DNA of 64,000 nt, taken from Apostichopus japonicus. Lineage: Eukaryota; Echinodermata; Holothuroidea; Aspidochirotida; Stichopodidae. Shown here in pieces: positions 1 through 64,000 of this stretch. The position numbers were made by a program, and so were the translations under genes. Under the pieces are notes generated by a model, which was given only the letters and a program-made list of their open reading frames with translations, searched no databases and was not told where the DNA came from. Where the stretch lies: NCBI RefSeq assembly GCF_037975245.1, contig NC_092576.1, positions 9,503,501 through 9,567,500 on the forward strand, given 5' to 3'. Within the stretch, counting starts at the first letter, position 1. Each line of letters starts with the position of its first letter.

Positions 1-496
1 GTCACTTACAGTATACGTGTCCTTTAGTCACTACTGTCCCGTGTTAATGCAGTATCTTCATTATAAACTTATCCTCTTACTATTGTATTACCCTCCTATA
101 TATCAAGTGCTACAGTGTCCTCCAGATAATGCTACTTATACGTATACATGTACTGTATGTCCTCTAGTCACGTACTGTCCCTTTAAGTAATAACAAATTC
201 TGCTAGCCAGACTAAAAGAACTGACCCCTGCACTTGTGTCTGGCATGCCTCAATAATGACATGAAAGCATTTTGACAATCTTCACTCTAATGAGAGTCAA
301 ATATTGCAAGATCACATCCCAAATTCTTTTGACAGTAGTACTTACAAAGTGTGAGACAAAGAAGATGTTACTGGGGAATTCAGCAAACCTTTAGTTGACA
401 TTGTCAAATGTTAACTACATGGAAAGAAAGGATATGTTTGAACATTGTTGCATATTTGTACTGTAGTATATATGTGCAGCACATGGAGTATAATTA
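1..496. other. AT-rich DNA, no gene seen
   Basis: No open frame, splice-bounded exon or RNA gene is visible. The stretch is AT-rich and contains several scattered TACTGTA/ACAGTA words, as does most of the first 26 kb. Confidence 0.6.
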
Positions 497-864
497 GGCG
501 GTGCCCCTATAAATGGGCGGTGCCCCTATAAGTGGGCAGTGTCCTAGAAGTGGGCGATGTCCTAGAAGTGGGCAGTCCCCTAGAAATGGACGGTGTCCTA
601 GAAGTGGGCAGTCCCCTAGAAGTGGACTGTGTCCTAGAAGTGGGCAGTCCCCTAGAAGTGGGTGGTGTCCTAGAAGTGGGCGGTGCCCCTAGAAGTGGGC
701 AGTTCCCTAGAAGTGGGCTGTGTCCTAGAAGTGGGCAGTGTCCTAGAAGTGGGCAGTCCCCAGAAGTGGGCTGTGTCTTAGAAGTGGATGGTGTCCTAGA
801 AGTGGGCGGTGCCCCTAGAAGTGGGCGGTGCCCCTAGAAGTGGGCGGTGCCCCTAAAAGTGGGG
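497..864. repeat. 18-19 bp minisatellite
   Basis: About twenty head-to-tail copies of a unit close to CCTAGAAGTGGGCGGTGCC, with 18-bp and 19-bp variants intermixed. Because the 18-bp variant is a multiple of three, part of the array is open as a hexapeptide repeat of the LEVGSP/LEVGGV type. The 19-bp variants shift the frame, and neither a flanking start context nor splice sites support a protein. Confidence 0.9.
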
Positions 865-2479
865 TGTAGGAACATACCGTGCTAACACTTTCCCATCATT
901 TAGTTTAGGCAGATAGGATAGTGCATATAATGTTGTTAAGTCGGAGACAGGTGAAGTGGCCAGAGCAAAGTAAATAGAGGAGGTGTGTCAATATATATGC
1001 TATATGTATGTAATCCCTTTAAATTTGAGTTGTGGTACACAACGTACCATGTTCACTGTCCAGTATTAGTACCATGTGCAGTACAAATATGAGTAAAAGT
1101 CAAATTCCGTATTGCGTCTGAGTCCTACGATCTGTACATGCTGAAGGATAGACATAAAGTACAGTAGCTTTGCACTAGTTTTAATATAAATACTTTATGA
1201 CTATTCAATATGTCCCTGTAGTACCAGTACAATTATAATGAAGTACAATCATAATAAATAATGAAGCATATTTGTTCAAATCAGGCAACTATGACGCTAT
1301 ACAGTACCATTAGCTAGGATATAAGTACAGTACATACAGTATAAGGACTCACTCTAATTACTAAACTAAACATACAGTATTGTATCTTGCACATACATAT
1401 GGTTGATAAGTACAGTACATGTACTGTAGTATAGTACAGTACCATATATCAGTACAGTACCAATCAGTATACAGTACAGTACTATATTACAGATATACAA
1501 TTTAAGAAGAATACCAGTCCGAGCAATTATCATACATGATGATACATACAGTATGGCATATTATTGACAATGTACAGTATATCATCAATTATACTAATAT
1601 AAATGCAGATTTTAACATGACTTAATAAATTATCATATGTACACAAACGATATTGAAGTGTGTATAAAATGGAGTAAACGAGATCAATCGTAAAACCAAC
1701 TGTGTTAACAATATACTAATATTATATATGTTATCTGTACTGCATACATGTGAGTGTACATGTAGGGCAGAGCTGTGTTTTAATATATAAACAGTATATA
1801 AAAGTGAATTTACTTGCAGTATGAGACTTGAGTGCATACAATATTAAAATACACAGTGTTAAAAAGTGTACATACCAGCAGTTTTAACATAAAGCTTACT
1901 GTAAATATCCAGTGGTAGCCTTAACAGGTAATACCTCACTACACACACATGTCAAGGTAACAATGAAGTAGTATATGAAAGCCAACTACAGTATATATAT
2001 CTGCATGCTACTGTATTCTAAACTATGTGTGTGAAGAATATGTACACATGAGGCAATTAAAGTACTGTATGTGTATTGTATTTATGTTGGCTGTAAATAA
2101 TGTAAACTCATTAAAAGTAATACTTTCCTCTCATGTTGTATATACAATGAATTTTCATCACACAATTATATGGCAATTAACTATGTCTTTCCATTAATTA
2201 AGTGTTTGTAAAGAGTTACCTAATTAAGAGAGTATATCCTACAAACAATGTACACATTATAATTTATAATTTAGCAAGATTTCTGAGTATGTGTGAATAT
2301 ATACGCTGTAGCTTTGTGAGAATAATGCATCAATTCATTTATGCAACAGACAGATACAAAATGTCTGAGCTTGGACTCTTTGTATTTATAACCCAGAAGA
2401 CCAAACTTACCTACCTGTACACAGTACAGTACATGAGAAGGAAGTGCATTGACCGTAGGGGTCAGGTGAAAGAGGAGGG
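865..2479. other. AT-rich DNA, no gene seen
   Basis: Very AT-rich sequence crowded with TACAGTA, GTACAGTAC and related words, especially 1310-1600. No convincing exon, RNA gene or transposon end was found. Confidence 0.6.
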
Positions 2480-2580
2480 TCCACAGTATTAAAATGGTTA
2501 CCAGTTCATTCTAGACACCGTTGAACGAACAAGAGTGTTAAGGTTGTGGGGGCGGCAGGTTAACAAAGAGTGAAGTAAAT
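2480..2580 (+). mobile_element. Solo half of the foldback MITE seen at 10878-11195
   Basis: This stretch aligns with the right arm of the element at 10878-11195. Shared blocks occur in the same order: ACAGT.TTAAAA, TTACCAG, CTAGACAC, AAGGTTGTGG, GGCAGGT/GACAGGT and finally GAAGTAAAT. The left arm is missing and the copy is visibly more diverged. Confidence 0.7.
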
Positions 2581-5285
2581 CTTTGTCAATGTGTAGCAAA
2601 TTCTCTAAAGTATATCAAACTAATTATTCCACTTTGATGATTATGTACATACAGTATGGAGCAATAGCAATCAATATAAACACAAGAGTACCATGCATGT
2701 ACTGTACATACATGCATACACAGGGAATACAAATTCAATGTTCACATTTTTGGCCATCTAGCAGCGTTTAAGGCTCAAGACTTTTAGATTTTAAAAATAT
2801 TTTCAGATTATAAAATAATGGTTACTATAGCAGATTATGAAACAATATGGTTCCTATAACAGATTATAAGATAATATGGTTCCTGTGTGTACAAAACTGC
2901 TAACATCAATGCAACTGTATATATAGCAATATTTACCCATTTTGCAGGGCATTTTGGGACAGTGATATGAAATAAATTATTCCCTCTAACTGTGGTACAG
3001 CTAACTCTACTACAGTAAATTAAAGCATGACCCTATATACACACAGACTCGCAACACACAGAAACCCATCATGGTTATGAAGTACCTTGTGGGTGGTACA
3101 TACTCCATCCACAAACGCTAATTTCGATATAACGTCCACACAGCAGCCAAACACCAGCTCTATCCAAACCGAACAGAGCAAAGAGAATGAGAAGGATGAG
3201 GATGATGAACAGGGAAGAAGGGAACAGCTGAGATGAGAGCCGAATCCATCACTCCTCCGTTGAACAATTTAGAACCTGTCCAGCAGCAAAATGACAACAA
3301 GCCGTAGTGATGTGTGAACCGGCCATCGCACACCCAAGTATGCTAAGAACTTAGACTATGCCGCAAACGTTGGTGACAACAACATCAATAACTGATCGGG
3401 TTGTTCGTAATAATCATTGTAAACGTGGGTTTTGGGGTTTTATTTTTGTTTCCCACAGACTGTGTATATACATACAGTAGGATATTATCGATTTAATAAC
3501 GACACCAAAATCGCAGAAGGAACCTGCCTCAAATTAATTACATGTAATTAGTAAGCAAGATATGTACATATGAATGAAGTATATTTTTATTACTACATAA
3601 AATTAGCAAACAAGATACAGTACATGTACATATACTGAATGAAGTTATATATATATATCCTGCATACGAAGTACAGAGGAAGTCTCACATTGACTTCAAA
3701 GCTGGAAAAGTAATTATAATTTAATCTCGCTATGGCTTTTACGGTTTATTAATATATACGTACAGTCAAGCGCAGTTAACTCTCAATACTACTACTTAAG
3801 TGTAATTATGAACTTTGTCATTTATTTACTGCAAACCAAATAAAGAATGAAAATTTTTCTTTCAATACTGTGATTCGTTTAGATAAGTTTTGGCAGGTAC
3901 AGTGTACTGCTATCCTGTGTATACCTTTATAAGACAGAGCGCAATTCATCTGCTTTGTTAAGTTGGGATCCTGTCATGTTACTTCCGTTGCACACAAAAC
4001 TATTTGGTATTGGACCAGACATTCAGTTGATAATTAATTACTTGCCAAATGGGAAGCAAGCAAGAAAATAAGATTTCACCAAGATCTCTCAATTAGTTTG
4101 GTTGCAGAGATATCCAACTATGTGTGAACATCACATGGGTTGGTCAAAAAATGCCTCAATCTTACTGGTTTTGGGGAGGGGGAGGGGGTTTGTGAATATT
4201 GTACTTATTGTACGATATATAGATACAGTATCTCTGAGATTTCTGCAAAGATGCACATTACATGCACCGTCAGGGACTATAAGCGTTGAGTCGGACTTGA
4301 TCGCAGTTTATACCGGTCTTTCTTGATGGAAGGGTCTTATAAGGACAGGTTTTATGTGGTACCCCCACCTGGAGTAGTATAGGCATTAGGCACATGTAGA
4401 TTATTGGAGACAGGTTCAGAGAGGGGGGCACTTAATCAGGGATACATCCAAACACAAGTCTGAGAATGGAGGTTGGAGGGGCAGGGAAGGGTGACCATGA
4501 GTTGAGTCAATAGCCCAATGGTCTTAAAATCACTGTGCATTGCAGTGCCATTGCTGTATTGTGTAGGGCCATCATTCCCCCACCTACCCACCCACCCACC
4601 CACCCCCTGCACCAGGGCCCTGTAATTACGGTACAGAGTTACAACCCAACACAACATGCAGCTTTTTATACACCTCTCTTTAATGTTCCCAGCACAATAC
4701 GTTTTAGGCTTGAAAATATCACCTTGTCCGGATTATGACCTTCAAATAATTACTTCTCTTTTTTGGGAGTCATCTCCCAAAGCTCCACATCACAACAGGG
4801 CTGAACAAATGACAAAAGAAGACCAGAAGATATCCTTGGATGCTTTCATCTACTCACCTAAAGTAAAAGGTACTTAATCAATGGGACTCACTAATTGCAG
4901 ACAAACTGACACTTATGGAAAGAAAAATATGTCACATTGTTATAGGTAGCTGATAACCCCAATCTAAATATCTGGTGTCTAACTCAAGATGAGGTTGATT
5001 CAATGTTAACCTATTTTTGGGGTAGCTTTTAATTCCAGCATAGCAGGAAGATTGGAATCTATCTTTGGATGCATGCTTTTATCTCCCCTCACCTTAAGTA
5101 AATGTACTTAATTACAGCATGTTTGGCTTGCCATAGCTGAACAAGATCACATCACTGACAATTTGACAAAGTGTTGGGATGAGGGCATCTTGACGAGATA
5201 ATTTACTTGAAAATCTGGTTACACTCAAGCTTGACAATTTGTCTGACAGATCCATATTAACCATCTGACAGTTTGAGATTTGTTG

Positions 5286-5293
<8 letters not shown>

Positions 5294-5318
<25 letters not shown>

Positions 5319-5319
5319 G
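5294..5319 (+). repeat. Poly(G) tract of about 26 bases
   Basis: An uninterrupted G run followed by further G-rich sequence. It is the longest of many G or C homopolymer tracts in this window and could form G-quadruplex structure. The exact length in a draft assembly should be treated with caution. Confidence 0.9.
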
Positions 5320-7384
5320 ATGGGTTGATGGGGGAGGCTATGCAATTACAATATATCTGGTGGTTAAAGCAGTACTCTGTGGTTGGTAAGAGAGTTGAAA
5401 TTCACTATAAAATAAGCAATTTTTATAAACAAAATATCTACACTACCGTCATTGTCTTCACAGGGCCTGTCTTTAGAGGCATACGAGTTGATCGCATCAA
5501 ATGGCGAAAAAACTTAATTAAATTAAATCGAAATTAAAGTGTACTAACTGTAGCATCTTACAACCATACCAGTTCAGCATTCTTATTGAGCCCAACCATC
5601 CTCTAACCCGCTCCCATCCTCCAACCCACTCCTTCCATCCCTCCCACACAAGTCCCAATCACCCCCCCCCCCCCTCCTCAAATACCCTTTCGTAATACCA
5701 GGTCAATGGTCATATAGTCTCCCATTTATATTCTATAAGTTTTGAATATACACCACATACAGTATGGCCGGACTTTCCTCAAAAACGGAACTTAACATAA
5801 ATAAGCAGTTCTGTGCAATATAGTACTATTTATATTTTATCTCATATCAGACTTTTTCATCTGAGATTACTACAGAGCCCTGGGGTATTCTAAATCATTA
5901 GCATGGATTTTGCAGACTCTTCAGGGTCAAAATGAAATTAAAAACTCCCTCAGTCTGATAATCTTTAATATTTAAAAGCCATCTGAATTATCTATCTATA
6001 AGGTCAATTATGAAACTGCTACAAAAGGTTTTGTAAGATTTTATGGGACTATAATGGCCTTAGGGTATACCAGTATTGCCATTCCCAAATATGCCAGAAA
6101 TAAGGCCAGCAGTAGTCGCTTCCAAAGTGTAGTTCTGTTTTGTAGCGAATTTCTCAGCCTTACATACGGTAATTGCTCCAGTTGTAAATTAATAATTTTT
6201 TTTTTCAATTTTCTGTGAATACATTGATGCCATTGTGGATATATAGTATCTGAACATATAACTGGTCAATTATTTGAGAAATTTTTGTTTGAAATTTTGA
6301 ATTTTCAAAACGATTTTTGATTTCATTTGAAAAATGGACTGGACACAGTATTCATGTGTGCATACTGTACATGTACTGTTAGTGTCTGTATATACAGTAT
6401 AGTGTGCATGTCTGTAGTACTATAGATAGATTGGTATGCAATAGGCCATATAAAGACAAACAATTGAAAAGCAAGTTAATTCAAAGTTAAAAATACATTA
6501 TTGAAGGTGTGCCTCAAACAGTACATGTACACTGCTGGATTGAATGCACAGTAAACCTCAGTGCATTGTACATGTACAGATACATATGTATTAACTAACC
6601 TAATTTACATTTGTATAGTTAAATACACCAAAGTATATATACAACACCTGCATGCTATTAAACTAAGGAAATAAAATCCATTTCAAAAACTATACGTCTA
6701 TTAAGCAGTAGATTGAAAGCTAATTAAGGTACTTCAAACTCCCATCGTAAAATGAACAAGTTTGCATTTTGTAGTGATGTACAGTAATTGAAAGTAAGCA
6801 TTGGCCAATGTGACATTAATTATACAGTACTGTAAGAAATATAAATTGTTATGAAAAACTTCCTAAACACAGCTTAAATCTGATTCTGTTTGGAATTAGT
6901 TTAATAAATAGATGGAGGTGATACCAATTATGACACACTTTCAGAAATAGCAATGGAAAAGAAGACAGAAATGTAATATGCAGTGCTATCTAAACAAATC
7001 TCTCAGTGTATGTTTTACACACTTGTAAGTGAAGTCAAATGTCCTGATACCTCCCCTAAATATCTCCAAACGAATCAAAAATAATTATTATTTTAATTTA
7101 AAAATAACTTTAGACCTCTAGATCTTATGGTTCAAGGTATTTACGGTTAGGTTTGCCTTCTACTTTACATTGAAAAGGTTTCTTGTCTCAAAACTTGGAA
7201 CCGAGTCAAGTTTCATAATTTGTTTAATGTCGGCTCTATTGGAAGGGTCCTTAGATGCAATCTGGTACTATATTTAGCAACTTGAAGTAGCTTTATTTAC
7301 AAGAATATTTGGGCTTAGTCTGTCAGATATTTATGTTTTTAATTCAGGCAGATAAAGTTTTTGTTTGATTTTATTTTTTTTAAC

Positions 7385-7471
7385 ACTACAATACACATCT
7401 GAGGGGGCATGTAGGGGGGCACAAGTTTGTGTAGGGAGGGCACGTGCCCCCCCAGGTTGTTGATGCCACTG
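7385..7471 (-). mobile_element. Possible hAT-like MITE terminus
   Basis: On the - strand the segment begins with CAGTGGCATC and runs into a GGGGGGGCACGTGCCC palindrome. The same palindrome sits just inside the left end of the MITE at 59913-60371, and CAGTGGC resembles the end of the element at 16285-16692. The opposite terminus was not located, so this is a fragment call. Confidence 0.4.
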
Positions 7472-10400
7472 GATGGGGGGTAGTGCAATTTGCTTAAACT
7501 GAAACTGAAACTGCATGATATTGAGTAAAGACCAACAGGTACTGTAAGAAGGAAGTGAATTAAGAAACCTCATATTTTTACATTTAGGAAAAAAACATGT
7601 AAAACAAAACCAGCCAACAAAATGCACTGAAACATTGCTTTCAAATTCTTTTTTAGTTCTAAAGACTCCCCACTGAACATCGTGAGACAGTAGACAGGCA
7701 TGTTTCCCCTTAAAACTGCGTACATTATCTTACGTGCAAAATGTATCCACCATTTGTTTTTGAGGTGGGGGGTGCAATTTTGTGAACTGTCATTTGCAAG
7801 CTGTCCTAATTTCCATTAATAGCAAACTGAGAAGCCCCCTTCAGTGATATATGGTTACTTTGTGTCTTTTGCAAATTCGTTTTTACTCTACAGGGAGTGT
7901 GGAAACTTGAAGTATGTGACTTCTGGGAGGAAGAAAACTGATCAAAGAAATGGGCAAAAAGTAAAAACTATTGCAAAAATAAAATTTATAAAAAAAGGGC
8001 CAATCTAACTGATGTCATAAATTACATACACAGTAGATCTACAGAGACTATAAACACACACGCACATGCAGTACAGTAGCTACAATAAGGGTTGTGGGAA
8101 TGTACAGTATGTTGCGCCATCTAATTAAATTCTCTGAAAGAGATGGCATGCCCACAGACCATATCTCACAAACCAGACTTCCATCAGAATTTATCAGAGA
8201 ATGAAAACAGGTTAAAGACGAGCGTTAATTTACTACGGTCTTACGGTACGACATCAATTTCCATTAGGGACAATAACGGAAGGATTGTTGTCCTTTAACG
8301 TGAGGTAAATCTTCCTTAGTTTCCAGTCGCTGGATACAAGCTGTTAGCATTACGACGAGATATTATTACGGAGAGCCCTAAGTATCTACTGCAGGGCTAA
8401 TGCACAGATTGGCGGGGTGCGATAAATTACGCCGTACAACTTCACGACGTCGACACAGGCAGATACATCTGACTGGATGTGGTGGGGGAGGGTGGGGAGG
8501 GGCAAGAATTTGTTCACATCATAGATCAGATTATATTATTATCCTGAAACATAATCAGTTGCTTTACTTTGAACAGTTAGCACATTATGAATTAGCCCGG
8601 GAGATGGGGGGTGGACATTGGGAGAGGGGGTATATGTACAATTGGCAATGATAGGATGGATTGTTTTAAATGCATACTGTAGTACACTCACTTCTAAGGC
8701 ACTGTGTCAAAAGGAAAAGCTGTAGCAGCTGCAAGATCCTCTGCAGCAAGGCTGAACCAATGTCAAACAATAAAGATCATCTCCACAGCTAGACCAACGA
8801 TGTGCCCAATGTGTTAAACTGCAGAGCACAAAAGATTATACTACGCAGCCTGGCTGCAGGATGCTGCAGCACCCTCAGCGTCCGCAACTTTTTGACACAG
8901 TGAGCTTTGGCCATACAGTAGGACCACAAATGCTAGCATACATGTGAGTGAATTACAGTTACTTGTGTGAAGGTAGGTGTTAAAGTGTATCGGTATGGCC
9001 AAAAGAAAGCTAGAAAAGAATACCAAACTATTCACCTACTGCACTGTAACTCAAACCGTAAAACCGTCATTCGATCATCAAGGAGGAAGCTTTTCTTCTC
9101 CTAAGATGACAGTATTTGGCTGTAATTTGATGCTTTTGAAAGTTAAATCTCTGGAAGACACCTGTATTAAACTTTAGAGGTGTATTTCATATGACATATC
9201 ATGAATTGTGGCTACATACTCCAGGAAGATAAAAAACAAAACTTACACCACCAGTTGTACACTGTATTCTTTCTTGTTTTGCCACCCACCAACCCATCCC
9301 CCTCCCCCCCTACCCCCGGTGCCACATTTTGCGGCACCATTTAAGGGCATTACCTTTAATCTGGGATATTGTGTGGAAGTAACCTTCCCAGACGAAAGAC
9401 CTCCAAACAAGTCTTGGGTCTATTTTTAATTGAATTGTCTCTCTGATGGCATTTCCTGATCATAGAGAAATTACTTCCTTTCCGGTTCAAAGCGGTTCAG
9501 ATTTTTTTTACGATCTGAAGTACTTAGGAAAACCACTACGGTAGAACGATGCTGAGCGCACAAAAGCAGGGCAGATGTTAGGAACATTTCCGGAGATAAA
9601 GATTAAGATTAAAGATAAATATTTTCAAGGGAAAAGTGAATTATTCCTTCCTTGGGTTATGATGGTATTTTTTAAGATGATGTGCATTAAAAAGAGTTGA
9701 ACACTTCATATTGCCAAAAATTTCTACGGATTGGGAAGGACATTATTGACTAATATCGGGGATTGGAACTTGCAGTGACATCAGCAGCCTGGATGGACTA
9801 CTTACTGTAGGACATTCACAGGGGAGGAGTATGGCCCTGACATTTTGTTGAAGATAACTTGAATGTAGAAGGGCCTGATTTCAATCCTCCCCAGAAGAAA
9901 TAAATCAAATTTTGACGGGGAAATTGATGGCAAATTCTGAGGCATATTTAGGCTACAAATTAGATAATTACTGTATAGTGTGTCTACCAGTAATTAAAAC
10001 TGTGCCAACTTATTTACAGTACCAGTGAGTTCTTTGTGTGTGACTGAGGAAAGCGATGGGGCATTTGCCATCCTCCCCTCCCCCTCCCTCTATTTTCTAT
10101 TGCTATTTTCCTACATTTAGGGGGACCAAATTTGCTGTTCAGGACGGACGGACAGAAGAACAAAATGTACAGTAAGACATGAAGACCCTTGGTTACTTGC
10201 ATGGACAATATGCAGAACAAACTTCCGAATCGTTTACTTAGTCTGGTATACATTTTAAATATATTATCTTGCAGAATGTTATGTCAGGGAACTGCTACTT
10301 GGGAACTAACTCCTCAAAAATTCTTCTAAATCATTTTTTGATGAAGGATTATAGACACAAAACTACCAACAAGATCATTATCATTGACCTAATTGCTCTC

Positions 10401-10877
10401 AAAGAACCAGTTTACTTTACTCCCTAGAGATCATACCAGTTATGTCAAATTTGTCAGAATTAAACAAATAGTGTAAAATCTTACACTACTGTACATGTTA
10501 TCCTACCATGCATATACAGTAAGAGGTCTGTAGTTTTTCAGCTTCTTGAGATATATACAGCATTTTTGAGAGTTTCATGTTTGCTCTTATCATTTTCACA
10601 TTTTGGCAACTGCTGACCTTAAATGACCTTTGACCTCCACCCAAAACAATATGGTTCTTTTACTCATTATGGGGGAAGCCATATACCATATATATTAGAA
10701 CTGCAAAGGTTACCCATATTGAGATATCCTGTTTACAAGCACACACACATACATACGTGCCCACACACACACGCCAACTTGACTGCATACAGTAAGTTAC
10801 CTGCCTGCCTATAGCAAGTAACCAAAAATCCATAAATAGAAAATTGCCCTATATATTATAAAACTTACTGGTTTATA

Positions 10878-11195
10878 TATTTATGAGTGACCCGCTTACC
10901 TGTCTCCCCACAACCTTGGCACCGCGTTCTACCGTGTCTAGTATGCCCTGGTAATCTTTTAACACTGTGCACCCTCAGTGACCGATCATATCCGGTCAGT
11001 GACCTCCTTCGAAGAAAATTTTTCCCAATACGAAAAACATGTGAGACACTTTGGATGGTAGAATGAGGAGGTTACCGACTGGACTGACCGGTCACTGAGG
11101 GTGCACAGTGTTAAAAGATTACCAGGGCATACTAGACACGGTAGAATGCGGTGCCAAGGTTGTGGGGAGACAGGTAAGCGGGGAACGAAGTAAAT
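10878..11195. mobile_element. Foldback MITE with roughly 100-bp terminal inverted repeats
   Basis: The left arm (CCCGCTTACCTGTCTCCCC through GTGCACCCTCAGTGACCG) is repeated in reverse complement at the right (CGGTCACTGAGGGTGCAC through GGGGAGACAGGTAAGCGGG) with very few mismatches. The loop is about 100 bp and has no coding capacity. The element is therefore a non-autonomous inverted-repeat transposon. A solo-arm relative at 2480-2580 shows the family is present more than once. The outer boundaries and target duplication are unclear. Confidence 0.85.
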
Positions 11196-12290
11196 AAATT
11201 ACATCTTAAGCTTTACATATATGTATTTGTAAGAATGAATTTAGAGGATTTTCAGATGAACCTCATGTTGTTACCAAGGAAACAATCGTCAGTTAAAATA
11301 AGATTTTTGGATTCTTATTAAGATAACCATCCTAGACCTTTCTTTAAAACATAAAATGCCTTTCAAGTTCATTTGTCATGTACTCATGTTCCAGTTCACT
11401 ATAACAGAGAAAGTCATTGCACAGAGACTTTCTCAAATTCTTGCAATTACATGCAGAAAGGGCAATTCAGTAAGAACTTCTCAATCTTGTTTTCACATTT
11501 ACTAAATAAAATGTTGAATAGTTCAAATAATTGAACTTAACTGTTGTAACTGGATAAATTTCAGTGTAAAGTTTAGTCAAGTTACCAAAATCAAACACAA
11601 ACACCTGTTTTAACAAAGTTAATTTTAAATACTGCAAATGAACATGAAATACTTAAAAGTAACATATTTTTACCTTGGTAAAAGACTTGGGATAAATTTA
11701 TGTAACATACCTGCAATATGCATCCAGACATGAATGAAACAGAATGTAACCATTAAACTCACAGTACGCACACTGTTGTGCTTAATCTAGACTCACAATG
11801 TACAACTGTACATATAGAACTTGTGTTTATCTCGACTTACTGAACGAAACTAGTTACAGTGCGCAATTCTAACTGCAGACCAGAGTGTTCCCCGTTCAAT
11901 GACTCTTACAGGAGGAAGTTAAATCAGTTAACTACGGCTAACGGTAATACCACCACCAGACGAAATAGAAATTTTGTCACATCCTGAAATGGACGGAATG
12001 GTCGATATGAGATACTGTATACTGTATTACCCATGATAGTTTCTGTTCACCCAGTTTACCAAACTTGATGTTATTGATAGGAACCTGCAGAGAAGACTAA
12101 CAAGTTGGTAATTTCCTTTGGAAGCAACAGGGGATATATACTTACTTGATTAAGAGCTGCGTATTTGAGAGGGTCTGTTTACATCTCTGCGTAAAGATAT
12201 ATAGATCCATTTTGTTTGTAAACATACACACAGTGGCACTAAAAGATGTGGCTCTTCGCGCGAAGGCTTTAACCCTTTGTAGGTCACGGA
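11196..12290. other. No gene seen
   Basis: AT-rich single-copy-looking sequence without a supportable exon, RNA gene or repeat. Confidence 0.55.
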
Positions 12291-12400
12291 AAGAAAAGTC
12301 AAGTGACAGTGTGACTTGTTTAAGAACACTTGTTGTTTCATTTTGTACGGTCTGCAAATGAATGGTCTAGTCCTCACCAGCCACTGAGATATGTGTTTGG
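12291..12400 (+). repeat. Direct repeat copy A flanking a SINE
   Basis: Blocks such as GAAAAGTCAA, TGTTTAAGAACACTT, TGCAAATGAATGGTCTAG and CCAGCCACTGAGAT recur in order at 12772-12880. The SINE lies between the two copies. Confidence 0.8.
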
Positions 12401-12423
12401 AAAATGGCTTGTAAACCTATAGA

Positions 12424-12745
12424 GAGCGTGGTGGCCAATTGGCTGTAGACGTCGGACACTCGGACTTGTGATCCAAGGATTGCTGGTTCGATTCCTGCCT
12501 ATTTCCATTATGTTGTGTCCTTCCAGGGCAAGATGCTTTATCTCACTTGCCTCTCTCCACCCAGGGGTTAAATGGGTTCCTGTGAGGTAACTTGTCATTG
12601 GGCGCAGTATATAACTGCTGTCGACTGGAGGGATTGTCTCTGGGACAGGTTATCATTGACCAGGGGTAATATAACGTCAGTAAAGCGCTTTGAGACCTAT
12701 CGCTGGTATAAAGGGCTACATAAAAAGCAAATATTATTATTATTT
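12424..12745 (+). mobile_element. tRNA-derived SINE with L2-like tail, full length
   Basis: The head carries a polymerase III promoter: an A-box-like TGGCCAATTGG at 12432-12442 and a perfect B box GGTTCGATTCC at 12485-12495. A body of about 180 bp follows. The tail has the GTAAAGCGCTTTGAGACC...GGTATAAAG.GCTA.ATAAA motif typical of SINEs that borrow the 3' end of L2/CR1-type LINEs, then an ATT repeat. A second, head-less copy lies on the - strand at 38402-38585 and is nearly identical over the body, which shows the family was mobile fairly recently. Family naming would need a repeat database. Confidence 0.85.
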
Positions 12746-12771
12746 AACCTAATTTGCAGCTGGTCATGAAC

Positions 12772-12880
12772 AGAAAAGTCAACTTACCTGTACAGTGTAA
12801 CTTGTTTAGAACACTTTATTTTTCATTTTGCACCTGCAAATAAATGGTCTAGCCCACACCAGCCACTGAGATCTACGTGT
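12772..12880 (+). repeat. Direct repeat copy B flanking a SINE
   Basis: Diverged second copy of 12291-12400. A third partial copy begins near 12894, where AGCTGGTC.TGAACA.AAAAGTCAACTT is repeated once more. Confidence 0.75.
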
Positions 12881-15800
12881 TTGTAACTAAGTTGTAGCTG
12901 GTCTTGAACACAAAAGTCAACTTAAAGTTTAATTTGTTTTAGATAGCGTTGTGAGGTAGTGAAAATTTCACACAACCGGTAGTGTTGCAACATGAAATCC
13001 GGTATCGTAACTACAGTACTACCAGGACTTTCCTCAACATTTCACCTATGGCTCAAAGCACTTAGTTTCGAGACTGTCAATGTCATACATTCAATGGCAT
13101 AGCCTAGGCCAACTACAGTACTCTTACACTCCCGGTTATCAAAATAGACAGATATCCAAATAACACGCCATATTAGGGCCTTAAATTTACAGTTTCAAAA
13201 AAGAAAAGCACAAACCTTGGAAGAAAGAACCCCACACCATCCTTCATTAACTCTCCACATACGATATTAGACTAACATGTTCGCAGTTTGATGAAACCTG
13301 TAATCCGTACACAAACAGAATTGGGGATTCCCAACTATTCCATGATGTTGGAATCGGGCAACCCTTCAAAAAGTTCAAAAGTTCACACTGAAAAGTTTTC
13401 AACTATCAACAAGTCACCACGTGTTTGGAAGTTCAGACAAAAAGAATGTAACATAGGGGCTATGTAAATACAGGTTTATAAACATGTATGAGAATAGTAC
13501 AAAATTATTTATATCGTTAATCGGCTGGTGTTTTCTCCAGAAAATATACTTTCAATAAGTACAATACAGTATATCCATCTTTCGTACTAGAAGTTCTTAA
13601 AAATTAAACAAGTAGCCAAAGATAAATATAAATGACATCATGGAACCCTCCACCATAATAAACGAATCCATTCCATTATGCATACTGTCCTGCACTGTGT
13701 GTACCAGTGCAGTACCGTACCCTAGGCTATAATAATATACAGTCCCAGGCGACAATGGGTTTCAGTTGGATATACTCCCTACGTCTTTGGCTCAAAATTT
13801 ATGACATCATTATAATTATTATCTAAAAATGTTCTGAAATACATGTGGTAAGCTTTTGTATATATGGAGAAATTTCGCAGTCATCGTATGAAGGAAAAAT
13901 AAATAAGGAAAATTTCAGAATAACTTTGAGGTCCCGCAACATGCTAAGCCCAAGTAACGTTTGATATTTTGTGTAGCCTGTAGGTCCAAATTACTACGTG
14001 AAAAGTTGATTTGTTAGGTCTAGGCAAGGTCTAGGTCTAGGCAAGTACGAAAACTGATCAGTTTGTTTTACAAACTAAGAACACAGACACCAAAAATAAC
14101 GTCTTTTCTTTATTTCAAATAGTAACACGTAGTTATTTTTATTATGTCTTAAGGATTTCGGAGCAAGGGGCTTGGCTAGGTAAAAGAGTTTTAATTAGCA
14201 TCCTCTTGTCTTTGTACACATATCCTACTGGAAATACTCGCTTTTCCTTGGAACTCACACTCGCCACTGATCTAGTCGTTACCAGAAAGTCAAACTAAAA
14301 CAAAACTGTAAGCAAACAGCTTAAATCCACTAAAGAGCCTGTGTAAGAGAATGTGTAAATAGTAAGAGGGCCTCCTACTGTACTTGACCAGAAAGTTACG
14401 ACCTTCGTTATCAGTTTTCATGGTTTGTATGAATGTATATATTTCGTGCCAGACACCCGTTTCATTTTTTGGACTTTGGAAGAGCTGCTGAGAATAGTCC
14501 AGAAACTGTCTGAATTGTAATACGTGAGTTAAAGTTTAATGACTATTAAAGTACAGTATTACGAATATATCCCCCCAAAATACCTACTGTGGTCACCCTT
14601 TACGCTGAACATATTCTGTCACACACTGCATGTGGAGTTGTACAAGTTCATACTCATGCAATATACAGTAGTAACATAGAAATTACACTAATTACTGTCA
14701 CATTTAATACCATTTTTAATTCATTTAATTAAATTGCACTGTCTACATGTGCTCATACCAATGTTAAAGCAAAATTTGATTTAATTTTGCCAATTTGCAG
14801 ACTATCATGCTGAACATGGTACTCACAGACTATATACTGTACATTAATGTAGCCTACAAGTCTACAAGCTCTCCTACAGTATCGCACCGTGCCATAGTTC
14901 TTTCCGCTAAATAAGCCTCAATCAAGAAACCTCCAATTAATTACCCAATGACGGAGAAGAGGAAACTATTGATCAACCTCCCATGGCCTTAGGGCAATCT
15001 AGTTACATTAACCTGTAGTTAATTTAAGGGAAACAATGACTCGTTTGAAAAGGATCTAATTAGAATCAAATCTGTAAATTATTTGAGGTAATTAAGTACT
15101 GTATTAATGTACAGTATGTATAGTGATGTTAGTTTAGTTGTAGTATTTCATAAGATATTTAATAGTATATTTACTACATAGCTAGGATATGTATAGGCTT
15201 GTAAATTTTCATTGAGTTCAATTAAATTCTTCAGTGTCAATTAGTGTTTAAGTCATGGCAGTCTAAAACAATTATTACCCTTGATTGTTTACAGATTGAT
15301 CGATCAATATTGAGTCTATAGAAAGCAATTTGCATTAATTGTTTCTTCATATACTTGAGGATGGTGCACAGGAATGACATGTACAGTACAGTAGAGCCAT
15401 ATATCAAAATGGGATAAACCATATGTATCTCTTAGGTTTGAAAAGTGAGATACCACAACCTTGGGGATGGGTCTAATGTCAACCCTCGCCCCCCCCCCTA
15501 TCCCATAGCTACAGTACTGTATATACTTTATCAGCATTTCACCTGTGAAAAATTTTGTGAGGTGTCCACCTCTCTATTCACCAACATAATATTACCAACA
15601 TCGCCTGCCTTGCTGTTTTATGAGTAACACTTGAACATGAATTATATAACATTGTTGAAGTAATCTCTTGGTTTCAAGTTCAAATCCATATGCTGCCTGT
15701 ACACTAGTACTTGTTGGAAATTTTCTAACTCATTGGAAGCTAAGTTGGCTTGTAACCATGGTTACCAAATAAAAATATATATATATACTGTATTTCTAAT

Positions 15801-16284
15801 CTTATCATCTTCAATATCTTACAAGTCTAGATGACAGATCACAGAAAACTTCTATTTACAGTAAAACCTTCCAAAAACAGCTAGTATAACCCCAAGGCCA
15901 TCTAAAATAAGGGTACAGTATATTATGAAAGCATTGACTATTCTTTCCCAAGTTCAGTTATTCTTATACAATTTGTTTAACCTCATTGCCATGAATCACA
16001 CACACACACACATAGACAGACTGAGTCTAAACAATGGGGGCATAGTTTAGCGTGGATCCCTGTCTGTCAAATTTACAATAATCAGAGTAAGTACTATACC
16101 ACCACACCCTATCATAACAGAATGCAGAAGTCAACTATGCAGTATTTACAGCACTACAGGGACGGCAGCAGGGTAACTAGCTTGTTGTACACAGTCTATA
16201 TGTAGGATGTTCATGTACACAACAATCAACTTTGCAATGATAATTATAGAGTGACAAATTTATAAAAATTTCAGACTCTTAAGA
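12881..16284. other. 3.4 kb with no supported gene
   Basis: No exon with consistent splice sites was found on either strand. There is a small local duplication of GGTCTAGGCAA near 14020-14045 and a CA microsatellite near 15998-16012. Confidence 0.55.
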
Positions 16285-16692
16285 CAGTGGCCGAGCGTCC
16301 ATACAGTCAGGGGGGCGGATGCCTCCCCCCCCCCTGACGGACTCAAATGGACTGCTGGCGCCCTTTTCAGCTTTTTATCACTTTTGACTTTAGACTTTTT
16401 TTATTGCGCTCTCATCTACTATTTGACATTTGTCACATTTTGTTGGTGTAATTTTCTGACAAAATGCTCAAACGGCAGTCTTTAATTTATCAGCTATATA
16501 TTCATCATTTATCTGCAAATTACCAAGGCCCGGCAATGGTCATTTCCGGCGATCTACAGTAGGGAGTATCTTTACTCAAAAAATTTCTGTACGCTCCGCG
16601 CCAACCTGTGGTGGCGCTCCGCTTAGTGTCAAAAGCGCCCCTACAGACCATTCTCGCCCGCCCCTCGACCAATACCCCTAGCTCCGCCACTG
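16285..16692. mobile_element. hAT-like MITE, 408 bp
   Basis: The left end reads CAGTGGCCGAGC. The right end in reverse complement reads CAGTGGCGGAGC, an 11-of-12 terminal inverted repeat beginning with CA as in hAT transposons. The flanks are TCTTAAGA (16277-16284) and TCTCACGA (16693-16700), a 6-of-8 match compatible with an aged 8-bp target duplication. There is no transposase frame. An internal TGTACGCTCCGCGCCAACC...GGTGGCGCTCCGC block is shared with elements at 59913-60371, 62432 and 63600. Confidence 0.8.
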
Positions 16693-19029
16693 TCTCACGA
16701 CATAGGTAATGTCAATGTATGTACATTGCTCTGTGGATTTTGTGAGACCACAGATTAAGAGAAGATTGGATTTCATGATCCATGGTTTGAACAGATTTCA
16801 CGACTAGATACAAAATTGTGAGGATCCAGGTAACTGAAACATACTGTAGGCAAGCAAACCATTCCTGACTTCACCCATGCCTACATGGAATAACGGACAT
16901 CCACTATATTGCTTGGCAGAACGCTATATGTATGCAAATTGGGCGATTAACTTGTCACTGAATGCAAACTGTGTAAAAAGGCACTGTACAGCACTCTTTG
17001 TACCCTGAAACCATACAGTGGTATCTATTATTATAAGTGACAAAATTCAGAATCTTTCAGAGATCAAGTTTAAAAATGCACTGTACAGCACAATTGTTTT
17101 TGTATCAGGACTAAAACCATACAATCTGAGTATCTTTTATAATTGAGACAAAATTCACAGCTTTTCAAAACTGCTTAGGTACGCAAAAAAAAAAATTAAA
17201 CAGTAAAGTAAGTCGACAATGGCGTTCAACTGTGCAATTCTGTAAATCTATGAAATCTGCAAATTTGTGCAAAATTCCAGTAAATTGTGGGGAAAATAGT
17301 CCATAGGCAGGAAAGCATGAAAATCCAGATCAATTTTTTTCGATCAATGTTTTAACTCACTAAAATGCCACACTAGACAAAATTTTAACAACTTAAATTT
17401 AAGCAGTTAAGACGACCTTATAGCAGTGGGCACACAGAAACTTCCATCGTGAACATTTCTGTAATAATATATAGATTATGTAGCAAAGCACGTGTTGACA
17501 GTAAATTACCATTGTGTCCATACGCAGAACTTCCAGTACAATTTATATATTTAAGGTGAATAAGATTAGAGAACGTGTAAACACACAACATACTACAGTA
17601 AATATTACAGCTATACTAAAGCATCCATTGCATGCATTCTTGCTCCAGATCAGGCTCCATTGTTTGGAATATCATGTATGCTTTTCGGCTCATTTCTTGT
17701 TTAATTTAAGCTAACAATAAGTGGGCTGAAACCTCAAACTCTACCCACACGTGTATGTGTACAATGTAATCATAATCATTATCATATATACCCGTACAAA
17801 AGCATCTTCAAATATTAACACTAAATATATATGTTATGTCACAGATATTATACAGGACTTAGAATCGAATCTTATGTACACATAGTATTTCACATACAGT
17901 ACCATAGGCCGCATATAACACTTAAACTGTACTGTAATGTACTGTCTTAACACAAACAGCACACGTGTGTGTGATACACACACATGTATACACTGTACAA
18001 TATATAGCTATATATACTGTACTACTGCATACAGTGAAATGAAATGCCTTGATTCCAGACTTACTTACCAGACTTATTATCTATAAGCGGGAGGATTGGG
18101 CCTTATCAATATATACAGTATATATATACATGTTCTTTTGTAAATTAATTTGCTTTCTTTGTAAAGAGCCTTGAGCAGTCAGTGACTTTTGTCTACTGAT
18201 TTGGCACTATATAAATCTCATTAATTATTATTATTATTATTATTACATGTATGAAGCATTTTACTGAAGAGTGAAGACACCTTTTTAACTTTATTTCAAC
18301 ACACGCATCGCCACAGAGAAAATATGCTGGAATACCCGCCAACATTCACCAGCTTACAGTCAGATAAATCTTTAAGATCATTAGTAACACCCCCCCCCCA
18401 TATATCTCCCTCCCCCCACCCAATAACATACTGTTTAATGTATGTTCAAACCTCCAAACACAATTTTCACACATTGAGAAAATTCACTAAATTTGTAACA
18501 ACATACATATCCTGAGTGACTGAATTATACAGTAAAGTGAAAGAAGTCAGGCCCAACTAAGAGAAAACTTTGCAAACCATCAACTTTTCAAGAGCACTCT
18601 GAAGTTTGCAAACCTTGCAATTAAACTAGTTTACATGTACCCCAAAAAATGTACATCAGATTACATACCATTGTGGCTGTGCCAATGTTATGGTCCGGTG
18701 TCATATAGATTCCTTTCAACATTACAATAGAAACACAATAAGTATACCAAGCACGTACAGATATCTTGTCATACATGTAAGCCTCGCCAAATCAAGTAGA
18801 CGTCCTTACACTTGCCAGGGTGGTCAGCGGTCATCTAACCGCAAAAAGGAATCGTGGGGAAGACAACGTCACGGTATTTTAGGTATATATCGTGCGTTCG
18901 ACTTGTGTGGTAATATTCAGATTAATAGCCAATAGTAATAGGAAATGATACAGGTCGGGTCATCATACCAAACGCCTACCATGGAAGTATAATTCAGCGA
19001 AATACTTCCATCTACTTTTACTTTCTACA
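16693..19029. other. No gene; small local duplication
   Basis: Intergenic sequence. Two diverged copies of an approximately 98-bp unit lie at about 16975-17060 and 17074-17165, sharing GCACTGTACAGCAC, AAACCATACA and ACAAAATTCA. No exon could be supported, although about 18760-18920 is relatively CpG-rich. Confidence 0.55.
18150..18245 (+). mobile_element. Detached L2-like SINE/LINE 3' tail
   Basis: The segment has the TTGTAAAGAGCCTTGAGCAG...GGCACTATATAAAT motif followed by a TTA repeat. This is the same tail architecture as the SINE at 12424-12745, but the body does not match it. It is probably the 3' stub of a different element. Confidence 0.6.
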
Positions 19030-20360
19030 CTTAAAACAATACTGTGCTATACTGTACTGTCCTACTGTACCACTACTGCAGTGCATTGAACTGTATTGTA
19101 TTGGATGCTACCACTGTACTATACTGTACTTTACTACCAAGTGTTGTACTGTACTGTAATGCACTGTACTGTACTGTAATTTACTCTAATGTACTGTAAT
19201 GTACTATCACTGCACTGTACTGTACTGCCATTGCAATGCACTATAGTGTAATGCACTGTACTGTATTGTACTGTAATGTACTATCACTGCACTGTACTGT
19301 ACTGCCATTGCGATGCACTATACTGTAATGCACTGTACTGTACTGCAATGCACTGTATTGTACTGTAATGTACTATCACTGCACTGTACTGTACTGCCAT
19401 TGCAATGCACTATACTGTAATGCACTGTACTGTACTGCAATGCACTGTATTGTACTGTAATGTACTATCACTGCACTGTACTGTACTGTACTGCCATTGC
19501 AATGCACTATACTGTAATGCACTGTACTGTACTGCAATGCACTGTATTGTACTGTAATGTACTATCACTGCACTGTACTGTACTGTACTGCCATTGCAAT
19601 GCACTATACTGTAATGCACTGTACTGTACTGCAATGCACTGTATTGTACTGTACTGTAATGTACTATCACTGCACTGTACTGTACTGCCATTGCAATGCA
19701 CTATACTGTACTGTACTGCAATGCACTGTATTGTACTGTAATGTACTACAGTATCACTGCACTGTACTGTACTGCCATTGCAATTCACTATACTGTACTG
19801 TAATGCACTGTACTGTAATGTACTATCACTGTACTGTACCAGTAATGTTATTAGTGAAAAAAAGTTTGCGTCCCAGGGACGCAAGCCCCCGAAAAATTTT
19901 GCGTCAATTCGTAACAATCCTGTGTACTGTAATGCACTGTATTGTACTGTAATGTACTATCACTGTACTGTACTGTATTGTACTGTAATGTACTATCACT
20001 GCACTGTAATGTACTACCACTGCAATGCACTATACTGTAATGCACTGTACTGTAATGCACTGTGATGTAATGTACTACCACTGCAATGCACTATATTGTA
20101 CTGCACTACCACTGTACTGTTCTATACTGTACAGTATTATACAGTACTGTTATGTAATATAGAGTGCTGTACAGTACAGTATTAAACTGTACTACTGTAC
20201 TGTAGAGTTGCACTGTACTGTACAGTGCATTATTTAAACTGATTATTGTACTGTAGAGTTGTACTTTACTATACAGTAGCCTATTGATATGCATCGTACT
20301 TTAATGCTATACTGTACTACTGTAGCTGTTCACAGTCTATAAATATTAAATACTGTACTG
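19030..20360. repeat. CTGTA-rich satellite with about 97-bp higher-order unit
   Basis: The whole interval is built from pentamer-like words (TACTG, TGTAC, TGTAA, TGCAA). Between 19227 and 19780 the word TGCCATTGC recurs at 19227, 19304, 19396, 19493, 19590, 19687 and 19774. That gives spacings of 77, 92, 97, 97, 97 and 87, so a 97-bp higher-order unit sits on the short repeat. The long open frames across it on both strands are a by-product of its periodicity and lack of stops. A non-repeat insert occupies about 19848-19922. Confidence 0.9.
19866..19884. other. Perfect 9+1+9 palindrome inside an insert in the satellite
   Basis: TTGCGTCCC, a central A, then GGGACGCAA. It lies in the only stretch of the CTGTA array unrelated to the repeat (about 19848-19922), which also carries GAAAAATTTTGCGTC. 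This may be the remnant of an inserted element. Confidence 0.6.
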
Positions 20361-21432
20361 TATGTATCCAGTGCTCACAGGAGATTACTGTAAATGTATT
20401 GTTCTCATATTGTGTACATCACTCTTGAGGTCTTTAATTGTTTTTCACTCATTTACATAAACAACAATCATATACAAAACCCAACTTCCATGATCTTTGT
20501 ATTGTCAACAATCTATTTCAGTGGTAATTTCCTCATTTTCTAATGACAACTAAGAGGAGAATCCATTATTGATCTTAATTACTGTACTGTACTCCTACAG
20601 TACTGTACATTCTCAACAGTCACACTCATGGCTAATTTTGTGGTTTTCCAGTTCTGAGCACACATTATTCACGTATGACTACATTTCTCTCACGCTTCAA
20701 TCATGATCACTGGTTAATTAATATTACTTAAATTCACAAGGCACGTTCCTTGAAATAATAAGAAAGTCATTTGAATTCCCTTTTTCTCTGAAAAAGATGT
20801 CAGGTGCAATTTTGGTTTCATTTTCCATTCTAGTTACTTTCATTTTCTTAACTTTCCCTATTTCTCTCTTGTTTTTACTTTCAAGCTTCATTTTGGTAGA
20901 TTTTAAAGTGGCAAACATTCAACCTGTATCTAATAGTTCCTACTGTATGTACATAATCAGTAAAGAAATCATCTTAAAACAACAATCTGATAAAACTGAA
21001 AGTAATTTATATGCCCAAAGTTCACAGTACAAAGAGAGTTGTAAACAAACATACGCTTTGAATACATACAGTACATGTACAGTACTACATTTATACCATA
21101 TATTGTATTGTAGTGCAAGTATAGCAGTTCTCTGGTACTGTCATGTTTCATGGAAGAGAAGGGCACTGCAGGGCGAAATGTTTCAACGGAATACATTTCT
21201 CTGAAAACAGGACTTACTGTAGGGTTCATGTGGCAAAAGCTCTGATGTTAAATATTAAGGGCAGATTTAATAGATACACTAGCATTTTACAATACTTAAT
21301 GAAGTTTTGTTTTGTATGTTTTTATTTACTGGACATACAGCTCACATGTGTGTGTAAAGTATTTAAATATGACTTAAACACGTTTATGAAGTAAAACTTA
21401 CACCAGGGACATTAGGAGGCAAAGGATCCAAT
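20361..21432. other. No gene supported
   Basis: A 135-codon open frame at 20797-21204 is hydrophobic at its start, but its composition is that of AT-rich non-coding DNA. It contains TACAGTACATGTACAGTA words and matches no family I recognise. Confidence 0.5.
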
Positions 21433-21602
21433 ATGTGGCCTCTAGCAAGAGTGGGTGGGAGACAATGTGTGGCCTCTAGGAAGGGTGGGAGGGGGAAAAT
21501 ATTTGGCCTCTAGGAAGGGTGGGTGGGGGACAATATGTGGCCTCTAGGAAGGATGGGTGGGGGACAATATGTGGCTTCTGAGAAGGGTTGGTGGGGGACA
21601 AT
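21433..21602 (+). repeat. 34-bp minisatellite, five copies
   Basis: Five consecutive 34-bp units, starting at 21433, 21467, 21501, 21535 and 21569. Each is built on GTGGCCTCTAGGAAGGG followed by TGGGTGGGGGACAAT. The last copy is the most diverged. Confidence 0.9.
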
Positions 21603-21774
21603 ATTTTACAACTGAGTACATTCAAACTGCCGGTGTGCTTTTCAATTTTCAGCCAATTGAAACCATCTCCATTTCTTACTGGAATCTCGAGCGCTGTTGT
21701 TGGATTCTTAATTCATTTGCTGTAGCAAGGCTGTACTGTAATTTATTTATCTGATAAGGCATGTTTGTCAAAAT

Positions 21775-22215
21775 GCCACACAAAATACCCAAATTGCCAC
21801 ACAAAAAATTCAAATTACCTAATGAAACATACTTGAACTTACAAAAAACTTACTATGTACACAAGATATACACAAATTACTATACAAAATACCCTAATTG
21901 CTACACAAAATATCAAAATTGCTATATAAAATATCCAACTTACTATGTACACAAGATATATACTGTACCCAAATTGGTATACAAAATATGCAAAAAGCAA
22001 AATACTATACAAAATATCCAAATTGCTACATAAAATATCCCACTTACTATGTACACAAAATATATATACTGTACCCAACTTGCTATACAATATTCCCGAT
22101 TTTGCTGCACAAAATACTCAAATTACTACTACACAAAATACCCAAATTACTACACAAAATACCCAAATTTCTACTACACAAAATATCCAAAGGACTGTAC
22201 ACACAATTCAAAATG
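21775..22215 (+). repeat. Approximately 20-bp ACAAAATA(C/T)CCAAATT repeat array
   Basis: Many degenerate copies of a unit near ACAAAATACCCAAATTGCTAC. Several are grouped with TTACTATGTACACAA into a longer unit. Periodicity and low G+C keep all frames open for long stretches, which explains the long tyrosine- and lysine-rich open frames here. Confidence 0.85.
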
Positions 22216-25200
22216 GCACATGGCTATTCTCTCACAGTAGTTATAGGGGTATTCTGATGCACTGAACATTAGATCATGAGTCCATTAACTTCCACACATT
22301 GCAATGCAACACACAGTAATGGCCATTGTCCAGGGTTCAATATTCACTGTACAACTGCAATGAAATATGTACATTATTGTGCAGTACATTTTGGTTTGAA
22401 GAATCAACATATTTACTATTTATGCACTGTAGGGTTTAAACTAAACCAGACAGAACTTACTGATTATACTGGCATGCAGTACTTGAGGATAACAAAAAAG
22501 CGACAAAAATACCTCTTTTCTGAGCTTGGTCTGTTCTTCATCTGGTCTCTTAACACAAAACACATGTTACAAGTGAAAGGTCAATTTCACACTCTGTGAG
22601 ACTTGACTCAATACTAGATCCCTTCAAATTCTTTCCCTTGATTTCCCTTTTCATTTGAACTTGCTGTTTATTGTTTATTAGGATTGTTACCAGTTCACCT
22701 CAATTGGCCTTGTATTTGATTTTTATTCTTCTTCTCCTTCTTCTTCAAAGTGAATTGTAATCCCAGTGTTGATTGGATAGCCTCTGAAGGTGTTTAAACA
22801 CTGCACAGACATTTGGTTGTTGTGTGTTCTTGGCTGAAAACATCACTGATATTTTGGAACTGTCGAGTACTTAGTTTTAACTGTATCTAACACAGGTCTG
22901 GTTCACAGCATGTTAACACATGTATAAAGCTTGCTGTACATACACAGTACCTTCATCTAGTTTACAACGGCAAAATTTTGCATTAATTCGAGAGCTGGGT
23001 ACAAATTAAACTTTAACAGACTTACAATACCCCTGGGTGAAAATTTTACAACATGAATATATTCATTAACATCAGTCATGTACAGTGAGCCACTGCACTA
23101 ACCAGATTCAAGTTAAAGTATATACTTTGCCAAGCAAAAAAATTGGATGAAAGAATGGGTGAGAACACATGTATACAGAATGTTGAATTCTAAATGTAAC
23201 TCTAGACCATAAGTAGATAAATTTGGAAGGAGAAGAGAGCAGGCCAGGTTCCAGAAGTGAGATTAGGGGCTGATGAGCATATAATATCTGGTATAATGGG
23301 TGTTTGCTCCTTAAGACTCATACAGACATACAGTATGGAAATTAATCCCAAACATGTATACTTGCCCAATATGAACGAATATTGACAAAGATACCGATAC
23401 AGATTGAATTACCGACTGATGCTAAAGTATTTCAGATCAAGTTGCAAATTTCACCATTATAATTAATATTTGAAATTTTAAATATTACTTTACTTCAACA
23501 ACCTGTTTTCACTACAGTGGTTGTTTGGTAACATACACCATTTGTTTATACTTATTTGCTCTCTTTTCTTACTGAAGCGGAAACATGAACTTGAACCTGA
23601 CACTATTGTATACATAGTGATAATATGAAATTACACCGATGGGCGAGAACTCACAACAGTTTAATTGCCTAAACAGGAAATGTAATATCTAATAACTCTT
23701 GTTAAATTTCTCTACTCTATTTCTATTAAGAGGGGAGGGGGCAGAGGGGGGAGGCACAGGGGTTGGAGAGGGGTGTCTATTTTAAAACTTTCTTCATCAC
23801 AAGTATGATTAGAATGTAAGAACAGAGGTTGAATTTGATTCTCTTAACTGAAACACTGTTCTTACAATGCCCTGAAATATGTATGTCCATGCTGTCCCCC
23901 CCCCCACCCCACCCCCTCCACCCTTCCCCTCAACACAGTAACCATGTAACAAGAACAACACAACTTGTTTCCTACCAACCAAGCCACTCTTCCCTTAAAC
24001 TTATCCAATGTCAACTAATGAACACATTAGGGAAAGTCGGTTTACCTAAATTAATAAGACAAACTAGTTGCATGCTTGTACTGCAGTTACAATTTAAATG
24101 TCTGCTACACATTAACTCATGTACAGTAGTAAACATGTAATTTTGCAACAACTACAACAATTTGTAACAATTACTGCACAATGCCACCTACTGTACCTAG
24201 TAACTCCCTGTACACTTACTGTATCAAAACCAGAATACTTGGTATTGAAGTCTGCGTTGAACCGTCATGAACACTCGAATAGGATTTCAAATTCAACTTC
24301 CATTGGTTTCCTAACCCTTGGGATTCACATGTACAGAAAACCACTTGCAGATAACAAATGAGTAATGACAAACTAGCAAAGTTATATTCTTCTTTTAAGA
24401 GCTCATGAAATCCTTGAAAATATTCTGTTTTAGTCAACTAAACACTTCAACTTCCCTAAAAACCGAACATGCAAAACGAAACAAAATGACAAAAATCCAT
24501 ACACACTTACTGTACAATGTAAACTTGCCTGACATTAAGTAGCAGGTTGCCAAAAGGACCTCACATACTTTCACTTTTAAATGACCTTCTGTAGCGCCCT
24601 CATATTGTGTTGTGTTTACAAACGTAGCTCCCTGTTATTTCCGTCGTTACTTTGCTTAGAATTTCTGTTACGTCATATGTTTTGTTAGGGTTCGTGCCAG
24701 GGACGTTTCTGGGATTGGGCTAGGTTCTCTATTGAGTGACACTTGCATTTTCAGTTTTGATGAAACAACTCAAACAATTTGTGTGTGTCGGTTTGGTCAA
24801 CCAGTAAACTTTATATTAATTATTTTGCTGTATTGCAAATTGTTTACGTTTAAGCAAGACCTACAGCGGCCTTTTAGGGCTCTAGATAGGGTGGGAATTT
24901 TGGCTGGGGGTTCCCTTTACCAAGTTAAATGTTATTGCAGGGGTTCTGGGCCACTTCTGTACGGGTGGTATGGTTGAGGAAATCCAGGCAGTTGTGTCCC
25001 AGTTCTTTCTGTTGGTTTGGTAGGGGGCAATAGATTTCAGTGAAGGGATTAGGCAGGTTTTCCAGGGTTTTGGAGGCCTGCTGCCATAGAGTTTGTTTTA
25101 TTACAGGTTGAAAGTACTGCCTCCAAAGATCATGTTGTCTCTTATCACCTGTGTGTATGTTTTAGGAAGATGCTAATGATGTCCTGATGAGAGTTTGGTC

Positions 25201-28200
25201 TTCAGCGATCCTCCGCATACCAAAGTGCCCCCACACCTGTCACCCCTCCTTGTACAGTGCCTGGGGTTTACACTTTTATATAAGGTAAACAGTATATTAA
25301 AAACATCCTGAAAAATGGTGTTAAACCTTGCTCGGAATTTCCAGAACTATTTTGCTCAGATACAGAAATTTCAACACTTGAACCATCTTGAGACAATGAG
25401 GACTGTTAAATTAGGCAATTAAATCCCTCACAAATATCTGTACAAAGTGATACATGCCATTGAGGTGTTACTGTACTGTAGTCTGTACCAATATAGGCCT
25501 CAATTTTTTAACATGGATGATTAATATGAAATGTTTGGGTGGAAAAGAACATTGCACAAAAATTCTACAGGAAAGAAACAAAGAGCACTTACTTTAAAGA
25601 GTTCACTTTCAACATATATACATGTACAAAAGTCAAATGCTTTAGTCAATAAAATACATAATTCAAGATGTTTTGATGGTCTGAGTGTTTTTAATCCATC
25701 AGCTTACTTCACAATGGCCACTGTAACACATCAATACAAAACTACAAAATATGTTTTCAAAATTTAGCTGCACATGATTAATAGCCCTCTCTTTCTTTTT
25801 CCTTTTGCTTCCTACTGTAGCATATGTTCTTCTTTGCTATAATAGAAAGTTATTAAACATGTCTAAACACTTAAAAGCAGTCATTGTTTCTGAAGTACTG
25901 TACATCACAGTACAGGTTACTATAGGTCACAATTATTTGTTTCTCAATAACACATTTTCATTTTGTAACAGGCTATCTGCCATTAGCATATATAATTACA
26001 ACTTACAGTAGGCCTTACAAGTGGTCATTCATTTCCATTCCCATATTTATTCTATTTCAATTTCTTTAGACCTATTAAGCTAATCAATGTAACTTTGGCC
26101 TTCATTGGCCATACTTCACTGGCAAATTAGGCTAATGAATCAGTGCAGGCCTGTAGGCTATTTATACTAGGCCTAGGCCAGTAATATGAATAAAATAGTT
26201 GGAGTAGGCCTTGCCTAACTTTACTGTTACTTGTTAGTGTTACTGGTTTTAAGTCATCAGTTTCCAAAAAAAAATGTTTACTATATGTATAATTTGAAAT
26301 TGTATAAACAATAGGTCTAGGCTTTATACAGAACACGGTCTGTGATATTAGCCTAGGTATAAGCTTTAGGATCTCACTTACTTAGGTTAGCCAGTGATAC
26401 AAGTGGCGTTGTCAAAATGATCGCAAAATAGGTACCCATAGCCTAGTACCAGTTGAGTTAGTTCTAAACTCGGTTCCAACTCAAAAGTTTCACTGTGCAT
26501 CGAGCAAGGTGGAACGGACGCGTCATACAAATACACAGACCTTTGTTCAGATTTCATTAGAATCTAGTACAAGAACAGAACAACTAGATAAGAAGACTGT
26601 CGAAAAATATAGTACCTTTATATTTACAACGAAAGGTTGCGAAATGATTGGAAATCTTGATGTAAATTGTTGACTTACCACCGCTAACTGTAACGCCATC
26701 CGTATTGATCCATGGTGGTGTTGTCAATATATATCCGGTAATACGGAATACGGTACCGTTGACTGTTGTAAATATCTGTTCATTTAGCACACGCGTTGAT
26801 ATTCTGTGATGTAATATGACGCACAAAACTTACAAACCAACCAACTTTCAAAACGATACTTTTAATGTAGTTTAAGTGAAACAACGTACTTTGACAGCCT
26901 CGGCACTGAAAAGCAAATGACTCTTTTAGTAATCAAAGAACAGTATTTGGAACGCGTTACTAAGGTTACAACCCTGTAATATACTTGTTTGAGAGTAACA
27001 TTACCGTGTCGCGCCAAATTATGCTTTCCTACATAGATATAGATCTACCTTTCAGCATATTGATCAAACAACGTGCGTCCTTCTTAGTCAGAAGTGATGA
27101 TTCTATTGTACACATGACCTATGAATAGGATTTTGATCGCATTCCTGTATGACATGGGTGTGTTTGCTAGCCACAAAAAAGGAACCAAAGGTTTCACGTA
27201 CTATTTCCACTTTACTGGCGTCGCATCCGTTAGCTGTAGGATCCGCAGTTGTATATATTGTTCATTAAATATTCATGAATTACCATGACCGTCAAAAAGA
27301 AAATCACAGAGAAGTTTATTTATGATTTAAAATTAAGTAATATAAACTTTTATTTTACACTACTGTTTCTGAGACAGCAGCAACTGAAGGTGTCAAGTAC
27401 GGTACATTTTGTAGAGTAGCCTACCCAAAGTTCATGGTCGGTGCGGCAACGACGGGGCCAGTTGAACAAGCCTCGATCCCCCACCCCAACCCCTCATCCC
27501 CTACCCTTCCCGTTTCTGAAAACGTTAACAGTGCCCTAAAAATTGTTCTTTTGTAAGTTTTGTTAAAAACATTTATTTACAGTAGTTCAATGAAAATTAA
27601 AATATATCAACAGTGCAAAATGCAATTTTAATGTGTCATGGAACGTCCTGTAACCTCAAATCAAATTAAAATACCCAGTGTCGATCCTTGATCAGGCCAC
27701 CCCCTCCCCGCCCACCGGATTGAACCATCTTTCTTCCCCACCCCCCAACCCCGTGCATTTGAGGCGTCGAGGACAACAAGAAAATACTAATACTTTCTTT
27801 GTGTCTTGAAGTCCGTACTCCTATATTAGATATACCGGATACAATCCTCGACTTGCTGTCGGAGTGAGGGTCGGGGATCGTCGAGGGGCTGATGAGGGTG
27901 TGTTTGTAAACTATGCCAATTAATCAGTGAGCCGTTATCCATATAATCTGTCGATGTACTCAAAACACATTTTCATAATATATATTCGCCAACAACTTTT
28001 TTTCTTTCTGTTTTTGTTTCAAATAAAACCGATTCCTGTGTTCATCAACTTGAATTCCACTTCGGGAAACTTGAGCCGAATCTTATGAAGTATATTTCCC
28101 TAAAAAAAACTTGCCTTGAACTACTCGGTATTAATTTCATACCCTAGTATGATGCCACCCCCCCCCCCCCTCCTCCTCCTATCAATGAAGAACAACTACA

Positions 28201-30989
28201 TGATATATGTCAGTATAGCTTTCCTTACACTGAGCCTTCCCCTTCCACAAAGCCATCATGGCGCATATCATACTGACCCATTCTCGAGGTCCTTCAACAT
28301 CAAACCTGTCTACGCCACTTCAAAAGTATATTTTGAAGTTCGAACTATCTACATTTTAAATCATATATAGGCCTTTATATCTTGTAAATTAAATTTGCAC
28401 TGAAAAAAAGGGGTTTTTTTTAAATGGTTTTATGCAAAAGAAGATTATATTTTCCCAGATCAAGCAATCTTGTTCCCGAGTTATACTTCCAAGGTAATTG
28501 ACAACATCTGTCAGACTGTACATTACTGAAATTAGTTTAGGGGTGCCTGTGAGAATGAAGAGGAGGCATAGATGGATTCAGGGGGGTAGATATAACAGGA
28601 CAAAATTCATTCAAGTCAAGATCATTACCTAACTTTTCAGCAATATGTAGTTAACCGGATACTGTACGGATGTGTGAACAATCAGAAGCGTATGTGTAGC
28701 ACTGTGTACAACGGTTAAAATAGATGGCGCTAGACAAGAATATCATACAATGATTTATTGTTCATTTTTCATGCATTGCCTCTAACAGCAACAAATAAGG
28801 AATAAATACCAACAATTGGGAATCAGGAATGAAGTTATGTTTCGTCTGCGAAGGATGAAATCTAAATATCGCCATGCCATTTCCAGATATACCTGGTTGA
28901 AGTTGTCACACTCTGTTCAGAAAGAGAATCAAGTACGTCTGATTTGATATAGATGTCATAAAAAAATGTTTATACGTGTGGCTTAATTTTTTTTTTTTCT
29001 CATTCCGAGTTTTGGCCTTGTATTGCCGTACGGTTCCAATTTTCACCCGCTGTGTTGTGAATAACGATTACCTCGCTCGAGTATGTTTATATTAAGATGA
29101 ATTCAATGTTAATAAAAAGGGGAATTTAAAAATAGGTAAAGTGTATATCTGATATCACTTTCAGTATACAAAGAGTAAAAAATTGGAATGAACTTACCTT
29201 GAAAAGACATGGATGTAGGGAAGCTGTTAAAACAATAATGTCGGGGAACCGACAGAGTGTGCAGATCTTCACCAAAAGCATTTCAGTTTTGTACATGTTA
29301 CCGTGGCCCAGGTAGGATATGAAAATTCCGATCACTTTTTATCAAAATTTCTGCTTTTGTAAACTGCACGAATTTTAATGTGTTACGTCAAGATTTTCGA
29401 GAAAAAATAAGATAAAATATAGATTAATTATGCCCATCTGGGAAGCTTAAAGTTTGATTGCCTGGTTTTCTTTTTCTAAAGTATAAGATACTGAAGGGCT
29501 TCATGTTGGGGACCGTGTTGGGGACCGTGTTGGGAGGCGATGGGCTTTATCATTAACTTCGATATTTGATCTCAAAAATGTGACGTTTCATTGTTACCGT
29601 AAAGTTCTGACATTTTGTCTAGGAATTGTCACGTTCAATCTTGAAAAAAAAGTGATCTTTTAGCATTAATTTTCGATTTTTTTATCTCGTAGTTTCGACT
29701 TCGTTCCTCGAATCCCTCCACCTCCATTTTATCTCGAAATGTTCATGTTATATCTCAGAAATTTCGACATTTATCTCAAACTTCGACGGATTATGAAAGT
29801 AAAGAATAGATGATTAGATTGTTCAATCGTCCACGCATAACGTTCAGTGTCAGCAGGCCATATGACGCTTTAGCTAGGAGTTAAGGTTTGAAACATTTCG
29901 TCGGGCGAACAGAGCTTTGTCGGGCGAAAGCTTGCTCACCTAATCCTCCCCCTCCTCCAATAACTAACTTATCTTAAAGAAATGACAAAACAATTTTCCC
30001 TCAAGTGCATATATCCATTGAAACTTCAACTTGCTAGGCTCGTAGAATGATTTTTATACATCTTGAGATAGTTCGTTTTCAAAGAGCAGTGCACTGGACT
30101 GCTCTGCATATTCTTTCTTATTTCATTCTCTGGGAAATATTTTACAAGTAGTATAGGTGTAATGCAAAGGGTGCTTTCCACCGACGGCGAAATCGGACGA
30201 TGGAACATAATAATTGAGTTTCACATCTAATTGAGTGGAGCGTAGACGCAGCTTGGATGTAACTTTACTCTGCACCCTGTTGTACGCAAATAAACAAAAT
30301 AACAACTGGATATGTACAGACTCTCTTGTTCCTAGTAATTAAACGGGCAACGTTTTTTTTTTTGAGGTCAAGGTATCGCTTTCACGTCTTCCAATCGTCA
30401 ATTTTGTAACAATATAGTAAGCCAGTCAAGCTTGACGTTCGAATACTTTCAAAAGTTCAGCAAGCATCGACCTTGGCCCCGTGAAACGAAAGTATCGCTC
30501 AACCAATCCAAACGTCATCTTTGTTAATGTTATGATCGAAGGTGTTTTCACAGGCATCTCACTTCGTTATTGATATACCCTGAGTGCAACCTAATATTGC
30601 GGCGTCGGCCGGTAGTTCCTTGTTGCTAAAAACGGTTTTTGGTATCTATATGGTATAACAGTAAGTCTAATTGTAATTGAATGCATAAACTGCATGTTAG
30701 AATAGCCTATCGTAACCTTGAGTCCAAAGGCATAAGAAGTAAGATTAAAGGCATTGAAGACTCGCCAAACCGCGTGCCAGTTAAAAGTTAACTTTCCATT
30801 GCATGTAAGTGAAGTTTTCTGCTTGTCGCTACAAAATGCAGACAGTAATGCCTTTAAACTATGAGTGTAATTTTTTTGAACATGTTTTTCCTTTCAGATT
30901 TGATGTCAGGTCGATCTCTGAAGATTCCTTTGATGTGTAAGCATTGATCATCCACAATATCCCAACTGGACAATTCTTCTGCATCAAAA
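22216..30989. other. 8.8 kb intergenic DNA, no gene supported
   Basis: No complete gene was found. A - strand segment at about 26820-26684 stays open and ends at a good donor (GCGGTG|GTAAGTC). It lies in a CpG-containing patch and could be a 5' exon of an unseen gene. About 26140-26400 is dense in TAGGCCTA-like words. From about 26 kb onward the TACAGTA-type words become much rarer. Confidence 0.5.
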
Positions 30990-31125
30990 ATGGTTTTCCA
31001 CAAGTTGAAGTCCTTCGTGTCTTTAACTCTCCTCTCAACATCAGCGTTTTTCTTGAGCAGAACTGTGAAATCCCAAGAAACAGATAAAGCTGGCTCAGAA
31101 ATTCAAACTGGAATTCCAAAGATAG
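30990..31125 (+). CDS. PCYOX1: PCYOX1 coding exon 1 (signal peptide)
   Basis: Encodes residues 1-45 plus one base. The donor is GATAG|GTAGG (phase 1). A strong acceptor (TTTTTCCTTTCAG, ending at 30897) lies upstream of the ATG, so an untranslated first exon probably precedes it. GCAT|GTAAGT at 30805 is a possible donor for it. Confidence 0.9.
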
Positions 31126-33237
31126 GTAGGCCTACTGTATGTTAGCCAAGCTTAATAACTATTTAAATCATGTTAGAAAAGTCAGCCAGATTACACTATG
31201 TACAAGCAAATCACAAAAGGAATATAAATTTGATCAGTGTAAAGTAAAGTAAAATAAAATATATTTTATTTTTGTACTTGTATAAATTATAACATAGTTT
31301 AAGCAATTGCAGTCTTTTATCAAGCTCTGCCTCAGTGGTGGTTACCACTTAAATGGTTTCAGATAGTTAACGTTCAATACTCATTAACATTTAGCTAGTC
31401 TTATATCTTTACACTTGTATAAACAATTAAACATTTACTTTTGCATTACTAAATGTACCGGTACAATGTGCTAAATTCACACAGTATGGTTGTGAATCTA
31501 TCTTAAATCTGTTTTTCTTTTGTTCGTCTGATCAGCTGTTATAGGGGGCGGTATAGGGGGAACCTCCTGTGCATATTTCTTGCAGGAACTATTCCGCGAT
31601 GGAGCGGAGATCGACGTCTACGAGAGAGGAGAGATTGGCGGTCGGATCAAGAGCATCCACATCGCTGGCAGGGACTACGAATCTGGAGCGTCAATCATCC
31701 ATCCAAGAAACAAGTACTTGGTTCAGCATGCTGCAAAGTTTGGTAAGTTTTTGAAAGGTCAAAGGTCATAAGAATTTGAGCAATATATACATAGGCTGAT
31801 CGGTGCTATTGTAGGCCTGTACCACCGGCTGCCTTTGAATAGCATTGTGGTTCCAACAGTTGAACTACATTGAAAATTTGTTCCGTTAAATATTGTGAAA
31901 ATTTTGAGACAGTCTGTGACTTCACAGTGTAAGGGTTATCAGTCTTGCCCTCCAAAGTTTGCTATACATTGATGAAATTGTTTAAGCAGTACTGTTCTGG
32001 AGGTCCAGACTCTCCAAATAGATATTGTAAGCTTCAATTGGACAATTAAATGTCTAAGAGAGAAGGGTGGCAGATAAATGCTTTTTAAAGTTTGAAAGTG
32101 AGTAATTATTATTTGACTTTCTCCCTGTTGGGGAGGTGGTGTGGCGGATGTGGGGGGGGGGGTACAGTAATACCTATGAACTGTAAAGGCTTTTAGCTTA
32201 CCCCAGGCTGGCCGAACGTACTGAAACAGGTTACAACTCAGGTCACTGCCTGCCATTCAAAATATGGAATCTTTGTTTACTAATGTGCTCACAAAAAGTG
32301 TCTTTTGGTTGAAGAATGTTGTCGCATTAAGTCGCATAAAAGTTTGAAAGTGAGAAAATATTTTCATTTCATTTTAAAGCTCTTGGGGAGGTTGAGCGGG
32401 TGGGGGGTACAGCAATACCTTTGACCTGTGAAGGCTTTTAGCCTATCCCAGGCTGGCCTAGCCTACTGCAGCTCATGATTTCTTCTCCTTTCTCTACTAC
32501 TGTTGAACATATTTCCTTTCATGTATCAACCTGAATACAACCACCCCCCCCCCCCCCTCATCAAAACCCCTAATATTGTATGTAAATTTTTTGCTTCACA
32601 GGTCTGAAACATAGAAAGAAGATAAGTTCATTGATGGGAGCTTATAACGGTAGAGAGTTTGTCTTTGAGGAGAGTCAGTGGGGGATTATCACGGTATTAA
32701 AGATGATACTACAGTATGGATTCATGGATCTATGGGGTCTGAGACGAGAAGTCAACAGTATGTTGAATAAATTTGACAAGTGAGTCCAACATCAGAAAGT
32801 TTATAAACCATTAAGTCATAGTTGAAGTATGATGCTGAAAGGGGGAGGGGAGGGGGAGGGAGGGTGTTGAATTAACCTATTAAAAATAAAGCAGGATGTT
32901 TCCAACTAAGAAGTCAGGATTAGAATATTGAGGGATGTGGTGAATTAATTTCCAGAGTGCACAATGTCATCTATTAGACAGAGAGAGCCTGGTATAACTT
33001 TTGCATAAATCCATTTGTGTATATCAAAGTGGGTATGATTGTTGTTTATTAGACTGACAAACTCTGGGTTAGAAAGTTGCGGTTGTGAATATCAAAGTTG
33101 GCATAATGCCATTTTGTTATGATCCTTCAAGGATCTTAATGAGAGACAGATTATAAAGGATCAGAATTAAAGAAAAATAATTGCAAAGGACATGGAGAAT
33201 ATTAAAATAGTTAACAGTATATCTATCTATATATATG

Positions 33238-33271
<34 letters not shown>

Positions 33272-34872
33272 AATGTGTGTATATATGTACTACCATCACT
33301 GCTTTGTCATTAAACCTATTCCTCTGTCTTCCAAGTATTTACAAGCTGCAAGATGAAGGTCAGTCTTTCCTAACATTAAGGGATATGATGCATGCCATGG
33401 GGGGCGATGACTTTGTGAAATGGACAATGCTGCCAGCCGATCAGATGCTCAGGGAAATGAAGTTTTCAGAAAAGTTCATATCAGAGGTTGTTTCCTTGGC
33501 GACCAGGGTCAACTACGGTCAGGATCCCGACATGGAAGGATTTGCAGGTACAAATGGCTGTGAGAGGGAAAAGGGCTGTGGAAGGAAATATGATAGGGTT
33601 GGGGATGGTTGGGGGGGGGGGGGGGTAATGGGAGGAGGAATATGTGCCAAGCAATTTCAAGGTGATCAATATTGAGCCCAAAACTGAAGAATGGCATAAA
33701 CTGTTGAAAGTTTCCCAAGTGACTCTCCTGCAGGTTTCAGTCAGCTATACATCTGGGCATATAATATGTAAGCATAAACAAAATCCATAAATTAAGTTTG
33801 CTAAGCTATTGACAGCAAGCTGAAAATAATACTCTCCTAAAACATATTATAAATTTAAAAAAATTGCGTAATATGGAAAGAAAAAAAAAGTTCCAACTGA
33901 TAAAGTTTATATTAAGTTGATTTATTTGTTAATAAGAGAAGCTATGAAATGCATTTGCGTTGCTTTTTGTGAGAGGTTTTAAATTATGGTTTTGTAACTA
34001 CTAACTACCTAATTTGATTTGCAATAATTCGAATTGTATAATTCGAATTTTTCTTTTTAATGTTTGCTACCTTCTCTGCAGCTTCTGTGTCCTTGGCAGG
34101 AGTTCAGTCGGGGTTGTGGGCAGTAGAGGGCGGCAACATGCTTCTACCCGAGAACTTCCTGACTCAATCCAAAGCAACACGACGAAGCAGTTCAGTGGTC
34201 AGAGTCGCTCTGGGTCAAAACAGTGACAATGTTACGAAGCCATCGTTCATGGTCACTCACACCGATGGAAACAGATCTGAAACAGACCGATATGACATGG
34301 TCGTCATAGCAACACCTTTAGTTCCAGGCATTAGTGAGATAGAATTCGTCGACTTTCCATCTCCTATTGGACCGTTTCCCGGTGAATACTGCAGCACGGT
34401 CGCAACTTTTATCGATGGTACCTTAAACCCCAAAGCTTTCGGTAGAACGAAGGAAGAAGGATTGCCCGATAGTGTGATCACAACCCAAGACATTCCTCTC
34501 GGGATAAGAAGTGTCGCTAAAAATTTCCCCGTCACCATAGAGGGCGATGTCGACAAAGACAAATTTGTATATAAAATCTTCTCTACCGAGAAAGTGAGCG
34601 GATCACAGTTGGATGCTTTGTTTTCATCTCGCAGCGAAGAGCGGTCGGAGGATTGGCTAGCTTACCCCTATTACAAGGATGTAGATATTGATAAGGTGGC
34701 GTCCTTTCAGTTGCATGATGGGATATTTCATGTCTCACCGATAGAGTGGGCAGCCAGCGCGATGGAGATGTCAGTTATCGGAGGAAAGAATGTGGCTCTT
34801 CTTGCCAAGCAGTACTGGAATGGTCTCACTGAAGAAAATGGTAGGACCGGAATTGCAAAAGATGAACTATAG
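30990..34872 (+). CDS. PCYOX1: Prenylcysteine oxidase, five coding exons, 507 aa
   Basis: A FAD-dependent thioether oxidase that splits prenylcysteine into free cysteine and the prenyl aldehyde, the last step in breakdown of prenylated proteins; the family acts in the endomembrane lumen. The join is 30990-31125, 31536-31742, 32602-32779, 33336-33547 and 34082-34872, total 1524 nt. All introns are GT-AG and the frame is continuous. The ATG at 30990 follows an in-frame TGA at 30945. Residues 1-28 form a signal peptide with core FVSLTLLSTSAFFLS. The FAD Rossmann motif GGGIGG is at 49-54, with the partner acidic residue E75 and GGR at 80-82. The family signature WAVEGGN is at 257-263 and a C-terminal flavin-site-like AASAMEMS at 468-475. 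The length matches the roughly 505 aa of vertebrate PCYOX1. The last four residues are KDEL, an ER-retrieval signal on a lumenal protein. Whether this is PCYOX1 or the joint ancestor with PCYOX1L needs a tree. Confidence 0.95.
31536..31742 (+). CDS. PCYOX1: PCYOX1 coding exon 2 (FAD-binding motif)
   Basis: Acceptor GATCAG|CTG, donor TTTG|GTAAGT. Contains GGGIGG, the DVYER acidic end of the second beta strand, and GASIIHP. Confidence 0.95.
32083..32459 (+). repeat. Two diverged copies of a 125-bp unit in PCYOX1 intron 2
   Basis: Copies at about 32083-32213 and 32338-32459 share AAGTTTGAAAGTGAG, TTGGGGAGG, GGTACAG.AATACCT and GCCCAGGCTGGCC-like blocks in order. Confidence 0.8.
32602..32779 (+). 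CDS. PCYOX1: PCYOX1 coding exon 3
   Basis: Acceptor TTGCTTCACAG|GTC, donor GACAA|GTGAGT (phase 2). Encodes the YNGREFVFEESQWGI region, conserved in the family. Confidence 0.93.
33236..33290. repeat. AT/CATA microsatellite in PCYOX1 intron 3
   Basis: TA dinucleotide and ACATA runs just upstream of exon 4. A second tract, poly(G) of about 15 bases, sits at 33611-33625 in intron 4. Confidence 0.85.
33336..33547 (+). CDS. PCYOX1: PCYOX1 coding exon 4
   Basis: Acceptor CTTCCAAG|TAT, donor TTTGCAG|GTAC (phase 1). Encodes MMHAMGGDDF and RVNYGQDPDM, both recognisable family blocks. Confidence 0.93.
34082..34872 (+). CDS. PCYOX1: PCYOX1 coding exon 5, terminal, ends KDEL
   Basis: The acceptor is CTTCTCTGCAG|CTT. 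This large terminal exon encodes residues 245-507. Its last 51 coding bases plus the stop belong to copy 1 of the 61-bp repeat at 34819-35306. Confidence 0.95.
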
Positions 34873-35306
34873 AGGGCCGAATGGTCTCACAGAAGAAAAT
34901 GGTAGGACCGGAATTGCAAAAGATGAATTATAGAGGGTCGAATGGTCTCAGGGAAGAAAATGGTAGGACCGGAATTGCAAAAGATGAATTATAGAGGGTC
35001 GAATGGTCCCACGGAAGAAAATGGTAGGACCGGAATTGCAAAAGATGAATTATAGAGGGTCGAATGGTCTCACCGAAGAAAATGGTAGGACCGGAATTGC
35101 AAAAGATGAATTATAGAGGGTCGAATGGTCTCACCGAAGAAAATGGTAGGACCGGAATTGCAAAAGATGAATTATAGAGGGCCCAATGATCTCAGGGAAG
35201 AAAAGGGTAGGACAGGAATTGCAAAAGATGAATTATAGAGGGTCGAATGGTCTCACCGAAGAAAATGGTAGGACCGGAATTGCAAAAGATGAATTATAGA
35301 GGGTCA
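34819..35306 (+). repeat. 61-bp tandem array, eight copies, copy 1 coding for the KDEL tail
   Basis: Units start exactly every 61 bp: 34819, 34880, 34941, 35002, 35063, 35124, 35185 and 35246. Copy 1 is the end of PCYOX1: it encodes NGLTEENGRTGIAKDEL and the TAG. Copies 2-8 lie in the 3' UTR. Each, read in its own frame, still encodes a 17-residue tail ending GRTGIAKDEL followed by TAG, with small changes in the first half (LREE, PTEE, DLREEKG). Since 61 is not a multiple of three, the copies cannot be read as one protein. Confidence 0.97.
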
Positions 35307-38300
35307 AAGAGTTGCTTCAGAGAAAGTAGGCAAGAGATGTAATTGGATAGGAACTGCAATTAGTGTCTTTCTAAAATTAGGCATGTCAAGATCCCTCTAA
35401 ATTTGACAAATTAATAGCATTAGGGTAAGTTTGTTTTGACTGAGGAAAAATCAACATGGTATAAGCATCCTCGTGAAGTTAGCATTCAATTACCAATGTG
35501 CTCTTTAGGAGACATTGATCGGTGAAGATTTTTCTTTTTGAACTATAAAAGTGAATTCGAAGCAAACATTTATTTCGGCTAGTTCTACACTGACAAACTT
35601 GCTTTATTCTACAACTTTGATTTTTAATTGGATAGGGTGGTGCTATAACCATAATAAAGAGGTTTTGAATATAACAATGTACCAAGTTATAAAGTGTAAT
35701 TCTTATCAAGATGCGTTCATTTTTTGAGATAGTTTATTGGATGAAAGGTTTTGAAGGAAAACAAAACAGCGAATCGGAGGTTGGGTATTATTCGACTCTA
35801 TTTACTGGGTTATCATTAGTGGAATTAAGCACACCCGCTAAACAATATTATCTCTAAATTTAATGAGTGACTCGCTTCAATGAACCAATCATGAGGTGAA
35901 GGTGAGAACTTTCCATGTAAGCTCAACCTTTGTGTAAGCTACCCAGGAAAGAGCATCTGTGATTCAAAACCTTGTTGTCAGTCTTCAAAAGTTTAATTGT
36001 AATGTATAACATGCTTATATAGTTTCTTGAAATTCATCTTTATAATATAGTGGGAAAAATTTTTACTAGGGAAAAACTTCAATCCTGATGAATTGCCAAC
36101 ATTCTTGTAAGAGAATTAAAGGAGTATAACAGAGTTAGAAAAAGATGTCTTCAGTAAACAAATGATTTCTTAGACAGTATGTGGAGATGGGAAGGGGTTT
36201 GTAGGGAGGGATTGGATGCGAGTGAGGTTTGCAGGGAGTAATATGGGAGGGGTTTCCAGGATGGAATGGGGAAAGGGTTAACTGGGAAAAGCAAGTCACA
36301 GTTTGCCATGGCCTTGTTATCCTCTTGGTAGCCATGTTTTTGTTAGGTTTGTAGATTATGTTACATTTCTAATAATCAGTTTTATGTTTAATGGCATTCA
36401 AAAAATGATATCTGCAATATTAACAATTTTGTTATTTTCTTAAATAAATAATCATAGGAAAGTAAACATGGTCTTTAATTTCCATTGGTCTTCTTTGTCA
36501 ATATTTAACCTCATGAAAGAACTTTGCACTTCTCTCACCTGTCATCAACCTTACACGATCACTTTTCCATCTACCTAACTGGATCAAGAGAGACGGGTAG
36601 ATGTTTGCCCCCTTTTCTACACCCCACACAAAAAATTTATAAGCATTTAGTAGCACAACCTTGCCAATTGACTTCATTCTAGACCTAATTTCACTTTTAA
36701 AGTTTCCTCTTTAATCTCAAGGAGGACCCAGATCCCCCCCCCCCACCTTCCCCAACAACCAGACCCTCTCCTTTTTCAAAACCCTCTATCTACCATTGAG
36801 GTCTACCATTTAGAAGTTAACCAACATGTTTTTTCACTGAACTTTACATATGGTTTTCTTGCATTGGTGATTATCTTTCGTACTGAGATTCTTTGACAAG
36901 GTTGTTCGCATCAATTCTGAACAAGAACCATTCTTTAAATTTTTATCGACATTTAGCAGTAAGAGAGAAATCTATGTGATGAAATCCTGAAAGAGTTGAA
37001 CAACCCAGGTTAAAGAAGAACAAAAAAGACAGGACTCCAGAGTCCCAAGGTTGATCAGGGTAAGTGTGACAGAAGAACAGTCAAGTAAGGAAAATGTGGC
37101 AGAAGAAATTGCAAAGAAAAGGGTAAAACCAGGTAAGAAAAGAAAGGGCCGACATAGATTCTGAATGCTGGAAGAGAGAGTAGGTCTGGAGAGGATTGTT
37201 TTTAGGTGATCAAAAACGATCGCAACTGGAAGGTGCATTCAATTAATCGGCTAAGAAGACACTTTGATATAGATGTCAGAGTTAGTCATCACAGGCCTAA
37301 TGAAACAAGAAGTAATCAAGTAACTATTTAATGTTTCCATGAGTCATTCAGGATTACATTTTAAAAGGGGAGGTAGTGGGGGGGGGGTGGGTGGGGAGGA
37401 ACAGGTGGTTGGTGTGGTGATGGGTAAGTGGCAGTTGAAACTGAAATAACTAAATGGTACCATATGAAGACAATCTCTTATGAACATTTAATATGGAAAA
37501 TTGAAGGAGTGTGGGGGAGGGTTGTGGTGGAATGATCAAGTGAATGACTCCCACAGACCCACGTCTATCCATTGTTTCAATTACATTCTTTTAATTACTG
37601 TTCTATATCACAAAGTACAATTCTAGTTTGAAAGAGGTACTAATAATGAATCAGATCATAAGTGAATCAGAAATCTGTTCATTGCTTTTTTTTTTCCAAA
37701 ACTTTATTAATTCATCAGGAAAGACAAATGGAAAAGAAAAGGCACAATGTTTGTACAAATATAGAACATGAAGTATTGTAAAGAAAAGAAAAGATTATTG
37801 TATTTGAAACAAAACCCACAGAGTATCAAGACAAGTCACCAACAAAAGAAACTTGTTTTGAAAATTAGAAATCTCAAATCCCCATAGAGTGGAAAATAAA
37901 TGTAAGTAGTGAAGATGGAAAATTTCCCCAGGTTTGGGCAATTTCATTTATACAGATGTGTCCTTTTTTGTTGAAACAGAAAGTTCTCTGTGCACAGTTT
38001 GAAGAGTTCAAGCATCAACCATTAGGAAATGCATGTTTTGGCTACCTATGATGCAATCATACTAATGGGGTAAGCCTACATCTGGACACTCACCAGCCAT
38101 GTAGTGAGTGTATGCACTAGTCACCTATACTCATTCTTTTCCTCATGGATTTGTACTACAGTAGCTGGTACTCATACTCAAAGGCATTTTTGGACATCAA
38201 GTATAAATACTATTCTAATATTTAGTCCTTGTACTCATGCTTAGAGCCTTGTACAAGTACTTATAACAAGATATATAGTAACCTGTACTCATTCTTATCC

Positions 38301-38401
38301 TCCTAGATTTGTACTAGCTGTTACTCACACACACTGCATATATAAAATACTACCCACTCATGCTCAGAACCGTCTATTTGAATTCATACCAAGGGGATTT
38401 T
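35307..38401. other. PCYOX1 3' UTR and intergenic DNA
   Basis: No further gene is seen. AATAAA at 35653-35658, about 780 nt after the stop, is the first canonical poly(A) signal I find downstream of PCYOX1. Other candidates are ATTAAA at 36115 and AATAAA at 36443. 36180-36280 and 37370-37430 are G-rich. Confidence 0.55.
35653..35658 (+). promoter_or_regulatory. Candidate poly(A) signal for PCYOX1
   Basis: AATAAA in AT-rich sequence downstream of the 61-bp array. The call is by hexamer only. Confidence 0.4.
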
Positions 38402-38585
38402 AATATTATTTGATTTTTATATAGCGCTTTATACCAGCTATAGGTCTCAAAAGCGCTTTACAGATGTTATATTACCCCTGGTCAATGATAACCTGTCCCA
38501 GAGACAATCCCTCCAGTCGGCAGCAGTTATATACTGCGCCCAATGACAAGTTACCTCACAGGTACCCATTTACCCCCTGGGATGA
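38402..38585 (-). mobile_element. 5'-truncated copy of the SINE at 12424-12745
   Basis: The reverse complement matches the body and tail of the first copy with only scattered differences. Shared blocks are GTGAGGTAACTTGTCATTGG, GCGCAGTATATAACTGCTG, GACAGGTTATCATTGACC and the GCGCTTTgGAGACC...TATAAAGCGCTATATAAA tail. The tRNA-like head is missing, as expected for incomplete reverse transcription. Confidence 0.85.
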
Positions 38586-38776
38586 GTTGTGACAAGTATT
38601 CATTTTAAGGTTAAGTCAAGTCACTGCCATTGATATTTGCTGACTCTGGTAGAGTCATCAATTCGAGTCACTGTGTAATCTAGCTGGGTTGGATTGACCA
38701 ACTTATTCAAGTCACTCAGCTTTCATAATTTAGTGCCTCCGACTCTTGGCTCATTTACAACACTGCAAAGAGGAAC

Positions 38777-39519
38777 TGTACTCATACTGTTGTCATAGGC
38801 ATAGGAGGCAGGGGTGGGGGCTGGGGGGGGGGCTGCAGCCCCCCAAACCAAAATTTTTGTGAAAATTCGGGCAATATGCTGAGAATTTTTCGGGCACCTA
38901 CTGAAAGAAAAATAATTTGCAATGTTTTTTTCAATGGTTTAACTGATATTATTATGATCATTATTATTGTAACAACTTCCCCAATAATTCTAACCAATAT
39001 GGAAGGGTAATAACACGGAAAATGATTGTATGTTATTGGCATGTGATGAAATATCGGATGAATGCCTATATGATATGCACATTAAGATGTTGAACGCACG
39101 CAGAGCGCGCGAAAAAGTTTTGTTATATTTTTCGGGCAAGTCGTTACAGCCCCCCCAAATCAAAGTATGCTCCTACGCCTATGACTGTTGTACTTGAACC
39201 ACAGGTCCTGCCAACTACTATTTTCAGTCAAATGTCTGTCTATGAGTCATGGTTTTGTTTCAAATACAATATCATTGACTTATAGACCTACACTATTAAT
39301 GTTGAAATCAAGCTGTGGTAAATATAATAACTTATGCAAACATTTCTGTTAACTACAGCAAAAATGGTTAAAAATCAAGGTGATCTTTTTTGGAATATTT
39401 TTCTTGGATGGAATAGAATACTTTGGTCTCAACAAAATAATGAATTCTAAACATTTTTGAACTACAAAACAATGATCAAGGTCTATTTTGAATATTAACA
39501 GCATGGCAAATTGGTCAAG
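38777..39519 (+). repeat. Segmental duplication copy A (interrupted by a MITE)
   Basis: Starts at TACTCATACTGTT. After removing the MITE and one target duplication it continues as ACTTG.ACCACA, then about 320 bp that match copy B at 39611-39968. Shared blocks are TATGAGTCATGGTTTTGTTT, CAATATCATTGACTTATAGA and AATGGTTAAAAATCAAGGTG. Confidence 0.85.
38794..39183. mobile_element. 390-bp MITE with 8-bp target duplication ACTGTTGT
   Basis: The left end is CATAGGCATAGGAGGC. The right end in reverse complement is CATAGGCGTAGGAGCA. It is flanked by a perfect 8-bp duplication ACTGTTGT at 38786-38793 and 39184-39191. The element has no transposase. A second copy of the same family, with its own perfect 8-bp duplication, is at 63048-63499. 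CA/TG ends and 8-bp duplications fit the hAT superfamily best. Confidence 0.9.
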
Positions 39520-39610
39520 ATGATATTACTATATGAATATGCATAAACAGCAACTACTTCAAGTAGGTACTGCCTAATTGCTTTCTTAATATTTTCTCAT
39601 TGTCTTATAA

Positions 39611-39968
39611 TTTACTCATACTGTTACACTTGTACCACAAGTCTGCCAACTATCATTTTCTGCCTATGAGTCATGGTTTTGTTTCCAATACAATATCATT
39701 GACTTATAGACTTACACTATTAAAGTTGAAATCATAAGCTGTTGTAAAACAAGAACTTATGCAAACATTTCTGTTAATTAAAGACAAAATGGTTAAAAAT
39801 CAAGGTGATCTTTTCTGGAATTTCTTCCATTTTTTTTCTTCTTGGATGGAATAGAATACTTTGGTCTCAAGAAATATTAAAATATCTAAACATTTTTGAA
39901 CTACAAAAAGGCTGATCAAGGTCTATTTTGAAATATTAACAGCATGACAATTTGGTCAAATGGATATT
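39611..39968 (+). repeat. Segmental duplication copy B (empty site)
   Basis: Parallel to copy A, with TACTCATACTGTTACACTTG in place of the MITE insertion. It preserves the pre-insertion sequence. Confidence 0.85.
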
Positions 39969-40066
39969 GTTTATACAAAGTCTGATCACTGAGAATGCTT
40001 TACAAAATGAAACCGTGCTGTAACTGTCACCCAGACATGGGTCCATGGATTTAAAATTTGCTATTG

Positions 40067-40072
40067 TTTATT
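40067..40072 (-). promoter_or_regulatory. Candidate poly(A) signal for DNAAF1
   Basis: AATAAA on the - strand about 410 nt beyond the DNAAF1 stop codon. Confidence 0.4.
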
Positions 40073-40481
40073 ACAGACACAAAAAGATGGAAATGAAAAT
40101 GACATTGACTTCTCAATGCTAGCATTTGATAGAAAAAGAAAACAATTTGATGGTAACAACTGCGACCGTTCATCTGTCATTTAATTAACACAATCTGAAG
40201 CAATCTCTGGCAATTTTTCATTCTTGGATTGGTCTGAATCTCTGTAAATCTTTTTAGTATCCAAAGGGTGAATATAAACCAACTTGAGGCATAGACACCT
40301 TGAATTCTACATATACCAGTCTGCCAGTCTTCACTGTGAAAACAATTCCACTCTGAAAGAAACTGCAAATCTCGTTCTTCCTGGAAAATTTTCAAGAGCA
40401 TTGTCTTGGAAATATTCAGCACCACCAAATCTACCGTACGTTGTTTTCCTTTCTTTCATACAAGTTTGATAGCATTCACCA

Positions 40482-40639
40482 TCATGTCTCACCAGTGCCC
40501 CCATACTTTCTCCTCAATGCATCTGTAGATTGTGTTTCATCCAGTAACGTTTCGGAATGGTGCTCGGTAGATCCAGCCTTTTCCGCCAACTCCCAGATCT
40601 TCCTCCTTTGAACTTCTGTCAGACCACTGCTATCCTTTT
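40482..40639 (-). CDS. DNAAF1: DNAAF1 coding exon 12, terminal
   Basis: The acceptor has a strong pyrimidine tract (TTTTTCAACCTCCTCAG|AAA). It continues exon 11 in frame with [20 protein letters not shown] and ends [11 protein letters not shown]-stop. Without it, exon 11 would read through its own strong donor and end in KKV. Confidence 0.85.
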
Positions 40640-43600
40640 CTGAGGAGGTTGAAAAAGATATAACAGAGTTAAGAGAATAACCATAACATAACGGAACGAA
40701 CGTCGCCCATGTGCTTGGAAATTGACTGTAAAACTAGTAAACCAAGTAAACAGAGAAATGAATGTGAAGGGAAGAAATATGAATAATATATCAAATAGCT
40801 TACTGAAAGAAAAACAAACTTGAGAGAATTAAAAAAAAATATTGAGAATTACAAAAAATATTGAAACCAAAGTAGTCGATTTTGCTTGGAAATTAACTGT
40901 AAAACTAGTTAACAAAGAAAAGGGAGAAATGGATACGAAGGGAAGAAATATGAATGAGATATGAAGTAGCTTACAGAGAGAAAAACAAACTTGACAGAAT
41001 TGTATTAAGTTTCTCATCGCTTGGAAATTGACGGTAAAACTAATTTACCCTAGAAGAAAATGTACGTTTGACATAGATTACAAATAGAGTTAAAATATAT
41101 AACAGTAAAACAGCTACAAAACAGCTTTCAACACTGTTCAGCTGATGAAGTTATCTATAAGGGGAGATGACCGTACCAAGAGTCAGAATTGCTTTGCTTG
41201 AGTATGGCAAGGATGAAGAGGTATCATTGGTGCCTGAGAATGTACTATGACTGACCAATGAGCTGGCATCTCCTTAAGCTATCACTTAAAGGGGTGGGGA
41301 GGGGGCAGGGATGGAGGATGATACTTTGTGGATGGACAGTGAAGATATTAAAATAGTCCAGGTTCAATGACTCACAAGAGTTCAAAAGTCATATAAATTA
41401 GTTTAAACTGGTCATGTTCCTACCAGAGACAAAAAGGGAGTGGTAGAGGGAGGTATGTAAGAACAACCGTTCCCTACATCCCATAATTTGTTATGTCTAA
41501 TGGAGTAGATTTATCATAAAGACATCATCCATTCACCTTTCATCTTGATGGATGGACCTCTTTAATAGGTTTATTACAAACAACATTATCTATACTGTTC
41601 ACTTCAGACCTTCTTACCTTCAACATTTTCAACCTCTAATTTATCCTGACCCTCTTTCTCCCGGGCAAGGGCCTTCTCCTTCTCCTCCTGCAGGATGCGC
41701 CAACTTCGCGGGATGCGAGTTCCGTCTCCCGCAACCTCTGATGTGAACTGACAGAATCTTTCCCTCTCGTCCCTCAAGGCCTTCTCATCCCCCTCGGGTA
41801 ACATCTCGACCGACGACGGAGCTATATTTCCTCCAGCGGATGTAGATTCTGGTATTTCGGTTATCAACACAGACGATGAAGATTTTCCTTCATCCGTGTG
41901 ACTGTATTCAACTGAACCTCTCTCCGACAACTCTGTTGAAGTTTCAGTTTCTTTATCGAAGGAGACTTCACCAAGGCTTATGTCCTCGATCAAGGGTCTG
42001 TTTTGCAGCGGTTTTGATTCTCCTTGGTTTATGGATGGAGATATTTCTTGAATGAGGGACTTGGGCTTTGTTTCCTCATAGATTCTCTGGATGAGAGGTT
42101 TTCTGGAGTCTTCTGATGATGATGACAATGGAGTTATGTCTTCAAAAAGGTTTGGTTCTTTGCTGACCTCTGTTCTTGAGGCTGCTTGGACTGGCAGTGA
42201 GGTAATAGGTGTTACATCCAGTTCTTCAATCAGAGTTTTCTATAGTAACAATTTAAAAAAAAAACAGTAAAATACAAGAAATGATGGTAACTAGGTTAAA
42301 ATGCTATAAAACAGCATTTTGAGGAATGTTCCCAATACTAAAGGCACACCACAATGTAGGTTACTATTTTACATGGGGTTAATTTTCATTTCCAATCATG
42401 ATGTAAAAATAAAAATAAATTTGACTATTTCAATTTTTTTCTCTTTTCGTGTCATTGCAATATATACCACGACCATGAAAGAAATGTCCAGTTTATGAAA
42501 TACTGAGGACCATATCAATTTCAGGTACTAATCACTGATGAAATGGAAAAAAGAAAATTAGCTATTTCTGTAATAATTCCACACATGTAGTATGAGTCCC
42601 AACAGCATGAGTACACTTACAATTAGAATTCACCTTGGAAAGAGTATAAGTACAAGGCTAAAATCAAGATGACAAGAACTTAAAAGGATTTTCTTATGAC
42701 AAGACAATATCAAAACTTATTTTGAAGAGAAAAATATTCCACAGTGCTTGTGGAAAACCCCATCTCAATATCTTGTTGCTTACCAGAGGCTTGATTGAAA
42801 GTGACCTAGTTTGACAAGCTAAACCTTTGATTCTTCCAGGGAGTGTATCAGAGAACGTAGTCTGTGATGTGATTTTTAAGAAACAGTCACCGAAGATAGA
42901 GACTGGGCATGAACACAAACACCTTGACCCACCTCTCAACTTGACCCACCTCAACAACTTGACCCACCTCTCAACTTGACCCACCTCAACAATTTGACCC
43001 ACCTCTCAAACCCCAGTCTGGGTATATTGCAACTGTATGCTAACCATGTGATCATGGCTGTGTTATATGATTATATATGCTTAGTGAATTGCCATGGGGA
43101 ATAATAACCAAGCAAGTCCTCTACTTATTACACATCAGCCCAACAGGTTACAGGACCTAACAAACTACCTGATGAAACGATTGATAAATTTGGTACAAAC
43201 AAGGACATTGGAAGCAAAATGTTTTCACAAATTTACAGATAAATTTGCAATTAAATATATTCACCTTCTTTGATTGCTGCGCCCAGTGAGATTCTGATAA
43301 AGATAGTTCTTCAATATCGACCTCTTCCAAATCAGGTAAATCCTATAGAGAATGAATATGCAGTGATATAAAAATTGAACATACTGTACATCATTGGACA
43401 AGACCTTATTTTCATAATTTAGACATAATCTGAGGAATTAGCCGAATGAACAAAAATACAAATAGTACAGTACAGTACAATATCGTACAATACTGTACTG
43501 TACAGTATTGCACAGTCTTGTACTGTACAGTATTGTGCAGTGCAATACTGTACAGTGCAATACTGTACAATACTATACTGTACAATACTGTACAGTACAA

Positions 43601-46600
43601 TACCGTACAATACTGTACAGTATTGCATGGTACAGTATTGTACTGTAAAGTATTGTACAGTATTGTACTGTACAGTATTGTACAGTACACTACTGTACAG
43701 TATTGTACTGTACATCATTAATGCTGTACAGTACAATAATGTACAATTGTACGGTATTGTACTGTACAGTACTGTACTGTACAGAAGAGTACAGTACAAT
43801 AATGTACAGTACTGTACTGTACAGAAGAGTAAAGTACTGCACAGTATTGCACTGTACGGTACTATATAGCCAACTGAAGATGCTTTTCAATGAACAAAAG
43901 AACACTTTTTCTTTGCATATATCTCTTGTACAAACAAGAAAATTTCCTACCAATATTTGCAAGCAAAGCTGTTGATGATCGAATGTGCACAGATTAGCAA
44001 AACTAATCACCTGAAATAGAAACTTAAGCATGACTTTAATTTTAGACCCAATCTCTTTGTTCTTCAATTTTTTATTTTTTTTAGTCAGTCATGACTCCAG
44101 TCGCTCCTGTTTTTGCAAAATGAAAATCTTCAGATTAACTGGTGAAATTCTCTTCATCAAAACCAGAACCACTTGACTTGAATATAGGTCAAGGAGAGGG
44201 GGTCAAACTTAAACAATCACCAACATACATGGTGGCAGGCAATACTGATGACCTTTCAAGTCAATAACAAACAAAAAAATTATGTAAATTTTGAAAAAGA
44301 AAAGAAATTCTTGGATAGAATCACAGGATTTCAAACCAATGACCTCAAGATTACAGGACCTGGGCGCTTTAAAATGAGTTATTAATCCCTAATTTCATAG
44401 TAATTCTTACATAATCTATAATTACTTGAATAAATGTACAACTCATCAGAGATACTATTAGCTAGTTTAGGATTCACACCAATGACCTCAAACATTACAG
44501 GTCCTGTGCTCTGCCAACTGAGTGTAATTTCCCCTTAATTGATGTTTATTACTTTACACAAATCTGAACTCATCACATCTAAACTAGTGCGGTACAGGCA
44601 TCAGATGTGATTGTGTAGAGATTTGTTTTGCATTATACACAGCTGCTGCAGTTTGGGCGTCAATGACACAGCCCCATCAATATCATTTTGTTTTCCATTT
44701 TCGATTCCCGATCTCACATCAACTACACTTTGTTTGAAATATTTTAACACAAAAGTTTGTATATTATTCAGTTGTTCATTGAGACTCTTTGCTTTAATCA
44801 AGTATCAACAACTCTTGTTTAGTATTCATATGGCACTTGTTATGTTGTTGCAAATCTGGAAATTCAATAGATTCGATCCAATTATCTTTCAGAAAATGCA
44901 CTTACATCGATATTAATCTTCTGGTTATCGTCTGTCAGTTCTTCTTCTCCATGGTTACCACTCACTGCTTCTTCCTTCACATCTTCCTCTTCTTCCTCCT
45001 CTCTGGTACCTGCTGGACCTCTGGTGACATCAAAGGTAAACATGGGCTCATCTTCCGGTGGTTCGTGGATGTAGGTTTCTGGGTCACGGATCTCCATGGG
45101 TTTGTTGTCCTGCAGCTAAGAAATTCAAAATACTCTCCCATGTAGTCAACTTGTGTTGCTATGTAACATGCATTACGGTAATAAGGAATCTAAACAGGAT
45201 GATTTAAGTAAAATTCACCAAAGTTAAAACTGGAGCCTAAATTTTAGAACACACACCCCTCAGTTAGTGATATGATAACATAACCATATTTTTAATAAAT
45301 GAGCAAGTTTTTCAAAATGGCCAAAATGAGTCACCTAATTTCAAAAGGCTGGTTAAATTTATAGAAAAGTGAAATCAAAGCCTCACCTGGTCATCTCCAT
45401 TCTGTTGCTGTTCCCTCCTCTTGGCCTCAGCTCTAGCCCTGATTGCTGAAAGAGCTGTAATCAACAGACATGGGACAGTCATGAAACCAGAATAAATGTC
45501 AAAGTTGTTAGATGCATCAGTATCTTGAAACAGTTTCATATAGTCACTGCTAACCTGTGACAAGCTTTACCATGATGGTATAATGGGGTTGGGGATGAGA
45601 GGGGGGAGTACTGATACTACAAACCACCCCTACCCTCCACCAACCTCAAGCATGAGTGAACATTCATTGAGTTTTGAGCATATTTAGGATAATCTGGATA
45701 AATGTCAAAGTTGCCAGACTCATCAGTATCTTAAAACACTTTCATATACAGTAGTCACTTCTAACATTTGACAAGCTCTAACCATGATGGTATAATGGGG
45801 GTTGGGGGGGGGGAGAGGGCACTGATACCACCAACCACCCCTACCCTCCACCAACCTCAAGCATGAGTGAACATTCCTTGAATTTTGATCATATGTAGGA
45901 TAAATGTCAACTGAACAAGGGTACATCATAAATGGCTTCCATAAAGAGGATCGTCAAGGCAACTGGTTGAAGTAAGTTGGAGGATTGACAGTTGGGCTTT
46001 CAAAACAAAGTTTGACCATGGGGATATTTTTGCCCTCAAAAATTGTTAGTGCTATGGTAATATCAATAATAATAACATAAATTTAAAACCAAAATTGATC
46101 AAATTTGTCAAAACTATTAACACTCTAAACCTTTGGTGTTACTGTGAACCTATGGCAAGCTCTTACTACTATGTTACTAGGGAACATTGGTAATCCTTAC
46201 CCCCACCCCTTTCCACTTACATAAATATCCACTATCCACTTACAAAAAAGTTTGAAGTATTAATGGCCATGAATTGACCTTAAAAACTGATTTAGGAGCA
46301 ATATTTATGACCTTTCAGAGGACAGGACAAACACATAGCAGTTAAAGACGAATGTACTAATTACTGAAATGCTGCTCACCATCAACGCTGGCTTGTATCT
46401 TTGCACGGTCACGACTGATCCATCGTTCCCTTTCAGCCTTCTCTGCTTCCCGACCGCCTTTGGCCCTAAGGAAATCAAAATTTCAAAACTACCGTATAAT
46501 TCTGATATTATATTATAATGTCATATCTTTTAACAAATTGCAGCTTATTATCTAACAGCAGAATTAGGAAGGCCAATCTGTAATTCCTTCATTTTTAAAA

Positions 46601-49600
46601 TCTCCAGAAAATTGAGTAAAGACATTCTAGGCAATCCGTGAAAGATATGAAATACCTTAAATCAAAGTTAATCAAATGTCCAAAGGACCATTTATTATCT
46701 CTCAGTTTCTGAAAATAAAAACATAAAGAATGTGATATAGCTGTTTCTCATTTCATAACATCATTTCCAATAAACTTGTGTCTTTAATATTCAAATACAT
46801 TTTGTTAACAGAAATTGTTTCTTTCTGCCACAAGTTGTGGCCGCTTCCAACTGAGTTATCCAGTTGGGTGACAGTAAACTAGGCTATAGATTAAGAAATT
46901 GTCTCAACTGGGTGGTTGAGAGGTAAATGGGTGCTATATTGTGGACAGAGGACAGACTTTCTGGACTGGCTAGATTCATCTACAATCTGTCGTCTTTTAC
47001 GATTGTGAGAGGGGTCAAAGTATGAAGTTTGTACAAAATACTTTACACTTATCTGCACAGGCAATATAATTAGACAAAACTTTGTAAATTGCTTTTTGGC
47101 AATGCTTTAAGATTATTCCCAAAAATTTGACAGCAAAGACATGTTTCATCTTGATGTTCTTACCATGCCTCGGTGCAAGCTCTCTCTCTGTCAAACACAG
47201 GACGATCGTCCAAGAACGTAAGATGTTTCTGAAAACAGAGACCAACAAGTTTACACAAGATTCAGCACTATCGAAACGATTATGATGTCTTCCCATGAAA
47301 CTTTGATGAATGAAAAAATATAAAGATACATTTCCTCATCAACCAAACATAAAATTATGTGAATAACAAGATAATTATGCCATACCTATGCTAACGTTTG
47401 ATCGATATCAACAAACTGAAAATAGTCATGCTGTTTTAAAATATTACAAGATGATAATCTAGTGAACATTCCAATTGTTGTTATAGTGAAACAAGTTAGG
47501 CAAGGCACCATGAATATTCATAGCTTTGAGAGAATCCAGTGAACATTCCAACTGTTGTTATAGAGACACAATTAAGTTGAGTAAGGCAGTTATGAATATT
47601 TATAGCTTTCCTATGCTTGAGCCTATAATCCTGATATACCTAACCAGTATTCAGTCTTAACAAGTGGAATATATAGTTATTTCCTCCTTTTATTCTCTTT
47701 GTCTTTTTTCAATGCAATACAGACAGCATATTAGACACAATATTTTCTTTTTTTACAACACAACACAAACAAAACAAGTGGAAGATAAATGTTTATGATG
47801 GGTACTTACACATTTTAAGATCATGGTCTTACGATAGTTTTTTATGTGTTTCACCACTGTGTTACCCATCAGATTCAAAACTCTCTGCAGAGAAAAAATG
47901 CGGTGAAAAAATTATGAATAATTTTAGGCAATTTATGTTCAGCACAAGTTATTAAAAATTTATTTTGCTGGTGGCAAACAATGTAAAACTTATATTGAAG
48001 GTACAAATATTCTTTTACTCTTAGTTGAAAATCCCCATCTCAAGATCATGTCCCCAACTCAAGGTATGGTTGATTGAACGTAACCTATTTTGATTGGCTA
48101 AACTTTCAACTACTCCAGAACGTTAAATCACAATAGGAGGTCTTGGTAAATGTTCTTTAGAAGGTTTATTCAGGTTGACATTAATGTTGAACCAACTTGA
48201 CTAGATTTATTTCAGAAATTTCATCCATAAAAGCTATATTTAGGCTGACATTAATCTTGAATCAACTTGACCACATTTATTTCAGAAATTGTATACACAA
48301 AAGCTAATGTTGATCTATTCAAGCAGTCCTTTATGCTGATTTTTTTTTAGTGAAAAGAAAAACACATTATCCAATTTCCCATCTTGATAACTTATTCCGT
48401 TACATTACAAAGATATAAAATGTTGAAATTTTCTTCCCTTTAGGCTTGATAAGTGCAATTTGCAATAACTTCTTATGTTGTACACTGACAACTCATCAAA
48501 CTGCCTTTGTGTTTTCTTTCATGGATGTAATAAGGGCCTCTCCACTACTGAAATAACTGTTCAAATTTACCTTTTTCATTTTCATAACAAGTCACTTGAT
48601 TAAACCTAACCAACATGGAGATACATCCCATCACAGAGTTGCTTTGTTTTTAAAGGTTATAAATTTGTTTTAACTTTATGGACAAATTAAACCAGTTGTT
48701 GGTGTAGCCCATGTCTGACATTAATTATTGCAGGATCTACTCATCTTATCAAACTGAACAAATAGCAATGGATATTTTCAAACAACAGACCAAGCTTTAT
48801 CAGCTGGGGAGTTAGATCGACATGCTTTGTTTTGCAAGCTCCATATTATATACACATTTTTAAGCTCAAGTTAAATCCTTTTAATATATCGGTAGGGTAC
48901 CAACCAGTGTCTTCATGGCACCAAAGATTTCCACAACTGCTGGATCTTCGATCCTGTTGTGGGACAGATCCAACACGCTGAGGTTCTCGCATCCTCGAAG
49001 TCCTTCGAGATCTTCCGCCAACGTGAGTCTGTTGTGAGCGATCTGAAGTGTGTTAAGCACTTTCAAACAATCTGAGATCACGAAGAAAGAAATATATATA
49101 TATATATATACATTCATTTAGAATATTTAATATTCTGATGATTTTATAGCCATTTTCTTTTAAAAAGTCACGGTCTCGTTTATTGTGATACGTATACACT
49201 GTAAATATCTCTGAAATGATTCTCTGGTGAGGCATCTGCATAGAACACATATGGACTACTTTTAAATCACTGTTTATAAACAAATAAATTTGACCCTTGA
49301 GGTCGTAGGTTGGGGATTCCAGATTTGATCACTATCCAATCATGTTAGAGTTATTTGGAGGTCTTTGAATTTTCATGGGAGATAGATCAAACTTCTCAGC
49401 GGTTTCTCTCTACCTATAGTCAATTTTAAACCTCTTATAACCAGCCATTAATAAGTCGTCACAATGTTGTTTCGGTATCTTTGATGTTAAGATTTGCTAA
49501 TTGTGTGCTACAAGTAGATGCATACAGTAGGTTACTTCAATGTCTGCTCCCAGTAGCGGTTACGATTGTCCGTTCTGAACGGCTGCTAGCTTCAAACAGA

Positions 49601-52093
49601 TACCAGGATGAAGCTAGAAAGAATAAAGATGGTGGTACTATGCAAATGCAGGAATAAAATGAGAGCAATCCCTAATTTCTTGTCACTTTTTGCCAAAGCA
49701 GTAAATTGTGAAACAACTGTAAATCTATAAAATAATTGTAATATAATAATATATTTTTATAAATTTGTGTATCAGAACTGAAAAAGGGATGATTTAGGCT
49801 GTTAAGATATGTTATCCTTTGTGCATGTTAATAGTTGAAAGCCTAAAGAGTGTTTATTATCTAAATTTATCATTGCTTTTCTACTTTTTCTTTAAACTTG
49901 TACAAGCACTTGCCCCCTTGATTCAGAGTACATGTTAACACATCGTTGCGAAATCAGGTCGGTATCACCGTTACAATCGTACAGAAGAACAGACGTACCG
50001 ATATTTTCAATCCGCGTAATGTAATTGTTGCTGACACCAAGAGTATCCAGCTTGACCAATGGTTCCAGGTTTTCCAGTTTATTAATCAAGTTGTGTTGAA
50101 GATATAAACATCTCAGGTCCGTCTGGTGATCGAGATTCTCAATTCTGCTTATTCCGTTGCACTCCAGATAAAGAGCCGTCAGTCCTGTGTAAGCCTCGAG
50201 GTTTTCAATCTTTGAGAAACCTGGAGTAATTAACCAAGAAAATATTATTATATATATAATAAGGGGAGGGGGGTTTGGTCACTAAAACTGTGAAGTTGTA
50301 AGGGCATTTACTGAAACAATTTGTCATCAGGGAAAATTATTTTGAACATGTGTGATATAAGGGAATTGGGGGGGGGGGGGCGAGAGGGTTAGGAGGAATT
50401 GGCAGTGGGTATTTCCCACAGAACTGCACACGTAATGTTTGGATGCAAAGGTTAGTTTTGAATTTAGAAAGGAAAGAGTTTTTCTGGTGAAATTGTGCAG
50501 GAGGCCAGTATTAGTAAAAATTAAATGTCATCAGACAAACCACAAAAACAATGAAAAAGTAACAAATGCTTCTGAATGCTTCCATGAAGTCACTGCAAAG
50601 GCATCAATGGCCTCCTTCATAATGTACTGGTACTACTGCTACAAGTTTGATTGTAAGCACTCAATAAAGTACAGTCCAGGAAATAAGTTATCCAGTATCT
50701 CATCGCAAAAATGCCATGAAAATGAGCAAATTGCTATGCAAGTGCAAAGGTGTACAGTATACTAGTTTTTAAACACAGGAACTGTTCTATTTCAAAAGAG
50801 ACAAATTATTTCAGAAGCTTCAAAAAATTCTATGCAAAATATGAACACTAAATGATTCTCCACACAGTCCACATGCAGGTGACTACAACTACCAGTCTAT
50901 AACATACATATTGAAGCATCTCATGTGTTCCATTAATAAAAAATTACTCATTTTGCCTGTTACAATACCTTTGTTAGAAATATCAAAGGAGAGAAATGTT
51001 AAAACAAAGGAGCTATTGTGATGCTGTTGTTATGCTCTGTAATATAAAGTATAAATACCTTTGTAATGTAAGTACATGATATCATTCAAGTACGGTGTCC
51101 TGTACAGTTTCTGTTGCTTACACAGTTCCAGGAGAGATTTAGCTGTCATTCTAAAGGTGGGGGAAAAAGAGAGGTTCAAGTATTAAATCTTTTCAACAGT
51201 TAACACAAGAAACAATTAATCAAGCAATTATTTATGACTTAGCTACTGTCTTGTGTTTTTGAGCATTATCATATAGGGCACAATGAAGCATTTACATTAA
51301 GCATAGCAGTGTTGAAGAAAGTTTAGTCTTTCTTTTTTACATACTATATAATTCCTGTGTCCAAAGACTGCTATGCATTATTATGATTAATCAATGTTGT
51401 CAAACTCTTTAAGCATAAAATTCATATTCTAGTGGCAGTACTTGATAGTGTTAACAGATTAATATTGAATGTCTGCATTGCAAGGGGAGTAACTACCATG
51501 TTTTGATAGCACTTGCTATAATATTCAGCTAGTTGGGAACATTTGCTATACATGCTAATACCACAATTCACTGTCTTTCCATGCTTCAAGACACTTGTAT
51601 CGACAGTTCAAACAATTCTCAACCTTACAGTATATGAAGAAAAAACACAGCAATCAATCTAATGAATGTACCATGTAATTTGTATAAAATTATTCTTATT
51701 ATATTTGATCCTATGATCTCCACCTCTAATGAGAAATCATTGTTGTCTTATCCTCCTCTGCTCATCTCTTAATGTTTCTACCCATCCTTACCTTGGATAT
51801 CTGTCATCATCTTCTTTCTTCTTAATTTCTTCTTGAGTGCTCTGGCTATCACCTTTTCCATCTGCAGATGTTTTTTGTTTACCCTCTTCAGTATTCCTAT
51901 CTTCTTTGTAAGTAATCTCTTCATCAACAAAGCTTTCCTTCAACTTTATTTCTTCTTTAGCTTTGAAGATGAAGTCATCTTCTTCCTCCACAATCTGTGT
52001 TTCTCTGACATTTGTTTCATGCTCAACTGATGTGATGCTTTGATTATTGAGCTTTGTTGAACTGGTATCATCTATTTCAATAATTGATGGCAT
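40482..52093 (-). CDS. DNAAF1: Dynein axonemal assembly factor 1 (LRRC50), 12 coding exons, 714 aa
   Basis: A cytoplasmic factor needed to preassemble axonemal dynein arms in ciliated cells. The join, 5' to 3' on the - strand, is 52093-51792, 51150-51059, 50220-49999, 49071-48905, 47884-47810, 47228-47164, 46465-46380, 45454-45387, 45115-44906, 43342-43265, 42239-41618 and 40639-40482. That is 2145 nt, one continuous frame, all introns GT-AG. Residues 1-100 are acidic and low-complexity. The family block [20 protein letters not shown] begins at about 104. Six leucine-rich repeats follow at about 128-275 ([48 protein letters not shown]), then an LRR cap with [12 protein letters not shown] charged helix spans about 308-356, then a disordered tail with DLPDLEEVD at 430. 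Human DNAAF1 is about 725 aa. The ATG follows an in-frame TAA. The weakest splice site is the exon 4 donor CTG|GTTGGT, but only it keeps the frame. Confidence 0.95.
40709..41040. repeat. Intronic duplication, about 170-bp unit, 2+ copies
   Basis: In DNAAF1 intron 11. GCTTGGAAATTGACTGTAAAACTA, with variants, begins units at about 40710, 40886 and 41019. The first two also share GAAGGGAAGAAATATGAAT and GAAAAACAAACTTGA. (The longer words are given as motif labels, not as a contiguous stretch.). Confidence 0.8.
41618..42239 (-). CDS. DNAAF1: DNAAF1 coding exon 11 (disordered, six LI-x-x-I motifs)
   Basis: Acceptor GTTACTATAG|AAA, donor GTTGAAG|GTAAGA, phase 1. Encodes residues 456-662, serine- and glutamate-rich. 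A motif of the form x-L-[IF]-x-[DER]-[IL] occurs six times: TLIEEL 457, NLFEDI 485, PLIQRI 503, SLIQEI 516, PLIEDI 537 and VLITEI 579. Confidence 0.9.
42920..43012. repeat. TTGACCCACCTC minisatellite in DNAAF1 intron 10
   Basis: Five copies of CTTGACCCACCTC alternately followed by TCAA or AACAA, giving a 35-bp dimer. Confidence 0.88.
43265..43342 (-). CDS. DNAAF1: DNAAF1 coding exon 10
   Basis: Acceptor CTCTATAG|GAT, donor AAGAAG|GTGAAT. Encodes [20 protein letters not shown]. Confidence 0.88.
43466..43866. repeat. CTGTA-type low-complexity array in DNAAF1 intron 9
   Basis: About 400 bp of GTACAGTATTGTACTG-like units, the same word family as 19030-20360. It is strongly self-complementary, so the intron RNA could form long hairpins. 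Open frames across it are artefacts. Confidence 0.9.
44327..44384 (-). mobile_element. Degenerate tRNA-like sequence, copy 2
   Basis: In DNAAF1 intron 9. The - strand matches copy 1 (44470-44530) through CAGG.CCTGTAAT.TTGAGGTCATTGG and a B-box relic GGTTTGAAATCC. The A box is decayed. Confidence 0.55.
44470..44530 (-). mobile_element. Degenerate tRNA-like sequence (SINE head or tRNA relic), copy 1
   Basis: The - strand reads ACTCAGTTGGCAGAGCA, very close to the A-box/D-arm of many tRNAs. An anticodon-arm-like region follows, then GGTGTGAATCC, a damaged B box (consensus GGTTCGAATCC). The stems do not close well, so it is not called as a functional tRNA. Confidence 0.6.
44906..45115 (-). CDS. 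DNAAF1: DNAAF1 coding exon 9 (acidic)
   Basis: Acceptor AATTTCTTAG|CTG (a second AG six bases in is also in frame), donor ATCGAT|GTAAGT. Glutamate-rich, ending NQKINID. Confidence 0.88.
45387..45454 (-). CDS. DNAAF1: DNAAF1 coding exon 8
   Basis: Acceptor TTGATTACAG|CTC was chosen over an in-frame AG nine bases further in. The longer form gives [15 protein letters not shown], which fits the family helix better. Donor GACCAG|GTGAGG. Confidence 0.88.
45492..45899. repeat. Two-copy tandem duplication of about 204 bp in DNAAF1 intron 7
   Basis: ATAAATGTCAA recurs at 45492, 45698 and 45900. The intervening copies share CATCAGTATCTT, CCATGATGGTATAATGGGG, ACCCTCCACCAACCTCAAG and CATGAGTGAACATTC. 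Confidence 0.88.
46380..46465 (-). CDS. DNAAF1: DNAAF1 coding exon 7
   Basis: Acceptor TTTCCTTAG|GGC, donor GATG|GTGAGC. Encodes [20 protein letters not shown]. Confidence 0.93.
47164..47228 (-). CDS. DNAAF1: DNAAF1 coding exon 6 (LRR cap)
   Basis: Acceptor GTTTTCAG|AAA, donor GCATG|GTAAGA, phase 2. Encodes [20 protein letters not shown]. Confidence 0.94.
47461..47609. repeat. Two copies of an 80-bp unit in DNAAF1 intron 5
   Basis: AGTGAACATTCCAA.TGTTG, TTATAG, CATGAATATTCATAGCTTT and their diverged counterparts occur in the same order twice. Confidence 0.8.
47810..47884 (-). CDS. DNAAF1: DNAAF1 coding exon 5 (LRR 6)
   Basis: Acceptor TTTCTCTGCAG|AGA, donor TGT|GTAAGT. Encodes [18 protein letters not shown]. 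Confidence 0.94.
48165..48308. repeat. Two copies of a 72-bp unit in DNAAF1 intron 4
   Basis: GGTTGACATTAATGTTGAAC then ATTTATTTCAGAAATT and AAAAGCTA, repeated once with about 10-15 percent divergence. Confidence 0.85.
48905..49071 (-). CDS. DNAAF1: DNAAF1 coding exon 4 (LRR 4-5)
   Basis: Acceptor GATCTCAG|ATT, donor CTG|GTTGGT (weak). Encodes [12 protein letters not shown] and [14 protein letters not shown]. Confidence 0.93.
49999..50220 (-). CDS. DNAAF1: DNAAF1 coding exon 3 (LRR 1-3)
   Basis: Acceptor ACTCCAG|GTT, donor ATATCG|GTACGT. Three consecutive SDS22-like repeats of 22 residues with IENL spacing. Confidence 0.96.
51059..51150 (-). CDS. DNAAF1: DNAAF1 coding exon 2
   Basis: Acceptor CCCACCTTTAG|A, donor ACAAAG|GTATTT. 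Encodes [20 protein letters not shown] and [10 protein letters not shown]. Confidence 0.94.
51792..52093 (-). CDS. DNAAF1: DNAAF1 coding exon 1 (acidic N-terminus)
   Basis: Residues 1-100. Donor CCAAG|GTAAGG, phase 2. The exon starts at about 52115 after acceptor CTTTGTAG, so about 22 nt of 5' UTR lie in it. Confidence 0.92.
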
Positions 52094-52114
52094 ATTGATA
52101 TGTCTTTACAGTAG

Positions 52115-52729
52115 TCTACAAAGAAAAAAATGCAGAGAAATATAATTTAGACTGGGCAGTTATTGAGGAATCAATTTAAATGCCAAGAAAAGTTTCATGG
52201 GAAAGTTAGTCGGTATGTTGGATTGAAAATAAAAAGAATCAGCATATCATGATTCATAATGCAAATATATTTATTGTGCATATTTAACTAAATGATACCA
52301 TATTTGGACAAGGCCCTAGGTCAGAGAATGCAGAAATGTTCTAACCAAGGCTAGGGTAACTTAAACTGTTACTGTAAGGCCAATTATATCTTACTTCTTA
52401 GTGCTAACTTACTTATAAATCTGGTTTAAAGTTGGCAAAGTTATTGTGCTTGATTTCATCCAACAATCTGGAAAATTTAGGCCTACCTATCTTATTTAGT
52501 AGAGATTGAAGTTTCCGTGAATTCCTTGTTAAACAAAGTATCCAGTAATGTCAGTGTTCTAATATTAGTCCAATTTTAGCGTAGGCCTAAGTTTAGCCTT
52601 GCTAAGCCGTAAATCGAGAGAACTTCATGGTTTCGCGAAACTAGCCCTGCACACGGCCATAACACTTAGACAATTTATGAGCAGTCTTTATGATATTTCT
52701 AAAATGATATAAGCTCACCTCCGGTACTG
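52115..52729 (-). other. DNAAF1: DNAAF1 5' UTR intron (predicted)
   Basis: On the - strand a good donor (CCGGAG|GTGAGC) ends at 52729 and a good acceptor (TTTTTTCTTTGTAG|ACT) precedes the ATG exon. A non-coding first exon ending at 52729 is therefore likely. Transcript evidence is not available here. Confidence 0.6.
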
Positions 52730-53537
52730 GGCAATCTGCTTTTACAACGGAAGCTTACTCGGCATCAAAAAGTGTCTGAAAATCGGACGAATCGCGTGCA
52801 GAAGCTGGAAGTAGGAGGAAAAAGGAAGGGAATATGCTACTTTTTCCAGAGTTCCGATAAATTGTTGACGATCGAAAACTTTAGAGGGCGCTAGAAGATG
52901 TTGAGTACGTAACTATGGTGATATTATGCATGCAAATTAGTGAATATATTATGCATGCAAACTAGACCCACGCCCAAAACTTTATAACTAGACTGGAGAA
53001 TTTTGTATTGCGACAAATACAATATTTCACTGACATTTACGTTAACATTCCGATAAATGGCAAATGTTTAAAGATTCCAATGTTTGGGATTCACCAAAAA
53101 AAAGCAAAATGTCAGTAGTTTGCGAAAATCTGCCTTACTAAAATGAGTTATCCGAATGACCCCATATAATTTTATGCTTCTAAGTACTGTTCTTTACTTT
53201 CAATTACCACAGTTTTCATTTACAATACAAATGAGGAAAATGATTAAACTGCAACTTCATTTACGAATATCACCTAGCATCCAGTACAAAAGAAACCTGG
53301 ACAAAAAGCAACACTACATTGTTTTTGTGCTCCTTGTTATGTGCATTGATCCTACTACCACTGGTATGCACAGTAGCACAAAGCAGTAAAGTAGTATGTA
53401 TGTACGTACGTACTAATAACAAAAGCCTCTGTGCTGCCACCATACTGATTGCAATTGTGAGGAGATCGGAGAACAGGATCGCCTTTACAGTAGTACATCT
53501 GAAATTCATTCATTTCTTGAATTAAAATAATTTCAAA
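52730..53537. promoter_or_regulatory. Shared divergent promoter region of DNAAF1 and the G-gamma gene
   Basis: The two genes are transcribed away from each other with no gene between. The DNAAF1 end is CpG-containing (52740-52890). A palindromic ATTATGCATGCAAA.TAG element occurs twice at about 52921-52965. Confidence 0.55.
52909..52922 (-). promoter_or_regulatory. Degenerate X-box-like RFX site
   Basis: The - strand reads ATCACCATAGTTAC, close to the X-box consensus GTTRCCATRGYAAC used by RFX factors at ciliary genes. It lies about 190 bp upstream of the predicted DNAAF1 5' UTR donor. Matches to degenerate sites occur by chance, so this rests mainly on position and gene identity. Confidence 0.4.
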
Positions 53538-53635
53538 ATGTCCAGTAGTGCAGATATATCAATGAAGAAGACTGTTGAACAGTTAAGAAGAGAAAAGGAA
53601 GTTGAGAGAATGAAAGTTTCCGACGTTGCCTACGA
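53538..53635 (+). CDS. GNG5/10: G-gamma coding exon 1
   Basis: Residues 1-32 plus two bases. Donor TACGA|GTAAGA. Confidence 0.93.
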
Positions 53636-55011
53636 GTAAGATGGTCATTTTTACTAATTTCCTTCCAGCGACAGCTTAGGCTAGCATGTATACAGTTGTT
53701 CTATTGGTACAATGATTTGTCATTAAGCTATGGCTTTAGTTATCTGTGTTCAAAGTATACAGTGCGCGAGCTAATTGACTGTACCGAGTCATTGAGTGGT
53801 ACTGGTACTGGTAGGCTGCTGTATGTAGTATGTGTATTGTACAGTGCAGTACACTTTATTAAAGGACATGATAATAGAGGTTCCTTCGGTTAAGCAAACC
53901 AAATGTGGAAGGGAATCTAAAAATAGGCTATCTAAGCCTTGCGAAGAATACACTTAGTCATGCTAAATATCATGTTTGTATTGAGGCAGTAGGGCTAGGT
54001 CTATTGTCATTTTGAACTTGCATAGGCCTAATTGGGGATAGGTTGACATTTCAAATGGATCTATACATTGCAGATATAGGCTTATTTGTAAAAATGTAAA
54101 TATTTGGGTTACAATGAGGGTTAGGCATGTGTGTATAAAACAACTGGTACAGTACTTGTTCTTATTTTCCAACTAACTTATATTCATTCCATCAAGAAAG
54201 CCAACGCTAAGAGGATTGCAGTTTTGTTTTTGTAGTCAGGGTAAAATTAAACTTTCCTTCCTCCACCCCCCCCCCCTCCTTTGCGTCCATTTTTGCACTT
54301 AACAAATGGTTATGTAAACCTAGTTGAAAACAACTACATTTTTTTCTGATTAAATAGATCCTCCCAAATAACATATATTTGAGAATAAAGTAATTTGTTC
54401 AATGTTGTTATGTAAGTTCAACATGTACCTTTTCTGGGAAATACCAAAGCAATCTTTGAGTCATACATGTTATCTTCACAGAATTTTTGTAAATGTTTGT
54501 GAGGTTTTATTGAAACAGCAAACCAATTCTACTGGCTAGAATTCCATTTTTAAGAATATATACACCAGACTGTACACCTATGTGATTGGTTTGGAATCAT
54601 TTGACTAGTCAGACCACAATAACCTCCATGTTCACTGAGAATCACTCAAGCTTGGAAGGAATTGCACAGCATGCTTTAGCTTTAAAAATCAGAAAACCTA
54701 AATTCCAGTTGCCAGCAATGAGTTGATGAGCCATCGATGTTGCTCTGCTGGATAAAACTCTTCGTAGTCAGCTGATAATAAATTTCATCTGTCTTGGATT
54801 AACAATATCAGTAATAATTCGGACACATGTGTTCTACTGAAACTGTATCCTCTGTGATCCTCTTTCAGTAACTAGTGTTTTGTCCATTTGCTTCATCTTC
54901 AGACTGCAGCAATACTGCGAACAGCACGCAGAAGCAGATTTTCTCTTGACCGGTATCCCAGGAGCGAGTGGCAACCCATTCAAGGAGAAGAAGTCTTGCA
55001 GCATCTTGTAA
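53538..55011 (+). CDS. GNG5/10: Heterotrimeric G-protein gamma subunit, two coding exons, 68 aa
   Basis: Forms the obligate beta-gamma dimer that couples receptors to effectors at the plasma membrane. The join is 53538-53635 and 54903-55011 (207 nt, GT-AG intron, phase 2). The ATG follows an in-frame TAA at 53523. The N-terminal helix (residues 8-28, MKKTVEQLRREKEVERMKV) is the part that coils with the beta subunit. ELQQYC at 33-38, LLTG at 47-50 and the invariant NPF at 57-59 follow. The protein ends CSIL, with Cys65 prenylated; a final leucine specifies geranylgeranyl in this family. Length and the ELQQYC/SC.(I,L)L blocks resemble vertebrate GNG10 and GNG5 more than GNG2 or GNG13. The intron sits in the same region as in vertebrate gamma genes, between the beta-binding helix and the C-terminal half. 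Confidence 0.94.
54903..55011 (+). CDS. GNG5/10: G-gamma coding exon 2, terminal
   Basis: Acceptor GCTTCATCTTCAG|ACT. Encodes ELQQYCEQHAEADFLLTG through CSIL and the stop. Confidence 0.94.
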
Positions 55012-58000
55012 ACTTATCAAAGGATTGATTGAATTTATTTTGGAAAGGTGTGTAATCTCACGTATTGGTTTTGTTAAAAAAAAACACACATATATTTGTT
55101 TCAGTTTGAACGACAGGGATATAATTTATACTGTATCACATTTCAAATTCAGTAATTTGCTGTATAAAGGTAGAGATGTATGTAGGGTACTTTTATAGTT
55201 GTTTTTAGTGGCCTGAATGGTAAATTGCATTGGCATTAAAAGTAATAATTTTTCCCTTTTCCTTCTTGATCTATAGGTTAATTCGATGTTGGTGCACCCC
55301 AGTTTACTTCTATCACTACGTTTCAATTCATCGACCAACTCAATTTTTGTATCTGTTCTTCAGAAGTAGCTGCAGCCATAGAAGAGAGAGATTTCCAGTT
55401 GTCGGTAATAGGCGCAAGGTTTGAGTGGGTGGGGTGGGGGGAGGGTAAGGCGGCAGGAGGGAGGGAGGTATGCAAGGGTGGGGATTTCAAAATATGCATA
55501 TTCAGTATTTAATTTATTCCAGGCCACTAATTATGATTCATTTTCTTGCGATAAGTTTGAAATCAATCAGTGTTATGAAAAAGTAACTCATAAGTAAGTC
55601 CCATGTTACGCTGGAAATTGAAGTAAAAAACAGGTTTTAGACCTATTTCTACGAAGATAATACAAAACAGGGAAAAGTAAAAACGAAACATCCAAGGAAT
55701 CAATACAACAAGATTGAAAACATTCCAGATTTGCAGAGGTGTGTATGTGGTGGTTCATTTGCATGCTGTCCACCTATCTGAAAATCTTTTCTTGCTTGAC
55801 AATCTATTTAAATGGTGATTGAAACAGAAAAAAAAAAAATGTTCAATTTTTCATGGTGAGGAAAATGGTTCTTTCTTTTTTCCTTCGAATAACTTGGAAA
55901 AAATGACAAATTGAGTGTTATAGGGTGGGGTTAACTTTTGGTTGGTTATTTCGATTTTATACGATCAGGTTCCATGTCAATCTCAAATACTGCATGACAT
56001 CTGATAGATAGGTAAAGGGGGCAGGGGGAGGCGAGGAGGGGTCCTGTTGAGGGGTCGTTTACCTATTTCTTTATTCTTTTCAAGATCTCTTGGTAGTCTA
56101 GTGTCGGTGTTTATTGTCAGCTTTTTCCGAAGTAATAAGTTCAATATGTGTTTTCCTTCTTTTTTCCCCCCGTTAAATTGCTAGCAGTCTTTTTAACTCC
56201 TCTTCTGCATACATAGGCGTTAAAGCCACAGAACAGGTATCTGGCAAAGGTGATGGAAGTGACAGCCTGCTGAAAAAAAATTTGGGGTGGGTGGGGGGGG
56301 GGGCGTAGGTGGGTATATCTGCATTTGCAGTGTTTCATATTATCTTGAGGTTCTTTATACCTAGAAGAACAATTTCACATGGGTTGATGGGGACGGAGAT
56401 GGGGGTTTTTTTTTGTGCTTTAAAAAGAGGTGTTAGTGGCATGAAGGAAAACTTTGCAAATGTGGACACTTCAATGTCCTTAGTAAACTTAATTGTAAAA
56501 TGTTGTTTGACATTCAGTACTTGCTATCAATATACTATAGTACTGTAAATTTCAAATTTGATATTCTTGATGTATTTGTGGAGGTTGAGTTCATCCTTAC
56601 AGACAGTTACTATCAGTTCTTCGCTATTAACTTAAGCAAATCAATTTAGAACAAACTATTAATATTATTCATATTTAACACTGTTAAAGTACATTAGAGA
56701 CTTTTAATAATGCATGTCTACTAGGACAAACTGTGTAATAGCCATTTGAAACCAAAAGTAATGGTTTACACCAAAACAACATGGAAAAAACAAATTATTT
56801 AATACTGACGTTTTTTTCATGGTCGAGGGTGTAAGTGAACTGCCATGTTATAATCTGTATTTTAGTAATAATAGGATAATTCCCCATAGCTCGAAATATT
56901 CCATCATGTTTTCATCATACTGTATCTTAATACTTGGGACTTTGCAAAACTAAATAAATAATTCCCCGTTTTCATTGTCAAATCTGTAATATTAGTAAAC
57001 TATTTCTATTTAATACATGCAGTAAGTAATTTTGCATTATAATACGTGTGCTATCTGTTATTTAATAATAATTCTTTCTATTGTTGGATTACAATTTTTT
57101 TGTTTTTTTTTGCCACCCTGAAATGACAGGTGTTTAAATGTACCTTGAAGTTAGTCATTGCCTTTAAGACACAGCTGTAAGCCTTTGTAACTGCTTATTA
57201 GATTTTGCAATATGGTTCGGTTTCAACTAAATTATTATCTTCAGTTTTCATCAAAAAAATGTTTCCGTCGATAACTCACTCATACTAACATTAGATAATT
57301 TAATTTAATTCAAACACAAATATCTAATAATAAGGAAAGGAAAAACCCTGTTTTACTTGATAGATGTAAATTTCCAATAATAGTTATTCAACAATTCGAT
57401 CGTAAATCAAATCTGTAGATTTCAGGGTGGGGGGGGGGGTGGGGGGAAGTATGAACATGTTTGGAATTTGCCCTACAATCTTGTTGAGCTGATTGAGAGA
57501 TGCGTTCAGTGTTACACTGGTGTTGGAGGAAAGGGGGATTGCAGGGGTTGGTATGGGTGGATGGTGAAGGGAGGGGTGGGGATAGGAGGTCGGTTTGTGC
57601 TGTCATAAAAAAAAAAAATAACTTTTAATCATACATAAGGAATTGTTAAACTGTCAAAGGCTGTATCATGTAGTATTCAATTAATTTTCTTATATATTAA
57701 AATGTGTGTTCGATAGCTTGGTATTATATGTGTTGCAAATATGTCCCCTTTACTTCATAGCCAAGAATCCAAATGGCACAGTCATGTTTCCCTTTATTTT
57801 TCCTTTTTTTATTCATTTCAATTTTGACATTTCTTGATCAATGTTAATGTGGTGTTTGGGAAAGACTTTCATTCTTATGTGGTGTTGGGGTTTTTCTATA
57901 AATATTCATGTCACTATACTTGATGTTTGAATATTCATAACAGTTCATGACCTACCAGCCAGTTGGGGAATTAATTACTAAAGCTATTAACAAATCTCTG

Positions 58001-59585
58001 CGTAGTAATTTGATTTCATGCATTGATCACTGGTGTCGACAATTCCGAACATTCATCGAATACAGGAACAGGATACTCACTAATTCATATAGAAGAGAAA
58101 AATGTCCCAACTGGGTGGAATTACATTGTATTGCTTTGTTTCAACTGGCATATAACATACTGTAGTTGGATGTCATGGAAATGTGGTGAATTTGATTGGA
58201 CAAATAAACCTTGTTGTGTGTTCTGCAGAATGCAAAGCTTGGTTTTAGACCAACAATGAATAATCTAGGCTTTCACCCTGTTTACACGGAACAGGTTTGT
58301 GATAACTAAGGTAACTGGTACATTAGTGGTTTGGTATGGAAACTTAAATACTAGTGTCGGGTCTTTCTTGAAAGGGTAGCTGTAGCGGCATTACCCAGTC
58401 AGAAGAGTGACCAGAATATAAATTTGAAAATATGCCAAACACTAACTGCTACCAGTTCTCCATACCGTCGTCGAGATGCAAGTCACGTTGTCTCACCATT
58501 ACATTGTATTGAGGTATAGTTTACTACACTGATTGGAGTTCTCATTGATTAATTGATTGCTGTTGGCATGACAACCAGATGAGAAAATTTTGGAGTTCTC
58601 TGATATCCTTAATTAATGGGTTTTTGTTTAAAAATTTAAAAAAAAAAATGCAGACACTAGATACAAGTTAACAAGGAGAAGTTAATTTGGAAATATTGCC
58701 AGTTCTCAATCAATCAAGCAGCATATTATCCCTTCAATTAATCTATGTATAATTATGTAACAATCGATCAAAAGGAGAAAGTAATCAATCCATTTTCATC
58801 TCTATTAAAATTGTTAAAGTTTCTTTAAAATTGGCAAACTCACTTTAGACATTGTCTCATTAGATGGGGAATACTCCAATGTACCTTAATTTCTAATTAT
58901 TCAATGCTATTTGTCCTGTCTTTTGTCATAATTTGTAACTATTGTGCAATATATTTGGTGTTACCTCTATTATCTTTTGTTTTTTCTTCATTACTGCCGT
59001 GGTCTTCTTAGGCATACTTTATCGACCTATCCAAAGTAGTTGAAAGTACATTCTGATTGTGAGGTGGACAGAGCTGACAAGGCAGGTATCAGAAGGGGTA
59101 GGGGGATGGGGAGGTTACAGCCGTAGGGTCCGTTTTGATTGCTTGCCAGAGTAAAAGGAATCTATGCTATGGTGACGGTGTGCGTGCGTACTCATGTCTG
59201 CCGTGCTTTGGCTTGTAGAAGCCCTTTATTTTGTGTGGAGATCAACGGTCACTTGAGGTGAAGAAGTTTGATAACTTTGTTAATTCGGTAACTCCAACAA
59301 TGAAGCTTATTTCCTTTGCAATGGGCAAGTTATCTGGAACTCTTCTCTGATGTTTTCTGGTTCTTGACTTTAGGACACATTTTCCACAGTTGCTTTATCA
59401 AGGAGGTAATTCCATATCATATGTATAAGGAAAGGGATCAAGAAGCCTTCAGGTTATAATTCACTTCAAGAAAATGAAGACTTCAAAAAGGAGGTTGTAA
59501 TATGATTGATGGTCCGTGGGTGTCTGGACGCAGCACAGAGATCGGTGGAAGTACGTAATGGTTCAGTCAACCAGGATCTTCAGAC
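55012..59585. other. G-gamma 3' UTR and intergenic DNA, no other gene
   Basis: ATTAAA at 55235-55240 is the nearest poly(A)-like signal and AATAAA occurs at about 56952. Short open frames, including one of 72 codons at 57947-58165, lack splice context and family resemblance. Confidence 0.5.
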
Positions 59586-61908
59586 GGCCAGGTTAAAGAA
59601 CACAAAAGGAATGTTTCACTGTGCGTGAAGTAGGAGCTTAAAGTACAATTAAGAGAGGGCCAGGTTAAAGAACACAAAATGAATGTTTCACTGTGTGTGG
59701 AGTAGGAGTTCAACGTACACGAGACGGCCAGGTTAAAGAACACAAAAGGAATGTTTCACTGTGCGTGAAGTAGGAGCTTAAAGTACAATTAAGAGAGGGC
59801 CAGGTTAAAGAACACAAAATGAATGTTTCACTGTGTGTGGAGTAGGAGTTCAACGTACACGAGACGGCCAGGTTAAAGAACACAAAAGGAATGTTTCACT
59901 GTGCGTGAAGTACAAGGGCGGCGGAACCGGGGGGGCACAGGGGGCACGTGCCCCCCCACTTTTCCTCAGGGTTAAAAATGTGCCCTTTTTCTACATAAAA
60001 ATTGAGGTGTCTCAAGTTAGCAAGAGGCCAGGGAACCGGAATGAACACTCGGGAAGGGCCGTTTCTGGCCATCTGAGGGGTTTGTAAAACCAAAAATTTT
60101 CTTGTACGCTCCGCGCCAACCGATGGTGGCGCTCCGCTCAGATAGTCGTGCATACAACTTTGGATATTGCAGAGCTAGTATGCATATTTTCTATGAAAGG
60201 GGTGGGGGGGGGGGAGGGCTTGATGGAGTGATGTGTATACGCAAAAAAAGATAACACAATAAGAGTTATAAAGGGTACTAAATATAAGGCTACATCAGTC
60301 CAATCGAATTTCTGCAAAGTGCCCTTTGATGTCGGTGCCCCCCCAGATTAAAAGTGCTTCCGCCGCCCTTGGTGAAGTAGGAGCTTAAAGTACAATTAAG
60401 AGAGGGCCAGGTTAAAGAACACAAAATGAATGTTTCACTGTGTGTGGAGTAGGAGTTCAACGTACACGAGACGGCCAGGTTAAAGAACACAAAAGGAATG
60501 TTTCACTGTGCGTGAAGTAGGAGCTTAAAGTACAATTAAGAGAGGGCCAGGTTAAAGAACACAAAATGAATGTTTCACTGTGTGTGGAGTAGGAGTTCAA
60601 TGTACACGAGACGGCCAGGTTAAAGAACACAAAAGGAATGTTTCACTGTGCGTGAAGTAGGAGCTTAAAGTACAATTAAGAGAGGGCCAGGTTAAAGAAC
60701 ACAAAATGAATGTTTCACTGTGTGTGGAGTAGGAGTTCAACGTACACGAGACGGCCAGGTTAAAGAACACAAAAGGAATGTTTCACTGTGTGTGGAGTAG
60801 GAGTTCAACGTACACGAGACGGCCAGGTTAAAGAACACAAAATGAATGTTTCACTGTGTGTGGAGTAGGAGTTCAACGTACACGAGACGGCCAGGTTAAA
60901 GAACACAAAAGGAATGTTTCACTGTGCGTGAAGTAAGAGCTTAAAGTACAATTAAGAGACGGCCAGGTTAAAGAACACAAAAGGAATGTTTCACTGTGTG
61001 TGGAGTAGGAGTTCAACGTACACGAGACGGCCAGGTTAAAGAACACAAAATGAATGTTTCACTGTGTGTGGAGTAGGAGTTCAACGTACACGAGACGGCC
61101 AGGTTAAAGAACACAAAATGAATGTTTCACTGTGTGTGGAGTAGGAGTTCAACGTACACGAGACGGCCAGGTTAAAGAACACAAAAGGAATGTTTCACTG
61201 TGCGTGAAGTAAGAGCTTAAAGTACAATTAAGAGAGGGCCAGGTTAAAGAACACAAAAGGAATGTTTCACTGTGTGTGGAGTAGGAGTTCAACGTACACG
61301 AGACGGCCAGGTTAAAGAACACAAAAGGAATGTTTCACTGTGCGTGAAGTAGGAGCTTAAAGTACAATTAAGAGAGGGCCAGGTTAAAGAACACAAAATG
61401 AATGTTTCACTGTGTGTGGAGTAGGAGTTCAACGTACACGAGACGGCCAGGTTAAAGAACACAAAAGGAATGTTTCACTGTGCGTGAAGTAGGAGCTTAA
61501 AGTACAATTAAGAGAGGGCAAGGTTAAAGAACACAAAAGGAATGTTTCACTGTGTGTGGAGTAGGAGTTCAACGTACACGAGACGGCCAGGTTAAAGAAC
61601 ACAAAATGAATGTTTCACTGTGTGTGGAGTAGGAGTTCAACGTACACGAGACGGCCAGGTTAAAGAACACAAAAGGAATGTTTCACTGTGCGTGAAGTAA
61701 GAGCTTAAAGTACAATTAAGAGAGGGCCAGGTTAAAGAACACAAAAGGAATGTTTCACTGTGTGTGGAGTAGGAGTTCAACGTACACGAGACTGCCAGGT
61801 TAAAGAACACAAAAGGAATGTTTCACTGTGCGTGAAGTAGGAGCTTAAAGTACAATTAAGAGAGGGCCAGGTTAAAGAACACAAAAGGAATGTTTCATTG
61901 TGAGTTCA
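59586..61908 (+). repeat. 68/72-bp dimeric satellite, about 26 units
   Basis: Every unit starts GGCCAGGTTAAAGAACACAA. Type A is 72 bp (ends AAAGTACAATTAAGAGAG). Type B is 68 bp (ends TTCAACGTACACGAGAC). The left part alternates strictly A-B, a 140-bp dimer, with starts at 59586, 59658, 59726, 59798 and 59866, then from 60405 onward. From 60753 some units are A/B hybrids (A-like first half, B-like second half) and B-B runs appear. The array is split by a MITE at 59913-60371. Confidence 0.95.
59913..60371. mobile_element. 459-bp hAT-like MITE inserted in the satellite
   Basis: Perfect 14-bp terminal inverted repeats CAAGGGCGGCGGAA, and a perfect 8-bp target duplication GTGAAGTA at 59905-59912 and 60372-60379. 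Removing it and one duplication restores one regular 72-bp satellite unit. The interior has GGCACGTGCCCCCCC and the TGTACGCTCCGCGCCAACC block shared with other MITEs here. There is no transposase frame. Confidence 0.95.
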
Positions 61909-62431
61909 AAGTATATCATGACTATGGATGAAGTGTAGTAGGAGTATATATGTATCTGACTATCATTCACAGGGCCCAAAGAGAAGTTACAGTAATGAAA
62001 TATAAAGTAATTCTTCCCGTCCCAATCCCAGACCTGAGGTGGGCTAGAGGTGGGGCTTACGGCACTTGTCTTTGGGGTCGACACCCAGCCAAGCCATCCC
62101 CCCTCACTCCACATGTATTTTAAAATACATTAAATCATGATAGTTGTTTGGACCTATTGCTTTAGCGAAGGGCTGTGAATAAATAGGCCTATACTCAGTA
62201 AACAACCAAATAACTCTTCTGTCAGGATCCCACACATAACTATCCCCCTCCTTCAGCACGGTCACGGTACTGAAGTTGATTATGTTACTGGTGGATCTTG
62301 AATATCCTGCGTGTTACGTTCACTGGCGAGATTGTCCTGTCAGCTTACAGAATCCAAATTTAAATAGTCTTCTGAGCCCTGCGTTTAGTTTAGTTTTTTT
62401 TTCTCAAAAAGCTCTTACTTAAAACCCTTGC
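61909..62431. other. No gene seen
   Basis: Unremarkable intergenic sequence between the satellite and a transposon cluster. Confidence 0.5.
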
Positions 62432-62600
62432 CAGGGCGTATCCAGGATTTTTTAACCCGGGGGGCGTGAATTACTATCTAAGCGAAGCGCCACCATCGGT
62501 CGGCCCGCAGCGTACAAGAAAATTTCTGGTTTGGATACCCCCTAGATCACCGGAAATGGCACTTCTCGGGCTTGAAAATGACCAACCAGATGTATACTTT
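62432..62600 (+). mobile_element. Left part of a hAT-like MITE
   Basis: Begins CAGGGCGTATCCAGGATTTT, a typical hAT-type terminus, then GGGGGGCGTG and the shared AAGCGCCACCATCGGTCGG...GCGTACAAGAAAATT core with CCGGAAATGGCACTTC. The right terminus was not found. Confidence 0.65.
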
Positions 62601-63047
62601 TGCCTGAGAACCAAGTATTACCCAATAGTTTTTTCCCCATCCATAACCCTTTTGAAGATTTTCACCAGTCACACATCATGTTCGACCTCATCGCATGTCC
62701 TGTGAATCATTGCTTTTGTAGGTTATTCTACGTCGCGGCCCACAATACCCGACATCCCCACTTTTCATTATTTGTTCCGAATTATAAATTCATTTCAAAA
62801 CATACCCATAATGTTGCAAAAAATGTCATCTATGGACAACCAATATAGAAAAACCTCCTTCAACCCCTAACAGACCGGTCAAAATAACACCAGTATAGTG
62901 GGAAGTATGATTAAGAATTTTGGTCAGGAAATTTTCGAAAATAATTTATTGGTGTACAAATATTAAACCCTCTTATAACGGCTATTATAAAACTTGGTTG
63001 AAGGAAATGAAAAAATAGCAGATATTTCCGAAACCGAACACTACACA

Positions 63048-63499
63048 CATAGGCGTAGGAGGCGTGCGGAGGGGGCTCCTACTAAAAGAAAAATAAATTG
63101 CAATGATGTAGCTAAAGGAAATGAATCTCCTTGATAATTAAAATAAAGTTGTAAGCTTGGCCGACTAATTCGCCATTACTATGGAGGTAAAAACAGACCA
63201 TTACTAATGTAAAAGCATGGAGGTAAAAACAGATGGTAAAACAAAGAATTTGACATAATTTGACCTCCATGCTTTTACTACATCTACATAAGACATTTCG
63301 TTGTTTACATTAGCATCCCGCGGTATACTGCGCAATTTCCACGGACCGTACGGTACACGATGGCATGCGATGTAATAACCGATGCTTGCTTATATGATAT
63401 TGACTTTAACATGTTGAACGCGCGCGGAGCGCGCGAAAACTTTTGGTTATTTTTTTCGGGAAAGTCGTTATAGCCCCCAAATCAAATTGGGTTCCTATA
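63048..63499. mobile_element. Second copy of the CATAGGC MITE, 452 bp
   Basis: Begins CATAGGCGTAGGAGGC and ends with a damaged GGTTCCTATA. It is flanked by a perfect 8-bp duplication ACTACACA (63040-63047 and 63500-63507). The right 120 bp match the copy at 38794-39183 (ATGTTGAACGC.CGC.GAGCGCGCGAAAA, TCGGG.AAGTCGTTA.AGCCC). The middle differs and includes a 19-bp-arm hairpin. Confidence 0.88.
63209..63278. repeat. Inverted repeat inside the MITE
   Basis: GTAAAAGCATGGAGGTAAA at 63209-63227 pairs with TTTGACCTCCATGCTTTTAC at 63259-63278, with a single-base bulge. Confidence 0.85.
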
Positions 63500-63599
63500 A
63501 CTACACACATCGACAGTTTTGAGGCTGTTCATCCTGGAACCGCCATTTTCATGCTCACTGATATGATGTCATATCTGCTGTTTGCTTTACAAATTCGAA

Positions 63600-63900
63600 C
63601 AGGCGCGTAGCGAATAATTTGCCAAGGGAGGTGTGAAGCGCGAAGGCAAACTATCTAAGCGTAGCGCCACCACGGGTTGGCGCGAAGCGTACAATAAAAT
63701 TTTGGCCGAAACTGCCTCCCAGATCGCTGGAAATGGCACTTCACAGGACCATGGGTTGGCGCGAAGCGTACAAGAACATTTTGGCCGAAAATGCCTCCCA
63801 GATCGCTGGAAATGACCTTTCCGCTGCCTTTGAGTTGCATCGAAGCATTTTCTATTTTGAAATTACTAGCGATATCATAATAAAAAAATAAACTCGGGGG
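63600..63900 (+). mobile_element. hAT-like MITE, left part, with core duplicated
   Basis: Begins CAGGCGCGTAGCGA...TTTGCCAAGGGAGG. The core GGGTTGGCGCGAAGCGTACA...GCCTCCCAGATCGCTGGAAATG occurs twice at a 79-bp period (63674 and 63753). The right end is not identified before a poly(G) run at about 63896. Confidence 0.65.
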
Positions 63901-64000
63901 GGGGGGGGCGTTCGTCCCCTTCCCGAAATGCGTCATGTTCCCCGACGACTCGGTCGAGTTCGAGACCAGCCACAGTTGGTTTCATAGCACAAATGTTTAA

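Follow-up and report, generated by a model that had tools for sequence, protein, structure and literature searches.

Variable tandem repeats are known from the ends of human genes, SLC6A3 carrying a VNTR in its 3' UTR and CEL a VNTR in its last exon, and the unit number of some 3' UTR VNTRs has been claimed to affect mRNA stability or translation. Here we describe a tandem array in a 64,000-nucleotide stretch of sea cucumber DNA (G000:C16:9503501-9567500; hereafter the window) that resembles these VNTRs in its place at the end of a gene and in its units, which are tens of bases long and arranged head to tail. In contrast to SLC6A3 and CEL, the sea cucumber unit itself holds a targeting tail together with the stop codon, and the array straddles the coding end. 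As far as titles and the beginnings of abstracts reveal, no minisatellite repeating a protein tail plus its stop codon was found in the open-licence literature.

The gene in question encodes a prenylcysteine oxidase, and a solved ancestral PCYOX1 (9fxq; PMC11530802) is available for comparison. The authors of PMC11530802 propose that the KTEL of PCYOX1 may assist ER retention. The two proteins belong to the same enzyme family and both have a KDEL-type C-terminus (KTEL in PCYOX1), whereas the sea cucumber tail is a canonical KDEL and the end of its gene is tandemly repeated.

A repeated gene end with its own stop codon

The coding part of the gene and the array that overlaps it are described by the following features, with positions given in window coordinates.

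30990..34872, + strand: coding part of the prenylcysteine oxidase gene, five exons, 507 residues, C-terminal KDEL
30990-31125, 31536-31742, 32602-32779, 33336-33547 and 34082-34872, + strand: predicted prenylcysteine oxidase coding exons, their borders assigned manually to GT/AG sites that preserve the frame
34082..34872, + strand: last coding exon, TAG at 34870-34872; Pfam PF07156 matches the open frame 34042-34869 with E=1.2e-66
34818..34878, + strand: unit 1, the final coding bases with NGLTEENGRTGIAKDEL and TAG, then six post-stop bases (TRF, copy translation)
34879..35305, + strand: units 2-8, 7 x 61 bp, 3' of the stop codon, with an in-register KDEL-TAG in each (TRF, copy translation)
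35653..35658, + strand: AATAAA, candidate polyadenylation signal, 3' of the array (hexamer scan)

The 507-residue protein matches Prenylcys_lyase (PF07156; E=3.3e-101, 339.4 bits against a cut-off of 27) and carries an N-terminal Rossmann-like NAD(P)-binding domain (PF13450; E=2.3e-11, 44.2 bits against a cut-off of 21.9). A Prenylcys_lyase match above the curated cut-off is thus combined with an N-terminal Rossmann-like domain, which is the signature of the prenylcysteine oxidase family. Two PF07156 matches were found in the genome, both of them exons of the array-bearing gene. By hydropathy only, the N-terminus is hydrophobic, Kyte-Doolittle averages over 12 residues peaking at 1.6 in residues 10-21. 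The protein ends in KDEL, the type of C-terminal tail by which ER-resident KDEL proteins are recognised, and it is plausible that this KDEL acts as an ER-retrieval tail. The alignment with 9fxq reaches to within five residues of the end of the sea cucumber protein, and 9fxq terminates in KTEL, as confirmed by a match over 443-482 of 482. Since 9fxq aligns near the protein end and itself ends in KTEL, the best interpretation is that unit 1 represents the old end of the gene and units 2-8 its copies.

TRF reports a tandem array at 34818-35305 with a period of 61, 8.0 copies, 94% matches and 0% indels. The identity at a lag of 61 is 0.946 (427 positions), whereas 300 mononucleotide shuffles do not exceed 0.370 at any lag from 20 to 120. 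This is the same eight-copy 61-bp array that the first-pass annotation of the window had located at 34819-35306, in a register shifted by one base. The exact 61-bp spacing described there from the last coding exon onward agrees with the lack of indels, unit 1 being the 3' end of the gene and units 2-8 lying past the stop. The flanking 61-mers match the unit at 18/61 positions only, on either side, and the array edges are therefore sharp. With head-to-tail units longer than about 9 bp, the array is a minisatellite. A whole-genome DNA search using units 1-2 as the query gave four matches among the best candidates scored, each within the array itself, which is no proof of uniqueness. As the AATAAA at 35653 lies beyond the array, the latter would belong to the 3' UTR and would be transcribed.

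Sequence of the copies

Read in the frame of the gene, copy 1 gives NGLTEENGRTGIAKDEL-TAG, the same tail and stop as first annotated. A tail ending GRTGIAKDEL-TAG is encoded by 8/8 copies, with the invariance confined to the last 10 residues. The earlier statement that all seven extra copies encode a 17-residue tail ending GRTGIAKDEL-TAG stands, but the 17 residues are not the same throughout: within the first seven, copy 3 (T>R), copy 4 (L>P) and copy 7 (G>D, T>R and N>K) differ from copy 1. Because 61 = 1 mod 3, neighbouring units present the KDEL-stop in successive frames, and the copy frames cycle 0,1,2. The statement that each copy lies in its own frame is consequently true for neighbours but not for the array overall, as copies 4 and 7 share the gene frame with copy 1.

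The units vary at 9/61 sites. Copy 7 is an outlier with four private changes, while copies 5 and 8 form the sole identical pair. The mean difference is 6.3% between copy 1 and the others, and 4.8% among copies 2-8. At site 59 (0-based, at the unit end), copies 1 and 6 have a base in common that is absent from the other six, which fits some exchange between units. It had been proposed from the GAATTA of copies 2-8, as against the GAACTA of copy 1, that the extra copies were homogenised apart from the coding copy. The difference itself is confirmed, but it amounts to one synonymous site only, and separate homogenisation is unsupported given the outlying copy 7 and the base shared by copies 1 and 6.

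Origin of the array

We consider it very probable that a young and nearly neutral minisatellite formed at the gene end. Its starting point would have been a single duplication of 61 bp, reaching from the last prenylcysteine oxidase codons over the TAG, from which slippage or unequal exchange built up the eight units. Translation would be confined to unit 1, which holds the old C-terminus, ER-retrieval KDEL included, and units 2-8 would form inert 3' UTR; they are probably functionless extra copies following the stop codon. As each unit supplies an in-register KDEL and stop, growth or shrinkage of the array would be harmless and hence tolerated. Indeed, simulated in-register exchanges kept the GRTGIAKDEL end in 3904/3904 cases, and the coding copy was altered only in the 488 with a break in unit 1. 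The premise of the first-pass annotation that in-register exchange preserves the KDEL-stop is thereby upheld. Its suggestion of a neutral minisatellite originating at the end of the gene is supported by the exact register, the sharp edges, the alignment of unit 1 with the old C-terminal region of the family and the commonness of arrays in this genome.

This commonness was gauged from one 10-kb piece per contig C1-C16 (16 pieces, at round-number positions that we picked). Arrays were counted if their period lay between 20 and 200, with 4 or more copies and a match of 80% or more. Qualifying arrays are contained in 8/16 pieces. Two of the 16 are satellite throughout; leaving these two aside, there are 7 arrays in 14 pieces, covering 3,655 of 140,000 bases (2.6%). 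If arrays were placed blindly with respect to genes, about 518 of 19,828 stop codons (one per gene, the gene count being that of PMC10344927) would be expected inside such arrays. This figure is a rough upper guide, since coding ends are constrained and only 1/7 arrays reaches a 90% match. Such arrays being common, one lying over a stop codon is no great surprise in this genome.

The replacement changes in copies 3, 4 and 7, and the lack of an RNA-structure signal, are further in keeping with near neutrality. Against it, no background array equals the 94% match of the array described here (best 90%, n=7), and the variation tends to avoid the KDEL end, although this latter trend is weak and was noticed post hoc. 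If the array is indeed neutral, it offers a clean example of a minisatellite arising across a stop codon with the gene unharmed, and its persistence is explained by a unit that carries its own in-register end. Should the unit number vary, the array would provide a marker at one gene in farmed sea cucumber.

Alternative explanations

The array could instead tune expression, with the unit number changing mRNA stability or translation. Its position between the stop codon and the AATAAA at 35653 would suit such a role. However, the folding energy of the array RNA lies in the range of shuffled sequences (z=0.12; 51/100 shuffles fold equally well), and an Rfam scan of the window gave 0 matches at gathering score, so that we regard expression tuning as improbable. 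Alternative splicing within the array was considered separately and set aside on inspection by eye, the unit's GTAGG being weak and its AG not preceded by a pyrimidine tract.

More doubtful still, and in our view very unlikely, is that the extra copies are kept to replace or repair the KDEL-stop, either through gene conversion acting on unit 1 or by rescuing alleles or ribosomes that have slipped out of frame close to the end of the gene. The exchange simulations are compatible with this, in that 488/488 exchanges breaking in unit 1 retain GRTGIAKDEL. The mechanics of frameshifting also lend it some appeal. One-base deletions were simulated across the frame 34042-34872, which takes in 40 bases 5' of the exon start; a KDEL end resulted in 128/831 cases with the array as compared with 2/831 with one unit. 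The KDEL-preserving deletions all fall inside 34742-34872, where 128/131 keep the KDEL, nearly all of them through copy 2, because 61 = 1 mod 3 and one shifted unit frame is open. One-base C insertions over the same frame led to a KDEL end in 9/831 cases with the array and 0/831 with one unit, so wide rescue is confined to a single shifted frame out of the two. Reading through the stop yields the ten residues RAEWSHRRKW, then another stop, without KDEL. In addition, the benefit would scale with the frameshift rate across about 130 bases, which is presumably too small for selection to act on. Small frames of at most 37 codons begin at ATGs in units 1-7 and end at the KDEL of the next unit, while those of unit 8 do not. 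We read both the frame rescue and these small KDEL-ending frames as by-products of unit length and sequence. A frameshift safety net exists on paper, but it is probably accidental. It seems hardly likely that the period of 1 mod 3 serves as insurance for the protein's address label, whereby exchange would restore unit 1 and frame errors would still yield an ER-retrieved enzyme.

Selection on the copies was assessed with an expected silent fraction of 0.25 and copy 1 included. Within the tail frame, 3/7 variable sites are silent (P=0.24). When repeated hits are counted by hand, 5/9 changes score as silent (P=0.049), and one site contributes three of these. Both variable sites in the last 33 nt, which encode GRTGIAKDEL-stop, are silent (P=0.066), and sites vary less often in this segment (2/33) than in the remainder of the unit (7/28; P=0.067). 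Each of the four tests leans weakly to constraint; they overlap one another and were picked post hoc. The comparison of silent with replacement changes gives no significance by site and a borderline value by hits.

An array over the stop codon is present at 0/3 of the other KDEL-type gene ends compared: an HDEL end in the calreticulin family (L029), and an RDEL (L030) and a KDEL (L031) end in the thioredoxin family, each assigned by strand and nearness only. Another five 3-kb loci from the calreticulin- and thioredoxin-family exon searches had no KDEL-type end on the matched strand and are therefore of no use as controls.

Across the genome, the ungapped KDEL-stop pattern AARGAYGARYTNTAR matches 309 times, fewer than the 419 times of the pattern read backward as a control. 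Among the first 100 matches listed, which extend into C8 and so stop short of the window's own C16, the only cluster within 1 kb consists of five at C6:13102533-13103622. The surrounding 4-kb piece (G000:C6:13101501-13105500; L028) contains a 43-bp array of 33 copies at 95% (L028:867-2288), in which the five matches are situated, adjoining a 20-bp array of 22 copies. Like the prenylcysteine oxidase array, it has a period of 1 mod 3 and AAGGATGAACTTTAR-like KDEL-stop strings in its units. In contrast, no long reading frame adjoins it, the longest listed in the piece being 88 aa, and we take its KDEL-stop strings to be due to chance. Repeated KDEL-stop strings can thus arise without a protein behind them. 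In view of the silent-site result (3/7, P=0.24), the folding (z=0.12) and the 0/3 other KDEL-type ends, the buffering by gene conversion put forward in the first-pass annotation finds weak hints at best. Only if selection does keep the copies would the locus give new insight into how targeting signals are protected.

Finally, a wrong unit number or an unreal array is scarcely credible: tandem repeats are error-prone in assembly, but the HiFi reads (mean 14.7 kb, about 64x, according to PMC10344927, whose assembly appears to be a close fit to the genome analysed) extend far beyond 488 bp, and the units differ at nine sites, with copies 5 and 8 alone identical.

Other repeats and minor observations

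The minisatellite at the prenylcysteine oxidase gene end is accompanied by other repeats in the window. A 68/140-bp minisatellite at 59582-61902 consists of two blocks, the larger with 11 units of 140 bp matching at 93%, and includes a 140-bp array at 60372-61902. Degenerate long arrays of ACTGT / GTACTGTACA-like units occupy 19113-20223 and 43464-43863. Elsewhere in the genome, L024:2300-2798 is occupied by 14.9 copies of a 34-bp unit at 94%, the locus also containing a calreticulin-family exon. Three of the listed KDEL-stop pattern matches, at G000:C2:27787927, 27824529 and 27862073 (- strand), share the same 15-mer AAAGATGAATTATAG at a spacing of about 37 kb, and may represent duplicated genes or a dispersed repeat.

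Downstream of the prenylcysteine oxidase gene and on the opposite strand, a leucine-rich repeat exon (LRR_4, E=6.5e-9) is located at 49892-50278 (- strand), perhaps belonging together with 41604-42239 (- strand). This exon may resemble DNAAF1. Contig C35 (16,099 bases) is mitochondrial, and its COX1 is read with NCBI code 9 (echinoderms and flatworms), AAA standing at positions of expected conserved Asn, as in NHKD. Several COX1 pieces with an in-frame TGA, one model segment being matched twice, are present at G000:C29:14745-31219 (- strand), and could be either nuclear copies of mitochondrial DNA or an unplaced mitochondrial contig.
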